Origin: Asanoa sp. WMMD1127
Lineage (GTDB): Bacteria; Actinomycetota; Actinomycetes; Mycobacteriales; Micromonosporaceae
Assembly: GCF_029626225.1 (NCBI RefSeq)
Contig: NZ_JARUBP010000001.1
Span: 7,378,001 to 7,442,000 of the forward strand
Direction of reading: 5' to 3'
DNA length: 64,000 nucleotides
Shown: positions 1 through 64,000 of the stretch, piece by piece
How the letters are laid out: every line of letters starts with the position of its first letter
How positions within the stretch are numbered: position 1 is the first letter of the stretch
Translations under genes and position numbers: made by a program
The notes under the pieces: generated by a model
Told to the model about the DNA's origin: nothing
Databases searched by the model: none
What the model saw: only the letters and a program-made list of their open reading frames with translations

Positions 1-851
1 CCCGTCAGGCGCCCGAACCGCAGCGGATGGCGGGGAACGAAGCGGTACATCACCACGCTCATCGCCAGCAACCCCGCGGCCCGCACGCTGAGCACGACAC
101 CCCAGACCGCCTCGCCGGACCGCTGCTGGGTCAGCGTCGGCCCCAACACCTGCCACGGCCCGACGTTGACCAGGTTGATCACGGAGTACGCGAGCGCCAC
201 CGGCCACACCCACGGGATCGCGAAGAACGCCCGCCAGCCGGCGCCCAGGTCGCGCAGCAGCGAAGAAGCGGCAGCGGCCGGGGCCGGCGCGACGCGGGGC
301 AGCCGCGACAGGAACGCCGCCGCCGCCACGAAGCTGACCGCGTCGACCGCGATCGCCCAACCCCCGCCCGCCGCCACCACCACGAGCCCGGCCACCGTCG
401 GGCCCACGATCAACACGGCGGCCCGGGTGCCGGACAGCAGCGAGTTCGCCCGCTCGAGCTCAGCCGAACCGACCAGCGACGGCACGATCCCCCGCAGCGC
501 CGGCGAGGTGAACGCCTCGAGGGCACCAGCCACCAGCGCCAGCCCGGCGACCAGCCACAGCCGGTAGAGGCCGCCGATCAGCACGAACGCGATCGCGCCC
601 TGGGTCAGCCCGGCGCCCAGGTTGGCGACGATCAGCACGAGCCGGCGCGGCAGCCGGTCCGCGACCACGCCGCCGACCAGGAGCAGGGCCAGGTGCGGCA
701 CGAGCTGGCAGGCCAGCACGATGCCGAGGTCGCCGGGCCGGCCGCTGGCGTCCAGCATGGCGAAGGCGAGCGCGACCGGGGTCATCGCGCTGCCGGCGAG
801 CGACACCAGCCGCCCGAGATAGAAGGCGCGGAACGCCGGGTTCAGGAGCAC
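1..851 (-). CDS. MFS transporter, C-terminus beyond the window edge
   Basis: Inner-membrane exporter of the major facilitator superfamily (the EntS/MFS_3-like drug or siderophore efflux type). About 283 codons are visible and the 3' end lies off the left edge. The start is taken as the GTG at 851, giving VLLNPAFRAFYLGRL, the usual N-terminus of this group. A GGVVADRLPRR motif between the second and third helices is the MFS motif A. Several long hydrophobic helices follow. It is divergent from an ArsR-type regulator 59 bp away, so the regulator probably controls it. Substrate unknown. Confidence 0.85.
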   Translation of the reverse strand, partial: MLLNPAFRAFYLGRLVSLAGSAMTPVALAFAMLDASGRPGDLGIVLACQLVPHLALLLVGGVVADRLPRRLVLIVANLGAGLTQGAIAFVLIGGLYRLWLVAGLALVAGALEAFTSPALRGIVPSLVGSAELERANSLLSGTRAAVLIVGPTVAGLVVVAAGGGWAIAVDAVSFVAAAAFLSRLPRVAPAPAAAASSLLRDLGAGWRAFFAIPWVWPVALAYSVINLVNVGPWQVLGPTLTQQRSGEAVWGVVLSVRAAGLLAMSVVMYRFVPRHPLRFGRLT

Positions 852-870
852 CCGGGGAGCATTCCGGCCG

Positions 871-885
871 GCGGGCGCCGCCCGC
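871..885. promoter_or_regulatory. Inverted repeat in the MFS/ArsR divergent spacer
   Basis: GCGGGC-gcc-GCCCGC lies midway in the short spacer between the transporter start (851) and the regulator start (911). A symmetric site here would suit a dimeric winged-helix repressor controlling both genes. The region is so GC-rich that a chance palindrome is possible. Confidence 0.3.
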
Positions 886-910
886 TAACCTTGCGGCGAA
901 AGGCGTAACG

Positions 911-1891
911 ATGACTCTCCTGCGGCTCTCCCCCACCGCGCTGTCCCGCTGCCGGTTCGCGATCTCCCCGCTGGCCGAGACGCTGGGCGCGCTGATCACC
1001 CTGCACCGGCCCGCCCCGGAGCCCTGGGCCCGGCGATGGCACGACGAGCACCGGCCCGCGTACACGGAATGGCTGGCCCGGGACACCTTCGCGACCGGCC
1101 TCATGAGCCTCGTCGCGGCCACGAAATGGCTTCCGGACCTGGTGGCCGTCCCGCCGACCGGCGGCACCGGCACCCGCCTGCGTGACGAGCTCGCCGAGGT
1201 CGCCCGCTTCGGCGACGAGGAGACGAGAGCGACGATGACCCAGTCGCTGGCGGCGAGCTGGCAGGACCAGGACACGCGCTGGCTGGAGAGGCACGCCGAT
1301 CTCGGCCCGCGCACGGCCGCCGTGCTCAACGACGGCTGGGCACGCTTCGTCGCTCCCGACTGGCCCCGCCGCCGCGCCCTGCTCGAACGCGACATCATGC
1401 ACCGCGCGGGACTGCTCGCGGCGTACGGCTGGAAGGAAGCGGTCCGGACCATGACCCGCCGCTCGGAGTGGGTCGGCGACGACGCGATCCGGTTCAGCGA
1501 CCAGGACTTCCCCGACCGCTGGATCAGCGACGAGGGGCTGGTGTTCGTCCCGAAGACCACCGGCGACGGCTCGTGGACCTGCGAACGCCCGCCCCGGTAC
1601 GCGCTGGTCTACCCCGCCCGCGGCCCCGCCGCCGAGGTGACCGACCCGGCCGGCGACCCGCTCGCCGCGCTGCTGGGCCCCGGCCGCGCCCGGGTGCTCC
1701 GCGAGCTGCGCCAGGCGGCGACCAGCACCCAACTGGCGTACGCCCTGGAGATCTCGCTCGGCACGGTCAGCACCCACCTGGCCGTGCTCCGGGACGCCGG
1801 GGTGGTCACCGGTGGGCGCGCCGGGCGGTCCGTGGTCTACCGGCTCACCGAACGCGGCGCCGACCTGCTGGCCACCCTCAGCGCGGCTTGA
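911..1891 (+). CDS. ArsR-type winged-helix regulator with N-terminal DUF5937-like domain
   Basis: 326-residue predicted cytoplasmic transcription factor. Residues 1-240 (beginning MTLLRLSPTALSRCRFAISP) resemble the DUF5937 domain found in front of ArsR helix-turn-helix domains in actinomycetes. Residues about 252-326 are a winged helix; its recognition helix region reads SLGTVSTHLAVLRDAGVV. No cysteine metal site of classical ArsR is evident, so metal sensing is unlikely. It is divergent from the MFS exporter and probably represses it. Its last 14 bp overlap the convergent GGDEF gene. Ligand unknown. Confidence 0.85.
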   Translation: MTLLRLSPTALSRCRFAISPLAETLGALITLHRPAPEPWARRWHDEHRPAYTEWLARDTFATGLMSLVAATKWLPDLVAVPPTGGTGTRLRDELAEVARFGDEETRATMTQSLAASWQDQDTRWLERHADLGPRTAAVLNDGWARFVAPDWPRRRALLERDIMHRAGLLAAYGWKEAVRTMTRRSEWVGDDAIRFSDQDFPDRWISDEGLVFVPKTTGDGSWTCERPPRYALVYPARGPAAEVTDPAGDPLAALLGPGRARVLRELRQAATSTQLAYALEISLGTVSTHLAVLRDAGVVTGGRAGRSVVYRLTERGADLLATLSAA

Positions 1892-3389
1892 CGCGCAGCC
1901 CGGGCGGGGCCAGGGTCGGCCGGTACGCCGCCACCCGGTCCTTGCCGGCCGCCTTGGCCGCGTAGAGCGCCAGGTCCGCCTCCCGCAGCAGGTCGCCCGA
2001 GCCGCGGGTGGCCAGCGGGCCGGCGGTCACGCCGACGCTCGCGCTGACCCGCAGCTCGCCGTGCGTCGACGGGTACGGCGCCCGCAGCCGGGCACAGATC
2101 GTCGCGCCGACGGCCAGCGCGGCCCCCTCGTCGGTGTCCGGCAGCAGCACCGCGAACTCGTCACCGCCGAGCCGCACCAGCGTGGCCTCGCGGGCGGCCA
2201 CCGCGGTGAGCCGGCGACCGACGGCGACCAGCAGCTCGTCGCCGGTCGGGTGCCCGAGCGAGTCGTTGATCTCCTTGAACCCGTCGAGGTCGACCAGCAG
2301 CAGCGCGTGCGACCGGCCCCGCGGCAGCGCGGCGAGCCGCTCGGTGAGCACGGACCGGTTGAGCAGCCCGGTCAGCGGGTCGTGGGCGGCCCGGTGGGCC
2401 AGCTCCGCCTGGAGCTCCTGCAGCTCCCCGACCGCCTCGGCCAGGTCGCCGGCTCGCCGGTCGGCGACGCGGGCCAGCAGCGACAGGCGCCACAGCAGCA
2501 ACAGCGCGATCACCGCGGCGGCCAGCACCGGCGGCCCGAAGTCCTCCGGGGAGCCGGGGTCGAACTCGCCGAACGCGACCGCGAGGACCCAGGCCAGCGG
2601 GCCGAGCAGGGTCAGCGCGACGAACAGCGCGGCCCGCCCGCGGCTGAGGCGGGCGGCGGGGGCGCCCCGGCGCTCCGGAGCGGCGCCGGCGGACGGGTGC
2701 AGCAGGGCGGTGGCGACCAGGATGGCGTACGCGGTGGCGAAGATCCCGCCGCCGAACAGCCGGCTGTCGACGTCGTAGCCGACGGTCCGTGCCACCAGGC
2801 CGAGCGCGCCGACGAGCGCGAGGAGCACCCCGACCGCCACCAGCCTGAGCGCGGGCGCGCGGGGACGCACGACGAACAGCAGGCGGACCAGCGCGCCGAG
2901 GACGACCGAGATCCCGACCGGGCGCAGCGCGGAGACGGCCAGCCGCGTGCCGGTCGGCACCATGTTGCCGTGCAGCAGGAACAGCCAGAGCAGGACGAAG
3001 ACGCCGAGGATGACCACGGAGGCGTCCAGCGTGTCGGTCAGGCTGCCGGTCCCGCCGAGCAGGATCAGCCCGATCGCGAGCGCCGGGTAGAGCACCAGGG
3101 CACGGATGTCGCCGCCGGCCAAGGTGCGCCCGCCCAGTATCGACGGGCCGGCCACCACGCCGTAGACCCGGGAGAACGCCACCGATCCGGACGCGACGGT
3201 CAGCGAGGCCCAGGCCGCCACCCGGGGCGGCTGCCGCACCACCAGGATCACCGCCGCCACCAGGAACGCCGCCACCGCGGCCACCGCACCCAGCACGGGC
3301 GCAGCCCCCGCCGCGGTCGCGAGCACCAGAGCGCCCTCGACCCCCAGAAAGGCCCAGGCGGACCCCCGCCACAGGCCGGCGTCGGCCAT
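1878..3389 (-). CDS. Membrane-bound GGDEF diguanylate cyclase
   Basis: 503-residue protein that should make cyclic di-GMP from two GTP. The N-terminal half is a run of hydrophobic helices separated by short Arg-rich loops, i.e. an integral-membrane sensor of MASE-like organisation. A coiled linker leads into a C-terminal GGDEF domain with DPLTGLLNR and an intact GGDEF at residues 408-412. I see no canonical RxxD inhibitory site five residues before GGDEF, so product inhibition may be weak. No EAL domain. The ATG at 3389 is preferred because GGGGG sits 6 nt upstream; an in-frame ATG at 3422 is the alternative. Convergent overlap with the ArsR-type gene. Confidence 0.88.
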   Translation of the reverse strand: MADAGLWRGSAWAFLGVEGALVLATAAGAAPVLGAVAAVAAFLVAAVILVVRQPPRVAAWASLTVASGSVAFSRVYGVVAGPSILGGRTLAGGDIRALVLYPALAIGLILLGGTGSLTDTLDASVVILGVFVLLWLFLLHGNMVPTGTRLAVSALRPVGISVVLGALVRLLFVVRPRAPALRLVAVGVLLALVGALGLVARTVGYDVDSRLFGGGIFATAYAILVATALLHPSAGAAPERRGAPAARLSRGRAALFVALTLLGPLAWVLAVAFGEFDPGSPEDFGPPVLAAAVIALLLLWRLSLLARVADRRAGDLAEAVGELQELQAELAHRAAHDPLTGLLNRSVLTERLAALPRGRSHALLLVDLDGFKEINDSLGHPTGDELLVAVGRRLTAVAAREATLVRLGGDEFAVLLPDTDEGAALAVGATICARLRAPYPSTHGELRVSASVGVTAGPLATRGSGDLLREADLALYAAKAAGKDRVAAYRPTLAPPGLRVKPR

Positions 3390-3447
3390 CGCCAACCCCC
3401 GCTGAGTTCGGCCGGTCGTCAACTACTCAGCAAAGCACGCGAACCTG

Positions 3448-5899
<2,452 letters not shown>

Positions 5900-6409
5900 T
5901 TACTGGGAAGGGCTGGGGCTGGCCGCCGCGGGCATCGACGGCAGCACCACGGCCCGGTCCTCCCGGGCGATGCACCAGCCGCTGTCGATGTTGGTCACGA
6001 GGAAGGTCACGCCGACCGGGGTCGGCTTGCCGCCGGGCGGCGTGACGAGGATCGCGGCCGTCACCAGCTGCCCGTCGCCGTCGGCCCGGACGTCGGTCAC
6101 CTGCGCCGGCCCGACCTTGGTCTTCTTGTTGAAATCGCCGCCCTCACCCGTGGCGGTCTTGTCGAACGTGCCGACCAGCGTCGGGCAGAGCAGCTTGCGC
6201 CCGGCGGCCGTGTCCCGCTTGGTCATCGCCGCGAGGTAGGCCTCGATGTGCGCGCGGGCCTTCTGCGGGCTCTCGTCGACCGGCGCCGGATCCTCGCCCA
6301 CGATCTTGTCGGCGATCGAACAGCCGGCGAGGGGCGCCGCGAGGGCGACGGCCAGGGTCGCCACGGCGAGAGCACGACGTCGGGGCAGCACGGTTCGTGA
6401 GTCTCGCAC
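5900..6409 (-). CDS. Putative secreted lipoprotein
   Basis: 169 residues. The N-terminus has basic residues (RRR), a hydrophobic stretch and a lipobox LAGC, so it should be lipidated and anchored on the outer face of the cell membrane. The rest contains a KARAHIEAYLAAMTKRD segment and a predicted beta-rich half of the kind seen in small ketosteroid-isomerase/NTF2-like actinobacterial lipoproteins. That resemblance is loose. The GTG at 6409 is chosen because it places the signal peptide at the start; the frame extends to 6523. No partner gene is evident. Confidence 0.75.
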   Translation of the reverse strand: MRDSRTVLPRRRALAVATLAVALAAPLAGCSIADKIVGEDPAPVDESPQKARAHIEAYLAAMTKRDTAAGRKLLCPTLVGTFDKTATGEGGDFNKKTKVGPAQVTDVRADGDGQLVTAAILVTPPGGKPTPVGVTFLVTNIDSGWCIAREDRAVVLPSMPAAASPSPSQ

Positions 6410-6517
6410 ACATTCCCGGGCCCCGGTGCGACGCCCGGTCAGGATTCCCGCCCCGAACCACTCGAAAACCCGCAAGATGGACACAACCGGATTTCCAGGT
6501 ACGGAGGGGACGCGCCG

Positions 6518-7168
6518 ATGCAACCGACCGATCCGACCTCGTACCCGGTGAGTTTCTCGGTCTCCTATCCGGACCGGCCGCTGAACCGGCTCACCAGCTT
6601 CTTCCGGCTGTTCACGGTCATCCCGATCGCGATCCTGCTAGGCACCGTCTACAGCGGCGGCGCCGACTGGGGACAGTGGGGCGGCGACGACGGCGGCAAC
6701 GCGGAGGCGGTGGCGTACGGCTTCGGCGGTGTGCTGTTCTTCGGGCCGCTGCTGATGATCCTGTTCCGGAAGAAGTACCCGCGCTGGTGGTTCGACTGGA
6801 ACCTCGAGCTGCAGCGCTTCGCGAACCGGGTCACCGTCTACTTCGCGCTCATGGACGACCGCTACCCGGCCACCGACGACCAGCAGTCCGTGCGGCTCGA
6901 CTACCACTATCCCGACGGGACGCTCAACCGGTTCCTGCCGATCGTCAAGTGGCTGCTCGCGATCCCCCACTACATCGTGCTGTTCTTCCTGCACATCGGC
7001 GGCGTCGTGGCCGTCGTGGTCACCTGGTTCGCGATCCTGTTCACGGGTCGCTACCCGCGGGCGCTGTTCGACTACGTCGAAGGCGTGCTGCGCTGGCAGA
7101 ACCGGGTCACCGGGTACGCGTTCACGCTCGTCACCGACCGCTACCCGCCGTTCCGCCTGGCCCCGTAG
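6518..7168 (+). CDS. DUF4389 membrane protein
   Basis: 216-residue integral-membrane protein. It has duplicated blocks typical of DUF4389: YPDRPLNRLTSFFRLFTVIPIAI near the start, and DYHYPDGTLNRFLPIVKWLL near residue 130, each followed by a hydrophobic helix. Aromatic GRYPRALFDYVEGVLRWQNRV and YPPFRLAP close the protein. Function of the family is unknown. Start ATG at 6518, with GGAGGGG about 9 nt upstream. It is monocistronic: a bidirectional terminator hairpin overlaps its stop codon. Confidence 0.87.
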   Translation: MQPTDPTSYPVSFSVSYPDRPLNRLTSFFRLFTVIPIAILLGTVYSGGADWGQWGGDDGGNAEAVAYGFGGVLFFGPLLMILFRKKYPRWWFDWNLELQRFANRVTVYFALMDDRYPATDDQQSVRLDYHYPDGTLNRFLPIVKWLLAIPHYIVLFFLHIGGVVAVVVTWFAILFTGRYPRALFDYVEGVLRWQNRVTGYAFTLVTDRYPPFRLAP

Positions 7169-7183
7169 GACCAGGCGGAACGG
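7148..7183. terminator. Bidirectional terminator between the DUF4389 gene and EF-Tu
   Basis: Perfect 13-bp inverted repeat: CCGTTCCGCCTGG (7148-7160), 10-nt loop, CCAGGCGGAACGG (7171-7183). It contains the DUF4389 stop codon in the loop and ends 5 bp before the EF-Tu stop codon on the other strand, so it can serve both convergent genes. Confidence 0.75.
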
Positions 7184-7188
7184 GTGGG

Positions 7189-8376
7189 TCAGCGGATCCC
7201 GGTCACCGTGCCGGCGGCGACCGTCCGGCCGCCCTCGCGCACGGCGAACCCGAGCCCGACGTGCATGGCGACCGGCTTGGTCAGCTCGACGGTCAGGTCG
7301 ACCGTGTCACCGGGCATGACCATCGTGACGCCCTCCCCCAGCTCGACCGACCCGGCCACGTCGGTGGTCCGGAAGTAGAACTGGGGCCGGTAGTTGGCGA
7401 AGAACGGCGTGTGCCGGCCGCCCTCGGCCGCGGTCAACGCGTGCAGCCGCGCGGTGAACCGGCGGTGCGGCGCGACCGAGCCGGGCGCCGCCACGACCTG
7501 GCCGCGCTGCACCTGGTCGCGCTTGACGCCGCGGAGCAGGATCGCCGCGTTGTCACCGGCCTCGGCCGTGGCCAGCGACTTGCCGAACGTCTCGAGCCCG
7601 GTCGCCACCGTGGTCACGGTGTCGCCCAGCCCGACGACCTCGACCTGGTCGCCGACGCGCAGCGTCCCGCGCTCGATCGCCCCGGTGACCACGGTGCCCC
7701 GGCCGGAGATCGTAAGCACGTTCTCGATCGGCATCAGGAACGGCTCGTCGACCGCCCGCGCCGGCACCGGCACGTAGCGGTCCACCGCGTCGAGCAGGTC
7801 CACGACGGACGTCGTCCACGTGGGGTCCCCCTCGAGCGCACGCAGGGCCGACACGCGCACGACCGGCAGCTCGTCGCCCGGGAAGCCGTACTCGGAGAGC
7901 AGCTCCCGCACCTCGAGCTCGACCAGGTCGAGCAGCTCCGGGTCGTCGACCGCGTCGGCCTTGTTGAGCGCCACCACCAGGTGCGGCACGCCGACGCGGC
8001 GGGCGAGCAGCACGTGCTCCCGCGTCTGCGGCATCGCGCCGTCGAGCGCCGACACGACCAGGATCGCGCCGTCCACCTGGGCCGCCCCCGTGATCATGTT
8101 CTTCACGTAGTCGGCGTGGCCGGGCATGTCGACGTGCGCGTAGTGCCGCGTCGCCGTCTCGTACTCGACGTGCGCGATGTTGATGGTGATGCCGCGGACG
8201 ACCTCCTCCGGAGCACGGTCGATGCCGTCGAAGGCGACGAACCGGTTGGTTGCCGGGTCGGCCTCGGCGAGCACCTTGGTGATCGCGGCGGTCAGGGTCG
8301 TCTTCCCGTGGTCGACGTGCCCCATCGTCCCGATGTTGAGGTGCGGCTTGGTCCTCTCGAACTGGATCTTCGCCAT
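7189..8376 (-). CDS. tuf: Divergent elongation factor Tu paralogue (tuf3-like)
   Basis: 395-residue translational GTPase that should deliver aminoacyl-tRNA to the ribosome. G motifs are intact: [25 protein letters not shown]. It is not beside fusA or ribosomal genes, so it is probably an extra copy. In E. coli mature numbering it departs from the usual residue at Q124 (Arg), Y129 (His), R230 (Ala), R262 (Gly) and G275 (Ala), positions contacted by elfamycins. Y160, G257, E259, G316, Q329, R333 and A375 are kept. Streptomyces tuf3-type paralogues are the nearest analogy. Start ATG 8376 with AGGAGG upstream. Confidence 0.95.
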
Positions 8377-8639
8377 GGTTGTTCCTCAGTCCTCCTGAAC
8401 TGGATGAAAGGAGGCGGTGATGCGCGTGCGCGGGCGGGCGCCACCCCGCGTCGGGGCCGCGTTGAAGGGCCTTGATGACAGAACGAACTCCGCGCCAGAA
8501 CCGGGCCGGGACCAACCCCTCCCCGCGGGTTCTGCTGCTGCGAGGAAGGGTCAGAGATCAGCGCCGTCGGCGGCACACCGCAGGCGGAAGCCTGCGGGCC
8601 GCGCGGGGCTGCTGAAGAACATGACCGTCACGGTACGGA
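8377..8639. other. Gene-free leader region upstream of EF-Tu
   Basis: 263 bp between the EF-Tu start and the sigma-factor stop. It should hold the EF-Tu promoter on the minus strand. AGAACC...GGTTCT around 8500-8532 can form a weak stem in a long leader. No convincing ORF is present. Confidence 0.4.
8579..8596. terminator. Candidate hairpin downstream of the sigma-factor gene
   Basis: Perfect repeat CGCAGGC-GGAA-GCCTGCG, 44 bp beyond the stop of the minus-strand sigma gene. There is no T-run, as is common for actinobacterial terminators. It could instead belong to the EF-Tu leader. Confidence 0.45.
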
Positions 8640-9860
8640 TCAACCGCGCGCCCGTCGAACGTATTCCGCTCTGGTGTGGAGGTAGCGCTGCTGCGGCGGG
8701 CTCATCGTCTTCGCGGCGGCGGTGAGGAAGGCGGAGCGGGCCGCGTCGAGGTCGCCGGACAGCTCGAGCAGGTGGGCGCGGGCCGTGTGCCAGCGGTGGT
8801 CCGCCGCCAGGCGGTCGTCCTTGCCCAGCGGGTCGAGCAGCGCCAGCCCGGCCGCCGGGCCGTGCACCATCGCCACCGCGACCGCGTGGTTGAGCGCCAC
8901 CACCGGGTTGTCGCCCTGGGCCAGCAGGATCTCGTAGAGCAGCATGATCTGCGGCCAGTCCGTGTCCTCCGCCCGCGGCGCCTCGTCGTGGATCGCGGCG
9001 ATCGCGGCCTGGATCTGGTAGGGGCCGGCCTCGCCGCGTGGGAGGGCCGCCGAGATCAGCGCGACGCCCTCGGCGATCTGGTCCCGGTCCCAGCGCGAGC
9101 GGTCCTGCTCGGCCATCGGCACCGGCGTCCCGTCCGGCGCGGTGCGGGCCGCCCGCCGGGCGTCGGTCAGCAGCATCAGCGCGAGCAGGCCGGTCGCCTC
9201 CGCGTCGTCGGGCAGCAGCCGGTGCACTAGGCGGGCCAGCCGGATGGCCTCGGTCGACAGCTCCACCCGCTGCAGGGTGGGCCCGCTCGTGCCGACGTAG
9301 CCCTCGTTGAAGATCAGATAGAGCACGCGCAGCACGGCGGCGAGCCGGGTCGCGCGCTCGGCGGCCGGCGGCAGGCCGAACGGGACGCCGCTGTCCTTGA
9401 TGGACTTCTTGGCCCGGCTGATCCGCCTGGTCATGGTGTCCTCGGGCACCAGGAACGCCCGCGCCACCTCCGGCGTGGTCAGGCCGCCGACGGCGCGCAG
9501 GGTGAGCGCGATCTGCGACGCCGGCGACAGGGCCGGGTGGCAGCACATGAACAGCAGCACCAGCGAGTCGTCGGTGACCGGGCCGGGCGCCGGGACCGGC
9601 CAGGCGGCCACCACGTCCTCGCGGCCGCGCCGGGCCTGGTCGGCGCGGAGCAGGTCGGTCAGGCGGCGGGCCGCGACGCGGACCAGCCAGGCCCGCGGGT
9701 TGTCCGGCACCCCCTCGGCCGGCCACTGCCGGGCCGCCGCGAGCAGGGCCTCCTGCACCGCGTCCTCGGCGGTGTCGAAGTGCCCGTAGCGCCGCACGAC
9801 CGCGCCGAGGACCTGCGGCGCGAGCTCGCGCAGCAGGTCCTCGGTCGGCCGGTCGAGCAT
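8640..9860 (-). CDS. ECF RNA polymerase sigma factor, ECF42-like, with C-terminal extension
   Basis: 406 residues, about twice the length of a plain ECF sigma. Region 2 (residues about 10-75) contains YGHFDTAEDAVQEALLAAARQWP. Region 4 follows at about 110-165 (LTTPEVARAFLVPEDTMTRRISRAKKSI). The remaining 230 residues contain the conserved FNEGY segment and alpha-helical repeats like those of the DUF6596/ECF42 group. No anti-sigma gene is adjacent. Instead the gene directly upstream is a DGPF/YciI-type protein, the standard ECF42 partner. The extension is thought to control activity. Start ATG 9860. Confidence 0.92.
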   Translation of the reverse strand: MLDRPTEDLLRELAPQVLGAVVRRYGHFDTAEDAVQEALLAAARQWPAEGVPDNPRAWLVRVAARRLTDLLRADQARRGREDVVAAWPVPAPGPVTDDSLVLLFMCCHPALSPASQIALTLRAVGGLTTPEVARAFLVPEDTMTRRISRAKKSIKDSGVPFGLPPAAERATRLAAVLRVLYLIFNEGYVGTSGPTLQRVELSTEAIRLARLVHRLLPDDAEATGLLALMLLTDARRAARTAPDGTPVPMAEQDRSRWDRDQIAEGVALISAALPRGEAGPYQIQAAIAAIHDEAPRAEDTDWPQIMLLYEILLAQGDNPVVALNHAVAVAMVHGPAAGLALLDPLGKDDRLAADHRWHTARAHLLELSGDLDAARSAFLTAAAKTMSPPQQRYLHTRAEYVRRARG

Positions 9861-9872
9861 CTAGGGCCTGTC

Positions 9873-10286
9873 CTAGTCGCCGAACTCGGGGGCTCCGACG
9901 ATCGGCCGCACGTCGACGTGCCACTCGTTGGCGAGCTGCGCGCCGGGCGGGTGCGGGGTGTGGGCCAGCTTGGCGGCGATCTCGGTGGCCCGGTCGAAGC
10001 TGTCGCACTCGACGATCGTGTAGCCGGCGAGCACCTCCTGCGTCTCCGCGTACGGCCCGTCGGTGACCACCGGCACCCCGTCGCGCAGCGAGACCCGGCG
10101 GGTGTGCACCGGCGCGGCCAGGCCCTGCCCGTCGACGAACTCGCCGGACTCGACGAGCTCGTTGTTCCACTTGGTCATGAAGTCGTGCAGGGCGGCCAGG
10201 TCCGCCGGGGTCCACGCCTGCTCGCCCGAGCCGGTGAGCATGTCGAAGTCGCGCTGGGAACCGGTCAGCATGATCATGTATTTCAT
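9873..10286 (-). CDS. YCII-related (DGPF-domain) protein, ECF42 partner
   Basis: 137-residue small cytoplasmic protein of the dimeric alpha/beta-barrel YciI superfamily. It opens MKYMIMLTG and has the family hallmark DGPYAE, a variant of DGPFAE, followed by the GYTIVECDSFDRATEIA helix region. Proteins of this type are encoded next to ECF42 sigma factors and are often part of their regulon. Enzymatic role unproven. The ATG at 10286 is chosen because GAGGAG lies just upstream; upstream in-frame sequence to 10373 is Arg/Pro-rich and noncoding in character. It lies 12 bp from the sigma gene, so the two are an operon. Confidence 0.92.
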   Translation of the reverse strand: MKYMIMLTGSQRDFDMLTGSGEQAWTPADLAALHDFMTKWNNELVESGEFVDGQGLAAPVHTRRVSLRDGVPVVTDGPYAETQEVLAGYTIVECDSFDRATEIAAKLAHTPHPPGAQLANEWHVDVRPIVGAPEFGD

Positions 10287-10381
10287 CGTCGTCTCCTCGG
10301 TGCGCGGCGCCCGCTCGGCGCCTCTCACCCGGGACGTCGGCGCCGGCCGCCCGCTCCGGACATCCTCTCCCAAAGAAATGA

Positions 10382-10414
10382 GGAGCGGAGGGCCGTCGAC
10401 CGACCCTCCGCTCC
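10382..10414. terminator. Terminator hairpin after the chitinase gene
   Basis: GGAGCGGAGGG (10382-10392) pairs perfectly with CCCTCCGCTCC (10404-10414) across an 11-nt loop. It lies 28 bp past the chitinase stop (minus strand) and upstream of the DGPF operon, insulating the two. Confidence 0.7.
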
Positions 10415-10442
10415 CCGTGGGGTGTTGCGTTGGCCTGAGGGA

Positions 10443-12068
<1,626 letters not shown>

Positions 12069-12088
12069 AGGGCGTCTCCTTTTAGTTA

Positions 12089-12099
12089 GGAAACTTTCC
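12089..12099. promoter_or_regulatory. Palindromic candidate operator upstream of the chitinase
   Basis: GGAAACTTTCC, an 11-bp palindrome with a central C, lies 21 bp upstream of the chitinase ATG in an AT-rich island (TTAGTTAGGAAACTTTCC). Its position suits a repressor that blocks chitinase expression without substrate. It does not match the DasR site as I recall it. The cognate regulator is not identified here. Confidence 0.5.
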
Positions 12100-12192
12100 A
12101 AATAGATGATGGTGAGACGCTACTCACCAGGGCAACACCTCGTCAAGATGTGCATACGTCGATTTCTGAGTGGATCTAGTAACGTCACCGCC

Positions 12193-12678
12193 ATGACAGT
12201 GCTCGACGCCGAGATCGGCGCGCTCGTCGGCGGCCCGGCCGACCTCACCCAGTACGCCGGCAAGGCGGTGCTGGTCGTCAACGTGGCCTCGAAGTGCGGA
12301 CTCACCCCGCAGTACGCGGGTCTCCAGAAGCTCTACGACACCTACGCGGAGCGCGGCCTGGTCGTGCTCGGCGTGCCCTGCAACCAGTTCATGGGCCAGG
12401 AGCCGGGCAGCGCCGAGGAGATCGCCGAGTTCTGCTCGGTGAACTACGGCGTCACCTTCCCGCTGACCGAGAAGGTCGAGGTCAACGGGCCCGGCCGGCA
12501 TCCCCTCTACGCGTCCCTGGTGGACACCCCCGACGCCGACGGCCACACCGGCGACATCCGCTGGAACTTCGAGAAGTTCCTCGTCGCGCCGGACGGCTCG
12601 GTCGCCGCGCGGTTCGGCCCGCAGGTCACGCCGGACGCGCCGGAACTGGTCGCCGCGGTCGAGCGCCAGCTCCCCTGA
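12193..12678 (+). CDS. Glutathione peroxidase family thiol peroxidase
   Basis: 161-residue cytoplasmic peroxidase that reduces hydroperoxides. The peroxidatic cysteine is Cys35 in NVASKCGLTPQY, with Cys replacing the selenocysteine of animal enzymes. The other catalytic elements are present: the Gln in PCNQFMGQEPG and the Trp in RWNFEKFLV. Enzymes of this kind in actinobacteria generally use thioredoxin or mycothiol systems rather than glutathione (family knowledge). The ATG at 12193 is chosen; the frame extends back to 12106 but that part overlaps the chitinase promoter. Divergent from the chitinase; followed by a strong terminator. Confidence 0.94.
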   Translation: MTVLDAEIGALVGGPADLTQYAGKAVLVVNVASKCGLTPQYAGLQKLYDTYAERGLVVLGVPCNQFMGQEPGSAEEIAEFCSVNYGVTFPLTEKVEVNGPGRHPLYASLVDTPDADGHTGDIRWNFEKFLVAPDGSVAARFGPQVTPDAPELVAAVERQLP

Positions 12679-12713
12679 CAGTGCGGGCGCGAGGCCCGTT
12701 CACGAGATCCGCT

Positions 12714-12739
12714 CGGGGGAGGCCATTCGGCCTCCCCCG
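12714..12739 (+). terminator. Terminator after the glutathione peroxidase gene
   Basis: CGGGGGAGGCC-attc-GGCCTCCCCCG, an 11-bp perfect stem with a 4-nt loop, 36 bp beyond the stop codon. Confidence 0.8.
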
Positions 12740-12858
12740 TAGACCAACTGGACATGATCCGGGCATTGTCAGTTTTTTCCACCTTCCAGGACTTGCGGTC
12801 CGGTCCGACTGACGGGACTCTGTTTCGCGTGCTGCGATCCTCGTCCGCAGGAGGTTCC

Positions 12859-13728
12859 ATGAACGCTGCGCGTCCCTCCCCCCGCGCGCTGCGCCGCCTG
12901 GTCGGTGCCGCCGGCGCCGTGCTGCTCGGCGCCGGCCTGACCGCCGCGATCGCCGCCCCGGCCGCGGCCGAGGCCGGGGTCGGCTACGTCCGCCTGGCCC
13001 ACCTCTCCCCCGACACCCCGCCGGTCGACGTCTACGTCGACGACCTCGGCGGGAAGATGAAAGGCCTCAAGTTCGACGCGGTGCCCTACGGCGTCATGTC
13101 CGACTACCTGTCGGTCCCGCCCGGGACCTACGCGGTCTCCATGCGCAAGGTGGGCGCCGACCCCAAGTCCAAGCCCGTGCTGACCGAGGACGTCAAGGTC
13201 ACCGAGGGCAGCGCGCACACCGTCGCCGGCACCGGCCGGTTCGCCGAGCTCGGCCTGTCGGTCATCGAGGACGACATCAGCGCGCCGCCGGCCGACCAGT
13301 CGAAGGTCCGGATCCTGCAGGCGTCCGTGAAGGCGCCGACGCTCGACGTCAAGGTGGCCGACGGACCGACCGTCGCCACCGGGGTCCAGTTCGCCACCAC
13401 GACGCCCTACCGCGACGTCAAGCCCGGCGACTGGACGGTCGACCTGACCCCGCAGGGTGGCCAGGCGACCAAGGCCAAGTGCGCCCTGACCGGCGGCACC
13501 ACCTATTCGCTGCTGGTGCTCGACGGCAAGGACGGGCTGACCACCGACCTCAAGGTTGACGCCAAGGCCGGCGAGATCACCCCGGTCGGCGGCGTCGAGA
13601 CGGGCGGCGGCGGCACCAGCAGCGGCACCACGATCGCGCTGATCACCGGTGTGGCCCTCGTCGCGCTGGCCGGCCTGGTCGGCGCCGGCGCCGTCGCCCT
13701 GCGCCGGCGGGCCCGGCCCACCTGGTAG
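12859..13728 (+). CDS. DUF4397 surface protein with C-terminal membrane anchor
   Basis: 289 residues. A signal peptide (RRLVGAAGAVLLGAGLTAAI) is followed by two DUF4397-like beta domains. The first is marked by VRLAHLSPDTPPVDVYVDDL at about 39-58, the second by KVRILQASVKAPTLDVKV. A Gly/Ser spacer, one hydrophobic helix and an RRRAR tail end the protein. This is the shape of a wall-anchored protein, but no LPxTG-type pentapeptide is visible. Start ATG 12859 with CAGGAGG 5 nt upstream. The sortase gene follows after 8 bp, so the protein is a candidate substrate for it. Confidence 0.88.
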   Translation: MNAARPSPRALRRLVGAAGAVLLGAGLTAAIAAPAAAEAGVGYVRLAHLSPDTPPVDVYVDDLGGKMKGLKFDAVPYGVMSDYLSVPPGTYAVSMRKVGADPKSKPVLTEDVKVTEGSAHTVAGTGRFAELGLSVIEDDISAPPADQSKVRILQASVKAPTLDVKVADGPTVATGVQFATTTPYRDVKPGDWTVDLTPQGGQATKAKCALTGGTTYSLLVLDGKDGLTTDLKVDAKAGEITPVGGVETGGGGTSSGTTIALITGVALVALAGLVGAGAVALRRRARPTW

Positions 13729-13736
13729 GGCCGCCC

Positions 13737-14468
13737 TTGAGCGAGATCCGGCCAGCTCCAGCGGTCATCCGGCACCGCTGGAGCCGGCCGGCGCGCCGCA
13801 CCACCGTCCTCGGCCTCACGGCGACGGCACTGACCCTCTGCGCGGCCGCCGGCGCCTCGCTCGGCCTCGCCGCCGGCGAGTCGGCGCCACCGCCGACGCA
13901 GGCGCGCTGGCACGTCGGCTGCACCGCCGACTGCGCCCGGCCGGTCCAGCTGGCCGAGGTCGTGGACCCGCTCGCCGCCCTGCCGCCGCCGTCCGAGGTG
14001 CGCATCCCCAGGGTGGCCATCCGGTCCACCCTGGTCGGACTCGACCTCGACGGCAAAGGCGAGCTCGAGGCGCCGACCGACTTCGCCAAGGCCGGCTGGT
14101 ACGAGCAGGGCACCCTGCCCGGCGAGCCCGGTCCCGCGGTGATCGCGGGCCACGTCGACTCGCACCGCGGCCCGGCCGTCTTCTTCCGGCTGCGCGAACT
14201 GCGCCCCGGCGACACGGTCGAGGTGCGGCGCGGCGACCAGTGGGTCCCGTTCCGGGTGGTCAAGACCGACCACTACCCGAAGAACAGGTTCCCCACGGCC
14301 AAGGTGTACGGCGCGACGCCCGGCGCCGAGCTGCGGCTGATCACCTGCGGCGGCGAGTTCGACCACCGCAAGCGCTCCTACCGCGACAACGTCGTCGTCT
14401 ACGCCGTCGACGCCCGCGCGCCCCAGCTCCCCGAGTCCAAAGGGGATGGACCCACCACGTGGCGCTGA
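13737..14468 (+). CDS. Class F sortase
   Basis: 243-residue membrane-anchored transpeptidase. One N-terminal helix at about 22-46 is followed by the sortase beta barrel. The catalytic triad is readable: His139 in AGHVDSH, Cys204 in LITCGG and Arg213/216 in RSYRDN. The TCGGxFD and DNVVVYA context is that of actinobacterial class F sortases. The start is the TTG at 13737, 8 bp after the DUF4397 stop, implying translational coupling. Substrate uncertain: the neighbour lacks a classic LPxTG signal. Confidence 0.9.
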   Translation: MSEIRPAPAVIRHRWSRPARRTTVLGLTATALTLCAAAGASLGLAAGESAPPPTQARWHVGCTADCARPVQLAEVVDPLAALPPPSEVRIPRVAIRSTLVGLDLDGKGELEAPTDFAKAGWYEQGTLPGEPGPAVIAGHVDSHRGPAVFFRLRELRPGDTVEVRRGDQWVPFRVVKTDHYPKNRFPTAKVYGATPGAELRLITCGGEFDHRKRSYRDNVVVYAVDARAPQLPESKGDGPTTWR

Positions 14469-14799
14469 CGGTCTCGTTGACCATGGCGTGCTGCCCGACC
14501 TGACCCGTTTCGAGGTGCACCGGGAGACCGCCGACGTCGACCTCGACGGCACGAAGCTGCTCGGCCTGCACGCGACGTTCCACCGCCGCGCGGCCGGGGC
14601 CCGGATCGAGTCCGTCGGCGTCTACCGCTACGCCGGTGTCGAGGTCTTCATGGCCTGGGGCTACGCGGACGAGCCGCACTGCAGGTTCACCGCGTACGCC
14701 GGGGCGCACGGGTGGGGCGCACCGCGCCGGGGCTGCCCCTCCGTCGACGCGGTGCGCGACCTGTTGGCCACCCTGGGCCCGGTGCTCGATCCCCGCTGA
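14446..14799 (+). CDS. Hypothetical protein
   Basis: 117 residues, not recognised. Codon third positions are almost all G or C through the whole frame, as in the surrounding genes, which supports real coding. It is soluble by composition, with segments DLTRFEVHRETADVDLDGTK and GVEVFMAWGYADEPHC. It overlaps the sortase 3' end by 23 bp, so a later start is possible. It probably travels in the same transcript as the DUF4397 and sortase genes. Confidence 0.55.
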   Translation: MDPPRGADGLVDHGVLPDLTRFEVHRETADVDLDGTKLLGLHATFHRRAAGARIESVGVYRYAGVEVFMAWGYADEPHCRFTAYAGAHGWGAPRRGCPSVDAVRDLLATLGPVLDPR

Positions 14800-14879
14800 C
14801 GCCCGGTGTCGGCTCGGGAACCGCGAATCCCCGAACGAGCGCCTGCGTTTCCCCGGATGAGCACCGGTCCCGGGTCGGG

Positions 14880-15263
14880 CTAGTCGACCGTCGCGGCGGC
14901 GGGTTCCGCGGTGGTCGTGCCCGCGTGCGCGGTGGCGAGCCGGCGCACGGTGACGAGCGAGAACAAGGTCAGTGCGAGCGCGGCGACCAGTGCGACGCCG
15001 TGCCAGAGCGGGTCGAGGAACCGGGTGAACCCGATGACGGCCACCGGGAGCTGGACCACCGCGACCAGGGCGACCAGCGGGAGCCGGCGACCGGCCCAGA
15101 AGTAGGCGGTCCACAGTGGCGCCGTGACGACGGCCAGCGTCAGCACGTCGAGCGCCGCGTGCACGTAGGGGTTGACCACGTTGGCGTGTGCGAAGGCGGA
15201 GGCGGGGGCCGCGACCCAGAGGGCCGCCGCGGCGGCGGCGACAACGGTGGCGAGACGTCGCAT
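14880..15263 (-). CDS. Small predicted membrane protein
   Basis: 127 residues. An N-terminal signal-like helix ending in APASAFAHA is followed by about three further hydrophobic segments (ALDVLTLAVVTAPLW, LPLVALVAVVQLPVAVIGF, VALVAALALTLFSLV) and a short Ala/Thr-rich tail. Family not recognised. Start ATG 15263 is well supported by AGGAGG 7 nt upstream. It stands alone between the hypothetical gene and the proC-pfk pair. Confidence 0.72.
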   Translation of the reverse strand: MRRLATVVAAAAAALWVAAPASAFAHANVVNPYVHAALDVLTLAVVTAPLWTAYFWAGRRLPLVALVAVVQLPVAVIGFTRFLDPLWHGVALVAALALTLFSLVTVRRLATAHAGTTTAEPAAATVD

Positions 15264-15370
15264 GCCCGTACCTCCTGCAATCGTGGCTTCACCATCTGTA
15301 ATGACGGTAAGGCCACGGCGGCGGGCCGCGAAAGGCTCAGCGGCGTGAATGAATCACCACGAACGTGTGC

Positions 15371-16183
15371 TCAGGAGTTCTGTTCAGCCAGTTCACGCGC
15401 CCGGTCGCGGGCCGCCTCGAGGGCCGCGAGCAGGGCCGCGCGGACGCCGTGGTTCTCCAGCTCGCGGATCGCCGAGATGGTCGTCCCGGCCGGCGACGTG
15501 ACCGCTTCGCGCAGCTTGACCGGGTGCTCGCCGGAGTCGCGGAGCATCACCGCCGAGCCGATCGCGGTCTGCACGATCAGGTCGTGCGCCACCTGCCGGG
15601 GCAGGCCGAGCAGGATGCCGGCGTCGACCATCGCCTCGACCAGCAGATAGAAATAGGCCGGCCCGGAGCCGGACAGCGCGGTCACCGCGTCCTGCTGCGA
15701 CTCCGGCACCCGGATCGTCGCGCCGAGCGGCTTGAACATCTCCTCGGCCAGGGCCAGATGCGCGCCGGTGACGTGCGGGCCGGCCGAGATCGCCGTCATC
15801 GCCTCGTCGACCAGGGCCGGGGTGTTGGTCATCACCCGCACGATCGGCACGCCGTCCTGCAGCCGCTTGGCGAAGAAGCTGGTCGGCAGGCCGGCGCAGA
15901 GCGAGATGACCAGCTTGTCGCCGGGCACCTTCGGGCCGATGTCGGCCAGCAGCGCGCTCGCGTCCTGCGGCTTGACCGCGATCGCGAGCACGTCGGCCTC
16001 GGCCACGGCGGTGAGGTTGTCGACGACCCGCACGCCGTAGCGCTCGCGCAGTTCGTCGGCGCGCTCGGAGCGCCGCGAGGTGGCGAGCAGCCGGCCGACG
16101 GGCCAGCCGGCGCGCAACAGGCCGGAGAGCATCAGCTCGCCGATCTTGCCCGCGCCGATCACGGCGACCGTCTTGTCCGTCAT
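15371..16183 (-). CDS. proC: Pyrroline-5-carboxylate reductase
   Basis: 270-residue cytoplasmic enzyme completing proline synthesis by NAD(P)H reduction of pyrroline-5-carboxylate. The Rossmann motif VIGAGKIGE is at the N-terminus. The C-terminal dimerisation domain carries the signature SGSGPAYFYLLVEAMVDAGI and the conserved TSPAGTTISAIRELE. Full length for the family. Start ATG 16183, 27 bp after the phosphofructokinase stop on the same strand, so probably co-transcribed with it. Confidence 0.96.
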   Translation of the reverse strand: MTDKTVAVIGAGKIGELMLSGLLRAGWPVGRLLATSRRSERADELRERYGVRVVDNLTAVAEADVLAIAVKPQDASALLADIGPKVPGDKLVISLCAGLPTSFFAKRLQDGVPIVRVMTNTPALVDEAMTAISAGPHVTGAHLALAEEMFKPLGATIRVPESQQDAVTALSGSGPAYFYLLVEAMVDAGILLGLPRQVAHDLIVQTAIGSAVMLRDSGEHPVKLREAVTSPAGTTISAIRELENHGVRAALLAALEAARDRARELAEQNS

Positions 16184-16210
16184 GGCTGCCCGCCCCCTCG
16201 TCGCACGTGC

Positions 16211-17239
16211 TCAGCTGCCGAAGAAGACCTCGGCCTCGGTGTAGCGCTCCAGCGGCACGGTCTTCAGCTCGCGGGTCGCCTCGGCCAGCGGGACGCGGAC
16301 GACGTCGGTGCCCTGCAGGGCGACCATCTTGCCCCAGTCGCCGTCGTTGACCGCGTCGATCGCGTGCAGGCCCAGCCGGGTGGCCAGCACCCGGTCGAAC
16401 GCGGTCGGCGTGCCGCCGCGCTGGATGTGGCCGAGCACGACCGTGCGGGCCTCCTTGCCGGTCTTCGCCTCGAGTTGCTCGGCCAGCCACTGGCCGATGC
16501 CACCGAGCCGGACGTGGCCGAACGCGTCGAGCTCCTGGTTGTGCAGGACCATCTGGCCGTCGAGCGGCTGGGCGCCCTCGGCGACGACGACGATCGGCGC
16601 GTACTGGTGCTGGAAACGCTTCTCGACGTAGCCCGCGACCTGCTCGACGTCGAAGTTGCGCTCCGGCAGCAGGATCACGTTGGCGCCGCCGGCCAGGCCG
16701 GCGTGCAGGGCGATCCAGCCGGCGTGCCGGCCCATGACCTCGACGACCAGCGTGCGGTGGTGACTCTCCGCAGTGGTGTGCAGGCGGTCGATCGCCTCCA
16801 TCGCGATGTTGACCGCGGTGTCGAAGCCGAACGTGTAGTCGGTGGCGCCCAGGTCGTTGTCGATCGTCTTCGGCACACCGACGACGTGCACGTCGAGCTC
16901 GTTGAGCTTGGTGGCGACGCCCAGGGTGTCCTCGCCGCCGATCGCGACCAGCGCGTCGACGCCCATCGCCTGCAGGTTGTTCTTGATCTGCTCGACGCCG
17001 TTCTCGATCTTGAACGGGTTGGTGCGGGACGAGCCGAGGATGGTGCCGCCGCGCGGCAGGATGCCGCGGACCTCGGGGATGCCCAGCGGCATGGTCAGGC
17101 CCTCGAGCGGACCCCGCCAGCCGTCCCGGAAGCCCACGAACTCGTGCCCGTAGCTGGAGACGCCCTTGCGGACGACCGCCCGGATCACCGCGTTCAGACC
17201 AGGACAGTCTCCGCCGCCGGTGAGCACGCCGATTCGCAT
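16211..17239 (-). CDS. 6-phosphofructokinase, residues typical of the PPi-dependent type
   Basis: 342-residue glycolytic enzyme phosphorylating fructose 6-phosphate at C1. It begins MRIGVLTGGGDCPGLNAVIR. Two positions that decide the phosphoryl donor are readable: GGED with Asp104 instead of Gly, and PKTIDND with Lys124. This pair is characteristic of pyrophosphate-dependent enzymes such as that of Amycolatopsis methanolica (family knowledge). So the reaction may be reversible and use PPi. Start ATG 17239 with AGGAGG upstream; the longer frame to 17356 covers the leader. Confidence 0.94.
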   Translation of the reverse strand: MRIGVLTGGGDCPGLNAVIRAVVRKGVSSYGHEFVGFRDGWRGPLEGLTMPLGIPEVRGILPRGGTILGSSRTNPFKIENGVEQIKNNLQAMGVDALVAIGGEDTLGVATKLNELDVHVVGVPKTIDNDLGATDYTFGFDTAVNIAMEAIDRLHTTAESHHRTLVVEVMGRHAGWIALHAGLAGGANVILLPERNFDVEQVAGYVEKRFQHQYAPIVVVAEGAQPLDGQMVLHNQELDAFGHVRLGGIGQWLAEQLEAKTGKEARTVVLGHIQRGGTPTAFDRVLATRLGLHAIDAVNDGDWGKMVALQGTDVVRVPLAEATRELKTVPLERYTEAEVFFGS

Positions 17240-17412
17240 GATCTGCTCATCCTCCTGATTGCGATCCTCGCCCCAAAGGGGGCAGACATGGCCAGAAAGC
17301 CCCAGGATCGATAATCGGCGTCGTTGCCGGCCCGGGGCGGGCCGCCAACTGCGCACTGTAGTCGCCGGGCAGAAGCCCTACCAGCGCGACCCACCTACCG
17401 GACGGTGAACTG

Positions 17413-17904
17413 TCAGGGTCGCATCGCTTTCCACCGGGCCAGGTTGTGGCGGGCGTCGGCGAGCGCGTCGTGCTGGTCGGCGGGGGCGGGCGGCAGGGGC
17501 GGTTTGCCCAGATCGTCCCAGAGCTGGCGGAGCTCCTTGGTGAATCGCGGAATCACCCGGGGCAACGCCGGCATCGCTCCCCAGAGCTGGGCCAGCACCA
17601 CGTGGTCGTACGCGGCGTACCAGGCCCACAGCTCGATCGTGCCGCCGGCGCCGCGCAGCGGCTCGACCAGGAACGCGTAGAGGTCGTCGCGGATCCGCTC
17701 GCGGGACCGCCAGGCCGGGTCGGCCGGCGAGGGCAGCTTGTCGAGCACGTTGCGGCGCACCCAGGGAACGGCCCGGGAGCTGTCGAACTCGGTCGACACG
17801 GCGTAGAACTCACGCCCGTTCTCGTCGACGACGCCGATCGACACGAGGTCGACCGTGCGGCCGTCCTCGATGAACTCACAGTCGTAGAAGTAGCGGTAGG
17901 TCAT
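17413..17904 (-). CDS. DEDDh 3'-5' exoribonuclease (Rv2179c family)
   Basis: 163-residue nuclease of the RNase H fold, a homologue of M. tuberculosis Rv2179c, which degrades 3' overhangs of RNA. Exonuclease motif I is FYDCEFIED (Asp8, Glu10). The WAWYAAYDHVVL segment gives motif II, and DQHDALADARHNL gives the motif III His and Asp. Start ATG 17904. Its presence in the same region as class II DAHP synthase parallels Rv2178c-Rv2179c, although several genes now separate the two. Confidence 0.93.
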   Translation of the reverse strand: MTYRYFYDCEFIEDGRTVDLVSIGVVDENGREFYAVSTEFDSSRAVPWVRRNVLDKLPSPADPAWRSRERIRDDLYAFLVEPLRGAGGTIELWAWYAAYDHVVLAQLWGAMPALPRVIPRFTKELRQLWDDLGKPPLPPAPADQHDALADARHNLARWKAMRP

Positions 17905-17954
17905 CGACCTCCATCCTGGCCCATCCGACCGAAGATTCGTTACCGTGCCCGGTC

Positions 17955-18782
17955 ATGACGTTCTCGATCGTGGCGCGGTCGGCCGACGGGCAGGCCCACG
18001 GCATCGCCGTCGCCAGCAAGTTCCTCGCCGTCGGGGCCGCGGTCCCGGCGGCCGAGGCGGAGATCGGCGCCGTGGCCACGCAGTCCTACGCGAACCTGGC
18101 CTACCGGCCACAGGCGCTGGCGCTGCTGCGGACCGGCGTGGACGCGGCCGGTGTGGTCGCCGGACTCACCGCCGCCGACGACGGGCGGGCCCAACGCCAG
18201 GTCGGCGTCGTCGGCGCGACCGGCGACGGCGCGACCTTCACCGGTGACGGCTGCCACGACTGGGCGGGCGGCGTGACCGGCGACGGGTACGCGATCCAGG
18301 GCAACATCCTGGTCGGCCCGCAGGTGGTCGAGGCGATGGAGGCGGCCTGGCTCGCGTCGGACCCGGCCGCCCCGCTGGCCCGGCGGCTGCTGGCCGCGCT
18401 GGCCGCCGGCGACGAGGCCGGCGGCGACAAGCGCGGCCGGCAGAGCGCCGCCCTGCTCGTCGTCGCCCGCGGGCAGGGCTACGGCGGCACCAGCGACGTG
18501 GTGGCCGACCTGCGGGTGGACGACCACGCGCAGCCGCTGCCGGAGCTCGCCCGCCTGCTCGACATGCACGAGCTGCTGTTCGGCAAGCCGGATCCGGCCA
18601 CCCTGCTGGCCCTCGACGGGCCGCTGGCGGCCGAGGTGCGCGGCCGGCTGGTGGCCGCCGGCCACGAGGGCGCCTCGCTCGACGACGCCCTGGCCAGCTG
18701 GGCCGGCGTCGAGAACCTCGAGGAGCGGATGGTCCCGGGCAAGATCGACCCGCTGGTGCTGGCCCACCTACGCGGCAGCTAG
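17955..18782 (+). CDS. DUF1028 family protein, Ntn-hydrolase-like
   Basis: 275 residues. The N-terminus MTFSIVARSADGQAHGIAVAS is typical of DUF1028, a family related to Ntn hydrolases. Family segments GAVATQSYANLAYRPQALALL and YAIQGNILVGPQVVEAMEAAW are intact. Full length includes the C-terminal domain with DLRVDDHAQPLPELARLL. The natural substrate is not established. Start ATG 17955; divergent from the exoribonuclease with a 50-bp gap. Its last 15 bp overlap the convergent kinase-like gene. Confidence 0.9.
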   Translation: MTFSIVARSADGQAHGIAVASKFLAVGAAVPAAEAEIGAVATQSYANLAYRPQALALLRTGVDAAGVVAGLTAADDGRAQRQVGVVGATGDGATFTGDGCHDWAGGVTGDGYAIQGNILVGPQVVEAMEAAWLASDPAAPLARRLLAALAAGDEAGGDKRGRQSAALLVVARGQGYGGTSDVVADLRVDDHAQPLPELARLLDMHELLFGKPDPATLLALDGPLAAEVRGRLVAAGHEGASLDDALASWAGVENLEERMVPGKIDPLVLAHLRGS

Positions 18783-19640
18783 CGCCGCCCGCGCGGCGGC
18801 GAGGGTCGTGCGCGCCGATTCGTCGGTGGGCGCGGTCGCCAGGCGGCGGGCGGCGGCGTCGGCGCGGGCCGCCCAGTGGAACGGGAGCAGCACCGGCAGG
18901 GCGGCGTCGATCTCGTCGCGGTGCACGGCGCCGGCGGCCGCGTAGCCGTCGACGAGCTCGTCGGTGCCCGTCCCGCCGGCGTGGGTGACGGCCGCCGCGA
19001 GGTCGGCGACCAGGGGGCCGGTCGCCGCCGGACCCCAGCAGACCACGCCGGTGCGGCCGGTCGCCGGGTCGAGCCGGAAGACCGCGGGGCCCGGCCGGCC
19101 GTGCAGCACGCCGTAGGTGAGCCGGTCGGTGACGCACAGCCGGGTCAGCGCCGAGTACGCGGCCACGACCGCCGGCCGCAGCCAGGGTTCGAGGTCGAGG
19201 TGGGCGGCCTCCGGGCGCACCCGGTGCCACGGCGCCAGACCGGCGTGCGCGAAGCCGTCCATCCCGGCGTGCAGCCGCGCCAGGGCGTCGCCCCACCACT
19301 GCTGGTCGATGGGGTCGCCGGCCGCGAGCGGTCGGCCGGGTGGGCAGCGGACCAGGCCGTACGCCCAGCCGTCGTGCTCGGCGACCAGCGCGCCGGAGAG
19401 CGCCCGGACCGGCTCCCCCGCCGCCATGCCACGCTCGGCGAGGTGGCAGGCGGCGGTCAGCCCCGCCTCGAACCGCAGCCGCTTGCCGAGCGGCACCCGG
19501 GCCACCAGGTGGCAGGCGCCGGAGATGCTGGCCACCCAGGCGGTGGCCGCCGTGCCGCCGAGCGACACCGGGTCGAGGCGGGCGGGCACGTGCTGCCACC
19601 CGCCGCGCAGGGCCGCGAGCGCGACCGCGTCGTCTGCCAC
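18768..19640 (-). CDS. Phosphotransferase-like (APH/choline kinase fold) protein
   Basis: 290 residues resembling the aminoglycoside phosphotransferase/homoserine kinase II fold. The middle holds GDPIDQQWWGDALARLHAGMDGF, like the segment before the catalytic loop. The expected HGDLHxxN catalytic loop reads YGVLHGRPGPAVFRLDPATG, so the usual Asp and Asn are missing, and the following DxD metal motif reads VVCWGPAAT. It may therefore be a degenerate kinase. Start taken as GTG 19640; a longer frame reaches 19742. No partner visible. Confidence 0.7.
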   Translation of the reverse strand: MADDAVALAALRGGWQHVPARLDPVSLGGTAATAWVASISGACHLVARVPLGKRLRFEAGLTAACHLAERGMAAGEPVRALSGALVAEHDGWAYGLVRCPPGRPLAAGDPIDQQWWGDALARLHAGMDGFAHAGLAPWHRVRPEAAHLDLEPWLRPAVVAAYSALTRLCVTDRLTYGVLHGRPGPAVFRLDPATGRTGVVCWGPAATGPLVADLAAAVTHAGGTGTDELVDGYAAAGAVHRDEIDAALPVLLPFHWAARADAAARRLATAPTDESARTTLAAARAALAAA

Positions 19641-19934
19641 GGCGGGGATTATCCGCCGCCGCGGGGGCGCCGGTCCGGGAAATGGGCGAACGGCCGGAAG
19701 AGACACCCCCCAGTGATCTCTTCCGACCGGTCCGCCCCGCACCCCCCTGAGGGCCCGCCGTTCCCCCGTATGGCCCCCACCAGCAGCGGGTCTGGCAGTC
19801 AGCCTGCCCGAACGGACAACACGGGACTGTCACGGAAGCGATTTCAGGGGTGTACAGCACGCGACAGGAACGACATGATCTGATGTGTTGCCGGCCGATG
19901 GGTCGGTTAGTGGGATGTGTCCTAGGGAGGGGTC
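19641..19934. other. Intergenic region, promoter side of the Crp/Fnr gene
   Basis: 294 bp without a gene. The right half is comparatively AT-rich (GATTTCAGGGGTGTACAGC, CATGATCTGATGTG) and should hold the Crp/Fnr promoter. GGACA (19814) and ACTGTC (19826) form a loose inverted pair that echoes the GGACAGT/ACTGTCC pair in front of the cyclase at 21.0 kb. Confidence 0.35.
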
Positions 19935-20627
19935 GTGGAGGGTCGCCTACCAGATCCTGGCGACGCTCTGACCGGGGTCGAGCTGTTCGCCGGGCTCGAG
20001 CCTGAGGTGCGACAGCGGGTGATCGCCGCCGCGGTGCCCCGCACCTACCGCAAGGGCCAGCTGCTGTTCGTCGAGAACGACCCGGGCGAGTCGCTGATCG
20101 TGCTGCGCCGGGGCGCCGTCGCCGTGTTCGTCACCGCGCCGACCGGCGAGCGGGCCGTGCTCTCCGTCGTCCGTCCACCCGGGACACTCGGCGAGGTGTC
20201 GCTGCTGGACGCGTCGACCCGGTCGACGTCGGCCGAGGCGATCGAGGACTGCACCGCGCTCGCGCTGTCCCGCTCGGCGTTCATGGAACTGGTGCACTCC
20301 AACCCGCGCATCCTCGACGCGGTGATGCGTTCCCTCGGCGCGCTGATCCGCCGGCTCACCGAGCAGAACGCCGACCACGTCTTCCTCGACCTGCCCGGCC
20401 GGGTGGCCAAGACCCTGGTCCGGCTGGCCGGCGAGAGCCAGGCCCCGATGATCACCATCGAGCTCAACCAGAGCCAGCTCGCGGAGATGGCCGGCGGCTC
20501 GCGGCAGAGCGTCAACCAGGCGATCGGCTCGTTCGCCAACCGCGGCTGGTTGCGCACCGAGGGCCGGCGGATCGTCGTCACCGACGTGGCCGCCCTGCGC
20601 CGCCGCGCCGGCATGCCCGACCGCTAG
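19935..20627 (+). CDS. Crp/Fnr family transcriptional regulator
   Basis: 230-residue cytoplasmic regulator. The cyclic-nucleotide-binding barrel spans about 15-130. Its phosphate-binding cassette reads LGEVSLLDASTRSTSAEA, keeping the Glu and Arg that contact cAMP in E. coli CRP, so nucleotide binding is plausible. A C-helix at about 135-155 precedes the winged helix, whose ELNQSQLAEMAGGSRQSVNQ region is the DNA reader. No Fnr-type cysteines. Start GTG 19935 preceded by GGGAGGGG. A class III cyclase gene lies 0.5 kb downstream, which suggests a local signal-receptor pair. Confidence 0.93.
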   Translation: MEGRLPDPGDALTGVELFAGLEPEVRQRVIAAAVPRTYRKGQLLFVENDPGESLIVLRRGAVAVFVTAPTGERAVLSVVRPPGTLGEVSLLDASTRSTSAEAIEDCTALALSRSAFMELVHSNPRILDAVMRSLGALIRRLTEQNADHVFLDLPGRVAKTLVRLAGESQAPMITIELNQSQLAEMAGGSRQSVNQAIGSFANRGWLRTEGRRIVVTDVAALRRRAGMPDR

Positions 20628-20630
20628 AAA

Positions 20631-20658
20631 GGCCCCCGGCGCGCACGCGCCAGGGGCC
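20631..20658. terminator. Bidirectional terminator between the Crp/Fnr gene and the repeat peptide
   Basis: GGCCCC-c-GGCGC, 4-nt loop, GCGCC-a-GGGGCC. The stem of 11 pairs with one mismatch starts 4 bp after the Crp/Fnr stop and ends 15 bp before the stop of the convergent 91-residue gene. Confidence 0.7.
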
Positions 20659-20672
20659 CATCGGGTGCGACG

Positions 20673-20948
20673 TCAGTTGGCGGGCGGCGCGGTCGGGCCC
20701 ATCCAGCCCTTCGCCTCGGCGTCGTCCTTGGGCGGCGCGGTCGGGCCCATCCACCCGTCGGGGTCGGTGGCCGGGGGCTCCTCGTTGGTCGGCCCCATCC
20801 AGCCCTGCGACTTCACGTCGTCGCCGGCCACGACGCCGTCGGCCTGCAGCGCGGCCAAGGTGGCGGCGTCGACGTCGACGCTCGCCCCCGCGGCGTGCTC
20901 GACCCCGGTCTGGTCGGTCCAGTCCTTCTCGAGCCGTACGTGCACCAT
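20673..20948 (-). CDS. Small protein with three tandem GWMGPT repeats
   Basis: 91 residues, not recognised. Residues 1-45 form a compact acidic domain (VRLEKDWTDQTGVEHAAG, then VDVDAATLAALQADGVV). From residue 49 the protein is built of exact 16-residue units each opening GWMGPT (at 49, 65 and 81; the last is cut to 11 residues) and filled with Pro, Asp, Glu and Ala. No signal peptide, membrane helix or cysteine. Start ATG 20948 has an excellent CAGGAGG 7 nt upstream. Its promoter spacer is shared divergently with the cyclase gene. It could be a repeat-core peptide precursor, a binding scaffold or a structural linker; no modifying enzyme is adjacent. Confidence 0.75.
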   Translation of the reverse strand: MVHVRLEKDWTDQTGVEHAAGASVDVDAATLAALQADGVVAGDDVKSQGWMGPTNEEPPATDPDGWMGPTAPPKDDAEAKGWMGPTAPPAN

Positions 20949-21013
20949 CTATGTCCTCCTGTCGCGAATGGATCTCGGCCGCGGCCGACTCTACCCACGG
21001 GCCGCCACGGTGG

Positions 21014-21038
21014 ACTGTCCACTAGCCAACAGGACAGT
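21014..21038. promoter_or_regulatory. Inverted repeat in the repeat-peptide/cyclase divergent promoter
   Basis: ACTGTCC (21014-21020), 11-nt spacer, GGACAGT (21032-21038). It is centrally placed between the divergent starts at 20948 and 21098. A dimeric regulator, perhaps the adjacent Crp/Fnr protein, could bind here; the E. coli CRP consensus is not matched. Confidence 0.45.
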
Positions 21039-21097
21039 TCCTGACAGGCGGCGTGGCTGGATAGGCTGCGGACTCCGGAAAGTAGGAGGAGTCCGCC

Positions 21098-24000
21098 ATC
21101 CCCGCCGTCTGCGCACGCTGTGGCCGGACCCCCGCCGAGAACGACCGGTTCTGTGGCGGCTGCGGTGCCGAGCTCGCGCCACCGTGCCGTCAGTGCAACC
21201 GGCCCATCCCCACGGACGCCGCTTTCTGCACCAACTGCGGCACCCCGCGTGAAGGCGGCGGCCGCGCCCAGGTGAGCACCGCCGACCAGCAGGAGGACCG
21301 GCGCCGGGTCAGCGTGCTGTTCGTGGATCTGATCGACTTCACCCCGTACGCCGAGCGCTCCGACCCCGAGCAGGTCCGGGCGATGCAGACCGGCTTCTTC
21401 TCCGCCGCGCGCCGGGTCGTCGGGCAGTACGGCGGCGTGGTCGAGAAATACATCGGTGACGCGGTGATGGCGCTGTTCGGGGCCCCCGTCGCCACGGAGA
21501 CCGATCCGCTGCGCTGTGTCCGGGCCGGTCTCGAGCTGCAACGGGTGCTCTCCCGCTTCGCGCCCGACGGCGCCGACGCGGCCGGCCTGCGCTTCCGCGT
21601 CGGCGTCGCGACCGGCGAGGCGCTGGTCAACGTCGCCGCCGCGCGCGACGGTGGCCAGGCGATCGTGGCGGGCGACGTGGTCAACACCGCGTCCCGGCTG
21701 CAGTCGGCCGCGCCGCCCGGCGGCGTGCTGGTGTGCGGCAACACCTACGCGCTGACCAAGGACACCGTGCGCTTCCAGGCACAGCCGGCGCTCACCCTGC
21801 GCGGCCGGTCGACGCCGACCGAGGTCTGGGTGGCGGTGGCGCCGCGCCGCCGGTCCGCCGTCGAGAAGGAGCCCGACGCCACCCCGCTGGTCGACCGCGA
21901 GCACGAGCTGAGCCTGCTGGTCAACGCGCTGCACCGGTCGCTGCGGGACCAGCGGCCCCAGGTGGTCACGGTCTTCGGGCGCGCCGGCATCGGCAAGAGC
22001 CGGCTGGTCCGGGAGCTGTTCAAGCACACCGAGCAGCTGGTCGACGAGCCGGTCGCCTGGCGCACCGGCCGCTGCCCACCGTTCGGCGAGAACGTCGCGT
22101 TCGCCGCGGTGGCCGACATCGTCAAGGCCGAGTCGGGCATCCTCGACACCGACCCGGCCGGGACCGCCGCCGCCCGGTTGACCAAGACCGTGACCGAGCT
22201 GGTCGGCCCGGGCGAGGCCGACCGGCTGATCGACGCGCTGCGCCCTCTGGTCGGCCTGCCGGCCAGCCGGCTCGCCGCGGAGGAGGCCGAGTCCGCCTGG
22301 CGCCGGTTCCTCGTGGCGCTCGCCGGCCGCCGGCCCACCGTGCTGGTCTTCGAAGACCTGCACTGGGCCGACGAGAGCATGCTGCGGTTCGTCGAGCTGC
22401 TCGGGGCGTCCGCGCGCGACGTACCCCTGCTGCTGCTCTGCACCGCCCGCCCGGAGCTCATCGACCGCGACCCGAGCTGGGCCGCGTCGCTGACCGGGTC
22501 ACTGACCATCACGCTGCCGCCGCTGCGGGCAACCGGCATCGCCGCCCTCTACGCGCACATGTTCGGCCAGGCCGCGTTCTCCGCCGACATGCTCAGCCCG
22601 CTGGTCGAGCTGGCCGACGGCAATCCGCTCTACGCGCACGAGTACGTGCGGATGCTGATCGAGCAGGGCGCGCTGCGCCAGTCCGGCCGGGGGTGGTCGC
22701 TGGAGAAACGGCTCGACCTGCCGATGCCCGACAGCGTGCACGCGGTCATCGCCAACCGGCTCGACCTGCTCGACCCCAAGGACCGCACGGTGCTCTTCGC
22801 CGCCTCGGTGGTCGGCATGGTGTTCTGGCCCGGCGCGGTGGCCGCGGCCCTGGGTCGCAACGTCGAGTCGGTCGAGCGCTCGTTGCGCCGGCTGGAGCAG
22901 CGCGACTTCGTGCACGAGCAGCCCACGTCCACAATGGCCGGGCAGCAGGAGTTCTCCTTCGGGCACGTGCTGGTCCGCGACGTCTGCTACCAACGGCTGC
23001 CGCGCACCGAGCGGGTGGCCCGGCACGAGCGCACGGCCGAGTGGCTCGACGCGCTGTCCCGCGGCCGCGACACCGACCTGGCCGAGGTGCTGGCGCACCA
23101 CCGCTGGGCCGCCCACGAGATCGCCCGCACGCTCGGCGTCGACCCGGCGCCGTTCGCCGGGCCGGCCGGCGAGGCGCTGCACCGCGCGGCCCGGCGCGCG
23201 TACGCGCTGCACGCCCTCGACGCCGCCACCAACCACGTCGAGCGGGCGATCGCGCTGGCCGACCACTCCGACCCGGGCCGCCGGCTGCAGCTCGAGCTCC
23301 TCCGCACCGAGATCTCGTTCTACCGCGACCGCACCGAGTTCCTCACCGGCGGCGGGCCGGACCAACTGGTCGCGCTGGCCGACCGGCTCTACGCGCACGG
23401 CGACCCGGCCTGCGCGGCCCGCGCCTGGACCCTGCTCGGCCAGGCCGCGTGGCTGCGCGCCGACCGGCGGGCCGCGCTGTCCTGCCTCGACCGCGCGGTC
23501 GAGCTGTTCGACGGTGTGCCCGACAGCGCGGAGAAGGCCGACGCCTACGCCGAGCTGGGCCGGCTGCACATGCTCAACTACGAGCGCGACCCGGCGATCG
23601 CGGCGGCCACCGCGGCGACCGAGATCGCCGAGCGGCTCGGCAGCGCCGAGACACAGATCAACGCCCGGATCACCGTCGCGATGGCCCGCTACCAGTCCGG
23701 TGACCGCGGCGCGCTGGCCGAGCTCTACGAGGTCACCGAGTTCTGCCGCGCGCACGGCCTGCGCGCGCTGCCCCGGGCCATCCAGAACCTCGGCTACGCG
23801 CTGAGCGAGGAGGGCGACTGGGTCCGCTCCCGCGAGCTGGTCTCCGAGGCGGCGTCGGCCGTCCCCGCCGGGCACACGCTCAACACGGCGTTCTCCGGCG
23901 ACGCGATGCGGGCGTACTTCGGTGGCGAGTTCGACCGCCTGCTGGCCGCCGCGGACGCCTTCGTCGACACGCCCGAGGGGCGGTGGGACATCCAGGTCCG

Positions 24001-24631
24001 CGGTCTGCGGGCCAGTCTCCGGGTGCTCCGCGACCAGCCGGTGCCCACCGTCGGCGACCGCGACGACGTGGCCGACGCCCTGGAGTTCGCCCGCGACAGC
24101 GGCTTCTACCGGCCGCGCTGGACCACCCTCGGCCTGGCGGCGCAGGTCCGCGCCCTGCAGGGCCGGCTCGACGAGGCCGACGCGCTGCTCGACGAGCTGG
24201 CCACGTCGTGGTCCGCCGTGCCGGCGCTGGCCAGCGGCGAGTGGATCACGGCGGCGGCCTTCGCGTCGGCGCTGACCGGGCGCGACGCGGCGCTGCGGGT
24301 GCGCGGCATGCTCGACCGGGTCACCCACCGCACCCCGTGGGCCGAGGCGGCGCTGCGCACGGTGACCGCGGCGCTGGCCGCGGTCGGCGACGACGTGGCC
24401 GGTGCGGGCCAGCTCTACGCGGCGGCGGCGGGCATCTACGGGCAGATCCCGGCCGTGACCGACCGGATGCTGGCGCTCGCGCTGGCCGCCCGGAGCTTCC
24501 TCCAGGCGGGCGAGTCCGCGGCGGCGGAGCTGGCGCTGACCGAGGTCCGCGCGTTCGCGACCCGCAACCGGGCGCCGGGCCTGCTGCGGCTGACCGGGGC
24601 GCCGACGCCCGAGGCCACGCTGGCGAGCTGA
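21098..24631 (+). CDS. Zinc-ribbon/class III adenylyl cyclase/AAA ATPase/TPR protein, apparent ATC start
   Basis: Residues 1-48 hold four CxxC pairs (Cys5/8, 19/22, 30/33, 44/47), i.e. two zinc ribbons. The class III cyclase domain follows at about 70-225, with both metal aspartates (FVDLIDFT; EKYIGDAVMALFG) and AGDVVNTASRL, whose Lys/Asp pair favours ATP. An STAND-like ATPase has Walker A GRAGIGKSRL and Walker B VLVFEDLHWAD; helical TPR-like repeats fill the rest to 1177 residues. No ATG, GTG, TTG or CTG lies in frame between the stop at 21083 and GTG 21272. AGGAGGA sits 7 nt before ATC 21098, so initiation at ATC is inferred. If the start were GTG 21272 the zinc ribbons would be lost. Confidence 0.85.
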   Translation: MPAVCARCGRTPAENDRFCGGCGAELAPPCRQCNRPIPTDAAFCTNCGTPREGGGRAQVSTADQQEDRRRVSVLFVDLIDFTPYAERSDPEQVRAMQTGFFSAARRVVGQYGGVVEKYIGDAVMALFGAPVATETDPLRCVRAGLELQRVLSRFAPDGADAAGLRFRVGVATGEALVNVAAARDGGQAIVAGDVVNTASRLQSAAPPGGVLVCGNTYALTKDTVRFQAQPALTLRGRSTPTEVWVAVAPRRRSAVEKEPDATPLVDREHELSLLVNALHRSLRDQRPQVVTVFGRAGIGKSRLVRELFKHTEQLVDEPVAWRTGRCPPFGENVAFAAVADIVKAESGILDTDPAGTAAARLTKTVTELVGPGEADRLIDALRPLVGLPASRLAAEEAESAWRRFLVALAGRRPTVLVFEDLHWADESMLRFVELLGASARDVPLLLLCTARPELIDRDPSWAASLTGSLTITLPPLRATGIAALYAHMFGQAAFSADMLSPLVELADGNPLYAHEYVRMLIEQGALRQSGRGWSLEKRLDLPMPDSVHAVIANRLDLLDPKDRTVLFAASVVGMVFWPGAVAAALGRNVESVERSLRRLEQRDFVHEQPTSTMAGQQEFSFGHVLVRDVCYQRLPRTERVARHERTAEWLDALSRGRDTDLAEVLAHHRWAAHEIARTLGVDPAPFAGPAGEALHRAARRAYALHALDAATNHVERAIALADHSDPGRRLQLELLRTEISFYRDRTEFLTGGGPDQLVALADRLYAHGDPACAARAWTLLGQAAWLRADRRAALSCLDRAVELFDGVPDSAEKADAYAELGRLHMLNYERDPAIAAATAATEIAERLGSAETQINARITVAMARYQSGDRGALAELYEVTEFCRAHGLRALPRAIQNLGYALSEEGDWVRSRELVSEAASAVPAGHTLNTAFSGDAMRAYFGGEFDRLLAAADAFVDTPEGRWDIQVRGLRASLRVLRDQPVPTVGDRDDVADALEFARDSGFYRPRWTTLGLAAQVRALQGRLDEADALLDELATSWSAVPALASGEWITAAAFASALTGRDAALRVRGMLDRVTHRTPWAEAALRTVTAALAAVGDDVAGAGQLYAAAAGIYGQIPAVTDRMLALALAARSFLQAGESAAAELALTEVRAFATRNRAPGLLRLTGAPTPEATLAS

Positions 24632-24636
24632 GCCGC

Positions 24637-25365
24637 TTACGCGGCGACGGTGGTCGGCGGTTCGGCCGGCTTGGCCGGGCCCGGGACGCGCGCGGCCGCG
24701 TTCTTGGCCTTCTGCGCGTAGATGTCGACGTACTCGCGGCCCGAGAGCTCCATCAGCTCGTACATGATCTCGTCGGTCACCGCCCGCTCGACGAACCGGT
24801 CGCCGGACATGCCCGCGTACCGCGAGAAGTCCAAGGGTTCCCCGAACCGGATCCGGACCCGTTTGATCTTGGGGAAGACCTTGCCGGGAGGCTGGATCTC
24901 GTCGGCGTTGAGCATCACCACCGGGATCACCGGGGCGCCGCTGAGCAGGGCGAGCCGCGCCACACCGGTCTTGCCGCGATAGAGGCGGCCGTCGGGCGAG
25001 CGGGTGCCCTCCGGGTAGATGCCGGCCAGGTTGCCCGCGCGCAGCACGCGCAGCTGGGTGTCGAGCGCGGCCTGGGCGGCCCGCCCGCCGGACCGGTCGA
25101 CGGGGATCGTGCCGGTGCCGACGAAGAACATCTTGACGAGCCAGCCTTTGATCCCCTTGCCCGTGAAGTATTCCGCTTTGGCCACGAACGTGACTTTTCG
25201 GCGTACTTCCAAGGGCATGAAGATCGAGTCGGAGAAGGAGAGGTGGTTGCTGGCGATGATCGCGGCACCGGTCGCCGGGACGTTGTCGCGGCCCTCGACC
25301 ACCGGGCGGAAGATCAGTCGCAGCCAGGGGCCGAGGATCACGTACTTCAGCAGCCAGTACAGCAA
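24637..25365 (-). CDS. PlsC-like 1-acyl-glycerol-3-phosphate acyltransferase
   Basis: 242-residue membrane-associated acyltransferase for phospholipid synthesis, of the M. tuberculosis Rv2182c type. The N-terminal LLYWLLKYVILGPWLRLIF is hydrophobic. Motif I is NHLSFSD (HX4D); EGTRSPDG is motif III; VIPVVMLNADE is motif IV. A C-terminal Ala/Pro/Lys-rich tail follows. I take TTG 25365 as start because GGAAGGA lies upstream and the product then matches the family N-terminus. Other starts up to 25614 in the same frame are possible. It converges on the cyclase gene with a 5-bp gap. Confidence 0.9.
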   Translation of the reverse strand: MLYWLLKYVILGPWLRLIFRPVVEGRDNVPATGAAIIASNHLSFSDSIFMPLEVRRKVTFVAKAEYFTGKGIKGWLVKMFFVGTGTIPVDRSGGRAAQAALDTQLRVLRAGNLAGIYPEGTRSPDGRLYRGKTGVARLALLSGAPVIPVVMLNADEIQPPGKVFPKIKRVRIRFGEPLDFSRYAGMSGDRFVERAVTDEIMYELMELSGREYVDIYAQKAKNAAARVPGPAKPAEPPTTVAA

Positions 25366-25529
25366 GCCGTGTCCTTCCGCCCTCGCGCCCCAGCGAGTTG
25401 ACGCTACGACATTGAGCCTACGAAGCGCGTACGCCATGCCACAACGGACTACTGGAAGGGGCCGCGCACGTGTCACGATTGGCGGCACGGCGCGCGGGCG
25501 AACCCCGACGCCAGGTAGGAGGGGATGCG

Positions 25530-26354
25530 GTGTCTGCGGGTGGGGCCCGCCGTGGCCGGCGGGACAACGGTCTCGACGCGGCCGACTTCGCGGTGGCCGG
25601 CGACGTCGACCCACGGGTCGGCGAGCACCTTCTCGACGTGCTGGGCGCGGGCGGCATCGCCGCCTACCTGCAGCCGTCGTCCGATCTCAACCCGGTGACC
25701 CGCACCACGACGATGCCGCCGCGGCCGGTCGACCGGCTCTACGTCGACAGCGCCCACCTCGACACCGCCCGCGGCTACCTGGCCAAGCTGGCGTCCGAGG
25801 AGGAGCAGCCGCCCCGCACGAACGGGCACGATCCGGACGTCGAGGCCGCCTGGGCGAAGATCGTCGAAGGCTGGGACAAGCAGCCCGACACCGCACCGTG
25901 GCCGGCGTCGGAAAACCTGCCGGACGCGACCGCCGGCACCCTGGCCGCACCGACCGACCCGACCCGCCCGGTCGACGAGCCGGCCGCCCGCCGCCCGTCC
26001 GCCGCCGACTTCTCCGGCGTCACCCTGGGCCCGCGCACGGCCGAGGGCCCGAGCCTGCTCGACGGCCTCGACACGTTCGGCAACGACCTGCCCGGCGAGC
26101 CGACCGACGACGAGGGCTACACCCCGCCACCCCCGCCGCCACTGCCCCGCATCTCGAAATACGCGGTCGCCGGCATCCTCGGCATCGTCCTGGGCTTCGT
26201 GCTCTTCCTGTTCCCGGGAATGATCCCGATCGACCGCGCCATCGTCACGGTCGCCGGCTTCCTGGCCATCCTGGCCGGCTTCGTCACCCTGATCTCCCGC
26301 CTCCGCCGCGGCGACGACGACGAATACGACCCGGACGACGGCGCCAAGGTCTGA
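25530..26354 (+). CDS. DUF308-like membrane protein with N-terminal DUF2007-like domain
   Basis: 274 residues. Residues about 18-80 (DPRVGEHLLDVLGAGGIAAY, then DRLYVDSAHLDTARGYLAKL) look like the DUF2007/GlnB-like putative signalling domain. A long acidic Pro-rich linker contains VEAAWAKIVEGWDKQP. The sequence YTPPPPPPLPRI precedes two C-terminal transmembrane helices and an acidic tail, the layout of actinobacterial DUF308 proteins. Function unknown. GTG 25530 is chosen because TAGGAGGGG lies 5 nt upstream; an upstream GTG at 25470 is the alternative. Confidence 0.82.
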   Translation: MSAGGARRGRRDNGLDAADFAVAGDVDPRVGEHLLDVLGAGGIAAYLQPSSDLNPVTRTTTMPPRPVDRLYVDSAHLDTARGYLAKLASEEEQPPRTNGHDPDVEAAWAKIVEGWDKQPDTAPWPASENLPDATAGTLAAPTDPTRPVDEPAARRPSAADFSGVTLGPRTAEGPSLLDGLDTFGNDLPGEPTDDEGYTPPPPPPLPRISKYAVAGILGIVLGFVLFLFPGMIPIDRAIVTVAGFLAILAGFVTLISRLRRGDDDEYDPDDGAKV

Positions 26355-26652
26355 CGGCATTCGATCGACTCGGGCCCGTCGGGGGCACGACCGTCGCTCC
26401 CGCCAGGGACCGCTCCGCTTCGCTCCGCTGCCACCTCCGCGTCGCAAGGTCAGATGAACCGCGATGATTCACGCTATGGACGCTCTGCCGGAGCCGGTGC
26501 GCGGCGACCGCGGGCGCGGGTAAACCTTCATTCTGTATAAATCGGACTGTTGGGCTACCTGCGGCACGCTCGGTTGTAATCGTCGCGTAACGTGGCGTCA
26601 GTAGGAATGGTGACTATCCCCTCGCCACCGCTTGAGCGGAGCCTGCTGCCCC
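26355..26652. other. Intergenic region with the otsA promoter
   Basis: 298 bp without a gene. From about 26520 the DNA turns unusually AT-rich for this genome (AACCTTCATTCTGTATAAAT; GGTTGTAATCG), the likely promoter zone of the trehalose synthase gene. I could not fix a single -35/-10 pair. The first 110 bp show nothing recognisable. Confidence 0.4.
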
Positions 26653-28062
26653 ATGCCTAGAAGTGCCTTCGTGGTCGTCGCCCACCGCCTCCCCGTCGAC
26701 GACAGCATCGCGCCCGACGGCGCGTGTGAGTGGCGGCGGTCGCCCGGTGGCCTGGTCAGTGCCCTCCATCCCATCCTGCGCCTGAGCCCGGCCACCTGGG
26801 TCGGCTGGGCCGGCCAGACCGGGCCCGCCCGGCAGGTGCCCGACCTCGACGGGGTGCACATGCACTCCGTTCCACTGAGCACGGACGACATCGCCGAGCA
26901 CTACGAGGGGTTCGCCAACGCGACCCTGTGGCCGCTCTATCACGACGCCGTCGAGCAGCCCGTCTATCACCGCCGCTGGTGGGAGGCCTACCAACGGATC
27001 AACCAGCGGTACGCCGATGCCGCCGCCGGACTGGCCGAGCCCGGCGCCACCGTGTGGGTGCAGGACTACCACCTCCAGCTGGTGCCCGGCATGCTCCGCG
27101 ACCGCCGGCCCGACCTGACCATCGGCTTCTTCATGCACGTGCCGTTCCCGCCGCCGGAGCTGTTCATGCAGCTCCCCCGCCGCGCCGAGCTGCTGCGCGG
27201 CATGCTCGGCGCCGACCTCGTCGGGTTCCAGCGCGCCCAGGCCGCCCACAACTTCGCCCAGCTCGCCGTCAAGGTGCTCGGCCTGCAGGCCAGCGACCGC
27301 CGCATCGCGGTCGACGACCGCATCGTGCGGGTCGGCGCGTTCCCCGTCTCGATCGACACCGCCGACATGGCCGCACTGGCCGCCAGCCCGGCCGTCGTCG
27401 CCCGGGCCCGGCAGCTGCGCGCCGACCTCGGCGACCCGCGGCACGTGATCCTCTCCGTCGACCGGATGGACTACACCAAGGGCATCGAGCAGCGCCTCAA
27501 GGCCTACAGCGAGCTGCTCGACAGCGGCCAGGTCAAGGTCAGCGACACCGTGATGGTGCAGGTCGCCGTGCCGAGCCGCGAACGCGTGGAGCAATACAAG
27601 GCGCTCCGCGAGCGCGTCGAGCGCGAGGTCGGCCGGATCAACGGGGAGTACGGCCGGGTCGGCGAACCCGCGATCCACTACCTCAACCAGCCGTTCGACC
27701 GGGCCGAGCTGGCCGCCCTCTACCGGGTCGCCGACATCATGGCGGTCACCCCGTTGCGCGACGGGATGAACCTGGTCGCCAAGGAGTATGTCGCGTCCAG
27801 AGTGGACGGCGGCGGGGCGCTCGTGCTCAGCGAGTTCGCCGGCGCGGCCGCCGAGTTCTCCCAGGCCTACCTGTGCAACCCGCACGACCTCGACGGGCTC
27901 AAGTCGGTGCTCATGCACGCGATGAAGGCCCCCGTCGACGACGTGGAGGCGCGAATGGGCGCGATGCGCGCGCACCTGGCCGCCCACGACATCCGCGCGT
28001 GGGCCCGCGCCTACCTCACCGTCCTCGACCGCTCCGGCGAGCTGGCCGCGCGACTGAGCTAG
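26653..28062 (+). CDS. otsA: Trehalose-6-phosphate synthase
   Basis: 469-residue GT20 glycosyltransferase joining UDP- or GDP-glucose and glucose 6-phosphate into trehalose 6-phosphate, for osmotic and desiccation protection. Readable family motifs: [43 protein letters not shown] and the donor loop [15 protein letters not shown]. The ATG at 26653 is preferred (GGAG 11 nt upstream, family-like N-terminus [10 protein letters not shown]); a TTG at 26632 is the alternative. No otsB phosphatase is adjacent. Its stop overlaps the convergent beta-glucosidase stop by 4 bp. Confidence 0.95.
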
Positions 28063-29375
28063 AGACCGCCGCGGGCGATCACGTCGCGATACCAGAGGGC
28101 GCTGTCCTTGGGCGTACGCGTGAACGTCGCGTAGTCCACGTGCACCAGCCCGAACCGCTTCCCGTAGCCGAAGGCCCACTCGAAGTTGTCGAGCAGCGAC
28201 CAGGCGAAGTAGCCCCGCAGGTCCACGCCGGCCGACAGCGCCTCGTGCGCCGCGGCCAGGTGCCCTCGCAGATAGTCGATCCGGGCCGCGTCGTGCACCG
28301 CGCCGTCGACCACCGTGTCCGCGAACGCGGCGCCGTTCTCCGTCACGTACACCGGGATCGGTCCGTAGTCGCGGGTCACCCGCAGCAGCATGTCCCGCAG
28401 GCCGGTCGGGTCGATCGCCCACCCCATGTCGGTCACCGGCCCGGGCACCGGGTGGTGCACGACGCGACCGCCGGTCGGGTACGGACTCCCGTCGTCGACC
28501 GGCGCCGCGGCCGCACCGACCAGGTCGGGCTGGTAGTAGTTGACACCCACCGCGTCCAGCGGCGCGCTGATCGTGGCGAGGTCACCGTCGCGCACGAAGC
28601 CCCAGTCGGTGACCGCCTCCGTGTCGGTCACCACGTCGGCCGGATAGGCGCCGCGGAACAGCGGGTCGAAGAAGATCCGGTTGAGCAGGCCGTCGATGCG
28701 GCGCGCGGCGTCGACGTCGGCCGGGGCGTCGGTGACCGGCCGCACCGTGCCCGCGTTGAGCGCGATGCCGACCGCCGACCCGGGCGACGCCGACCGCAGC
28801 GCCGGCACCGCCAGCCCGTGCGCCAGCAGCAGGTGGTGCACGGCCGGGAACGGATCGGCCCGCCGGCCTGGCGCGTGCACGCCGATGCCGTAACCGAGGA
28901 AGGCCGAGCACCACGGCTCGTTGAGCGTGTGCCACATCGCCACCCGGTCGCCGAGCTTGGCTCCCACCACGGCCGCGTGGTCGGCGAACCGGTAGGCGGT
29001 GTCGCGGTTGGTCCAGCCGCCGCCTTCCTCGACCCACTGCGGCAGGTCCCAGTGGTAGAGCGTCGCGACCGGGCGGATGCCGCGGGCCAGCAGCGCGTCG
29101 ACCAGGCGGTCGTAGAAGTCGAGGTTGGCGGCCCGCGGCCAGGCCACCGAGAACCGGTAGGCGGACAGCCCGAGCGACGCCATCAGCTCCACGTCGTCGG
29201 CGAAGCGGTGGTAGTGGTCGGTCGCCCGCGCGCCGGTGTCGCCGTTGTCGATCCGCCCCGGCTGGGCGGCGAACGTGTCCCAGATGGACGGCACCCGGCC
29301 GCCCTCGGCGACCGCGCCCTCGATCTGGTACGCGGCGGTGGCCGCGCCCCACCAGAAGTCGCGCGGGAAGATCAT
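28059..29375 (-). CDS. GH1 beta-glucosidase
   Basis: 438-residue cytoplasmic beta-glucosidase that should hydrolyse imported cellobiose or laminaribiose-type oligosaccharides. Acid/base Glu153 is in HTLNEPW and nucleophile Glu346 in YVTENGAAF; the N-terminal [15 protein letters not shown] is the GH1 signature. One oddity: the usual loop of about ten residues between AWPR and LDFYDRLVD, which often reads like GxGxxNxxG, is missing (here [12 protein letters not shown]). Start ATG 29375 with AAGGAG 5 nt upstream. The operator GGAGAGCGCTCTCC lies 12 bp before the start, so the LacI-type protein at 33.0 kb should repress it. Confidence 0.95.
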
Positions 29376-29387
29376 GCCCACTCCTTC

Positions 29388-29401
29388 GGAGAGCGCTCTC
29401 C
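29388..29401. promoter_or_regulatory. LacI-family operator, copy 1 (beta-glucosidase)
   Basis: Perfect 14-bp palindrome GGAGAGCGCTCTCC immediately upstream of the beta-glucosidase start. Close to the CebR-type consensus TGGGAGCGCTCCCA of actinomycete cellobiose regulons (from memory). Confidence 0.85.
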
Positions 29402-29490
29402 AAGACGCGCTCCAGGATCCGGCACGATCGATCCGGTGTCAAGGTCGCATGGCTTGACATCGATGAAAGGCGGCGCAACACTGCCACCAC

Positions 29491-29506
29491 TGGAGAGCGC
29501 TCTCCA
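29491..29506. promoter_or_regulatory. LacI-family operator, copy 2 (secreted glycosidase)
   Basis: Perfect 16-bp palindrome TGGAGAGCGCTCTCCA, 35 bp before the start of the large secreted glycosidase. Together with copy 1 it occupies the divergent promoter region, so one repressor can control both genes. Confidence 0.85.
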
Positions 29507-29541
29507 AGGGCACCGTCCCCTCTCCGGAAAGGCAGTGCACC

Positions 29542-32943
<3,402 letters not shown>

Positions 32944-32954
32944 TCCGCCTCGAT

Positions 32955-32984
32955 GGACGGCGGGCGCTGCGGCGCCCGCCGTCC
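32955..32984 (+). terminator. Strong terminator after the large glycosidase
   Basis: GGACGGCGGGCGC-tgcg-GCGCCCGCCGTCC: 13 perfect pairs with a 4-nt loop, starting 12 bp past the stop. It separates the glycosidase transcript from the LacI-type gene. Confidence 0.85.
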
Positions 32985-33005
32985 TGCTAGCCTTTGGCCA
33001 CGGCT

Positions 33006-33029
33006 CGGGCGGAGAGCGCTCTCCGCCCG
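33006..33029. promoter_or_regulatory. LacI-family operator, copy 3 (autoregulatory)
   Basis: A 24-bp perfect palindrome centred on GGAGAGCGCTCTCC, extended by CGGGC/GCCCG arms, 18 bp before the repressor start. A TAGCCT box just upstream (32989) could be its -10. Its place implies autorepression. Confidence 0.85.
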
Positions 33030-33047
33030 CCGCGACCGGGAGGGCCA

Positions 33048-34088
33048 GTGACCACGGACAACGCACGCCTGCCGACCCTGGAGGACGTGGCCCGGATCGC
33101 CGGCGTCTCCCGTGCCACCGTCTCCCGCGTCATCAACGGCATCCGCAACGTCAACCCCGAGCTGCACGAGGTCGTCTGGAACGCCGTGCACGCCACCGGC
33201 TACGTCGCCAACCGGGCGGCCCGGTCGCTGGTCACCCGGCGCACCGGCACGATCGCCCTGGTCGTCTCGGACTCCGAGACCCACGACGACGACCCGTTCA
33301 TGAGCCGCTTCTTCAGCGACCCGTTCTTCGGCCGGGTGGTCGGCGGCCTGCTCAGCGCGCTGCGCCCCGCCGGCGTCCAACTCGCGCTGCAGCTCGTCGG
33401 CGCCGACCAGGCCCGGGCCCAGCTGGTCGGCGACCTGCGCCAGGGTCAGGCCGACGGTTGTGTGGTGCTCTCCCTGCATCCCGGCGACACGCTCCCCCGG
33501 CTGCTCGCCGACGCGGGCCTGCCCGGTGTGGTGATCGGCCGCCCGGCCCGGCCCGCGCCGATCAGCCACGTCGACGTGGCCAACGACCGCGGCGCCGCGC
33601 TGGCCGCCGACCACCTGGTCGCCCGCGGCCGCCGCCGGATCGGCATGGTGACCGGGCCGGTCGACGTGCCGGCCAGCGTCGACCGCACGGCCGGCTTCCG
33701 GGCCGCGATGGCCCGCCACGGCCAGGCCTACGTGCCGGCGGCGACCGGCAACTTCACCCACGAGAGCGGCGACCGCGCACTGCGCGAGCTGCTGCTCGAC
33801 CACCCCGAGCTCGACGGCGTCTTCGTCGCCAACGACCTGATGGCCCAGGGTGGGCTGGCCGCGCTGCAGGAGCTGGGCCGCCGGGTGCCCGACGAGATCG
33901 CGGTGGTGGGCTTCGACGACAGCAGCGCCGCGCTGGCCGCCCGCCCGCAGCTGACGACCGTGCGCCAGCCGCTGGAGGACATGGCGGCCGAGGCGGCCCG
34001 GCTGCTGATGGCCCGCATCGACGACCCGCGCCTCGAACCCACCTCGGTCGTCTTCGAGCCGACCCTGGTCATGCGCGCTTCGAGCTAG
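33048..34088 (+). CDS. LacI-family transcriptional repressor of the glucan regulon
   Basis: 346-residue repressor. The N-terminal HTH reads TLEDVARIAGVSRATVSRVI with hinge segment GYVANRAARSLV, followed by a periplasmic-binding-protein-like effector domain (GTIALVVSD... to the dimer tail). Start GTG 33048 with GGGAGGG upstream; an upstream TTG frame at 32994 would run through the operator and is rejected. Identical palindromes before this gene, the beta-glucosidase and the secreted glycosidase make a three-operator local regulon. By analogy with CebR the inducer would be a beta-linked gluco-oligosaccharide; this is inferred. Confidence 0.94.
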   Translation: MTTDNARLPTLEDVARIAGVSRATVSRVINGIRNVNPELHEVVWNAVHATGYVANRAARSLVTRRTGTIALVVSDSETHDDDPFMSRFFSDPFFGRVVGGLLSALRPAGVQLALQLVGADQARAQLVGDLRQGQADGCVVLSLHPGDTLPRLLADAGLPGVVIGRPARPAPISHVDVANDRGAALAADHLVARGRRRIGMVTGPVDVPASVDRTAGFRAAMARHGQAYVPAATGNFTHESGDRALRELLLDHPELDGVFVANDLMAQGGLAALQELGRRVPDEIAVVGFDDSSAALAARPQLTTVRQPLEDMAAEAARLLMARIDDPRLEPTSVVFEPTLVMRASS

Positions 34089-34891
34089 CGTTCGCCCTTC
34101 TCCAGCCAGTCGAGGATCGCGTCGATCGGCTCCTGCCAGCGGGCGTCGAGCATCAGGTCGTGGCCCATGCCGGGGAACAGCAGCGGCGCGCCGCCGTAGC
34201 GTCGGGCCACCGTGTCGAGCGCGGACCGCGGCACGATCCGGTCGTCGGGCGTGCCGACCACCAGCACCGGCGGGTCGCCGACCGGGTGCTCCGGCGGGCG
34301 GGCCCGCAGCAGCTCCCACTGGGCCCGTGGCGAGGCGTGGCCGACCCGTTTCGTGTAGTCGCGGGCCAGCGGCTCGGCCAGGTCGCGGCCGAACAGCTGC
34401 CGCCGGGACAGCCGCAGCCGGCCGCCGAACGCCGCGGGCAGCGTGCCGAACGGGTTGCGCCGCAGGGCCAGGCCGAGCGTGGCCCAGCCGCCGAACACCG
34501 GCGCGGCCAGTACGCCGGCCCGGGCCGGGTAGCGGGCCAGCGCGTGCGCCACGACCAGCGCGCCGGCGCCGTTGCCGACCAGCACAGCCTGGCGCGGCAG
34601 GGCGGCGGCGACCTGCACCACGTCGTGGGCGTACGCCCGCAGGGTCCCCTTCGGCGCCGGCTCGCTGCCGCCGTGGCCGCGCGGGCTGACCGCGTGCGCC
34701 ACGAAACCGCGCGTGGCGGCGTGCTCCAGCCAGTGCTCCGCGTACGCCCAGGCGCCGTGCCCGAATCCCGGCACGAACAGCACCGGCGGCTTGTCGTCGT
34801 CGGGCAGCTCGGGGGTCGCGGTGAACAGCTCACGGCGGGCCGGCGGCACGGGGTCGGCCCAGTCGCGGGTCCGGATGATCCGCACGTTCAT
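34085..34891 (-). CDS. Alpha/beta-fold hydrolase
   Basis: 268-residue serine hydrolase fold. Oxyanion-side motif VLFVPGFGHGAWAYAEHWL, with a nucleophile-elbow region reading LVGNGAGALVV: GxGxG has Asn-Gly-Ala where Gly-x-Ser-x-Gly is usual, so the nucleophilic Ser is replaced and classical esterase activity is doubtful. The acid and His are present (GTPDDRIVP; GMGHDLM). Start ATG 34891, overlapping the monooxygenase stop as ATGA, so the pair is translationally coupled. Convergent 4-bp overlap with the LacI gene. Substrate unknown. Confidence 0.85.
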   Translation of the reverse strand: MNVRIIRTRDWADPVPPARRELFTATPELPDDDKPPVLFVPGFGHGAWAYAEHWLEHAATRGFVAHAVSPRGHGGSEPAPKGTLRAYAHDVVQVAAALPRQAVLVGNGAGALVVAHALARYPARAGVLAAPVFGGWATLGLALRRNPFGTLPAAFGGRLRLSRRQLFGRDLAEPLARDYTKRVGHASPRAQWELLRARPPEHPVGDPPVLVVGTPDDRIVPRSALDTVARRYGGAPLLFPGMGHDLMLDARWQEPIDAILDWLEKGER

Positions 34892-36288
34892 CGCGCGCTC
34901 CTTGCCGTCGCGGCCGCCGGGGAGAGCTCGTCGAGGGCGCGCTGCAGCTCCCGCAGGTAGTCGACGTGGTTGACCTCGAACCAGTGCCGGGTGGAGTCCT
35001 TGACCCGGGCCCGGTTCCAGCGCTTGCCGACCTCGGCCGAGGCCCGCGACCAGAACGCCGCCGCCCGTTCGAGGTCGCGGTCGCGCAGCCGCAGCCAGCG
35101 CGCGATCAGCACCGTCTGCCAGTGCACCAGCGGGAACAGGCCGGAGTCGGGCTGCAGCAGACCGGCGACCGCGAGCGTCGGGTGCTCGCGCGGGAACGCG
35201 TGCAGATAGAGGGTGGGCCGGCCGTGCTCGTCGGCGCCGAGGATCTCGGGGGCCAGGAACTCGAACCGGGGCAGGTAGCCCGTGGCGAACACGACCAGGT
35301 CGGGCTCCACGTGCCGCCCGTCGGTCAGCTCGACCGAGCCGCGGTGGAACCGGCGTACGTCCGGCACCGGGGTGATCTTGCCGTGGCCGAGGTGGTAGAT
35401 CAGCTGGCTGTTGGCGATCGGGTGGGTCTCGAACACCTTGTGGTCGGGCTTCGGCAGACCGAACCGGGTCTGGTCGCCGACCGTGAGCCGCAGCGTCCGG
35501 GCGGCCAGCCACTGCCGCACGCCCAGCGGCACCCGGGCCGCCTGCATGCGGTCGTTGACCTGGTCGGTGGGCCGGCCGAGCAGATATTTCGGCAGGTACC
35601 AGTAGCCGCGCCGGGTCGAGTGCCAGGTCTGCGCGGCGGCCGTGGCTGCCTCGACCGCGATGTCACAGCCCGTGTTGCCGCCGCCGACCACGAGCACCTT
35701 GCGCCCGCGCAGCTCCTTGGCGTCCTTGTAGCCGGAGGCGTGCATGGTCCGGCCGCGGAACTCGTCGAGCCCCTCGTAGGCCGGCTGCTTCGGCGCCCAG
35801 TTGTGCCCGTTGGCCACCACCACCGCGAGGTAGCGGTGGATGCGCTCGGAGCCGTGGCCGCCGGTGCTGCGGGTGGTCACGTCCCAGCTCGTGTCGCCGG
35901 CCGGCTCGACCCGGACCACCTCGGTGCCGAACCAGACGTGCGGCTTGAGGTCGAAGTGGTCGGCGTAGTGCTCCAGATAGGACAGCAGCTGGCTGTGGTG
36001 CGGGTAGTCCGGCCAGCTGTCCGGCATCGGGAAGTCGGGGAACTGGGTGAACGGCTTCGACGAGATCAGATGCGTGCCGGCCGACACCGGGCTGCGGTCG
36101 TGGCGCCAGTTCCAGGCGCCGCCGACGCTGGTCTCGCGCTCGTAGCAGTCGACGCCGAAGCCGTGCTCGCGCAGGTTCTTGACGGCGGCGAGGCCGCTGG
36201 CGCCGGCGCCGATCACGCAGACGGTGTCGCGCCGGTCGTAGACCGGCCGGCCGTCACGCCAGAGGGTGGTGGAGGGGTCGGTGGACAC
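34888..36288 (-). CDS. Flavin-containing monooxygenase
   Basis: 466-residue class B FAD/NADPH monooxygenase. It has the FAD Rossmann motif VIGAGASGL, the FMO fingerprint FRGRTMHASGY (FxGxxxHxxxY) and a second Rossmann motif VVGGGNTGCD for NADPH. VVFATGYLPRFEFL is the usual C-terminal ATG-containing motif. It should hydroxylate soft nucleophiles or perform Baeyer-Villiger oxidation; the substrate is not deducible. Start GTG 36288. Operon with the downstream hydrolase-like gene through an ATGA overlap. Confidence 0.93.
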   Translation of the reverse strand: MSTDPSTTLWRDGRPVYDRRDTVCVIGAGASGLAAVKNLREHGFGVDCYERETSVGGAWNWRHDRSPVSAGTHLISSKPFTQFPDFPMPDSWPDYPHHSQLLSYLEHYADHFDLKPHVWFGTEVVRVEPAGDTSWDVTTRSTGGHGSERIHRYLAVVVANGHNWAPKQPAYEGLDEFRGRTMHASGYKDAKELRGRKVLVVGGGNTGCDIAVEAATAAAQTWHSTRRGYWYLPKYLLGRPTDQVNDRMQAARVPLGVRQWLAARTLRLTVGDQTRFGLPKPDHKVFETHPIANSQLIYHLGHGKITPVPDVRRFHRGSVELTDGRHVEPDLVVFATGYLPRFEFLAPEILGADEHGRPTLYLHAFPREHPTLAVAGLLQPDSGLFPLVHWQTVLIARWLRLRDRDLERAAAFWSRASAEVGKRWNRARVKDSTRHWFEVNHVDYLRELQRALDELSPAAATARSAR

Positions 36289-36321
36289 CGCCCGATCCTT
36301 CCGACTGCCCGCCTCTGTTGT

Positions 36322-36990
36322 CTAGTCGGGTATCACCAGATCTACGGCTATCGGCAGATGGTCGCTGGCGCGGCGGGCCACCGGTGTGTCGACCACCCGG
36401 AAGGTCGCCACCTCGATCCGCTTGTCGACGAACACCCCGTCGATCGCCCGGTGCGGGCCGGACGCCGGGTGGGTCGGCGCCGTGCCGGCGATGTGCAGCC
36501 CGTCGGCCACGGCGGCCCAGGTCGGGTCGCCCGGCTCGGCGTTGAGGTCGCCGGCCGCGACGACGGGGAGGTCCGTGCCGCGCATCTCCGCCCGCCAGGA
36601 CGCCGCCTGGATCGGCCGCACCGCCGGGTCGGTGGACAGGTGCGAGCCGGTCACCACGAACCGGGCGCCGGGCACCTCGCACGTGGCGAACACCGCGCCG
36701 CGCGCATGGTGCCCGGGCAGCACCGGGTAGCGGACGTCGCGCGTCTCCACGACCCGGACCCGCAGCGTGGTCAGCACCAGGTTGCCCAGCGACCAGAGCC
36801 CGCCGCCGCCGACCACCATGCGCAGCCGGTCGGCCAGGGCCGCGTTCTTCTGCCGCCACCGGAACCGCCGCGCCCCCTCCTGCACGACGAGCACGTCGGG
36901 GGCCAGGTCGGCGACCACGGCGGCGAGCGCGCCGAGGTCGTCCTTGAAGCTGTGGATGTTGTACGAGACGACCCGCACCCGCGCCGTCAT
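36322..36990 (-). CDS. Endonuclease/exonuclease/phosphatase family protein
   Basis: 222-residue metal-dependent phosphodiesterase fold. Motifs: VVSYNIHSF (Asn), LVVQEG (metal Glu), GSHLS, AAGDLNAEP (the DxN pair) and SDHLPI (catalytic Asp-His). No signal peptide or membrane helix, so probably cytoplasmic. Whether it acts on nucleic acid, inositol phosphates or lipids cannot be told. Start ATG 36990, overlapping the glucokinase stop as ATGA. The same gene order (EEP protein next to ROK glucokinase and SRPBCC protein) is, as I recall, common in streptomycetes. Confidence 0.9.
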   Translation of the reverse strand: MTARVRVVSYNIHSFKDDLGALAAVVADLAPDVLVVQEGARRFRWRQKNAALADRLRMVVGGGGLWSLGNLVLTTLRVRVVETRDVRYPVLPGHHARGAVFATCEVPGARFVVTGSHLSTDPAVRPIQAASWRAEMRGTDLPVVAAGDLNAEPGDPTWAAVADGLHIAGTAPTHPASGPHRAIDGVFVDKRIEVATFRVVDTPVARRASDHLPIAVDLVIPD

Positions 36991-37934
36991 CGGCGGCGGG
37001 CCAGGTCGGCGGCGCCCACGACGCCGGCGCCGTTGCCCAGCTTGGCGACCCGGAGGTCGGCGACCGGCCAGCGGCCGCGCTGGGCGAGGGACTCCTGGTA
37101 GGAGGCCAGGGCCGGGCCCATCAGCAGCTCGCCGGCCTCGACCACGCCGCCGCCGACGACCAGCACCTGCGGGTCGAGCACCTGCACCATGTCGGCCAGC
37201 CCCATGCCGAGCCACGTGCCGATCTGGGCGAACGCGTCGCGGGACACCTCGTCGCCGGCGCGGGCGGCCGCGGTGACCATCGGCCCGTTGACCCGGTCGG
37301 GGTCGCCGCCGGCCAGGCCGAGCAGCCGCTGCGCCCGCTGCGGCTCCTGGCGCGCCCCGGCCCGGGCGAACCGGACGAGCGCGTTGCCGCTGGCGTACTG
37401 CTCGATGCAGCCGAGCCGGCCGCAGCCGCACTGGTGGCCGCCCGGCACCAGGCCCATGTGGCCGAGCTCCGCCGCGATGCCGCTGGTGCCGCGGACGAGC
37501 TCGCCGCCGAGCACGATCGCCCCGCCGACCCCGGTGCCGATCGTGAACATCACCATGGAGTCCTCGGCGTCGTGCGCCGCGCCGAACCGGAACTCGGCCC
37601 AGGCCGCCGCGTTGGCGTCGTTCTCGACGATGACCGGCAGGCCGACCTTGTCGCTGACGTAGGCCCGCAGCGGCTCGTCGCGCCAGGCGATGTTGGGCGC
37701 GAACAGCACGGTCGACCGGGTCGCGTCGATCCAGCCGGCCGCGCCGATCCCGACCGCGTCCGCCGGGTGGGCGGCCGCGAGCTCGACCGCGACCTCGACG
37801 ATCGTGTCCCTGGTCCGCGCGACGTCGTCGGCCGGCGTGTCGCGCCGGACGGTCGCCACGACGGCGCCGTTCTCGTCGACCACCCCACCGGCGACCTTGG
37901 TGCCCCCGACGTCGACTCCGATGGTCAGCCCCAC
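36987..37934 (-). CDS. ROK-family glucokinase
   Basis: 315-residue cytoplasmic sugar kinase converting glucose to glucose 6-phosphate. ATP-binding start LTIGVDVGGTKVAGGVVDENG, catalytic VENDANAAAWAE and the ROK zinc motif CGCGRLGCIEQYASG are all present. Start GTG 37934, preceded by GAGGGGAG; the frame continues to 38279 but overlaps the next gene. In streptomycetes the equivalent GlkA mediates carbon catabolite repression, which would link it to the nearby glucan regulon; this is inference. Confidence 0.94.
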   Translation of the reverse strand: MGLTIGVDVGGTKVAGGVVDENGAVVATVRRDTPADDVARTRDTIVEVAVELAAAHPADAVGIGAAGWIDATRSTVLFAPNIAWRDEPLRAYVSDKVGLPVIVENDANAAAWAEFRFGAAHDAEDSMVMFTIGTGVGGAIVLGGELVRGTSGIAAELGHMGLVPGGHQCGCGRLGCIEQYASGNALVRFARAGARQEPQRAQRLLGLAGGDPDRVNGPMVTAAARAGDEVSRDAFAQIGTWLGMGLADMVQVLDPQVLVVGGGVVEAGELLMGPALASYQESLAQRGRWPVADLRVAKLGNGAGVVGAADLARRR

Positions 37935-37977
37935 GGCTGCCGCTCCCCTCTGCTGTGCTGACCGGACGAGACGAGCC

Positions 37978-38589
37978 TCAGGCGTCGTCGTCCGACCGTG
38001 GCGCCGGTGGCGCCGTGCGCTTGACGGCCTTGCGGGCCATCGGCTTCCTGGGTGGCGGCGGGACATCGTCGTCGGCCGCCCGGTCCGCGGCGGTGGCCGC
38101 CGCCCAGACGTCACCGGCCGCGGGGGCCGGAGCGACATCATCGCGGGTACGGGTGGCCGCGCGCCAGATCTCGTCGTCGGAGAACCGGGGGGCCGGGGCG
38201 GCCGGCGGCTGCGGCTCGCGCACGGCGGTCGAGCTGTTGACGGCGCGGAGCAGGCTGGCCACCCCGGCCGCGAAGTCACCGGCGCCGGTCGCGAGCCGCT
38301 CGGCGAACTCGGGGCTCGGGTCGCGCAGCGCGACGATCACCCGGCAGATCGGGCAGACACAGCACTCCGCGCTGCCCGTGGCGACGGCGTGACCACCGGG
38401 CGCCGTACCCCCGGAAGAGTGACGGTCCCCGCCGAAGGCGCTGCCCAGCACGTCGGTCAGCTGCCCGAGCGCGCCCAGGCCGGAGGCGAGGCCGGGGCCG
38501 TCACCGGCGCGGCGGGCCATGGCGAGCACGGAGGCGACGAGGCGCTCGGCCTCGCCACGGGCGGAGGATGGGTCGGGCTGCGGTGCCAT
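37978..38589 (-). CDS. Hypothetical protein with CxxC pair (possibly DUF5304)
   Basis: 203 residues. The N-terminal half is Ala/Gly-rich and helical. A short cysteine cluster CCVCPICRVI lies at about residue 75 and could bind a metal. RFSDDEIWRAATRTRDDV precedes a Pro/Arg/Lys-rich basic tail ending PRSDDDA. The position between a ROK glucokinase and an SRPBCC gene matches the actinobacterial DUF5304 family, but I cannot confirm that from sequence alone. Start ATG 38589 with GAGGAA 7 nt upstream. Confidence 0.75.
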   Translation of the reverse strand: MAPQPDPSSARGEAERLVASVLAMARRAGDGPGLASGLGALGQLTDVLGSAFGGDRHSSGGTAPGGHAVATGSAECCVCPICRVIVALRDPSPEFAERLATGAGDFAAGVASLLRAVNSSTAVREPQPPAAPAPRFSDDEIWRAATRTRDDVAPAPAAGDVWAAATAADRAADDDVPPPPRKPMARKAVKRTAPPAPRSDDDA

Positions 38590-38612
38590 CGGGCGTTCCT
38601 CGGTTCGGTGTG

Positions 38613-39068
38613 TCACGGGTGTGGGTAGAGCGACTCGACCCGGGCCTTGAGCTGCTTGAGCGCGGCATCCATGATCATCTTCTCGGCCTTCTTGCGGAAC
38701 ATGCCCAGCATGCCCACCGCCAGCTCGACCTCGAGCGTGTAGGTCACCACGCTGCCACCGTCGGCGGCCGGATCGATGTCGTAGGAGCCGTTCTGTGTCT
38801 TCTGCATCTTCGACGGCGCCACGAGATGCCATTCGATGCGCGAGATGTCCTCGGCGTACTCGTATTGGAGGGTGTATTCGTCCATCAGCACGCCGGCGTC
38901 GATGACGAACCGGACCTGGCTCGCGTAGCCGTCCTCGTATTCCTCGACCACTTCCGCCGACTGCATCGCCGTGGTCCACTCCGGGTAACGCACGAAGTCG
39001 CAGATCACCGCCGCGACCTGGGCCGGGGTGGCGTCGATCTCGATCGACTGGGTGGAGGAGTCCGCCAT
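38613..39068 (-). CDS. SRPBCC family (polyketide cyclase/START-like) protein
   Basis: 151-residue lipid- or ligand-binding helix-grip protein, a likely homologue of M. tuberculosis Rv2185c. It begins MADSSTQSIEIDATPAQVAA and continues with VICDFVRYPEWTTAMQSAEV, the canonical SRPBCC N-terminus. YASQVRFVIDAGVLMDEYTL forms the strands, and a long amphipathic C-terminal helix (KKAEKMIMDAALKQLKARV) closes the cavity. Start ATG 39068; upstream frame to 39425 overlaps the divergent ligase gene. Ligand unknown. Confidence 0.9.
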   Translation of the reverse strand: MADSSTQSIEIDATPAQVAAVICDFVRYPEWTTAMQSAEVVEEYEDGYASQVRFVIDAGVLMDEYTLQYEYAEDISRIEWHLVAPSKMQKTQNGSYDIDPAADGGSVVTYTLEVELAVGMLGMFRKKAEKMIMDAALKQLKARVESLYPHP

Positions 39069-39189
39069 GTGGGGCAGGCTACCTCTTTCGCCGCCGCCGA
39101 CCGGATGACGGCTCGCTCGTCCCCCGGATTGGACTCCGCGTCGATACGGGTAGGTTGCATTTAGCTGATCGCGTTCTGTAGGAGGCCAG

Positions 39190-40983
39190 GTGCGCGAATT
39201 CTCCGTACCCCCGGTCGTGACGGTCGGGGACGCGGCCAATCTGACCGACCCGGTGTGGGACAACGCCGCCGAGGCGCCCGACGCCGTGCAGTTCCGGCGC
39301 CGCCGGGACGGCGCGTGGGTCGACGTCACGTGCGGCCAGTTCCGCGACGAGGTCGTCGCGCTGGCCCGCGGCCTGGTCGCCGCCGGCGTCCAGCCCGGCG
39401 CCCGGGTGGGGCTGATGAGCCGCACGCGGTACGAGTGGACGCTGGTCGACTACGCCATCTGGGCGGTCGGGGCGGTCACCGTCCCGGTCTACGAGACGTC
39501 GAGCGCCGAGCAGGTGCGCTGGATCCTCGAGGACTCGGGCGCGGTCGCGCTGTTCGTCGAGACCGACGCGCACCAGCTGATGGTCGCCGGGGTGCGGGGC
39601 GAGCTGACCGCGCTGACCGACGTGTGGCAGATCGACTCGGAGGACCTCGACGCGTTGCGCCAGCGGGGCGCGACGGTCGACGCCGCGGTGATCGACGAGC
39701 AGCGGCGCACCTCGACCGCCGACGACGTCGCCACGATCATCTACACGAGCGGCACGACCGGCCGGCCCAAGGGCTGCGTGCTGACCCACCGCAACCTGCT
39801 CTCCGACATCGCCAACGCGGTGCCGGTGCTGCCCGACCTGTTCCACCAGGGCGCCTCGACGCTGCTGTTCCTCCCCCTCGCGCACTCCTTCGCCCGCCTC
39901 ATCCAGATCGGCATGGTGCAGGCCCGCGCCACCATGGGGCACCTCGCCGACACGAAGACCCTGGTCGACGACCTCAAGGAGTTCCAGCCGACGTTCCTGC
40001 TCTCCGTGCCGCGGGTGTTCGAGAAGGTGCACACCGCGGCCAAGCAGCGGGCGACGGCCGACGGCAAGGGCGGCATCTTCGCCAAGGCCGAGCAGACGGC
40101 GATCGCGTACTCGACCGCGCTCGACGGCGACGGGCCCGGGCTCGGCCTGCGGATGCAGCACGCCCTCTACGACAAGCTGGTCTACGGCAAGCTGCGGGCG
40201 GCGCTGGGCGGCAAGTGCACGCGGGCCATCTCCGGCGGCGCGCCGCTGGGCGCCCGGCTCGCCCACTTCTTCCGCGGCATCGGCGTCGCCGTCTACGAGG
40301 GCTACGGCCTGACCGAGACGTCACCGGCGGTGGCCGTCAACCTGGAGAGCGCCACCCGGATCGGCACCGTCGGCCGGCCGCTGCCCGGCGTCACCGTGCG
40401 GGTCGCCGACGACAACGAGATCCTGGTCAAGGGTCCGCTCGTGTTCAAGGAATACTGGCGCAACCCCGCGGCGACGGCCGAGGTGCTCGACGACGACGGC
40501 TGGTTCGCCACCGGTGACCTGGGCCGGCTCGACGACGACGGCTTCCTGTCGATCACCGGCCGCAAGAAGGAGATCATCGTCACCGCGGCCGGCAAGAACG
40601 TCGCCCCGGCGGTGCTCGAGGACCGGATCCGCGCCCACCACCTGGTCAGCCAGGCGATGGTGATCGGCGACCGCGAGCGGTTCATCGCCGCCCTGGTCAC
40701 CGTCGACGAGGAGGCGCTCCCCCGCTGGCTCGAGTCGGCCGGGCTGCCGGCCGACACCCCGCTCGAGAAGCTGCGCACCGACGAGCGCCTGCGGGCCGAC
40801 ATCCAGTCCGCGATCGACGACGCCAACCAGGCCGTCTCGCAAGCCGAGGCGATAAAGGAGTTCCGCATCCTGCCCGCCGACTTCACCGAGGCGACCGGCG
40901 AGCTGACGCCGTCGCTCAAGGTCAAGCGGGCCGTGGTGCTCAAGGCACACCAGGACGTCGTGGACGAGATCTATCGCCGATGA
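39190..40983 (+). CDS. Long-chain fatty acid-CoA ligase (FadD15-like)
   Basis: 597-residue ATP-dependent acyl-CoA synthetase activating fatty acids through acyl-AMP. AMP-binding signature TIIYTSGTTGRPKG; GYGLTETSPAV; GWFATGDLGRLDDDGFLSITGRKKE, the A8 hinge; no clear membrane segment. Length and context fit M. tuberculosis Rv2187 (fadD15), which is also near the SRPBCC and PimB genes. Start GTG 39190 with TAGGAGG 5 nt upstream. Its stop overlaps the sensor kinase start by 4 bp, so lipid activation and the two-component system are translationally linked. Confidence 0.95.
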   Translation: MREFSVPPVVTVGDAANLTDPVWDNAAEAPDAVQFRRRRDGAWVDVTCGQFRDEVVALARGLVAAGVQPGARVGLMSRTRYEWTLVDYAIWAVGAVTVPVYETSSAEQVRWILEDSGAVALFVETDAHQLMVAGVRGELTALTDVWQIDSEDLDALRQRGATVDAAVIDEQRRTSTADDVATIIYTSGTTGRPKGCVLTHRNLLSDIANAVPVLPDLFHQGASTLLFLPLAHSFARLIQIGMVQARATMGHLADTKTLVDDLKEFQPTFLLSVPRVFEKVHTAAKQRATADGKGGIFAKAEQTAIAYSTALDGDGPGLGLRMQHALYDKLVYGKLRAALGGKCTRAISGGAPLGARLAHFFRGIGVAVYEGYGLTETSPAVAVNLESATRIGTVGRPLPGVTVRVADDNEILVKGPLVFKEYWRNPAATAEVLDDDGWFATGDLGRLDDDGFLSITGRKKEIIVTAAGKNVAPAVLEDRIRAHHLVSQAMVIGDRERFIAALVTVDEEALPRWLESAGLPADTPLEKLRTDERLRADIQSAIDDANQAVSQAEAIKEFRILPADFTEATGELTPSLKVKRAVVLKAHQDVVDEIYRR

Positions 40984-42683
40984 ACCCCGAGGCGCCCACC
41001 CCCACCCCGATCCGCGCCCACCCGCTCGCCGTGGCGGCGCGCATCGTGATGCTCGCGCTCGTCGCCGTCCTGATCCTGCTCACCACGCAACAGCTGGAGC
41101 AGCTCTGGTGGGTGGCGCTGCTGATCGTGGCCGGGCTGCCGGCCGTGATCGCGCCCCGGCACGCGGTGCTGGCGCCGCTCGGGCGGTTCGCCGAGGTGAT
41201 CGTGGTGGGCATCGGCGCCAGCCAGGTCGCCGAGCACACCGCCGGCAACACGCTGGGCCAGGGCATCGGGGCGTCGGCGCTGCTGCCCTACCTGTCGGTG
41301 CCGCTGACCGTCACCGCGCTGCGCCGGCGCTCCCGGGAGAGCGCGGCGCTGCTCGGCGTGGCCACGCTGGCGCTGGTCGTCGGCGGCGCGATCAGCTCGA
41401 CCGGCGGCGACCCGCTCATCGGCAACCCGTTCTATCTCGTCGTCTGCGCGCAGTGGCTGATCCTGGCCTCGCTCGGCACCCTCGCCGCGTCGACCCTGCA
41501 GCGGATCATGCAGCAGCGGGGAGAGGCGGGACGACCCCAGCCGTACGCCGAGGCGACCCGGCTGTTGACCCAGCTGCGCAGCGTCGCCCGGCAGCTTCCG
41601 GGCGCCACCCTCGACCCCGGCGGCATCTCCGAACACCTCGTCGAGGAGCTGCGCGGGGTGGCCCGGGCCGACCGGGCGGCGGTGCTCTCCGCCAGCGGCG
41701 GCGGCCGGCTCGTGGTGCTCGCCCAGGCCGGTGTCGACCGGGTCGACTGGGAGACGAGCCTCGACGCCGACTCCGCGATCGCCGAGGCGTGGGCCAGCCA
41801 GCAGCCCTACACGGCCAGCCGGTCGCAGGCCCGCTCGCACCGGAGGGGTGACGTTTCGGCGCTGGTGGTGCCTTTGGTGGCGGGTGTGCGTACCGTCGGA
41901 TTGGTGATCATCGAGGCCGACGTGGCCGGCGCCTATCCCCCGCCCGTGGTGCAGGAGGTGACCGCGCTGACCGGTCCCGCCGCGCTGCGGCTGGAGGCGG
42001 CGCTGCTCTTCGACGAGGTCCGGTCCCTGGCCACCAACGAGGAACGGCAGCGGCTCGCCCGGGAGATCCACGACGGGGTCGCGCAGGAGCTCGTCATGGT
42101 CGGCTACGGGATCGACAACGCGCTCGCGACGCTGCCCGACGACGCCAAGGAGACGGCCGAGGAGCTGCGTACGCTGCGCGGCGAGGTCACCCGGGTGATC
42201 ACGGAGCTGCGGCTGTCGCTCTTCGAGCTGCGCTCGGAGGTCGACCGGCAGGGTGGCCTGGCCGCGGCGATCTCCGAGTACGCGCGGACGGTCGGCGCGT
42301 CCGGCGGGCTGCGGGTGCACGTCACGCTCGACGAGTCGACGGCCCGGCTCCCCGCCGCCACCGAGGCCGAGCTGCTCCGGATCGCCCAGGAGGCGATCAC
42401 CAACGCCCGAAAACACGCCGGAGCGACTAACCTGTGGGTCTCGTGTTCCATCGATCCCCCGTACGCCCAGATCGAAGTGTCGGATGACGGTCAGGGCATC
42501 GCTGACCAGCGGCCGGACGGCCGCTACGGCCTTGCGATCATGGCGGAGAGAGCGGAACGTATCCGAGGCCGGTTGGAGATCAGTCCGCGGAGTCCGTCCG
42601 GCACGACCGTGGCGGTGGTAGTCGGCACGTCACCGCGGCGCGATAGCGTGCGCGACAGCGTCACCGCATCAGAAGGGGAGTAA
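40980..42683 (+). CDS. NarL-type sensor histidine kinase with GAF domain
   Basis: 567-residue membrane kinase. Five or so N-terminal helices (residues 18-165) are followed by a GAF domain (about 215-335), then a HisKA_3 domain with phospho-His364 in RLAREIHDGVAQEL. A HATPase_c domain follows (EAITNARKHAG N-box; DDGQGI; GRYGLAIMAERAERI). The extracellular loops are short, so the signal is probably sensed in the membrane or by GAF. ATGA overlap with the ligase upstream, and the response regulator starts 7 bp downstream: a single operon. Confidence 0.94.
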   Translation: MNPEAPTPTPIRAHPLAVAARIVMLALVAVLILLTTQQLEQLWWVALLIVAGLPAVIAPRHAVLAPLGRFAEVIVVGIGASQVAEHTAGNTLGQGIGASALLPYLSVPLTVTALRRRSRESAALLGVATLALVVGGAISSTGGDPLIGNPFYLVVCAQWLILASLGTLAASTLQRIMQQRGEAGRPQPYAEATRLLTQLRSVARQLPGATLDPGGISEHLVEELRGVARADRAAVLSASGGGRLVVLAQAGVDRVDWETSLDADSAIAEAWASQQPYTASRSQARSHRRGDVSALVVPLVAGVRTVGLVIIEADVAGAYPPPVVQEVTALTGPAALRLEAALLFDEVRSLATNEERQRLAREIHDGVAQELVMVGYGIDNALATLPDDAKETAEELRTLRGEVTRVITELRLSLFELRSEVDRQGGLAAAISEYARTVGASGGLRVHVTLDESTARLPAATEAELLRIAQEAITNARKHAGATNLWVSCSIDPPYAQIEVSDDGQGIADQRPDGRYGLAIMAERAERIRGRLEISPRSPSGTTVAVVVGTSPRRDSVRDSVTASEGE

Positions 42684-42690
42684 CCCGAGC

Positions 42691-43359
42691 ATGACGACCA
42701 GCCCATCGCCGACCACGCGCACCAAGGTCCTCCTGGTCGACGATCACGACCTGATCCGTAAGGGCCTGCGGCACGCGTTCGAGCGCGACCGCCAGTTCGA
42801 GGTCGTGGGCGAGGCCGCCACCGCAGCCGAGGGAGTGCGCCAGGCGGGCGCCCTCCAGCCCGACGTCGTGATCATGGACCTGCGGCTCCCCGACGGCAGC
42901 GGCCTCGAGGCCACCCGCGCCCTGCGCAAGTCGAGCGCGACGATGGGCATCGTGGTGCTGACCATGTACGCGGGCGACGACCAGCTCTTCGGCGCCCTCG
43001 AGGCGGGCGCGAGCGCGTTCGTCCCGAAGACCGCCCCGGCCGACGAGGTCGTGGCCGCCGCCCGCCACGCGGCGTCGTCCCCGTCCGCGTTCACGGCCGC
43101 CGACCTGGCCGAGGCGATGAAGCGCCGGCTCGCCCCCTCCGGCCCGCAGCTCTCGCCCCGCGAGGGCCAGGTGCTCCGCCTGCTGGCCGACGGCATGTCG
43201 GTCGCCGGGATCGCCAAGCAGCTCTTCGTCAGCGAGTCGACGGCCAAGACCCACATCTCGAAGCTCTACGAGAAGCTGGGCGCCGCCAACCGGGCCCAGG
43301 CCCTGATGACGGCCCTGCGGCTGGGTCTACTCGAAGCCCCCGACGCCCCCAAGTTCTAG
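42691..43359 (+). CDS. NarL/FixJ-type response regulator
   Basis: 222-residue DNA-binding partner of the preceding kinase. The receiver domain has Asp63 as phospho-acceptor (VVIMDLRLPDGSG), acidic pair DDHD and Lys in FVPKTAP. The LuxR-type HTH is at about 155-220 (SPREGQVLRLLADGMSVAGI; VSESTAKTHISKLYEKLGA). Start ATG 42691. Third gene of the ligase-kinase-regulator operon. Its stop overlaps the convergent thioredoxin gene by 4 bp. Targets unknown. Confidence 0.95.
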   Translation: MTTSPSPTTRTKVLLVDDHDLIRKGLRHAFERDRQFEVVGEAATAAEGVRQAGALQPDVVIMDLRLPDGSGLEATRALRKSSATMGIVVLTMYAGDDQLFGALEAGASAFVPKTAPADEVVAAARHAASSPSAFTAADLAEAMKRRLAPSGPQLSPREGQVLRLLADGMSVAGIAKQLFVSESTAKTHISKLYEKLGAANRAQALMTALRLGLLEAPDAPKF

Positions 43360-43670
43360 GCGGATTCCAGCGTCTTCGCGACGGCGGCGAGCACCTGGGC
43401 CCTGGTCGGCACGCCGCCGGCGCGCTGCACGACCTCGCCGCCGGCGACGATCAGCGTGGTCGGCGTGCCCGTGACGTCGAGCGCCCGCACGGCGTCGAGA
43501 TGACTCTCGGCGTCGACCTCGAGGTGTTCGACGCCGTCCACCATGGCCGCGACACCGGCCAGCACCCGCCGGGTGGCGCGGCAGGGCGCGCAGAAGGCCG
43601 ACGAGAACTGCAGAAGCGTGACGCGGCTTCCGGGATCGACGCCGAGGTCCCGCAACGTCTGCTGCTGCAC
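43356..43670 (-). CDS. Thioredoxin-fold protein
   Basis: 104-residue thiol-disulfide protein. The active site is SAFCAPCRAT (Cys27, Cys30), i.e. CAPC instead of the usual CGPC. The cis-Pro region is GTPTTLIV. Start GTG 43670 is the only sensible initiation codon; there is no signal peptide. The frame is open upstream without a better start. Divergent from a methyltransferase gene. Confidence 0.87.
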   Translation of the reverse strand: MQQQTLRDLGVDPGSRVTLLQFSSAFCAPCRATRRVLAGVAAMVDGVEHLEVDAESHLDAVRALDVTGTPTTLIVAGGEVVQRAGGVPTRAQVLAAVAKTLESA

Positions 43671-43717
43671 GCGCTCAACGGTGCCACGCCGGCCCGGCTC
43701 CGCGCCGCGTAGGGTCC

Positions 43718-44377
43718 GTGACCGTGACCGAGCCCGCGTTCGTCTCCCGCACCCGAAGCTCCTACGACACGATCGCGGCGGCCTACGCCGCCCGGTTCAC
43801 CACGGAGCTCGCCGAACGCCCGCTGCACCGGGCGCTGCTCGGCTACTTCGCGGAACTGGTCGGCGAGGGCCCGGTGCTTGACGTCGGCTGCGGTCCGGGC
43901 CGCACGACGGGCCTGCTGCGTTCCCTCGGCGTCGCCGTCGCGGGCGTCGACCTCTCCCCGTCGTTCCTGGCCATCGCCCGCGCGGAGAACCCGGGGGTGG
44001 TCTTCACCGAGGGCTCGATGCTCTCGCTGTCCGTGGCGCCCGGCAGTCTTGCCGGCCTGCTGGCCAACTACTCCCTGATCCACATCCCGGACGAGACGCT
44101 CCCGGAGGTTCTGGCCGGCTTCCACCGGGCGCTGCGTGTCGGGGGTCATGTGTGGGTCGCGTTCCAGGTGGGCGACGAGCCGCGGCACCGGACGGAGTTC
44201 GACGGCCACGAGATCGACCTGGTCTTCCACCGCCGGCAGCCGGAGCAGGTCGCCACCCTCCTCGCGGAGGCCGGGTTCGACGTCCGCGTCCGCGTGGTCC
44301 GCCAGCCGGAACCGGAGGAACCGACCCCCCACGCGGTCCTGGTGGCGCGCAAGCGCCCCGACTCCGACCTCCTGTGA
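43718..44377 (+). CDS. Class I SAM-dependent methyltransferase
   Basis: 219 residues with the SAM-binding motif I VLDVGCGPGRTTGLL, the acidic end of strand 2 in VAGVDLSPSFL, and LANYSLIHIP as the motif IV region. N-terminal RSSYDTIAAAYAARF is typical of the methyltransferase 11/25 type. Start GTG 43718. Substrate unknown. It is monocistronic by layout: divergent from the thioredoxin gene and followed by a 620-bp gene-poor stretch. Confidence 0.88.
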   Translation: MTVTEPAFVSRTRSSYDTIAAAYAARFTTELAERPLHRALLGYFAELVGEGPVLDVGCGPGRTTGLLRSLGVAVAGVDLSPSFLAIARAENPGVVFTEGSMLSLSVAPGSLAGLLANYSLIHIPDETLPEVLAGFHRALRVGGHVWVAFQVGDEPRHRTEFDGHEIDLVFHRRQPEQVATLLAEAGFDVRVRVVRQPEPEEPTPHAVLVARKRPDSDLL

Positions 44378-44999
44378 CGACGACGGCCTCGCCTTTCACC
44401 TTGGACACCGGTGCCGCCGCAACACCTGCACGTCCGAGGACGCTGCCGCCGTTTGGGAGCGGCCGCCACGCGATTCGCCAAGCCGTCGACCTGCCTGAGC
44501 GAACCCGCCCTTGGGCAGGTAGGCACACGCCGAACCATCTCCAGGCATTCCGACCACGACCGGCACCGCCAGCCCGACCACCTCCGATTGCCGCACATGC
44601 TTTCGCATGTCGGCACGTGCGAAAGCACGTTGGCAGCGCCGACGCCCGGCCGCCCGGCATCCGTGTCGGGCCGCGCCGCGATGTGTGGCACGTGGTTGAG
44701 GGGCTTCAGCGCGCCCTCGGACGACGGCGAAGCGGCCCGAAGTCCTTGGTGGGAGCGCGTTAAAGGATGGAACCGGGCCTTCGTCGAGCACCGATCGCGG
44801 CGAGGTCGGCACACCGCTTGGCGGTCAGTTCCGGGCTGGCGGTCTGCGCCCGGGCCACCTCGCTCGGCGGTTCGGCCACGGTGGCGACGAGGCACTCGAA
44901 GACCGGCGAGGGTAATGCTCTCCGGCTCGCGGAGCGGTATTTCCGGTGTGGACAGGCTCGCGCCGGGCCGGAGCGCGGGCATCCAATGGTTCGTTCGGG
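44378..44999. other. 622-bp gene-poor stretch
   Basis: No frame here shows both family resemblance and the G/C-ended codon pattern of the neighbours. Open frames on both strands (for instance minus 44396-44812) encode low-complexity Arg/Ala/Ser-rich sequence and look spurious. The stretch contains the double hairpin at 44595-44630 and is less GC-biased around it. It may be decayed accessory DNA or hold an RNA. Confidence 0.5.
44595..44630. repeat. Twin hairpin with GAAA tetraloops on both strands
   Basis: ACATGC-TTTC-GCATGT (44595-44610), four bases CGGC, then ACGTGC-GAAA-GCACGT (44615-44630). Each half is a perfect 6-bp stem. The two halves are also near-complementary to each other, so a 16-bp cruciform-like alternative stem exists. 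The plus strand has a GAAA loop in the second hairpin, the minus strand in the first. It lies 218 bp after the methyltransferase. Confidence 0.7.
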
Positions 45000-46124
45000 T
45001 CAGGGCGTGAGCAGGGCGCGCATGCGGGTGGCTTGGGTTTGCCAGCGCCAGTCGCGTTCGACCCAGGCTCGGCCTGCTTGGCCCATGCGTTGGGCCAGGT
45101 CCGGGTCGGCCAGCAGGGTGGTGAGGCGGTCGGCGATCTGGGTGACGTCGCGGCCGTCGACGACGTAGCCTGTCTCGCCCTCGCGGACCGCGTCCGGGGC
45201 GCCGCCCGAGTCGCCCGCGACGACCGGGAGGCCGGTGGCCGAGGCCTCGAGGTAGACGATGCCCAGGCCCTCGACGTCGAGGCCGCGGTTGCGGGTGCGG
45301 CACGGCATCGCGAAGACGTCGCCGGCCGCGTAGTGGGCCGGTAGCTCCTCCCACGGCACTCCGCGGGTGATGACCACGTCGTCCGACACACCCAGCGAGA
45401 CCGCCAGGCGGCGGAGGCGGTCGTGGTTGGGGCCGCCGCCGACCAGGAGCAGCGCGGCGTCGGGGACCGCGGCGCGGATCGCCGGCATGGCCCGGACCAG
45501 CGCGTCCTGGCCCTTGCGGGTGACCAGCCGCGAGACGCAGACGACGACCGGGCGGTCGCCTAGGCCGTGCCGCGCGCGGATCGCGCTGCCGTCGACGCCC
45601 GGGTGGAACAGGTCGACGTCGACGCCGGGGGCCAGCCGGCGCAGGTCGGTGAGGCCATGGAGGGCGCGCTCCAGCCGGGTGCGCTGGTAGTCGGTCAGGT
45701 AGGTGACCACGTCGGCGCCGCGGGCGATGCGGCGCAGCAGCGCGCGGGCGCCGGGCAGGGCCGCCCAGCCGATCTCGTGGCCGTGGGTGAGCGCCACGAC
45801 CCGGGCGACGCCGGCCCGCCGGCGCAGGCCCTCGCCGAGCAGGCCGAGCGGGGCGGCGGCGCCGAACCAGACCGTGTCGCAGTCGTGGGACCGGGCCAGC
45901 TCGGCGGCGCGGCGGGCGACCCGCGGCGTCGGCAGCAGCACCCCGGTCGACTCGCGGACCACCTCGAACGGCTGGTCGGCGTCGAACTTGTCGGCGCCCT
46001 TCCACGTCGACGCGTAGACCACCACCGAGCCGGCCGGCTGGCGCACCGCCAACTGGTGCACGAACTTCTGGATGCCGCCCGGCCGGGGCGGGAAGTCGTT
46101 GGTGACGAGCAGGGTGCGGCTCAC
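45000..46124 (-). CDS. pimB: GT4 mannosyltransferase, PimB type
   Basis: 374-residue GT-B glycosyltransferase, probably adding the second mannose to phosphatidylinositol mannoside from GDP-mannose at the cytoplasmic membrane face. N-terminal LLVTNDFPPRPGGIQ is typical; donor-site SRLVTRKGQD and the EX7E-like DVEGLGIVYLEASATGLPVV are intact. Similar in length and context to M. tuberculosis Rv2188c (PimB'), also near fadD15. Start GTG 46124, 3 bp after the M48 protease stop, so co-transcribed with it. Confidence 0.9.
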   Translation of the reverse strand: MSRTLLVTNDFPPRPGGIQKFVHQLAVRQPAGSVVVYASTWKGADKFDADQPFEVVRESTGVLLPTPRVARRAAELARSHDCDTVWFGAAAPLGLLGEGLRRRAGVARVVALTHGHEIGWAALPGARALLRRIARGADVVTYLTDYQRTRLERALHGLTDLRRLAPGVDVDLFHPGVDGSAIRARHGLGDRPVVVCVSRLVTRKGQDALVRAMPAIRAAVPDAALLLVGGGPNHDRLRRLAVSLGVSDDVVITRGVPWEELPAHYAAGDVFAMPCRTRNRGLDVEGLGIVYLEASATGLPVVAGDSGGAPDAVREGETGYVVDGRDVTQIADRLTTLLADPDLAQRMGQAGRAWVERDWRWQTQATRMRALLTP

Positions 46125-46127
46125 GGA

Positions 46128-47387
46128 TCAGGGCCTTTCGCCGCGGGCATAGGCGCGGGCCGCGGCCATGCGCTCCACGGTGGACGGATGGGACGCGCCG
46201 AAGAGGTATTCCCAGCGCGGCGGGTCGGGGTCGCCGAGGTTGACCGACGACAGCCGGCGCTGCATCGCCTCGAACGTGACCGGGTCGTTGGTCAGCGCCA
46301 GCGCGTGCGCGTCGGCGCGGGCCTCGGTGCGGCGGGAGACCAGGGCCTGGGCCGGCGTCGAGACCAGTCCGACCACGGTGACCACGGCGACCAGCAGCGC
46401 GAACGCCCGGGGCTCGGCGATCGAGGTGACGCCGGCCGTGCGGAGCAGCCCCGTCCAGCCGCCGAGCAGGAACAGGGCGACGACGGCGAGCGCGGCGCCC
46501 AGCGCGCCGACCAGGGTGCCGGTGAGGACGTCGCGGTCCTTGGCGTGGCCGAGCTCGTGCGCGACCACGCTGACCACCTCGGCCGGCGGGGCCTCGCGCA
46601 GCAGCGTGTCGTAGACGACGATGCGGCGGGTCGGGCCGAGGCCGGACACGTAGGCGTTGACCTGCCGGGTGCGGCGGGACGCGTCGGCCACGAGCACGTC
46701 GCGGACGGGGACGCCGTCGGTGCGGGCCAGCTGCGTCAGCTCGGTGCGCAGCGGGCCGTCGGCCATCGGCGTGAAGCGGTTGAACACCGGCTCGACCAGC
46801 ACGGGCAGCACGAACGAGAGCAGTACCACCAGGGCGGCCGCGCCGGCCGCGCCCCACGCCCACCACCAGCGGGGCGCGAAGTGGGTGATGGCGTAGAAGC
46901 CCAGCAGCGCGACGACACCGATGACGGCGGACACCGCGTAGCCCTTGAGCAGGTCGACCGTCCAGCCGCCCCAGCCCTGGGTGGACAGGCCGTAGCGGCT
47001 GACCACCGTGTGCCGCCAGGCCGCGAACGGCAGGGTCAGCAGGTCGGCGACGAGGACGATCACGATGCCGCCGAGGATGGCCTGGGCCACCCAGTTGCCC
47101 CCGAACGGGCGACCCACCGCCTCGATCAACCGCGCGCCGAGTGGGGTCAGGCCGAGCACCAGCGCGACCGCGAGCCCGACCAGCAGGCTGCCGTAGCCGG
47201 CGGGACGCAGGGCGGAGTGGAACGCCTTGCCGGCGGTGACCTGGTCAGCCGGCAGCGAGCGGAGCGCCGCGACCTGGTCGGCCCGGGGCGCGGGCGCCCG
47301 GTGCCAGGGCACCAGGACGACCACCGTGACCGCGAGCGCGACCGCGAGCACGCCGAAGGCGACCACCGCCCACATCCGTGGCGTCAT
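46128..47387 (-). CDS. M48 family membrane metalloprotease (Ste24-like)
   Basis: 419-residue integral-membrane zinc protease. The zinc motif HELGH is at residues 277-281, with the downstream Glu in RRTEARADAHAL. About six hydrophobic helices surround it; the N-terminal part resembles the CAAX prenyl protease 1 N-terminal domain. It probably takes part in membrane-protein quality control; the substrate is unknown. Start ATG 47387. First gene of a pair with the PimB-type gene, with the small cysteine-rich gene just upstream. Confidence 0.93.
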   Translation of the reverse strand: MTPRMWAVVAFGVLAVALAVTVVVLVPWHRAPAPRADQVAALRSLPADQVTAGKAFHSALRPAGYGSLLVGLAVALVLGLTPLGARLIEAVGRPFGGNWVAQAILGGIVIVLVADLLTLPFAAWRHTVVSRYGLSTQGWGGWTVDLLKGYAVSAVIGVVALLGFYAITHFAPRWWWAWGAAGAAALVVLLSFVLPVLVEPVFNRFTPMADGPLRTELTQLARTDGVPVRDVLVADASRRTRQVNAYVSGLGPTRRIVVYDTLLREAPPAEVVSVVAHELGHAKDRDVLTGTLVGALGAALAVVALFLLGGWTGLLRTAGVTSIAEPRAFALLVAVVTVVGLVSTPAQALVSRRTEARADAHALALTNDPVTFEAMQRRLSSVNLGDPDPPRWEYLFGASHPSTVERMAAARAYARGERP

Positions 47388-47423
47388 CGGTCACCTCCCG
47401 CCGGATCCGGATCATCTTAAGCG

Positions 47424-47651
47424 TCACGCCACCCGGAAGCCGGAGCGCGACCTGGGGCGGACCATCCGCAGCGCCGCCGGCTGCTGGCTCACCACCTCGA
47501 CGTCGAACCCGGCCCGGGCGAACACCTCGATCGCGCGTAGCTCGTCGGCGTCGAGCTCTTGGATCTCGGCGGGCGCGTCGAGCAGCGCGGTGACCACGCA
47601 CCCCTTGCACGCCGCGCCGCGCACCGCGCAGCTGGAGCAGTCGATGAGCAT
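47424..47651 (-). CDS. Small cysteine-rich conserved protein
   Basis: 75 residues: MLIDCSSCAVRGAACKGCVV holds four cysteines (CxxC ... CxxC), a likely metal or Fe-S site. The rest is a short acidic helix and LRMVRPRSRSGFRV. I do not know a function; similar small proteins occur next to this M48/NYN region in other actinobacteria, from memory. Start ATG 47651 (GTG 47654 directly before it) with GAGGAG upstream. Co-directional with the M48 gene 36 bp downstream. Confidence 0.8.
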   Translation of the reverse strand: MLIDCSSCAVRGAACKGCVVTALLDAPAEIQELDADELRAIEVFARAGFDVEVVSQQPAALRMVRPRSRSGFRVA

Positions 47652-47723
47652 CACAGGCTCCTCATCAGGAAGACACCGTCCGTGATGAGAACGCTAGCGA
47701 GCGGGTCTGACAAAAATCGGGGC

Positions 47724-49097
47724 TCAACTCCGCGACAGCCGCCTGACCAGGGCATCTGCGCCAAGTGGGTAGGCGCCGTGGCGGCGTACACCGTCGGCGA
47801 CCTCACGGTCTGAACTGACCACGACCACCGGCCGGCCGCTCGGCTCGGCGCGCACCAGGCGGCGGATCAGCTCGTCGGCGGTCTCGCCCTTGCGCGAGAA
47901 CAGCACCCGGACCCCGCGGGGCGCCGGCGGCAGCCCGTGCACCCGCTCGGCGCCGTCGAAGACCACGGTCACCTCGTCGCCGGTCTGCGCCGCGATCCCG
48001 CCCAGCCCGGTGATCAGCCGCTTGCGCTGCTGTTCGAGGGACATGTCGCCGTACCCCCGTTTGGTGACGTTGTAGCCGTCGACCACCAGATGGGCGCGGG
48101 GCAGGGCGAGCAGCTGGTCGAGGCGAGCCGGGTCGTCGTTGTCGAGGGCGCGCGCGGTGGAGGCGGCGCCGGGCTGGTCACCGTGCGCCTCGGCGACATA
48201 GTCGGCCGGGCGGCGGTCGGTGGGCTCCAGGGCCAGCTCGCGGCGCAACCCCACGGCGGCCTGTCCGATCGTCTCCAGCAGCAGCCAGAGCCGCGCGTCG
48301 TCGACGGAGCGGGCCTCCTTGGCACTCTGCCGGGCACTGCCGGCCGCCGTCTCCGCCTCGGCCAGCCGGGCCCGCACCCGTCGCAGCTCGGCGTCATGAT
48401 CGGCCGCGGCCCGGGTGGCCCGACCCTTCTCGGTGGCCAGCATCTCGGTCGCCTTGCGCTCGCGGGCCTGCACCTCACGCAGCTGCCGCCCCTGCACCCG
48501 GAGCTCCTCGCGGAGCTGGCCGAGCTCGGCGCTGACCCGGGCCAGCTCGTCGCGGAGCTTGTCGGCCTCGCTGCGGGCCACCGCGCGATCGTGCTCGGCC
48601 CGCGCGACGCGCTGCTCGGCGTCGCGGACGAGGCCGGCGATGGCGGCGCTGTCAGCCTCGGCCCGGACGGCCTCGCCGGCCGCCTCGACCAGCTCACGCC
48701 ACCCGACCGGCCGGGCCAGGTAAGCCAGCGCGGCCACCTCGACCGGGTCGGCGGCGGCGGGGCAGATGCCGTCGACCACCGCGGCGCCCAGGTCGCCGAC
48801 CTCGGCGATCACCCGGGCGGAGATCCGCTGGCGGAACAGCGAGTCGCCGGCGAGCTGGGCGGCGATGGCGGGGCCGCCGAGGCGGGCGCGGCGGTTGGGG
48901 GCGAACTTCGCGACCCGGCGCAGGGGTACGGGCTGCTCGTCGAAGGGCAGGCCGGGCAGCGCGGACGCGGCCAGGGCCACCACGCGCTGGCGTACGGGCT
49001 CGGGAAGGAGGGGTTCGACCTCCGGCTCCGGACCGGCGGACGACGGCGTGACCGCTTCCTCGGGAAGGCGGCCGTCGCGCGGTTCGGGCTCGGACAT
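47724..49097 (-). CDS. NYN-domain (YacP-like) putative ribonuclease with coiled coil
   Basis: 457 residues. Acidic N-terminus, then a helical region; residues about 155-270 are a heptad-rich coiled coil (AEHDRAVARSEADKLRDELA and on). The C-terminal NYN/PIN-like nuclease domain starts at about 320 with HLVVDGYNVTKRGYG (metal Asp) and continues VTVVFDGAERV and VVVVSSDREVADGVRRHGA. RNA cleavage or tRNA/rRNA maturation is the likely role. Start ATG 49097. Divergent from the DnaQ-UvrC gene, with 126 bp between. Confidence 0.9.
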   Translation of the reverse strand: MSEPEPRDGRLPEEAVTPSSAGPEPEVEPLLPEPVRQRVVALAASALPGLPFDEQPVPLRRVAKFAPNRRARLGGPAIAAQLAGDSLFRQRISARVIAEVGDLGAAVVDGICPAAADPVEVAALAYLARPVGWRELVEAAGEAVRAEADSAAIAGLVRDAEQRVARAEHDRAVARSEADKLRDELARVSAELGQLREELRVQGRQLREVQARERKATEMLATEKGRATRAAADHDAELRRVRARLAEAETAAGSARQSAKEARSVDDARLWLLLETIGQAAVGLRRELALEPTDRRPADYVAEAHGDQPGAASTARALDNDDPARLDQLLALPRAHLVVDGYNVTKRGYGDMSLEQQRKRLITGLGGIAAQTGDEVTVVFDGAERVHGLPPAPRGVRVLFSRKGETADELIRRLVRAEPSGRPVVVVSSDREVADGVRRHGAYPLGADALVRRLSRS

Positions 49098-49193
49098 GGA
49101 GCAAGTCTCCCACCGTCGGCCACCCGAGCGCCCGTCGATGTAGTGGATCTTTTTACGCGGGTACGCGAAACGCCTGGGGCAGGTGCGACGGAA

Positions 49194-49216
49194 GTGTCGT
49201 ACCCGTGTTCTAACGT
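49194..49216 (+). promoter_or_regulatory. Candidate PafBC-type DNA-damage promoter
   Basis: GTGTCGTAC, eight bases, TAACGT. This approximates the RecA-independent damage motif of mycobacteria (TTGTCRGTG-N8-TANNNT, from memory): the TGTCR core, exact N8 spacing and the -10 TANNNT agree, the GTG end of the left box does not. The start point would fall at the GTG 49224, giving a leaderless mRNA. Confidence 0.55.
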
Positions 49217-49223
49217 CCCTGCC

Positions 49224-50939
49224 GTGGTGGATCAGCTCTTCGTCCAGGGCACGCTCGACGGCCTCCTGGCCGCCGGCGACGCGACCGACCTGCGCGACGC
49301 GACCTTCGTCGTGGTCGACCTGGAGACCACCGGCGGCGCGCCCGACGGTGGCGGGATCACCGAGATCGGGGCGGTCAAGGTCCGCGGCGGCGAGGAGCTA
49401 GGGGTGCTGGCCACCCTGGTCAACCCGGGCCAGCCGATCCCGCCGTTCATCACCGTGCTGACCGGCATCACGCAGGCCATGGTGCTGCCGGCCCCACCGA
49501 TCGAGGAGGTGCTGCCGCCGTTCCTCGAGTTCGTCAAGGGCGCCGTGCTGGTCGCCCACAACGCGCCCTACGACGTCGGCTTCCTCAAGGCGGCGTGTGC
49601 CAAGTTCGGCTACGCGTGGCCCAACCCGCGGGTCCTCGACACCGCCGCCCTGGCCCGCCGGGTGCTGATCCGCGACGAGGTGCCCAACCGCAAGCTCGGC
49701 ACGCTGGCCGCCCACTTCCGCACGCCCAACCAGCCCACCCACCGGGCGCTCGACGACGCCAAGGCCACGGTCGACGTGCTGCACGCCATGATCGGCCGGC
49801 TGGGCAGCCACAACGTGACCACGGTGGCCGACGCGATCGAGTTCGCCAAGGCGGTCACCCCGACCCAGCGGCGCAAACGGCACCTGGCCGAGGGGCTCCC
49901 GCACGCGCCGGGGGTCTACATCTTCCGCGCCGGCGACGGCCGCCCGCTCTACGTGGGCACCTCGGTCGACATCGCCACGCGGGTGCGCAGCTACTTCACG
50001 GCGGCCGAGAAGCGGGCCCGGATGTCCGAGATGCTGGCCGCCGCGGAAAAGGTCGAGGCGGTCGAGTGCGCCCACGGGCTGGAGGCCGAGATCCGCGAGC
50101 TGCGGCTGATCGCGGCGCACGCCCCGCCCTACAACCGGCGCTCGAAGTTCCCCGAGCGGGTGGTCTGGCTCAAGCTCACCGACGAGGTCTACCCGCGGCT
50201 GTCCGTGGTCCGGGCGCTGGCCGCCGACGACACCGCCTACCTCGGGCCGTTCACCTCGCGGCGGGCCGCCGACCTGGCCGCCGCCGCGGTGCACGACGCG
50301 ATCCCGCTGCGGCAGTGCACGCTGCGCCTGTCGGCGAAGACCAAGACGCCCGCCTGCGCCCTGGCCGAGCTGGGCAAGTGCGCGGCGCCGTGCGAGCACA
50401 GGATCAGTCGGGAGGCCTACGAGGAGAGCGCGGCGGCGCCGTTCCGGGCGGCGACCACCGGCGATCCCCGGCGGGTGGTCGAGTCGCTGCTGGCCCGCAT
50501 CGCGGTGCTCTCCGACGCGCAGCGCTACGAGGACGCGGCCGTGGTGCGCGGGCGGCTGGCCGCCGTCCTGCGGGCCGCCGTGCGGATGCAGCGGCTGTTC
50601 GGGCTGACCACGATCGCCGAGCTGGTCGCGGCCCGCCGGGGCGGCGACGGCGGGTGGGAGCTGGCGATCGTCCGACAGGGCCGGCTGGTCGCCGCCGGCA
50701 ACTCGCCACCCAGGGTCCATCCACGCGCGACGATCGAGGTGCTCCGCGCGACCGCCGAGACCGTGCTGCCCGGGCACGGGCCGGTGCCGAGCGCGACCGC
50801 CGAGGAGACCGAGCGGATCCTGTCGTGGTTGGAGAAGCCCGACACCCGGTTGGTGGAGGCGTCCACCGGCTGGGCGTCGCCCGTCCGTGGAGCGGCCCGC
50901 TACCGCGAGTTGCTCCGAAAGGCGGAAGCCCTTGGTTAA
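49224..50939 (+). CDS. DnaQ-like exonuclease/UvrC-like GIY-YIG nuclease fusion
   Basis: 571-residue DNA repair nuclease similar to M. tuberculosis Rv2191. N-terminal DEDDh exonuclease: VVDLETTG (Asp32, Glu34), HNAPYDVGFL, HRALDDAKAT. GIY-YIG domain from about 227: APGVYIFRAGDGRPLYVGTS, followed by a UvrC/Cho-like region with CALAELGKCAAPCEHRISRE. It lacks the UvrC C-terminal RNase H and HhH domains. The GTG 49224 is chosen (GTG 49227 follows at once); no Shine-Dalgarno is visible, in line with leaderless initiation from the damage-type promoter directly upstream. Longer upstream frame is antisense to the NYN gene. Confidence 0.92.
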   Translation: MVDQLFVQGTLDGLLAAGDATDLRDATFVVVDLETTGGAPDGGGITEIGAVKVRGGEELGVLATLVNPGQPIPPFITVLTGITQAMVLPAPPIEEVLPPFLEFVKGAVLVAHNAPYDVGFLKAACAKFGYAWPNPRVLDTAALARRVLIRDEVPNRKLGTLAAHFRTPNQPTHRALDDAKATVDVLHAMIGRLGSHNVTTVADAIEFAKAVTPTQRRKRHLAEGLPHAPGVYIFRAGDGRPLYVGTSVDIATRVRSYFTAAEKRARMSEMLAAAEKVEAVECAHGLEAEIRELRLIAAHAPPYNRRSKFPERVVWLKLTDEVYPRLSVVRALAADDTAYLGPFTSRRAADLAAAAVHDAIPLRQCTLRLSAKTKTPACALAELGKCAAPCEHRISREAYEESAAAPFRAATTGDPRRVVESLLARIAVLSDAQRYEDAAVVRGRLAAVLRAAVRMQRLFGLTTIAELVAARRGGDGGWELAIVRQGRLVAAGNSPPRVHPRATIEVLRATAETVLPGHGPVPSATAEETERILSWLEKPDTRLVEASTGWASPVRGAARYRELLRKAEALG

Positions 50940-51093
50940 CCGCAAGACTCACCCGTTCGCCCAGAAGCAACTGACCATTTGGACTACGGTGCGTGACTTA
51001 GTCTGGTAGAGAAATGCACTCGTGACTGTCTCGCCCGATTTCCCGGGCGCAGGCACGGTCGCGGGTGCCGGCCTCGTCAGGAGGTGTGCGGGC

Positions 51094-52875
51094 GTGGATG
51101 TCGACGCCGGTCACGGCGCCGCGCTGGGTCGTGTGGTGCCCGTTCAGCCGAGCGACCTGCCCATCTCCCGCCGGCTACGGACGTTCCTGTCCTGGCCCGG
51201 GTCCGACGACGACCCGGTCACGCGGCTCGTCCGGACCCACCGCGAGGTGCACGCCGGCGACGCCAACGTGCTCCGCCGGGCCTACGGGATCGCCGAGAGC
51301 ATGCACCGCGGCCAGTTCCGCAAGAGCGGCGAGCCGTTCATCACCCACCCGCTGGCCGTCGCGCAGATCCTGGCCGAGCTCGGCATGGACACGACCACGC
51401 TGGTGGCCGCGCTGCTGCACGACACGGTCGAGGACACCCGCTACACGCTGCAGGCCCTGCACGGCGACTTCGGGCCCGAGGTGGCCCACCTCGTCGACGG
51501 CGTGACCAAGTTCGACAAGGCGTTCTACGGCAAGGCGGCCGAGGCCGAGACGATCCGCAAGATGCTGGTCGCGGCCGGCAAGGACGTCCGCGTCCTGATC
51601 ATCAAGCTGGCCGACCGGCTGCACAACATGCGCACGCTCGACGCCCGCTCCCCCTCCTCGCGGGCCCGGATCGCCAAGGCCACCCTCGACGTGCTGGTGC
51701 CGCTCTGCGACCGGCTCGGCATCCAGCTGCTCAAGCGGGAGCTCGACGACGCGGTGCTCTACCACCTCGAGCCCGACGGCTACGCCACGGTCGACGAGCA
51801 CGTGCAGGCCCGCACCGGCTGGGACGAATACGTGACCGAGGTGGCCCTGCGGGCCAAGCAGGCGCTGCGCCGCCACCGCGTGACCGCGCTGGTCTCGGCC
51901 CGCCCGCGGCACTACTACTCGATCTGGAAGGACACGGTCGAGGCCGGCTACGCGGTGCCGCACGACCTGCCCCGCATCGCGGTGGTGGTCGACGGCGCCG
52001 ACACCGACTGCTACGCCGCGCTCGGCGCGATCCACGGCTGTTGGCGGCCGGTCCCGGGCCGGTTCAAGGACTTCATCGCGTCACCGAAGAACAACCTCTA
52101 CCGCTCGCTGCACACCACGGTGATCGGCCCCGACGACCGCTCGGTCGAGGTGCTGATCCGCACCGAGGCGATGCACCAGCTGGCCGAATACGGCATCGCC
52201 GCGCACTTCCGCTATCCCAAGACCCCGGCCGCCATGGCCGAGTCCCGCGTCGAGCAGCTCGCCTGGCTGCGCCGCGTACTCGACTGGGAGCAGGCCACCT
52301 CCGACGCCGCGCAGTTCCTCGAGTCGCTGCGCTGCGACCTCGCCGAGTCGCAGATCCAGGTCTTCGCCGAGGGCCGCCAGATCGTCCTGCCGTCCGGCTC
52401 GACCCCGGTCGACCTGGCCTACGAGCTGGCCACCGAACGCGGCGACCACTGCCTGGCCGCCACCATCAACGGCCGCCTCGCTCCCCTGTCGTCCGAGCTC
52501 AGCGAGGGCGACGTCGTCGAGATCTTCACCGAGGCCGACTCGACCGAGAGCGCCGCCGTCCCGGCCGGCCCCCGCAAGGAGTGGCTGGGCTTCGTCAAGT
52601 CGCCCCAGGCCCAGATGCAGATCAACCGCTGGTTCGCCGACCACGACGAGCCGGGCATCAGCATCCCCGACAAGGTCCGCCTGGGCCGCGCCACGATCGG
52701 CCTGGCCCTGCGCCGCCACGACCGCGGCCTGGCCAGCGACCTGCCGTTGCGTCAGCTGGCCGACGAGATGGGCTACCCCGACCTGGAGACGCTCCTGGTC
52801 GCCGTCTTCGACCGCGCGATCACCCCGGAGTCGGTGGTCGACCGCCTGGTCGCCCTCGTCGACCGCCGCGAATAG
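51094..52875 (+). CDS. RelA/SpoT family protein (RshA-like)
   Basis: 593-residue (p)ppGpp metabolism protein. The HD hydrolase domain (about 45-190) is intact: MHRGQFRKSGEPFITHPLAV, LLHDTVEDTRYT, KLADRLHNMRTL. The synthetase-like domain (about 240-370) keeps YYSIWKD, GRFKDFIASPKNNLYRSLHT and IRTEAMHQLAEYGIAAH. However ARPRHYYS replaces GRPKHYYS, and the HDLVGVRI strand reads HDLPRIAVVVDG, so synthesis may be weak. A TGS domain follows; no ACT domain. The GTG 51094 has AGGAGG 9 nt upstream; GTG 51022 is the alternative. S. coelicolor has a comparable second RSH, RshA. Confidence 0.9.
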   Translation: MDVDAGHGAALGRVVPVQPSDLPISRRLRTFLSWPGSDDDPVTRLVRTHREVHAGDANVLRRAYGIAESMHRGQFRKSGEPFITHPLAVAQILAELGMDTTTLVAALLHDTVEDTRYTLQALHGDFGPEVAHLVDGVTKFDKAFYGKAAEAETIRKMLVAAGKDVRVLIIKLADRLHNMRTLDARSPSSRARIAKATLDVLVPLCDRLGIQLLKRELDDAVLYHLEPDGYATVDEHVQARTGWDEYVTEVALRAKQALRRHRVTALVSARPRHYYSIWKDTVEAGYAVPHDLPRIAVVVDGADTDCYAALGAIHGCWRPVPGRFKDFIASPKNNLYRSLHTTVIGPDDRSVEVLIRTEAMHQLAEYGIAAHFRYPKTPAAMAESRVEQLAWLRRVLDWEQATSDAAQFLESLRCDLAESQIQVFAEGRQIVLPSGSTPVDLAYELATERGDHCLAATINGRLAPLSSELSEGDVVEIFTEADSTESAAVPAGPRKEWLGFVKSPQAQMQINRWFADHDEPGISIPDKVRLGRATIGLALRRHDRGLASDLPLRQLADEMGYPDLETLLVAVFDRAITPESVVDRLVALVDRRE

Positions 52876-52922
52876 CGGTGACCGGGGCCGGTCGGTGTGG
52901 TCGGTGCCTTTAGCCTTGCTCT

Positions 52923-53492
52923 GTGAGTCCCCGCCGCCGCGTGATGCGTGCCTTCGTCTACGGAGTGTTCTACCGGCTTCCGCATCCCGTGCGCAGGCGG
53001 ATCGTGCGCAGCTTCGTGCCCAAATACATTGTGGGCGGGGTGACGCTCGTCCGTGACTCCGAGGCGCCGGCGCCGGGGCGGTTGCTGCTGCTGCGCCAGC
53101 CGCCCGGGCGCGGGTGGGGATTGCCGGCCGGGCTGCTGCGGCGCGGCGAGGCCCCGATCGTCGGCGCGGCGCGCGAGCTGGCCGAGGAGTCGGGCATCAC
53201 TGTGGACCCGCGGGAGCTGACGCCGGCCGTGCCGAACGCCGTCGTACACGCCAAGGGTTGGGTCGACATGGTTTTCGAGCTGTCGGTGCCGGCGTCCACC
53301 ACCGTGCTCGAAGTGGACGGCGCCGAGGTCTACGAGGCGGCCTTCCATCCCCTCGACGACCTGCCGAGGCTGACGGTGGCGACCGCGCGGCTGCTCGCCT
53401 ACTACGGCATCGGGCCGCTGGTCGCCCCGGACGACCCGACCAGCATGGAGCGGCCCAGCGCGCCCGAAGAGACGCCCACCCGCGATGGGTGA
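52923..53492 (+). CDS. NUDIX hydrolase
   Basis: 189-residue pyrophosphohydrolase. The Nudix box is complete in GLLRRGEAPIVGAARELAEE followed by SGI (Gx5Ex7REUxEExGU). N-terminal basic stretch (RRRVMRAF...HPVRRRIVRS) and a tail rich in Pro/Glu. Substrate not predictable. Start GTG 52923. Overlaps the nucleotidyltransferase gene by 8 bp, so they are coupled; a sugar-nucleotide substrate would fit but is inference. Confidence 0.9.
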   Translation: MSPRRRVMRAFVYGVFYRLPHPVRRRIVRSFVPKYIVGGVTLVRDSEAPAPGRLLLLRQPPGRGWGLPAGLLRRGEAPIVGAARELAEESGITVDPRELTPAVPNAVVHAKGWVDMVFELSVPASTTVLEVDGAEVYEAAFHPLDDLPRLTVATARLLAYYGIGPLVAPDDPTSMERPSAPEETPTRDG

Positions 53493-54300
53493 CCTCTGCG
53501 CGGTCGTGCTGGCGGCCGGCGAGGGGCAACGCCTGCGACCGCTGACCGAGCTGCTTCCCAAGGCGCTCTGCCCGGTCGGCAACGTACCCCTTCTCGATCT
53601 CGCCCTGGCCCGGGTCGCCGGGTTCGGGCTCGCCGGGCCCGCCGACGTCGCGGTCAACGCGTCCTATCTCGGTGAGCAGGTGGTCGCGCACACCGGCGAC
53701 CGGGCCCAACTCTCGGTCGAGCCGGACCACCCCCTGGGCACCTCCGGCGGGCTCGGCAACCTGCGCGAGTGGGTCGGCGGGCGGGGCGTCCTGGTCAGCA
53801 ACGCCGACGCCTATCTCGCCGACGGTGACCCCGGCGCGCTGCTCGACGGCTGGGACGGCGAGACCGTGCGGCTGCTCGGCCAGCCGGTCCGCGACACGAG
53901 TCAGCCGGGGCTGTTCAGCGGGCACCGGTTCGCCGGCTTCTCGCTGCTGCCGTGGCGGCGGGTGCGCGACCTGACCGCGGCGCCGGCCGAGCTGGTGCGC
54001 ACCGTCTGGCGGCCCGCTGAGGCGGCCGGCGAGCTCGAGGTCATCCCCTTCGAGGGGACGTTCATCGACACGGGTACGCCGCGCGACTACCTCGCGGCCA
54101 ACCTGCACGCGGCCGGCGGTGGCAACCTTGTCGCCGGCGCCGTGACCGGGCGGTGCGTGCGCTCCGTGGTCGGGGCCGGCGCGGTCGTGGCCGGCGACGT
54201 CACCGACAGCGTCGTCTGGCCCGGCGCCGAGGTGGCGGCGGGCGAGCGGCTCGACCACGTGATCCGGGCGGGCGGGCAGCTGACGGTGGCGGGCCGCTAG
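53485..54300 (+). CDS. Sugar-phosphate nucleotidyltransferase family protein
   Basis: 271 residues of the GT-A-like NTP transferase fold. N-terminal AVVLAAGEGQRLRPLTELLPKALCPVGNVPLLD is the NTP-binding signature. VSNADAYLADGD carries the metal Asp region, and the C-terminus has a short left-handed-helix-like segment (AGAVVAGDVTDSVVWPGAEV). Closest in type to mannose-1-phosphate guanylyltransferases, but the sugar is uncertain. Start ATG 53485 inside the end of the NUDIX gene. Confidence 0.9.
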   Translation: MGDLCAVVLAAGEGQRLRPLTELLPKALCPVGNVPLLDLALARVAGFGLAGPADVAVNASYLGEQVVAHTGDRAQLSVEPDHPLGTSGGLGNLREWVGGRGVLVSNADAYLADGDPGALLDGWDGETVRLLGQPVRDTSQPGLFSGHRFAGFSLLPWRRVRDLTAAPAELVRTVWRPAEAAGELEVIPFEGTFIDTGTPRDYLAANLHAAGGGNLVAGAVTGRCVRSVVGAGAVVAGDVTDSVVWPGAEVAAGERLDHVIRAGGQLTVAGR

Positions 54301-54333
54301 CATTCGTCCAGACACGACGAGAGGAGCCCATCG

Positions 54334-54621
54334 GTGATCACCGCGATCGTCCTGATCGACTGCGCCGCCGACTCGATCCCCGAGGTGGCCGAGAAGCTGG
54401 CCGATCTCGACGGGGTCAGCGAGGTCTACTCCGTCGCCGGGGGCGTCGACCTGATCGCGATCGTCCGGGTCCGCGAGTTCGACCAGATCGCCGACGTCAT
54501 CGCGGGCGGCATCTCCAAGGTCGACGGCGTGATCAACACGGACACGCACATCGCCTTCCGGGCCTACTCGCACCACGACCTCGAAGAGGCGTTCGCGATC
54601 GGTCTCCGTGAGTCCGACTGA
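54334..54621 (+). CDS. Stand-alone Lrp/AsnC ligand-binding (RAM) domain protein
   Basis: 95 residues consisting only of the Lrp/AsnC effector domain: ITAIVLIDCAADSIPEVAEK, GVSEVYSVAGGVDLIAIVRV, INTDTHIAFRAYSHHDLEEA. No HTH, so it cannot bind DNA alone; such proteins assemble into ring-shaped oligomers and may bind amino acids. Start GTG 54334 with GAGAGGAG upstream. It overlaps the next gene by 14 bp, so they are translated together. Confidence 0.93.
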   Translation: MITAIVLIDCAADSIPEVAEKLADLDGVSEVYSVAGGVDLIAIVRVREFDQIADVIAGGISKVDGVINTDTHIAFRAYSHHDLEEAFAIGLRESD

Positions 54622-55456
54622 GCCACGGCTCGTCGACCGGGGCACCGACCGCCTCGCCGTCCGGCACTACCCCGCGGCGTCACCGGGCGCTCCGGTCGCC
54701 GTCGTGCTGCCGGCGATGGGCGTCGCGGGCCGCTTCTACCGCCCGCTGGCCGCGTCGCTGGTGGCCGCCGGGTTCGCCGTGGTCGTCGCCGACCTGCGCG
54801 GCACGGGCGACAGCACCCCCGCACCCAACCGATCCTCGGCGTACGGCTATGCCGACCTCGCCGACGACGTCGGCGCGGTGCTGGACTCGCTGAAGGCCGA
54901 CTACGCCGACCGCCGCACCGTGCTGGTCGGCCATTCGCTGGGCGGTCAGGCGGGCCTGATGCACGTGGCCACCACCCCGGACGCGCCGGTCGACGGCATC
55001 GCCCTGGTCGCGGCGGCCGTCCCCTACTGGCGGTCGTACCCGCGGCACGGCCTGATCGTCGGCGCCTACATGCAGTCGATCGGCGCCACCGCCGCGGCCC
55101 TGCGGGTATGGCCCGGCTGGACGTTCGGCGGCCGCCAGGCCCGCGGTGTGATCCGGGACTGGGCGCGCTCGGGCCGCACGGGCGCCTTCCCGCCGATCAA
55201 CGGCGTCGACACCGAAGCGGCCGTCGGCGAGCTGACCACGCCGGTACTGGCGATCAGCATCGACGAGGACGCTTACACGCCCCACGAAGCGGTCGACCAC
55301 ACGGTCGCCAAGCTCCGCCGGTCACCGGTCCGCCGCGAACGCATCGCCCGGATCGTGGCCGAAGGCCGGCCGGCCCACTTCGCGTGGGCCCGCTCCCCCG
55401 AGCCGGTCACGACCCTGGTCCAAGACTGGCACGCAAGCCTTCCACCGCGCCCTTAG
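54608..55456 (+). CDS. Alpha/beta-fold serine hydrolase
   Basis: 282 residues. Nucleophile elbow VLVGHSLGGQAGL (GxSxG), oxyanion-side VVLPAMGVAGRFYRPLA, ADLRGTGDS, acid in ISIDEDAYTP and a possible His in RPAHFAWAR. Cytoplasmic. Substrate unknown. Start GTG 54608, within the AsnC-domain gene. Last gene before a long noncoding repeat region. Confidence 0.88.
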   Translation: MSPTEPRLVDRGTDRLAVRHYPAASPGAPVAVVLPAMGVAGRFYRPLAASLVAAGFAVVVADLRGTGDSTPAPNRSSAYGYADLADDVGAVLDSLKADYADRRTVLVGHSLGGQAGLMHVATTPDAPVDGIALVAAAVPYWRSYPRHGLIVGAYMQSIGATAAALRVWPGWTFGGRQARGVIRDWARSGRTGAFPPINGVDTEAAVGELTTPVLAISIDEDAYTPHEAVDHTVAKLRRSPVRRERIARIVAEGRPAHFAWARSPEPVTTLVQDWHASLPPRP

Positions 55457-55740
55457 CCCCGCGAGAGGCGGAGGAAGCTACCTTTACGGGCACGCCACCG
55501 GCTGGATGGCCGCGGCATCGAGGACGGCGAGAGTCGGGGTGGTGCGCTCGTCCGGTCCGCCGCCGCGACCGCGACCTAAGTGGATGCTCGGCGGGTCGCG
55601 GAGCCGCGCGCTCCGGCTCGGCCAGCCCTTCCGTCCGCAATCTGCCCGGGAAAGGCCGAGGCCGCCGCGCATGCTCGAGGGGTAGGCAGCGGGTGCCGTC
55701 ACTGAGGCGCCGTGACCGCACCGACTCGTGCAGCAAGCAA
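55457..55740. other. Noncoding stretch after the hydrolase
   Basis: 284 bp with no convincing gene on either strand; open frames are Arg/Pro-rich and lack recognisable motifs. It leads into the tandem repeat. Confidence 0.45.
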
Positions 55741-56213
55741 CCCTGCGCGCCGCCGCGGAAACGCCGCGCGCCTACGCTGCGGAGCAGGCCCCCGCAGAAC
55801 CACAGCGCCCGCAGGTCACTGACAAAGGCGGCGCACGCCACCGCGGAAACGCACCGCGCCGGGCCTGCGCGCGGAGCAGGCGAACCCGCGCGGAAACACG
55901 GCGCCCGTGCCTAGTCACGACAAAGGCGGCGCACGCCGCCGCAGAAACGCACAGCCCGCGCCCACTCGCGCGGAAGGCAACGCGCGCGTCCACGGAAACG
56001 CACCGCCCGCGCCGGGTCACGGGGATGGCAGCGCACGCCGCCACGGAAACGGCACCACCCCCCGCACCCACTCACGCGGAAGGCAGCGCACGCCACCACG
56101 GAAAACGGCACCACCCACGCCCACTCGCGCGGAAGGCAGCGCACGCCGTCGCGGAAACGGCAGTGCCCTGCACCTCCTCACGCGGAAGGCAGCGCACGCC
56201 GCCGCCGAAACGG
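55741..56213. repeat. Imperfect tandem repeat, 51-55 bp period
   Basis: Units opening with GGC(A/G)(G/A)CGCRCGC begin at 55827, 55925, 55976, 56027, 56082, 56135 and 56188. The 98-bp interval is two degenerate units, and an earlier degenerate unit lies near 55741. Each contains GGCAGCGCACGCC, then CGGAAACGGCAC, a Pro-codon-like C-rich part and CACGCGGAA. The 51, 51, 55, 53 and 53 bp spacings shift the reading frame, so the array is not a protein repeat. Some units can fold (GGCGGC-GCAC-GCCGCC at 55925). The variable parts are too short for CRISPR spacers. Confidence 0.85.
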
Positions 56214-56316
56214 CACTGACCGCGTGTGCTGGGGAAGGAGCACTGCGCGTGACGCCGACGCAGCCGCGCGCCCGCCCGCGGCGACGCCGCGCGCCGGGGG
56301 GATGTGGCCGGGCCGG

Positions 56317-56520
56317 CTAGGCGGCGCGGCGCTGTTCGGGGGCTACGCGGCCCTTGCGGCTCGAGCGCAGCCAGACCGTGACCGGCGCGATGACCAGCGC
56401 CGCCCCACACCCGTCGCAGACCAGCTCTGGGCACTCGCCGCCGTGGTCGTCGCACGGGGGTGGCGCGAACGGCATTTCGGTGTTGCATACGGCGCAGGTG
56501 AGTTCCTCTTCGCCACGCAT
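56317..56520 (-). CDS. Small zinc-ribbon protein
   Basis: 67 residues. CAVCNTEMPF and LVCDGCGAAL give two CxxC knuckles separated by a His/Cys-containing loop (CDDHGGEC), a treble-clef or zinc-ribbon arrangement; the C-terminus is basic (RSSRKGRVAPEQRR). Function unknown; such proteins often bind RNA or DNA. The ATG 56520 is chosen with AAGGAG 5 nt upstream; an in-frame ATG at 56577 is less likely. Confidence 0.78.
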   Translation of the reverse strand: MRGEEELTCAVCNTEMPFAPPPCDDHGGECPELVCDGCGAALVIAPVTVWLRSSRKGRVAPEQRRAA

Positions 56521-56639
56521 GGCGTCTCCTTTCGAAGAGCGGAACCCGGAACGCGAGCGGCCGTCATCACCGCTCATGGGTCACGCTGCCACGCGGGCAC
56601 GCCGCACCGTGGGAAGTGGGTCGGCGTGTCGCACACGCG

Positions 56640-56677
56640 CGAAAGGCGAGGATCCCCGCTGGGATCCTCGCCTTTCG
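56640..56677. terminator. Terminator of the qcr operon
   Basis: Perfect 17-bp stem: GAAAGGCGAGGATCCC (56641-56656, plus C at 56640), loop CGCT, GGGATCCTCGCCTTTC (56661-56676, plus G at 56677). It sits 12 bp beyond the qcrB stop on the minus strand, and in front of the zinc-ribbon gene. Confidence 0.9.
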
Positions 56678-56688
56678 ACAGGAGCGAC

Positions 56689-58305
56689 TCAGTGCTTGGA
56701 CTCGATCTCGCGGCGTTCCGGCGGCGCTTCGACCGGCGGGTGGCCGGGGGAAACCGGCGCTTCCGCGGGTCGTTCGATCGGCCGGAAGAAGCCCTTGATC
56801 GCGGGGCCGAGGGCGCCGAGGCGGTTCATCTTCTTCGGGACGACCCAGCCGGCGTACTCCAGCTCCTCGTGGTCGTGGCCCAGTGGCTGGTGCACCTCGT
56901 AGAACCGGCCGTCGGGGGCCCGGCGGATGATGCCGGTCTCGACGCCGTGGGCCAGCACCTCGCGGTCGTGCTGCTGCAGGCCCAGGCAGATCCGGTAGGC
57001 CACCCAGTAGGCCAGCGGCGGCAGGACCAGAAGGCCGATCCGGCCGGCCCAGGTCATCGCGTTCAGGCTGATGTTGAACTTGTCGGCGATGACGTCGTTG
57101 CCGCCGGAGAGGACCAGCACCAGGAAGAACATGACCGCCATGGAGCCGATCGCGGTGCGCTGCGGCACGTCGCGCGGACGGTCCAGCAGGTTGTGGATCT
57201 TGTTGTCGCGGTTGATCCGCGCCTCGAGGAACGGATAGAACAGCGACAACCCCACGAGGATGCCGGGCAGCACCACCGTCGGCCAGAAGATCGGCGGGAT
57301 GACGTAGCCGTGGCCGCCGGCTATCGGTATGCCGATGTTGATCTGCCAGGCGGGCATCAACCGGGTCGAGCCGTCGAGGAACATGACGTACCAGTCGGGC
57401 TGGGACGCCGCCGAGACGACCCCGGCCTCGTAGGGGCCGAACAGCCAGATCGGGTTGATCTGCAGGACGCCCGCGAGCACCGCGATCACGCCGGCCACGG
57501 CCATGAAGAAGCCGGCCTGCTTGATCGTGTAGCGCGGGAAGAACCGCTCGCCCACCACGTTGGTGTTGGTCCGGCCGGGGCCGGGCCACTGGGTGTGCTT
57601 CTGCTTGAACACCAGCGCCAGGTGGACGCTGATCAGCGCGACCAGCAGGGCCGGGATCAGCAGCACGTGGGCGATGAAGAACCGGCTGATGATGATGTCG
57701 CCCGGGAACTCGCCGTTGAAGATCGACGAGGTGACCCACGTGCCGATCACGGGGATGGACAGCATGATCGCCGAGGCGATCCGCAGGCCCGTGCCCGACA
57801 GCGCGTCGTCCGGGAGCGAGTAGCCGGTGAAGCCGGCGAGGAAGCCGACCCAGAACAGCAGCGAGCCGATGATCCAGTTGACCTCGCGCGGCTTGCGGAA
57901 CGCACCGGTGAAGAAGATGCGCAGCATGTGCACGACGATCGCGGCCATGAAGACCAGCGCCGACCAGTGGTGCATCTGGCGCATGACCAGACCGCCACGG
58001 ACGTCGAACGACAGGTCCAGCGAGGACGCGTAGGCCGCCGACATGTGCACGCCACGCAGCGGCGCGTAGCTGCCGTCGTAGGTGACCTCCTTCAGCGATG
58101 GCTCGAAGAAGAGGGTCAGGAACGTGCCGGTCAGCAGCAGGACGATGAACGAGAAGAGCGCGATCTCGCCCAGCAGGAACGACCAGTGGTCGGGGAAGAC
58201 CTTGTTGATGATGCTGCGCAGCGGGGTGGCTACGCCGAGCCGGTCCTCGACCTCGTTGCCGGCCTTGGCCGGCAGGGTCCGCACGTCAATCTTTCGGCGC
58301 TTCAC
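56689..58305 (-). CDS. qcrB: Cytochrome bc1 complex cytochrome b subunit
   Basis: 538-residue membrane subunit of menaquinol:cytochrome c reductase. Eight or more helices with the bis-His heme b ligands (HHWSALVFMAAIVVHMLRIF; FFIAHVLLIPALLVALISVH) and the quinol-site PDWY, here QPDWYVMFLDG. An actinobacterial C-terminal extension (from about 470) is present. Start ATG 58305 overlaps the qcrA stop by 4 bp. Last gene of qcrC-qcrA-qcrB. In actinobacteria this complex forms a supercomplex with aa3 oxidase. Confidence 0.97.
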   Translation of the reverse strand: MKRRKIDVRTLPAKAGNEVEDRLGVATPLRSIINKVFPDHWSFLLGEIALFSFIVLLLTGTFLTLFFEPSLKEVTYDGSYAPLRGVHMSAAYASSLDLSFDVRGGLVMRQMHHWSALVFMAAIVVHMLRIFFTGAFRKPREVNWIIGSLLFWVGFLAGFTGYSLPDDALSGTGLRIASAIMLSIPVIGTWVTSSIFNGEFPGDIIISRFFIAHVLLIPALLVALISVHLALVFKQKHTQWPGPGRTNTNVVGERFFPRYTIKQAGFFMAVAGVIAVLAGVLQINPIWLFGPYEAGVVSAASQPDWYVMFLDGSTRLMPAWQINIGIPIAGGHGYVIPPIFWPTVVLPGILVGLSLFYPFLEARINRDNKIHNLLDRPRDVPQRTAIGSMAVMFFLVLVLSGGNDVIADKFNISLNAMTWAGRIGLLVLPPLAYWVAYRICLGLQQHDREVLAHGVETGIIRRAPDGRFYEVHQPLGHDHEELEYAGWVVPKKMNRLGALGPAIKGFFRPIERPAEAPVSPGHPPVEAPPERREIESKH

Positions 58306-59435
58306 GGCCGCTCCCAGAAGTCAGGGCCGACGGTGGCCGGGAAATCCGACCGTGCCACGAAGTATCCCTCTTCGTCGACGTCGAGCGGAAGCTGCGGAAG
58401 GCTGCGGCTCGCCGGGCCGAAGATGGGCTTCGCGTTGTCGGTGATGAGGAACTGCGACTGGTGGCACGGGCAGAGCAGCCGGTTGGTCTGCTGCTCGTAG
58501 AGGCTGGCCGGGCAACCCGCGTGCGTGCAGATCTTCGAGTACGCGATGTAGTCGCCGTACATGAAGTCGCTGCGGTTGAAGGTGTCCTGCCGGAGGCCCT
58601 GCTCGTTGTTGGCCCGGGCCACGTCGGCGTCTTCCGGCCGCAGGTGGATCAGCAGCGTCGGCGAGTCGGCGTGGACGTTGGTCGCGCCCTCGGGGATGCC
58701 TGGGAAGACCGTCATCTGGCCGCCGGCGCTCACGTCGGCCGGGCGGATCGGCGTGCCGTCGTCGCGGGTCAGCCGGACCAACCGGGTGCTGCCGTCGGGC
58801 TCCTTGATCGGGGCCCAGCCGGTCGTGAACATCTGGTTGTTGGCGTGCGGGTTCTTGATCAGGCCACCGATCAGCGGCGCCGCGGCCAGCACGGCCAGCG
58901 GCGCGGCGCCGGCCGCGGCGGCGAGGCCCAGCAGCGGCCGCCGCTTCACCCCGAGCTCTTCGACCATGTAGGCCAGCGTCTGGCCGACCGCCCGGCGGTC
59001 GCCCTCCGGCGCGCCGCCGTCGTGCCGGTCCTGGATCGACACCTCCTTGGGCAGCAGCTTCTTGCCCCAGGTGAGGATCGCGAACGCGAGGAACAGCAGG
59101 CACAGGCCGAGCGTCACGCCGAGGATCGGCGTGTAGAACGTCTCCAGCGTGTCGCCGGGGTTCCACCGCCACGGCCACACGATGTAGAAGACGACGAAGG
59201 CCGTCGCGAACAGGCCGGACAGCAGGAACATCCAGGAGACCGTGCGGGTCATCCGCTTCTCGAGCTTGGAACCGCGCTCCGGGAACTGCGGCTCGTAGTG
59301 CACGATGTCGACGCCGTCCTGGCGGGCGGCGGCCTTGACCTTCTCGAAGCGGGTCGTACGCGGGTCGTCGTAGTCGATCTCCTCGGGCACGGCCGCGTGG
59401 TGGCCGTTGCCGTTGGACCCCGTCTGGAGTGTCAT
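58302..59435 (-). CDS. qcrA: Cytochrome bc1 complex Rieske iron-sulfur subunit
   Basis: 377 residues. N-terminal cytoplasmic part, then three hydrophobic helices (about 75-180, typical of the actinobacterial three-helix Rieske protein), and a periplasm-side Rieske domain. The [2Fe-2S] ligands are CTHAGC (Cys303, His305) and CPCHQS, with the disulfide cysteines in the same motifs. Start ATG 59435 (GGGGAAG upstream), overlapping the qcrC stop as ATGA; an upstream ATG at 59453 is possible but lies in qcrC. Confidence 0.96.
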   Translation of the reverse strand: MTLQTGSNGNGHHAAVPEEIDYDDPRTTRFEKVKAAARQDGVDIVHYEPQFPERGSKLEKRMTRTVSWMFLLSGLFATAFVVFYIVWPWRWNPGDTLETFYTPILGVTLGLCLLFLAFAILTWGKKLLPKEVSIQDRHDGGAPEGDRRAVGQTLAYMVEELGVKRRPLLGLAAAAGAAPLAVLAAAPLIGGLIKNPHANNQMFTTGWAPIKEPDGSTRLVRLTRDDGTPIRPADVSAGGQMTVFPGIPEGATNVHADSPTLLIHLRPEDADVARANNEQGLRQDTFNRSDFMYGDYIAYSKICTHAGCPASLYEQQTNRLLCPCHQSQFLITDNAKPIFGPASRSLPQLPLDVDEEGYFVARSDFPATVGPDFWERP

Positions 59436-60262
59436 GACTTCCCCGCAATCCACAGTGCCGTGAAGATCAGCGCCGTCATGCCGACCACGAAGACCGCCAG
59501 GCCCTCGGTCGTCGGGCCGAGCCGGCCCAGGTTGAAGCCGCCGGGGTCGTTCTCCTTCAGCGTGTCCTGGATGTAGGCGATCACGTCACGCTTCTCGTCC
59601 GGCGTGAGCTGGTTGTCGCCGAAGACCGGCATGTTCTGCGGGCCGGAGAGCATCGCGGCCCAGATGACGCGGTCGGTCGTGTCGGAGAGCCGGGGCGCGA
59701 ACTTGCCCGAGGACAGCGCGCCGCCGCCACCGCCGAAGGCGTGGCACTGCGAGCAGTTGAGCCGGAAGATCTCGCCACCCACCGCGACGTCACCGCCGGA
59801 GCGCAGGTCGGTGCCCTCCGGAAGGTCCGGGCCGCCGCCCAGCTCCTGGACGTACTGCGCGATCTGGCGGGTCTGCTCCTCGTTGAAGACCGGCGGCTTC
59901 TCGATCGCCTGGGCGCTCTGCGAGCCGAGCGGCATGCGGCCGGTGCCGACCTGGAACTCGACCGAGGCCGCGCCGACGCCGACCAGGCTCGGGCCGCGGC
60001 CCTGGATGCCCTCGCCGCCGGAGCCATGGCAGGTGATGCAGCTGTTGTCGAACAGCTCCTTGCCCTCCATGGCGGCCGGCGACAGCGGCGCGTCCTCGGC
60101 GGAGATCGCCGGCGCGAACGCCGTGTAGAGGCCGCCGGCGAGCACGAGCGCGGCGAGCAGCCGGGTCGCCGAGGCGATCCGACGTCGGGCCTTGCTCCGC
60201 GGCACGGCACGCCGCCTGCGCATCCGGGCGAGCAGACCGCCGGACCGGTGCGGAGATGTCAT
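59432..60262 (-). CDS. qcrC: Cytochrome bc1 complex diheme cytochrome c subunit
   Basis: 276 residues. Basic N-terminus (RMRRRRAV...RRR), membrane anchor helix, then two class I cytochrome c domains with heme motifs CITCH and CSQCH, and a C-terminal helix (GLAVFVVGMTALIFTALWIA). The two hemes pass electrons from the Rieske centre directly to the CuA site of the aa3 oxidase, replacing soluble cytochrome c. Start ATG 60262. First gene of qcrCAB, 73 bp after ctaE. Confidence 0.96.
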   Translation of the reverse strand: MTSPHRSGGLLARMRRRRAVPRSKARRRIASATRLLAALVLAGGLYTAFAPAISAEDAPLSPAAMEGKELFDNSCITCHGSGGEGIQGRGPSLVGVGAASVEFQVGTGRMPLGSQSAQAIEKPPVFNEEQTRQIAQYVQELGGGPDLPEGTDLRSGGDVAVGGEIFRLNCSQCHAFGGGGGALSSGKFAPRLSDTTDRVIWAAMLSGPQNMPVFGDNQLTPDEKRDVIAYIQDTLKENDPGGFNLGRLGPTTEGLAVFVVGMTALIFTALWIAGKS

Positions 60263-60335
60263 CAGCCTTTGTCCTTCACGGGTGTGCGACCTTGTCCCTT
60301 GGACGGTGCGGGGGTCGAAAACGTGACGTTCATGA

Positions 60336-60935
60336 TCACTGGAGACCGTAGATCATGAGGAAGAGTCCGATCCACACGACGTCGACGAAGTGCCAGTAGT
60401 AGGACACCACGATCGCCGACGTCGCCTGCGCCGGGGTGAAGCGCCCCATCGTCGTCCGGATCATGTAGATGATGAAGGCGAGCAGACCGCCGGCCACGTG
60501 CAGGCCGTGGAAGCCGGTGGTCAGGTAGAACATCGAGCCGTAGCCGTCTGCGTTGATCTTGATGCCCTCGCCGACCAGCGTCCGGTATTCGTAGAGCTGG
60601 CCGATCAGGAACGTCAGGCCCATGAAGAACGTCAGCGTGAACCACTGCCGCAGCTTGAACACGTCACCGCGCTCGGCCGCGAACACGCCCATCTGGCAGG
60701 TGATCGACGACAGCACCAGGATCACGGTGAACGTCGTCGCGTACGGCAGGTTGAGATGCTGGGTGTGCTCCGCCCACAGCTCGGGCGCCGCCGCCCGGAT
60801 CGAGAAGTACATCGCGAACAACGCCGCGAAGAACATCAGTTCACTGGAGAGCCAGACGATGGTCCCGACGCTGACCATGTTCGGTCTCGTCAGGGAATGG
60901 ATCCGGCTCTTGTCGATCGCTGGGGCCGCAGTCAC
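60336..60935 (-). CDS. ctaE: Cytochrome c oxidase subunit III
   Basis: 199-residue membrane subunit of the aa3 cytochrome c oxidase. Conserved helices: [21 protein letters not shown] (with the subunit III Glu), [17 protein letters not shown] and [18 protein letters not shown]. Start GTG 60935 gives the usual [10 protein letters not shown]...HSLTRPN N-terminus; the frame to 61004 would overlap the divergent ctaG promoter. Upstream member of the ctaE-qcrCAB operon, as in M. tuberculosis Rv2193-Rv2196. Confidence 0.96.
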
Positions 60936-61038
60936 GCGGTCATTATTGCGCTCGACCACGCCAGACGATCGTCGGGGTGCGCCCGGCGCGTCGCGGCCCG
61001 GCAAATGCCACCAAGCCGACCAGGTCTAGCCTGGCCTC

Positions 61039-61977
61039 GTGGTCCTGGCAGAAACCCTGGCGGAAACGACGCCTCCGCCGTTCGGCGCCGCGTCGGTCTT
61101 CACCGAGATCCGGCTCGACAGCTGGCTCACGGTGCTGCTCGTCGTCGCGGCCGGCCTCTACCTCTACGGCGTGCACCGGCTGCGGCTGCGCGGTGACCGC
61201 TGGCCCGTCGCCCGCACCGTGTTCTTCCTGGTCCCGGGCCTCGGCGGTATCGCTTCGGTCACGGTCAGTGGCCTCCACGCGTACGACACGACGTTGCTCT
61301 CCGTCCACATGGTGCAGCACATGGTGCTCTCCATGGTCGCCCCGATCTTCCTGGCCCTCGGCGCGCCGATGACGCTGGCCCTGCGCACCCTGCACGGCGC
61401 GCCCCGCCGCCGCCTGCTCGCCGTCGTGCACAGCCGGGTCGCGCGGGTGTTCACCTTCCCGCTCGTCGCCTTCGGCCTGTTCGTGGCGACGCCGTTCGCC
61501 CTCTACTTCACCGGGCTCTACGAGCAGACGCTGCGCCACGAGTGGCTGCACGAGCTCACCCACGCCCACTTCATCGCGGTCGGCTGCCTGTTCTTCTGGC
61601 CGCTGCTCGGCCTCGACCCGCTGCCCGGCCGCTGGCCCTACCCGGCGCGCGCCCTGCTCATGCTGCTCTCCGTGCCGTTCCACACCGTGCTGGGGCTGAC
61701 CATCATGCAGAGCAGCACGCTGCTCGGCGGCGACTGGTACCCGTCGCTGCACCTCTCCTGGGCCAACCCCTTCGACGACCAGAAGACGGCCGGCGGCATC
61801 CTCTGGGCCGGCGGCGAGTTCGTCAGTGTGACGATGATCGCGGTGCTGGTGGTGCAGTGGATCCGCGCCTCCGAGCGGGAGGCCCGGCGGATCGACCGGG
61901 AGCTCGACCGGCAGGAGGCCCGGGAGCGGGCTCAAGATCAAAACGACGCGACGGTACGATCGGCCGCGCGCGACTAA
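61039..61977 (+). CDS. Cytochrome c oxidase assembly protein, caa3 CtaG type
   Basis: 312-residue membrane protein with about seven helices, of the CtaG_Bsu-type family that helps mature caa3/aa3 oxidase (copper insertion). Family residues HMVQHMVLSMVAPIFLALGAP, HELTHAHFIAVGCLFFWPLLG and LLGGDWYPSL are intact. The C-terminal tail is charged. Start GTG 61039; a TAGCCT box ends 7 bp before it, so the mRNA may be leaderless. Divergent from ctaE, consistent with an oxidase assembly role. Confidence 0.92.
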   Translation: MVLAETLAETTPPPFGAASVFTEIRLDSWLTVLLVVAAGLYLYGVHRLRLRGDRWPVARTVFFLVPGLGGIASVTVSGLHAYDTTLLSVHMVQHMVLSMVAPIFLALGAPMTLALRTLHGAPRRRLLAVVHSRVARVFTFPLVAFGLFVATPFALYFTGLYEQTLRHEWLHELTHAHFIAVGCLFFWPLLGLDPLPGRWPYPARALLMLLSVPFHTVLGLTIMQSSTLLGGDWYPSLHLSWANPFDDQKTAGGILWAGGEFVSVTMIAVLVVQWIRASEREARRIDRELDRQEARERAQDQNDATVRSAARD

Positions 61978-61995
61978 CGACGTGGGAGCCTTTCG

Positions 61996-62412
61996 ATGAT
62001 CGACCGCACGTACACCGTCCTGCTCTACAGCGACGACCCGAAGGTGCGCGACCGGATGCGCCTGGCCGTGGGCACCCGGCCGGCCGCCGACCTGCAGGTC
62101 GAGTTCGTCGAGGCCGACGACTACGACGCCTGCGTGCGCCTGGTCGACGACTACGAGATCGACCTGATGCTGCTCGACGGTGAGGCGACCCCGGCCGGCG
62201 GGCTGGGCCTGGCCCGGCAGATCAAGGACGACCGCCCCAACGCCTCGCCGCCGGTCTGCGTGGTGCTGGCCCGGGCCGCCGATCGCTGGCTCGCCGCCTA
62301 CGCCCAGGTCGAGGGCACGCTGATGTACCCGCTCGACCCGATCGAGACCGGCCGCACCGTCGCGGCGATGCTCCGCTCCTACGCGACCGGCGGGCCCGTC
62401 ACCACCGCCTGA
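61996..62412 (+). CDS. Degenerate receiver-domain protein
   Basis: 138 residues forming a lone CheY-like domain. The strand-1 acidic pair (YSDDP) and the phospho-acceptor position ([13 protein letters not shown]) are there. The conserved Lys of strand 5 is absent (GTLMYPLDP), and the Thr/Ser of strand 4 reads [10 protein letters not shown]. Phosphorylation switching is therefore doubtful; it may act as a protein-binding module. Start ATG 61996, 19 bp after ctaG and 48 bp before trpD, so it likely shares their transcript. Confidence 0.85.
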
Positions 62413-62459
62413 CCGGCGCCACACCCCACTCACCTCTGCCCGCCACTGGGAGGCCCGGC

Positions 62460-63521
62460 ATGGGCGATCGGACCTGGCCCAACCTGCTCACCGCGCTGCT
62501 GCGCGACGAGGAGCTAGCGACCCCCGACACCGCCTGGGCGATGGGCGAGATCATGGCGGGCTCGGCCACGCCGGCCCAGATCGCCGCGTTCATGATGGCG
62601 CTGCGGGCCAAGGGTGAGACGCCGGCCGAGCTGGCCGGTCTCGTCGAGGCGATGCTCGGCGCGGCGGTCGCGGTCGACCTGCCCGAGGAGATCCGGGCCG
62701 ACGCCGTCGACGTGGTCGGCACCGGCGGCGACCGGGCGCACACCGTCAACATCTCGACGATGGCCGCGATCGTGGTGGCGGCCGCCGGCGTCCGGGTGGT
62801 CAAGCACGGCAACCGCGCCGCGTCGTCGCTGTGCGGCACCGCCGACCTGCTGGAGCACTTCGGCATCCCGCTGGAGCTCGGACCGGCCGGGGTGGCCCGC
62901 ACGGTCACCGAGGCCGGCATCGGCTTCTGCTTCGCGGCCCGGTTCCACCCGGGCATGCGGCACGCCGGCCCGACCCGGCGCGAGATCGGCGTGCCCACCG
63001 CGTTCAACTTCCTCGGCCCGATGTGCAACCCGGCCCGGCCGCGGTCGGGCCTGGTCGGCTGCTTCGACGAGCGGATGGCCCCGGTGATGGCCGCGGTGTT
63101 CGCCGGCCGCGGCGACTCGGTGCTCGTGGTCCGCGGCGAGGACGGCCTCGACGAGATCAGCACCGCCGCGCCGACCCGCGTCTGGATGGCCGCCGGCGGC
63201 ACCGTGAGCGAGACCCGCCTCGACACCGTCGACCTGGGTCTCCCCCGCTCGCAGCCGGGCGACCTGCGCGGCGGCGACGCGACGTTCAACGCCGACGCCG
63301 CCCGCCGGGTCCTGGCCGGCGAGCCGGGCCCGGTCCGCGACGCCACCCTGGTCAACGCGGCGGCGGCCCTGGTGGCCCACGCCGGCGGCGCCGACGACCT
63401 GCCGGCCTCGCTGACCAGGGCGCTGGAGCACGCGGCCGCAGCGGTCGACTCAGGGGCCGCGGCGGCCCTCCTGGACCGCTGGGTGGCGGTGGCCCAGCAG
63501 GCCAAGGCCGCGGGCCTGTAG
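62460..63521 (+). CDS. trpD: Anthranilate phosphoribosyltransferase
   Basis: 353-residue enzyme of tryptophan synthesis transferring phosphoribose from PRPP to anthranilate. PRPP loop [40 protein letters not shown] and the metal-binding DEISTAAPT are intact. Start ATG 62460 with GGGAGG 5 nt upstream. Its place amid cytochrome genes matches M. tuberculosis, where trpD (Rv2192c) is next to ctaE. No other trp gene is visible. Confidence 0.96.
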
Positions 63522-63523
63522 CA

Positions 63524-63576
63524 AGGAACGGTCCGTTCCTAACGCTTTCCGCATAACAACGGGCCGTTCCTAACGC
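63524..63576. repeat. CCGTTCCTAACGC direct repeat with short stem after trpD
   Basis: AGGAACG-gtc-CGTTCCT (63524-63540) is a 7-bp stem right after the trpD stop. The 13-mer CCGTTCCTAACGC at 63533 recurs at 63564. It may be part of the trpD 3' end; role unknown. Confidence 0.5.
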
Positions 63577-63612
63577 GCGCAGCGCGGGCCGCCGCGAGGC
63601 GGCGAACGGGAA

Positions 63613-63639
63613 AAGGCCGGCCCCATCGGGGCCGGCCTT
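63613..63639. terminator. Bidirectional terminator between trpD and ctaF
   Basis: AAGGCCGGCCCC-atc-GGGGCCGGCCTT: 12 perfect pairs, 3-nt loop, flanked by AAAA on the left and TTCT on the right. It lies 13 bp before the stop of the minus-strand ctaF, so it can end both genes. Confidence 0.85.
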
Positions 63640-63651
63640 CTCGCGTGATGC

Positions 63652-64000
63652 TCAGTGCTCGGCGGTGCGACGGGTGCCGGTGTAGTACTCGAAGAGCAGG
63701 CCGCAGGCGGTCAGGACCACCGCGACCAGGCCGATGATCAGCAGCCAGACCTGCCAGAAGACCAGGCCGAGGCCCGCGATCGAGGCGGCCAGCGCGATGC
63801 CGAACGGCCAGTAGCTGCCCGGGCTGAAGAAGCCGATCTCGCCCGCGCCGTCGGCGATCTCACCGTCGGCGCGGTCCTCCGGGCGCGGCTCGATGCGCCG
63901 GCTGACGAACCAGAAGAAGCCGCCGCACATCGACGTGAGCAGGAAGCTCAGGGCCAGCGCGACCGTGCCGACCCAGTCGATGCCGGTGAGCTGCCCATTG
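63652..64000 (-). CDS. ctaF: Cytochrome c oxidase subunit IV, N-terminus beyond the window edge
   Basis: About 115 codons of the actinobacterial subunit IV of aa3 oxidase. The visible part begins NGQLTGIDWVGTVALALSF and continues with GGFFWFVSRRIEPRPEDRAD, IGFFSPGSYWPFGIALAA and a final helix plus short tail. At least three membrane helices. The start lies off the right edge; an internal ATG at 63930 is inside a helix and is not the start. In M. tuberculosis ctaF (Rv2199c) neighbours ctaC, so the oxidase genes ctaC/ctaD probably continue to the right. Confidence 0.94.
   Translation of the reverse strand, partial: NGQLTGIDWVGTVALALSFLLTSMCGGFFWFVSRRIEPRPEDRADGEIADGAGEIGFFSPGSYWPFGIALAASIAGLGLVFWQVWLLIIGLVAVVLTACGLLFEYYTGTRRTAEH

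Follow-up and report, generated by a model that had tools for sequence, protein, structure and literature searches.

The small gene at 20673..20948 (minus strand) of the window, by which we mean the whole stretch of 64,000 nucleotides analysed here, encodes a previously unnamed protein of 91 amino acids that carries W-x-G-P motifs in a tail predicted to be disordered, and that appears from sequence comparisons to have co-evolved with the STAND adenylyl cyclase encoded divergently from it (21098..24631, plus strand). A functional coupling of the small protein to the cyclase, taking together the readings of a direct partner and of a scaffold, is probable. More specifically, we propose that it is a dedicated multivalent linear-motif partner, i.e., a regulator, acting directly on the cyclase, a proposal to which we give slightly less than an even chance. 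The computed support consists of the two-domain structure, the purifying selection acting on the motif, the synteny, the joint absence and joint replacement of both genes, and the domain make-up of the cyclase, while we infer that the two proteins bind, at which site and with which sign (activation or inhibition), and that cAMP is the product. A small gene accompanying one STAND cyclase throughout a bacterial family offers a candidate for its ligand or regulator.

The Small Gene and Its Two Parts

On comparative grounds, the 91-codon ORF is a real gene, since homologues are found across the family and the pN/pS is 0.35 across codons 1-41 (six congeneric copies); it also has an ATG start, conserved synteny and an AGGAGG Shine-Dalgarno sequence (20955..20960, minus strand). 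According to the structural model, its product comprises a folded N-terminal domain followed by a disordered tail, in which GWMGPT occurs three times, the pLDDT being 83-88 per ten-residue block in the N-domain (about residues 1-40) vs. 48-55 in the tail, which agrees with the separate small N-terminal domain put forward in an earlier, sequence-only reading of this DNA. The N-domain (codons 1-41; 20826..20948, minus strand) is predicted to be a beta-beta-helix resembling DUF7210. The main form of the small protein has no evident signal peptide.

The three motif units, all on the minus strand, comprise residues 49-54 (20787..20804), 65-70 (20739..20756) and 81-86 (20691..20708). The sequence-only reading had described exact 16-residue repeats. 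The starts at residues 49, 65 and 81 and the spacing of exactly 16 residues stand, but the linkers are inexact and the final unit is only 11 residues long, the exactness being limited to the six-residue core GWMGPT. A chance repeat was ruled out by the conservation of the motif and by shuffling, at least three W-x-G-P motifs having appeared in 1 of 200,000 shuffles of the window protein. Elsewhere in the window there are a tandem array of 51-53 base units in about six to eight copies (55815-56224) and a short tandem array of 24/36 base units (11556-11660).

The claim that the repeat protein lies outside the described families holds for Pfam and NCBIfam, where no model reached its cut-off, and for PHROGs, whose best match had only an E value of 0.16; literature searches also found nothing on this family. 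The N-domain shows a weak sequence likeness to DUF7210/DUF7302 domains (E 0.002-0.04, below cut-off). For DUF7210 (PF23843), the window protein scores 14.5 bits vs. a gathering cut-off of 27, and its relatives L063 and L140 score 13.9 and 18 bits, respectively, while L112 gives no match. There is also a weak fold likeness to phage proteins (best E 0.015, none with E <= 0.001). The PDB fold search with the N-domain gave no significant match, the top one being YqbF of B. subtilis (2hjq; E 0.53), and the PDB sequence search with the small-protein alignment A1 gave nothing. A relative of the N-domain with 36% identity was found on two viral contigs; in one of them it lies (L185:3582-3767) near an ORF that by eye resembles a portal gene. 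A prophage origin of the small gene was ruled out by its fixed chromosomal synteny and by the lack of any tblastn match in phage records.

Conservation of the W-x-G-P Motif

The element conserved among relatives is W-x-G-P-[T/G/S] and not GWMGPT, so that the repeat as first proposed has to be reduced to W-x-G-P. As had been anticipated, the repeat number differs between relatives, from 0 to 4 copies by pattern, and the linkers drift. Among 80 small proteins that are distinct within their first 60 residues, at least two [WY]-x-G-[PEA]-x units were found in 47, one in 16 and none in 17. Homologues without repeats, which the earlier reading had named as evidence against itself, thus exist in part of the family. 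A tail of the form IGPGP is present in 8 of the 80 proteins, and this tail, without Trp, is that of the type-B cassettes described below; among the five f13 proteins, four lack repeats and terminate in WVTC[ED].

The residue x takes the form of A, V, I, M, S, P, L or D between genes, whereas within a gene it is the same in 90 of 93 unit pairs vs. 26% by chance (47 genes with at least two units, which are related and not independent). Across the same 93 pairs there are 114 synonymous codon differences vs. 6 amino-acid differences, the neutral expectation being about 2.9 amino-acid changes for each synonymous change, and yet the five residues preceding the W differ in 289 of 465 within-gene comparisons. 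By these counts, the motif unit is under purifying selection while the linkers drift. The gene-specific x suggests either a match to a partner that varies between lineages or repeated duplication. The within-gene identity of x could partly reflect recent tandem duplication; synonymous differences between units occur in 36 of the 47 genes and, therefore, the duplication is not always recent.

Distribution and Gene Neighbourhood

Relatives of the small protein were detected in 178 of 300 sampled genomes of the family (protein search, E <= 0.01), the weakest of which may be false. With a 36-row profile, matches were found in 54 of 298 genomes of the order sample, 45 of them in the family, and in 7 of 296 genomes of the class sample, three of them in the family. 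Among the 13 matches outside the family, only those of five f13 genomes and one f5 genome are strong, the other seven having E values of 2e-4 to 0.01, and hence the small protein is, in these samples and by sequence matches, centred on Micromonosporaceae. The search of genome contigs returned Asanoa iriomotensis as the only relative. Eight of the 13 outside loci were fetched (G351, G536, G596, G651 and G760, all weak, were left out): the six strong ones adjoin a cyclase with 40-45% identity, and the weak L116 and L117 do not.

The sequence-only reading placed the small gene between a Crp/Fnr regulator and a divergent cyclase, and both neighbours are where it had put them. The regulator (19935-20627, plus strand) has cNMP_binding and HTH_Crp_2 domain matches and is kept with or without the other two genes. 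We analysed 39 distinct loci around small-protein matches, chosen to span genera and match strengths, and in 36 of them the small gene lies between the Crp/Fnr gene and the divergent cyclase, so that the cyclase is kept beside it among relatives as that reading expected. In L043, L070, L075 and L076 an extra gene separates Crp from the small gene; in L043 (2120-3853) and L075 (4244-5896) it looks by eye like a secreted glycoside hydrolase. In the window, the annotated neighbours are phosphofructokinase, Rv2179c-like ribonuclease, DUF1028, APH-type, Crp, cyclase and acyltransferase proteins; most loci also keep the acyltransferase past the cyclase, and the ribonuclease and phosphofructokinase past Crp.

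In the remaining three loci (L053, L054 and L063) the small protein is a paralogue located elsewhere, and no such cyclase is found within the fetched stretch. The paralogue of L053 and L054 (about 6000-6260) lies just upstream of, and on the same strand as, a large membrane-looking ORF, which in L054 has no Pfam match, and it is divergent to another protein without a Pfam match.

Joint Absence and Joint Replacement of the Small Gene and the Cyclase

A small-gene match was lacking in 122 family genomes; 20 of them were queried for Crp, which was present in 19, ruling out Crp as an obligate part of the system; 18 regions were fetched, leaving out G041 (no Crp match) and G038. Twelve of these loci have neither the cyclase nor the small gene, five have the cyclase alone, adjoining Crp with 116-190 bases between matches, and one (L140) encodes a diverged small protein with two WIGPT units. 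Therefore, when the small gene is truly lacking (17 loci), the cyclase is also missing at the locus in 12 and kept in five, figures that are not population frequencies because both sets of loci were picked by the presence or absence of a match. A whole-genome search revealed that 11 of those 12 genomes have only partial cyclase matches of 29-36% identity, about the level of the cyclase paralogue in the window's own genome (35%), and that the other one, G022, has a full-length relative elsewhere (43%). The latter gene (L191) has an ATG start and no adjoining WxGP protein; beside it, another divergent small ORF, which lacks the motif, was noticed by eye (about 2660-2830).

At the Crp locus, the small gene was never seen without the cyclase, and Crp is found both in their presence and in their absence. 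The pairing has exceptions, namely paralogues located apart from the cyclase and cyclases that lack a small gene. Not every such cyclase requires the small protein, given that five of the 17 loci keep the cyclase alone and that the G022 relative has no WxGP neighbour.

A further argument for the pairing comes from genus g4, where two types of loci can be compared. The Crp proteins are 97-100% identical between type A (L045 and L048) and type B (L057-L060 and L070), whereas the cyclases are 52-55% identical between types vs. 76-91% within them, and the N-domains 45-50% vs. 71-98%. This pattern, a near-identical Crp next to cyclases and N-domains that are far apart, implies at the sequence level a joint replacement of the small gene along with the cyclase, as a cassette. 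In 37 loci, the distances of the N-domain correlate with those of the cyclase (0.80) more than with those of Crp (0.50), and the partial correlation with the cyclase given the Crp distance is 0.73 (0 of 2000 permutations), although these values may be inflated by shared descent, for which the highly conserved Crp controls weakly; this analysis left out L046 (Crp cut by a contig end), L053, L054 and L063 (no cyclase) and the f13 and f5 loci. The comparison of the two types is a stronger argument than this correlation. Of the interpretations offered in the sequence-only reading, its alternative, a repeat scaffold read by another protein, fits best.

W-x-G-P Motifs on Other Peptides

When the L070 peptide was searched for in 121 genomes of genus g4, 15 matches were obtained. 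In 11 of them (L162-L172) a stand-alone peptide with three to seven WxGP units, whose x varies within the peptide, is encoded between the Crp and MFS genes, and the other four lie elsewhere; in four of the 11 (G277, G184, G281 and G268) the canonical small gene is found, by match positions, about 1.5 kb further on. The other type-B loci, L057-L060, have no stand-alone WxGP peptide within the fetched stretch. In L042 (1938-2330), a second gene, past the cyclase, encodes a protein with an apparent signal peptide (by eye) and five WxGP(T) units; when it was searched for among 61 genomes, only its own genome gave E < 0.001.

These peptides bear on two other explanations. The first one holds that the small protein is a scaffold or adaptor, whose WxGP motifs recruit a third protein while the cyclase is held by the N-domain, or with these two roles exchanged, coupling the cyclase to an input encoded elsewhere. 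Since the motif also occurs on a stand-alone peptide and on an apparently secreted protein, and is kept by the paralogues without a nearby cyclase, its reader may not be the cyclase; but besides the cyclase and Crp the genes searched for are of housekeeping type, with no obvious third partner among them, and the joint absence and replacement are more simply explained by a direct partnership. We regard the scaffold as possible, though on the unlikely side.

The second one, a multi-core precursor (a RiPP or a peptide signal), was also raised in the sequence-only reading: the repeats would be released by cleavage, might leave the cell, and would have as their target other cells or, as with peptide-sensing regulators, the TPR sensor. 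The layout of an N-terminal part followed by repeated short cores is indeed that of multi-core RiPP precursors, the repeat peptide of genus g4 adjoins an MFS gene in 11 of 15 matches, and the L042 protein seems to carry a signal peptide. Unlike such precursors, the small gene has no modifying enzyme encoded with it, as no maturase was found among the annotated window neighbours (the other loci were searched for those same neighbours) and no RiPP model among the NCBIfam or Pfam matches; nor is a signal peptide evident in the main form. In addition, the N-domain is predicted to be folded and is weakly like the phage DUF7210 domain, and x stays the same throughout a gene but varies from one gene to the next. 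This explanation has lost ground accordingly and is clearly unlikely.

The Divergent Promoter

The small gene and the cyclase are separated by a divergent promoter region of 149 bases (20949..21097), according to the intergenic alignment. Its central element, CTGTCCACTAGCCAACAG (21015..21032, plus strand), has only one exact copy in the genome. The block around CTGTCCACTAGCCAACAG is conserved, and flanked by two −10-like blocks facing outwards (by eye), in 13 aligned loci, picked from 42 intergenic stretches among those showing the block; type-B and several other loci lack it. As a regulon site, CTGTCCACTAGCCAACAG was rejected, because its three other matches with 3 mismatches equal those of the reversed-pattern control (2 forward, 1 reverse). 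The cAMP-linked expression that the sequence-only reading suggested was not supported, the Crp gene being retained at loci that lack both the small gene and the cyclase.

A shared promoter with a conserved central element could also mean that the small protein is an output, i.e., a small effector co-regulated with the cyclase that plays no role in regulating the enzyme. A merely co-regulated gene would not be expected to be replaced together with the cyclase as a cassette, and we consider this highly unlikely.

The STAND Cyclase and Its Start Codon

Counted from 21098, the cyclase has 1177 residues and comprises a double zinc ribbon, a class III cyclase domain, an AAA_16/STAND ATPase and a TPR-like solenoid, as deduced from domain matches, the structural model and the alignment. 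Its N-terminal piece matches DZR (E 6.8e-10). Residues D76, K116, D120, D192 and R199 are present in 35 of 35 aligned sequences and N195 in 33 of 35 (alignment A2, 35 of 41 rows; L052, L058, L067, L070, L072 and L074 were left out), as in class III cyclases; we take them to be the metal Asp pair, the substrate Lys/Asp and the transition-state Asn/Arg. The match to AAA_16 (E 3.6e-20) and the P-loop residues G298, K299 and S300, invariant in 35 of 35, are those of a NOD-type P-loop ATPase. The model predicts a helical solenoid at about residues 660-1165, with pLDDT mostly above 80 and a dip near 920-930, and its best PDB fold match is 6mfv, a STAND protein with TPR (E 5.4e-13), followed by class III cyclases. 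On the strength of this predicted solenoid and the 6mfv match, the enzyme has the C-terminal TPR-type sensor of STAND proteins, the Pfam TPR matches being below cut-off. Between the type A and type B cyclases, the identity is 43% in the solenoid, 45% in the zinc ribbon, 65% in the cyclase domain and 57% in the ATPase; the lower values in the solenoid and the zinc ribbon are as expected of a sensor or partner-binding region.

A mechanical listing placed the cyclase start at GTG 21272. This start was rejected, since the zinc ribbon upstream of it appears to be translated: its eight Cys are invariant in 35 sequences, and the pN/pS over this stretch is 0.13 (five congeneric copies). The putative start is an ATC (21098..21100, plus strand) behind an AGGAGG Shine-Dalgarno sequence (21084..21089, plus strand), as there is no ATG, GTG, TTG or CTG between the in-frame TAG 21083 and the first zinc-ribbon Cys. 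An ATC or ATT is found exactly four codons 5' of this Cys in 41 of 50 cyclases and at three or five codons in four more, giving 45 of 50, all with a Shine-Dalgarno-like stretch upstream (lax pattern), and the other five have GTG or ATG; the start-calling script favoured ATC/ATT wherever present. In 36 of the 50, the stretch from the upstream stop to the Cys contains some in-frame ATG, GTG, TTG or CTG, which in a few cases such as L040, L061 and L072 stands only 6-9 codons before the Cys, while the remaining 14, including the window, have none. Thus, an AUC or AUU appears to be the start codon of 45 of the 50 cyclase genes, although in single cases a canonical start is possible, given those 36. 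L115 has ATG where its relatives L111, L112 and L114 have ATC, and a GTG stands just before the ribbon in L157, a paralogous cyclase of the same genome, and in L161, a distant relative.

If confirmed, AUC/AUU starts in 45 of 50 orthologues would represent a family-wide throttling of the translation of a signalling enzyme through its start codon. The pcnB gene of E. coli reportedly has an AUU start. In S. aureus, infC, cvfC1 and ccpN are described as having AUU or AUA starts with an extended Shine-Dalgarno motif and an expression that is held low (PMC13009471). Unlike these S. aureus and E. coli cases, the present starts are mostly AUC, belong to a signalling enzyme of Actinobacteria and are deduced from sequence only.

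Proposed Mechanism and Comparison With Known Systems

Class III cyclases need dimers. In the direct partnership that we favour, the N-domain would be a small phage-type (DUF7210-like) fold and the disordered tail would display, as a rule, one to four W-x-G-P-[T/G/S] docking motifs, whose copies would bind one conserved surface multivalently. This surface would most likely be on the cyclase, in its TPR-like sensor solenoid or its ATPase module. Motif binding would set the threshold for STAND multimerisation, by which the cyclase domains would be brought together; a multivalent partner on the STAND part might link subunits to each other or keep them in the inactive state. Crp-type proteins, of which the neighbour is one, would then sense the cAMP produced.

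A bolder version, in which the W-x-G-P repeats are a ligand system gating cAMP synthesis by the STAND cyclase, with the repeat number tuning the avidity for the TPR sensor and the enzyme kept at a low level tied to IF3 through its AUC/AUU start, is doubtful as a whole, and we give it a low probability. As part of this version, the lineages whose repeats are found on a separate peptide encoded next to a transporter, or following a signal peptide, would hint at peptide-gated cAMP signalling between cells.

The DUF7210 and DUF7302 domains and YqbF are the nearest, if weak, likenesses of the N-domain, from which the small gene differs in being chromosomal, with a fixed locus, a paired cyclase and a WxGP tail. 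In Pycsar systems, a comparison suggested by the matches of the cyclase domain to PADLOC PycC models (E 4.5e-13), a cyclase is likewise present; unlike them, the locus has no TIR or membrane effector that we could find, its Crp protein has an HTH (the PADLOC effector matches cover residues 22-146 only, the cNMP part, and HTH_Crp_2 is present) and the cyclase has a STAND-TPR architecture. Pycsar was rejected, as no cyclic-nucleotide-gated toxic effector was found. These matches, the weak phage likeness of the N-domain and its relative on a viral contig near a portal-like ORF would also suit a guard or decoy, in which the STAND cyclase would monitor a domesticated phage-type N-domain, much as phage proteins are monitored by STAND Avs proteins. 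But the conserved synteny is with pfk and the ribonuclease and not with a defence island, the PADLOC matches are to generic cyclase and cNMP domains plus one weak match of the ATPase part, no effector was found and tblastn of phage records was empty, which makes it the least probable of the explanations considered, and a very improbable one.

The closest parallels to the partnership proposed here are MalT and AfsR. To our knowledge, the small protein has no likeness to MalY, the protein partner of MalT. As described in PMC4381067, STAND proteins are inactive until an inducer binds the sensor, after which they multimerise, and MalY is a protein inhibitor that binds resting MalT at the NOD; in AfsR, the NOD and the TPR are reported to inhibit its own effector (PMC10936776). 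Like MalT and AfsR, the cyclase has a STAND ATPase, a C-terminal TPR-like sensor and an N-terminal effector; unlike them, its effector is a class III cyclase, and its proposed partner is a tiny protein with multivalent motifs.
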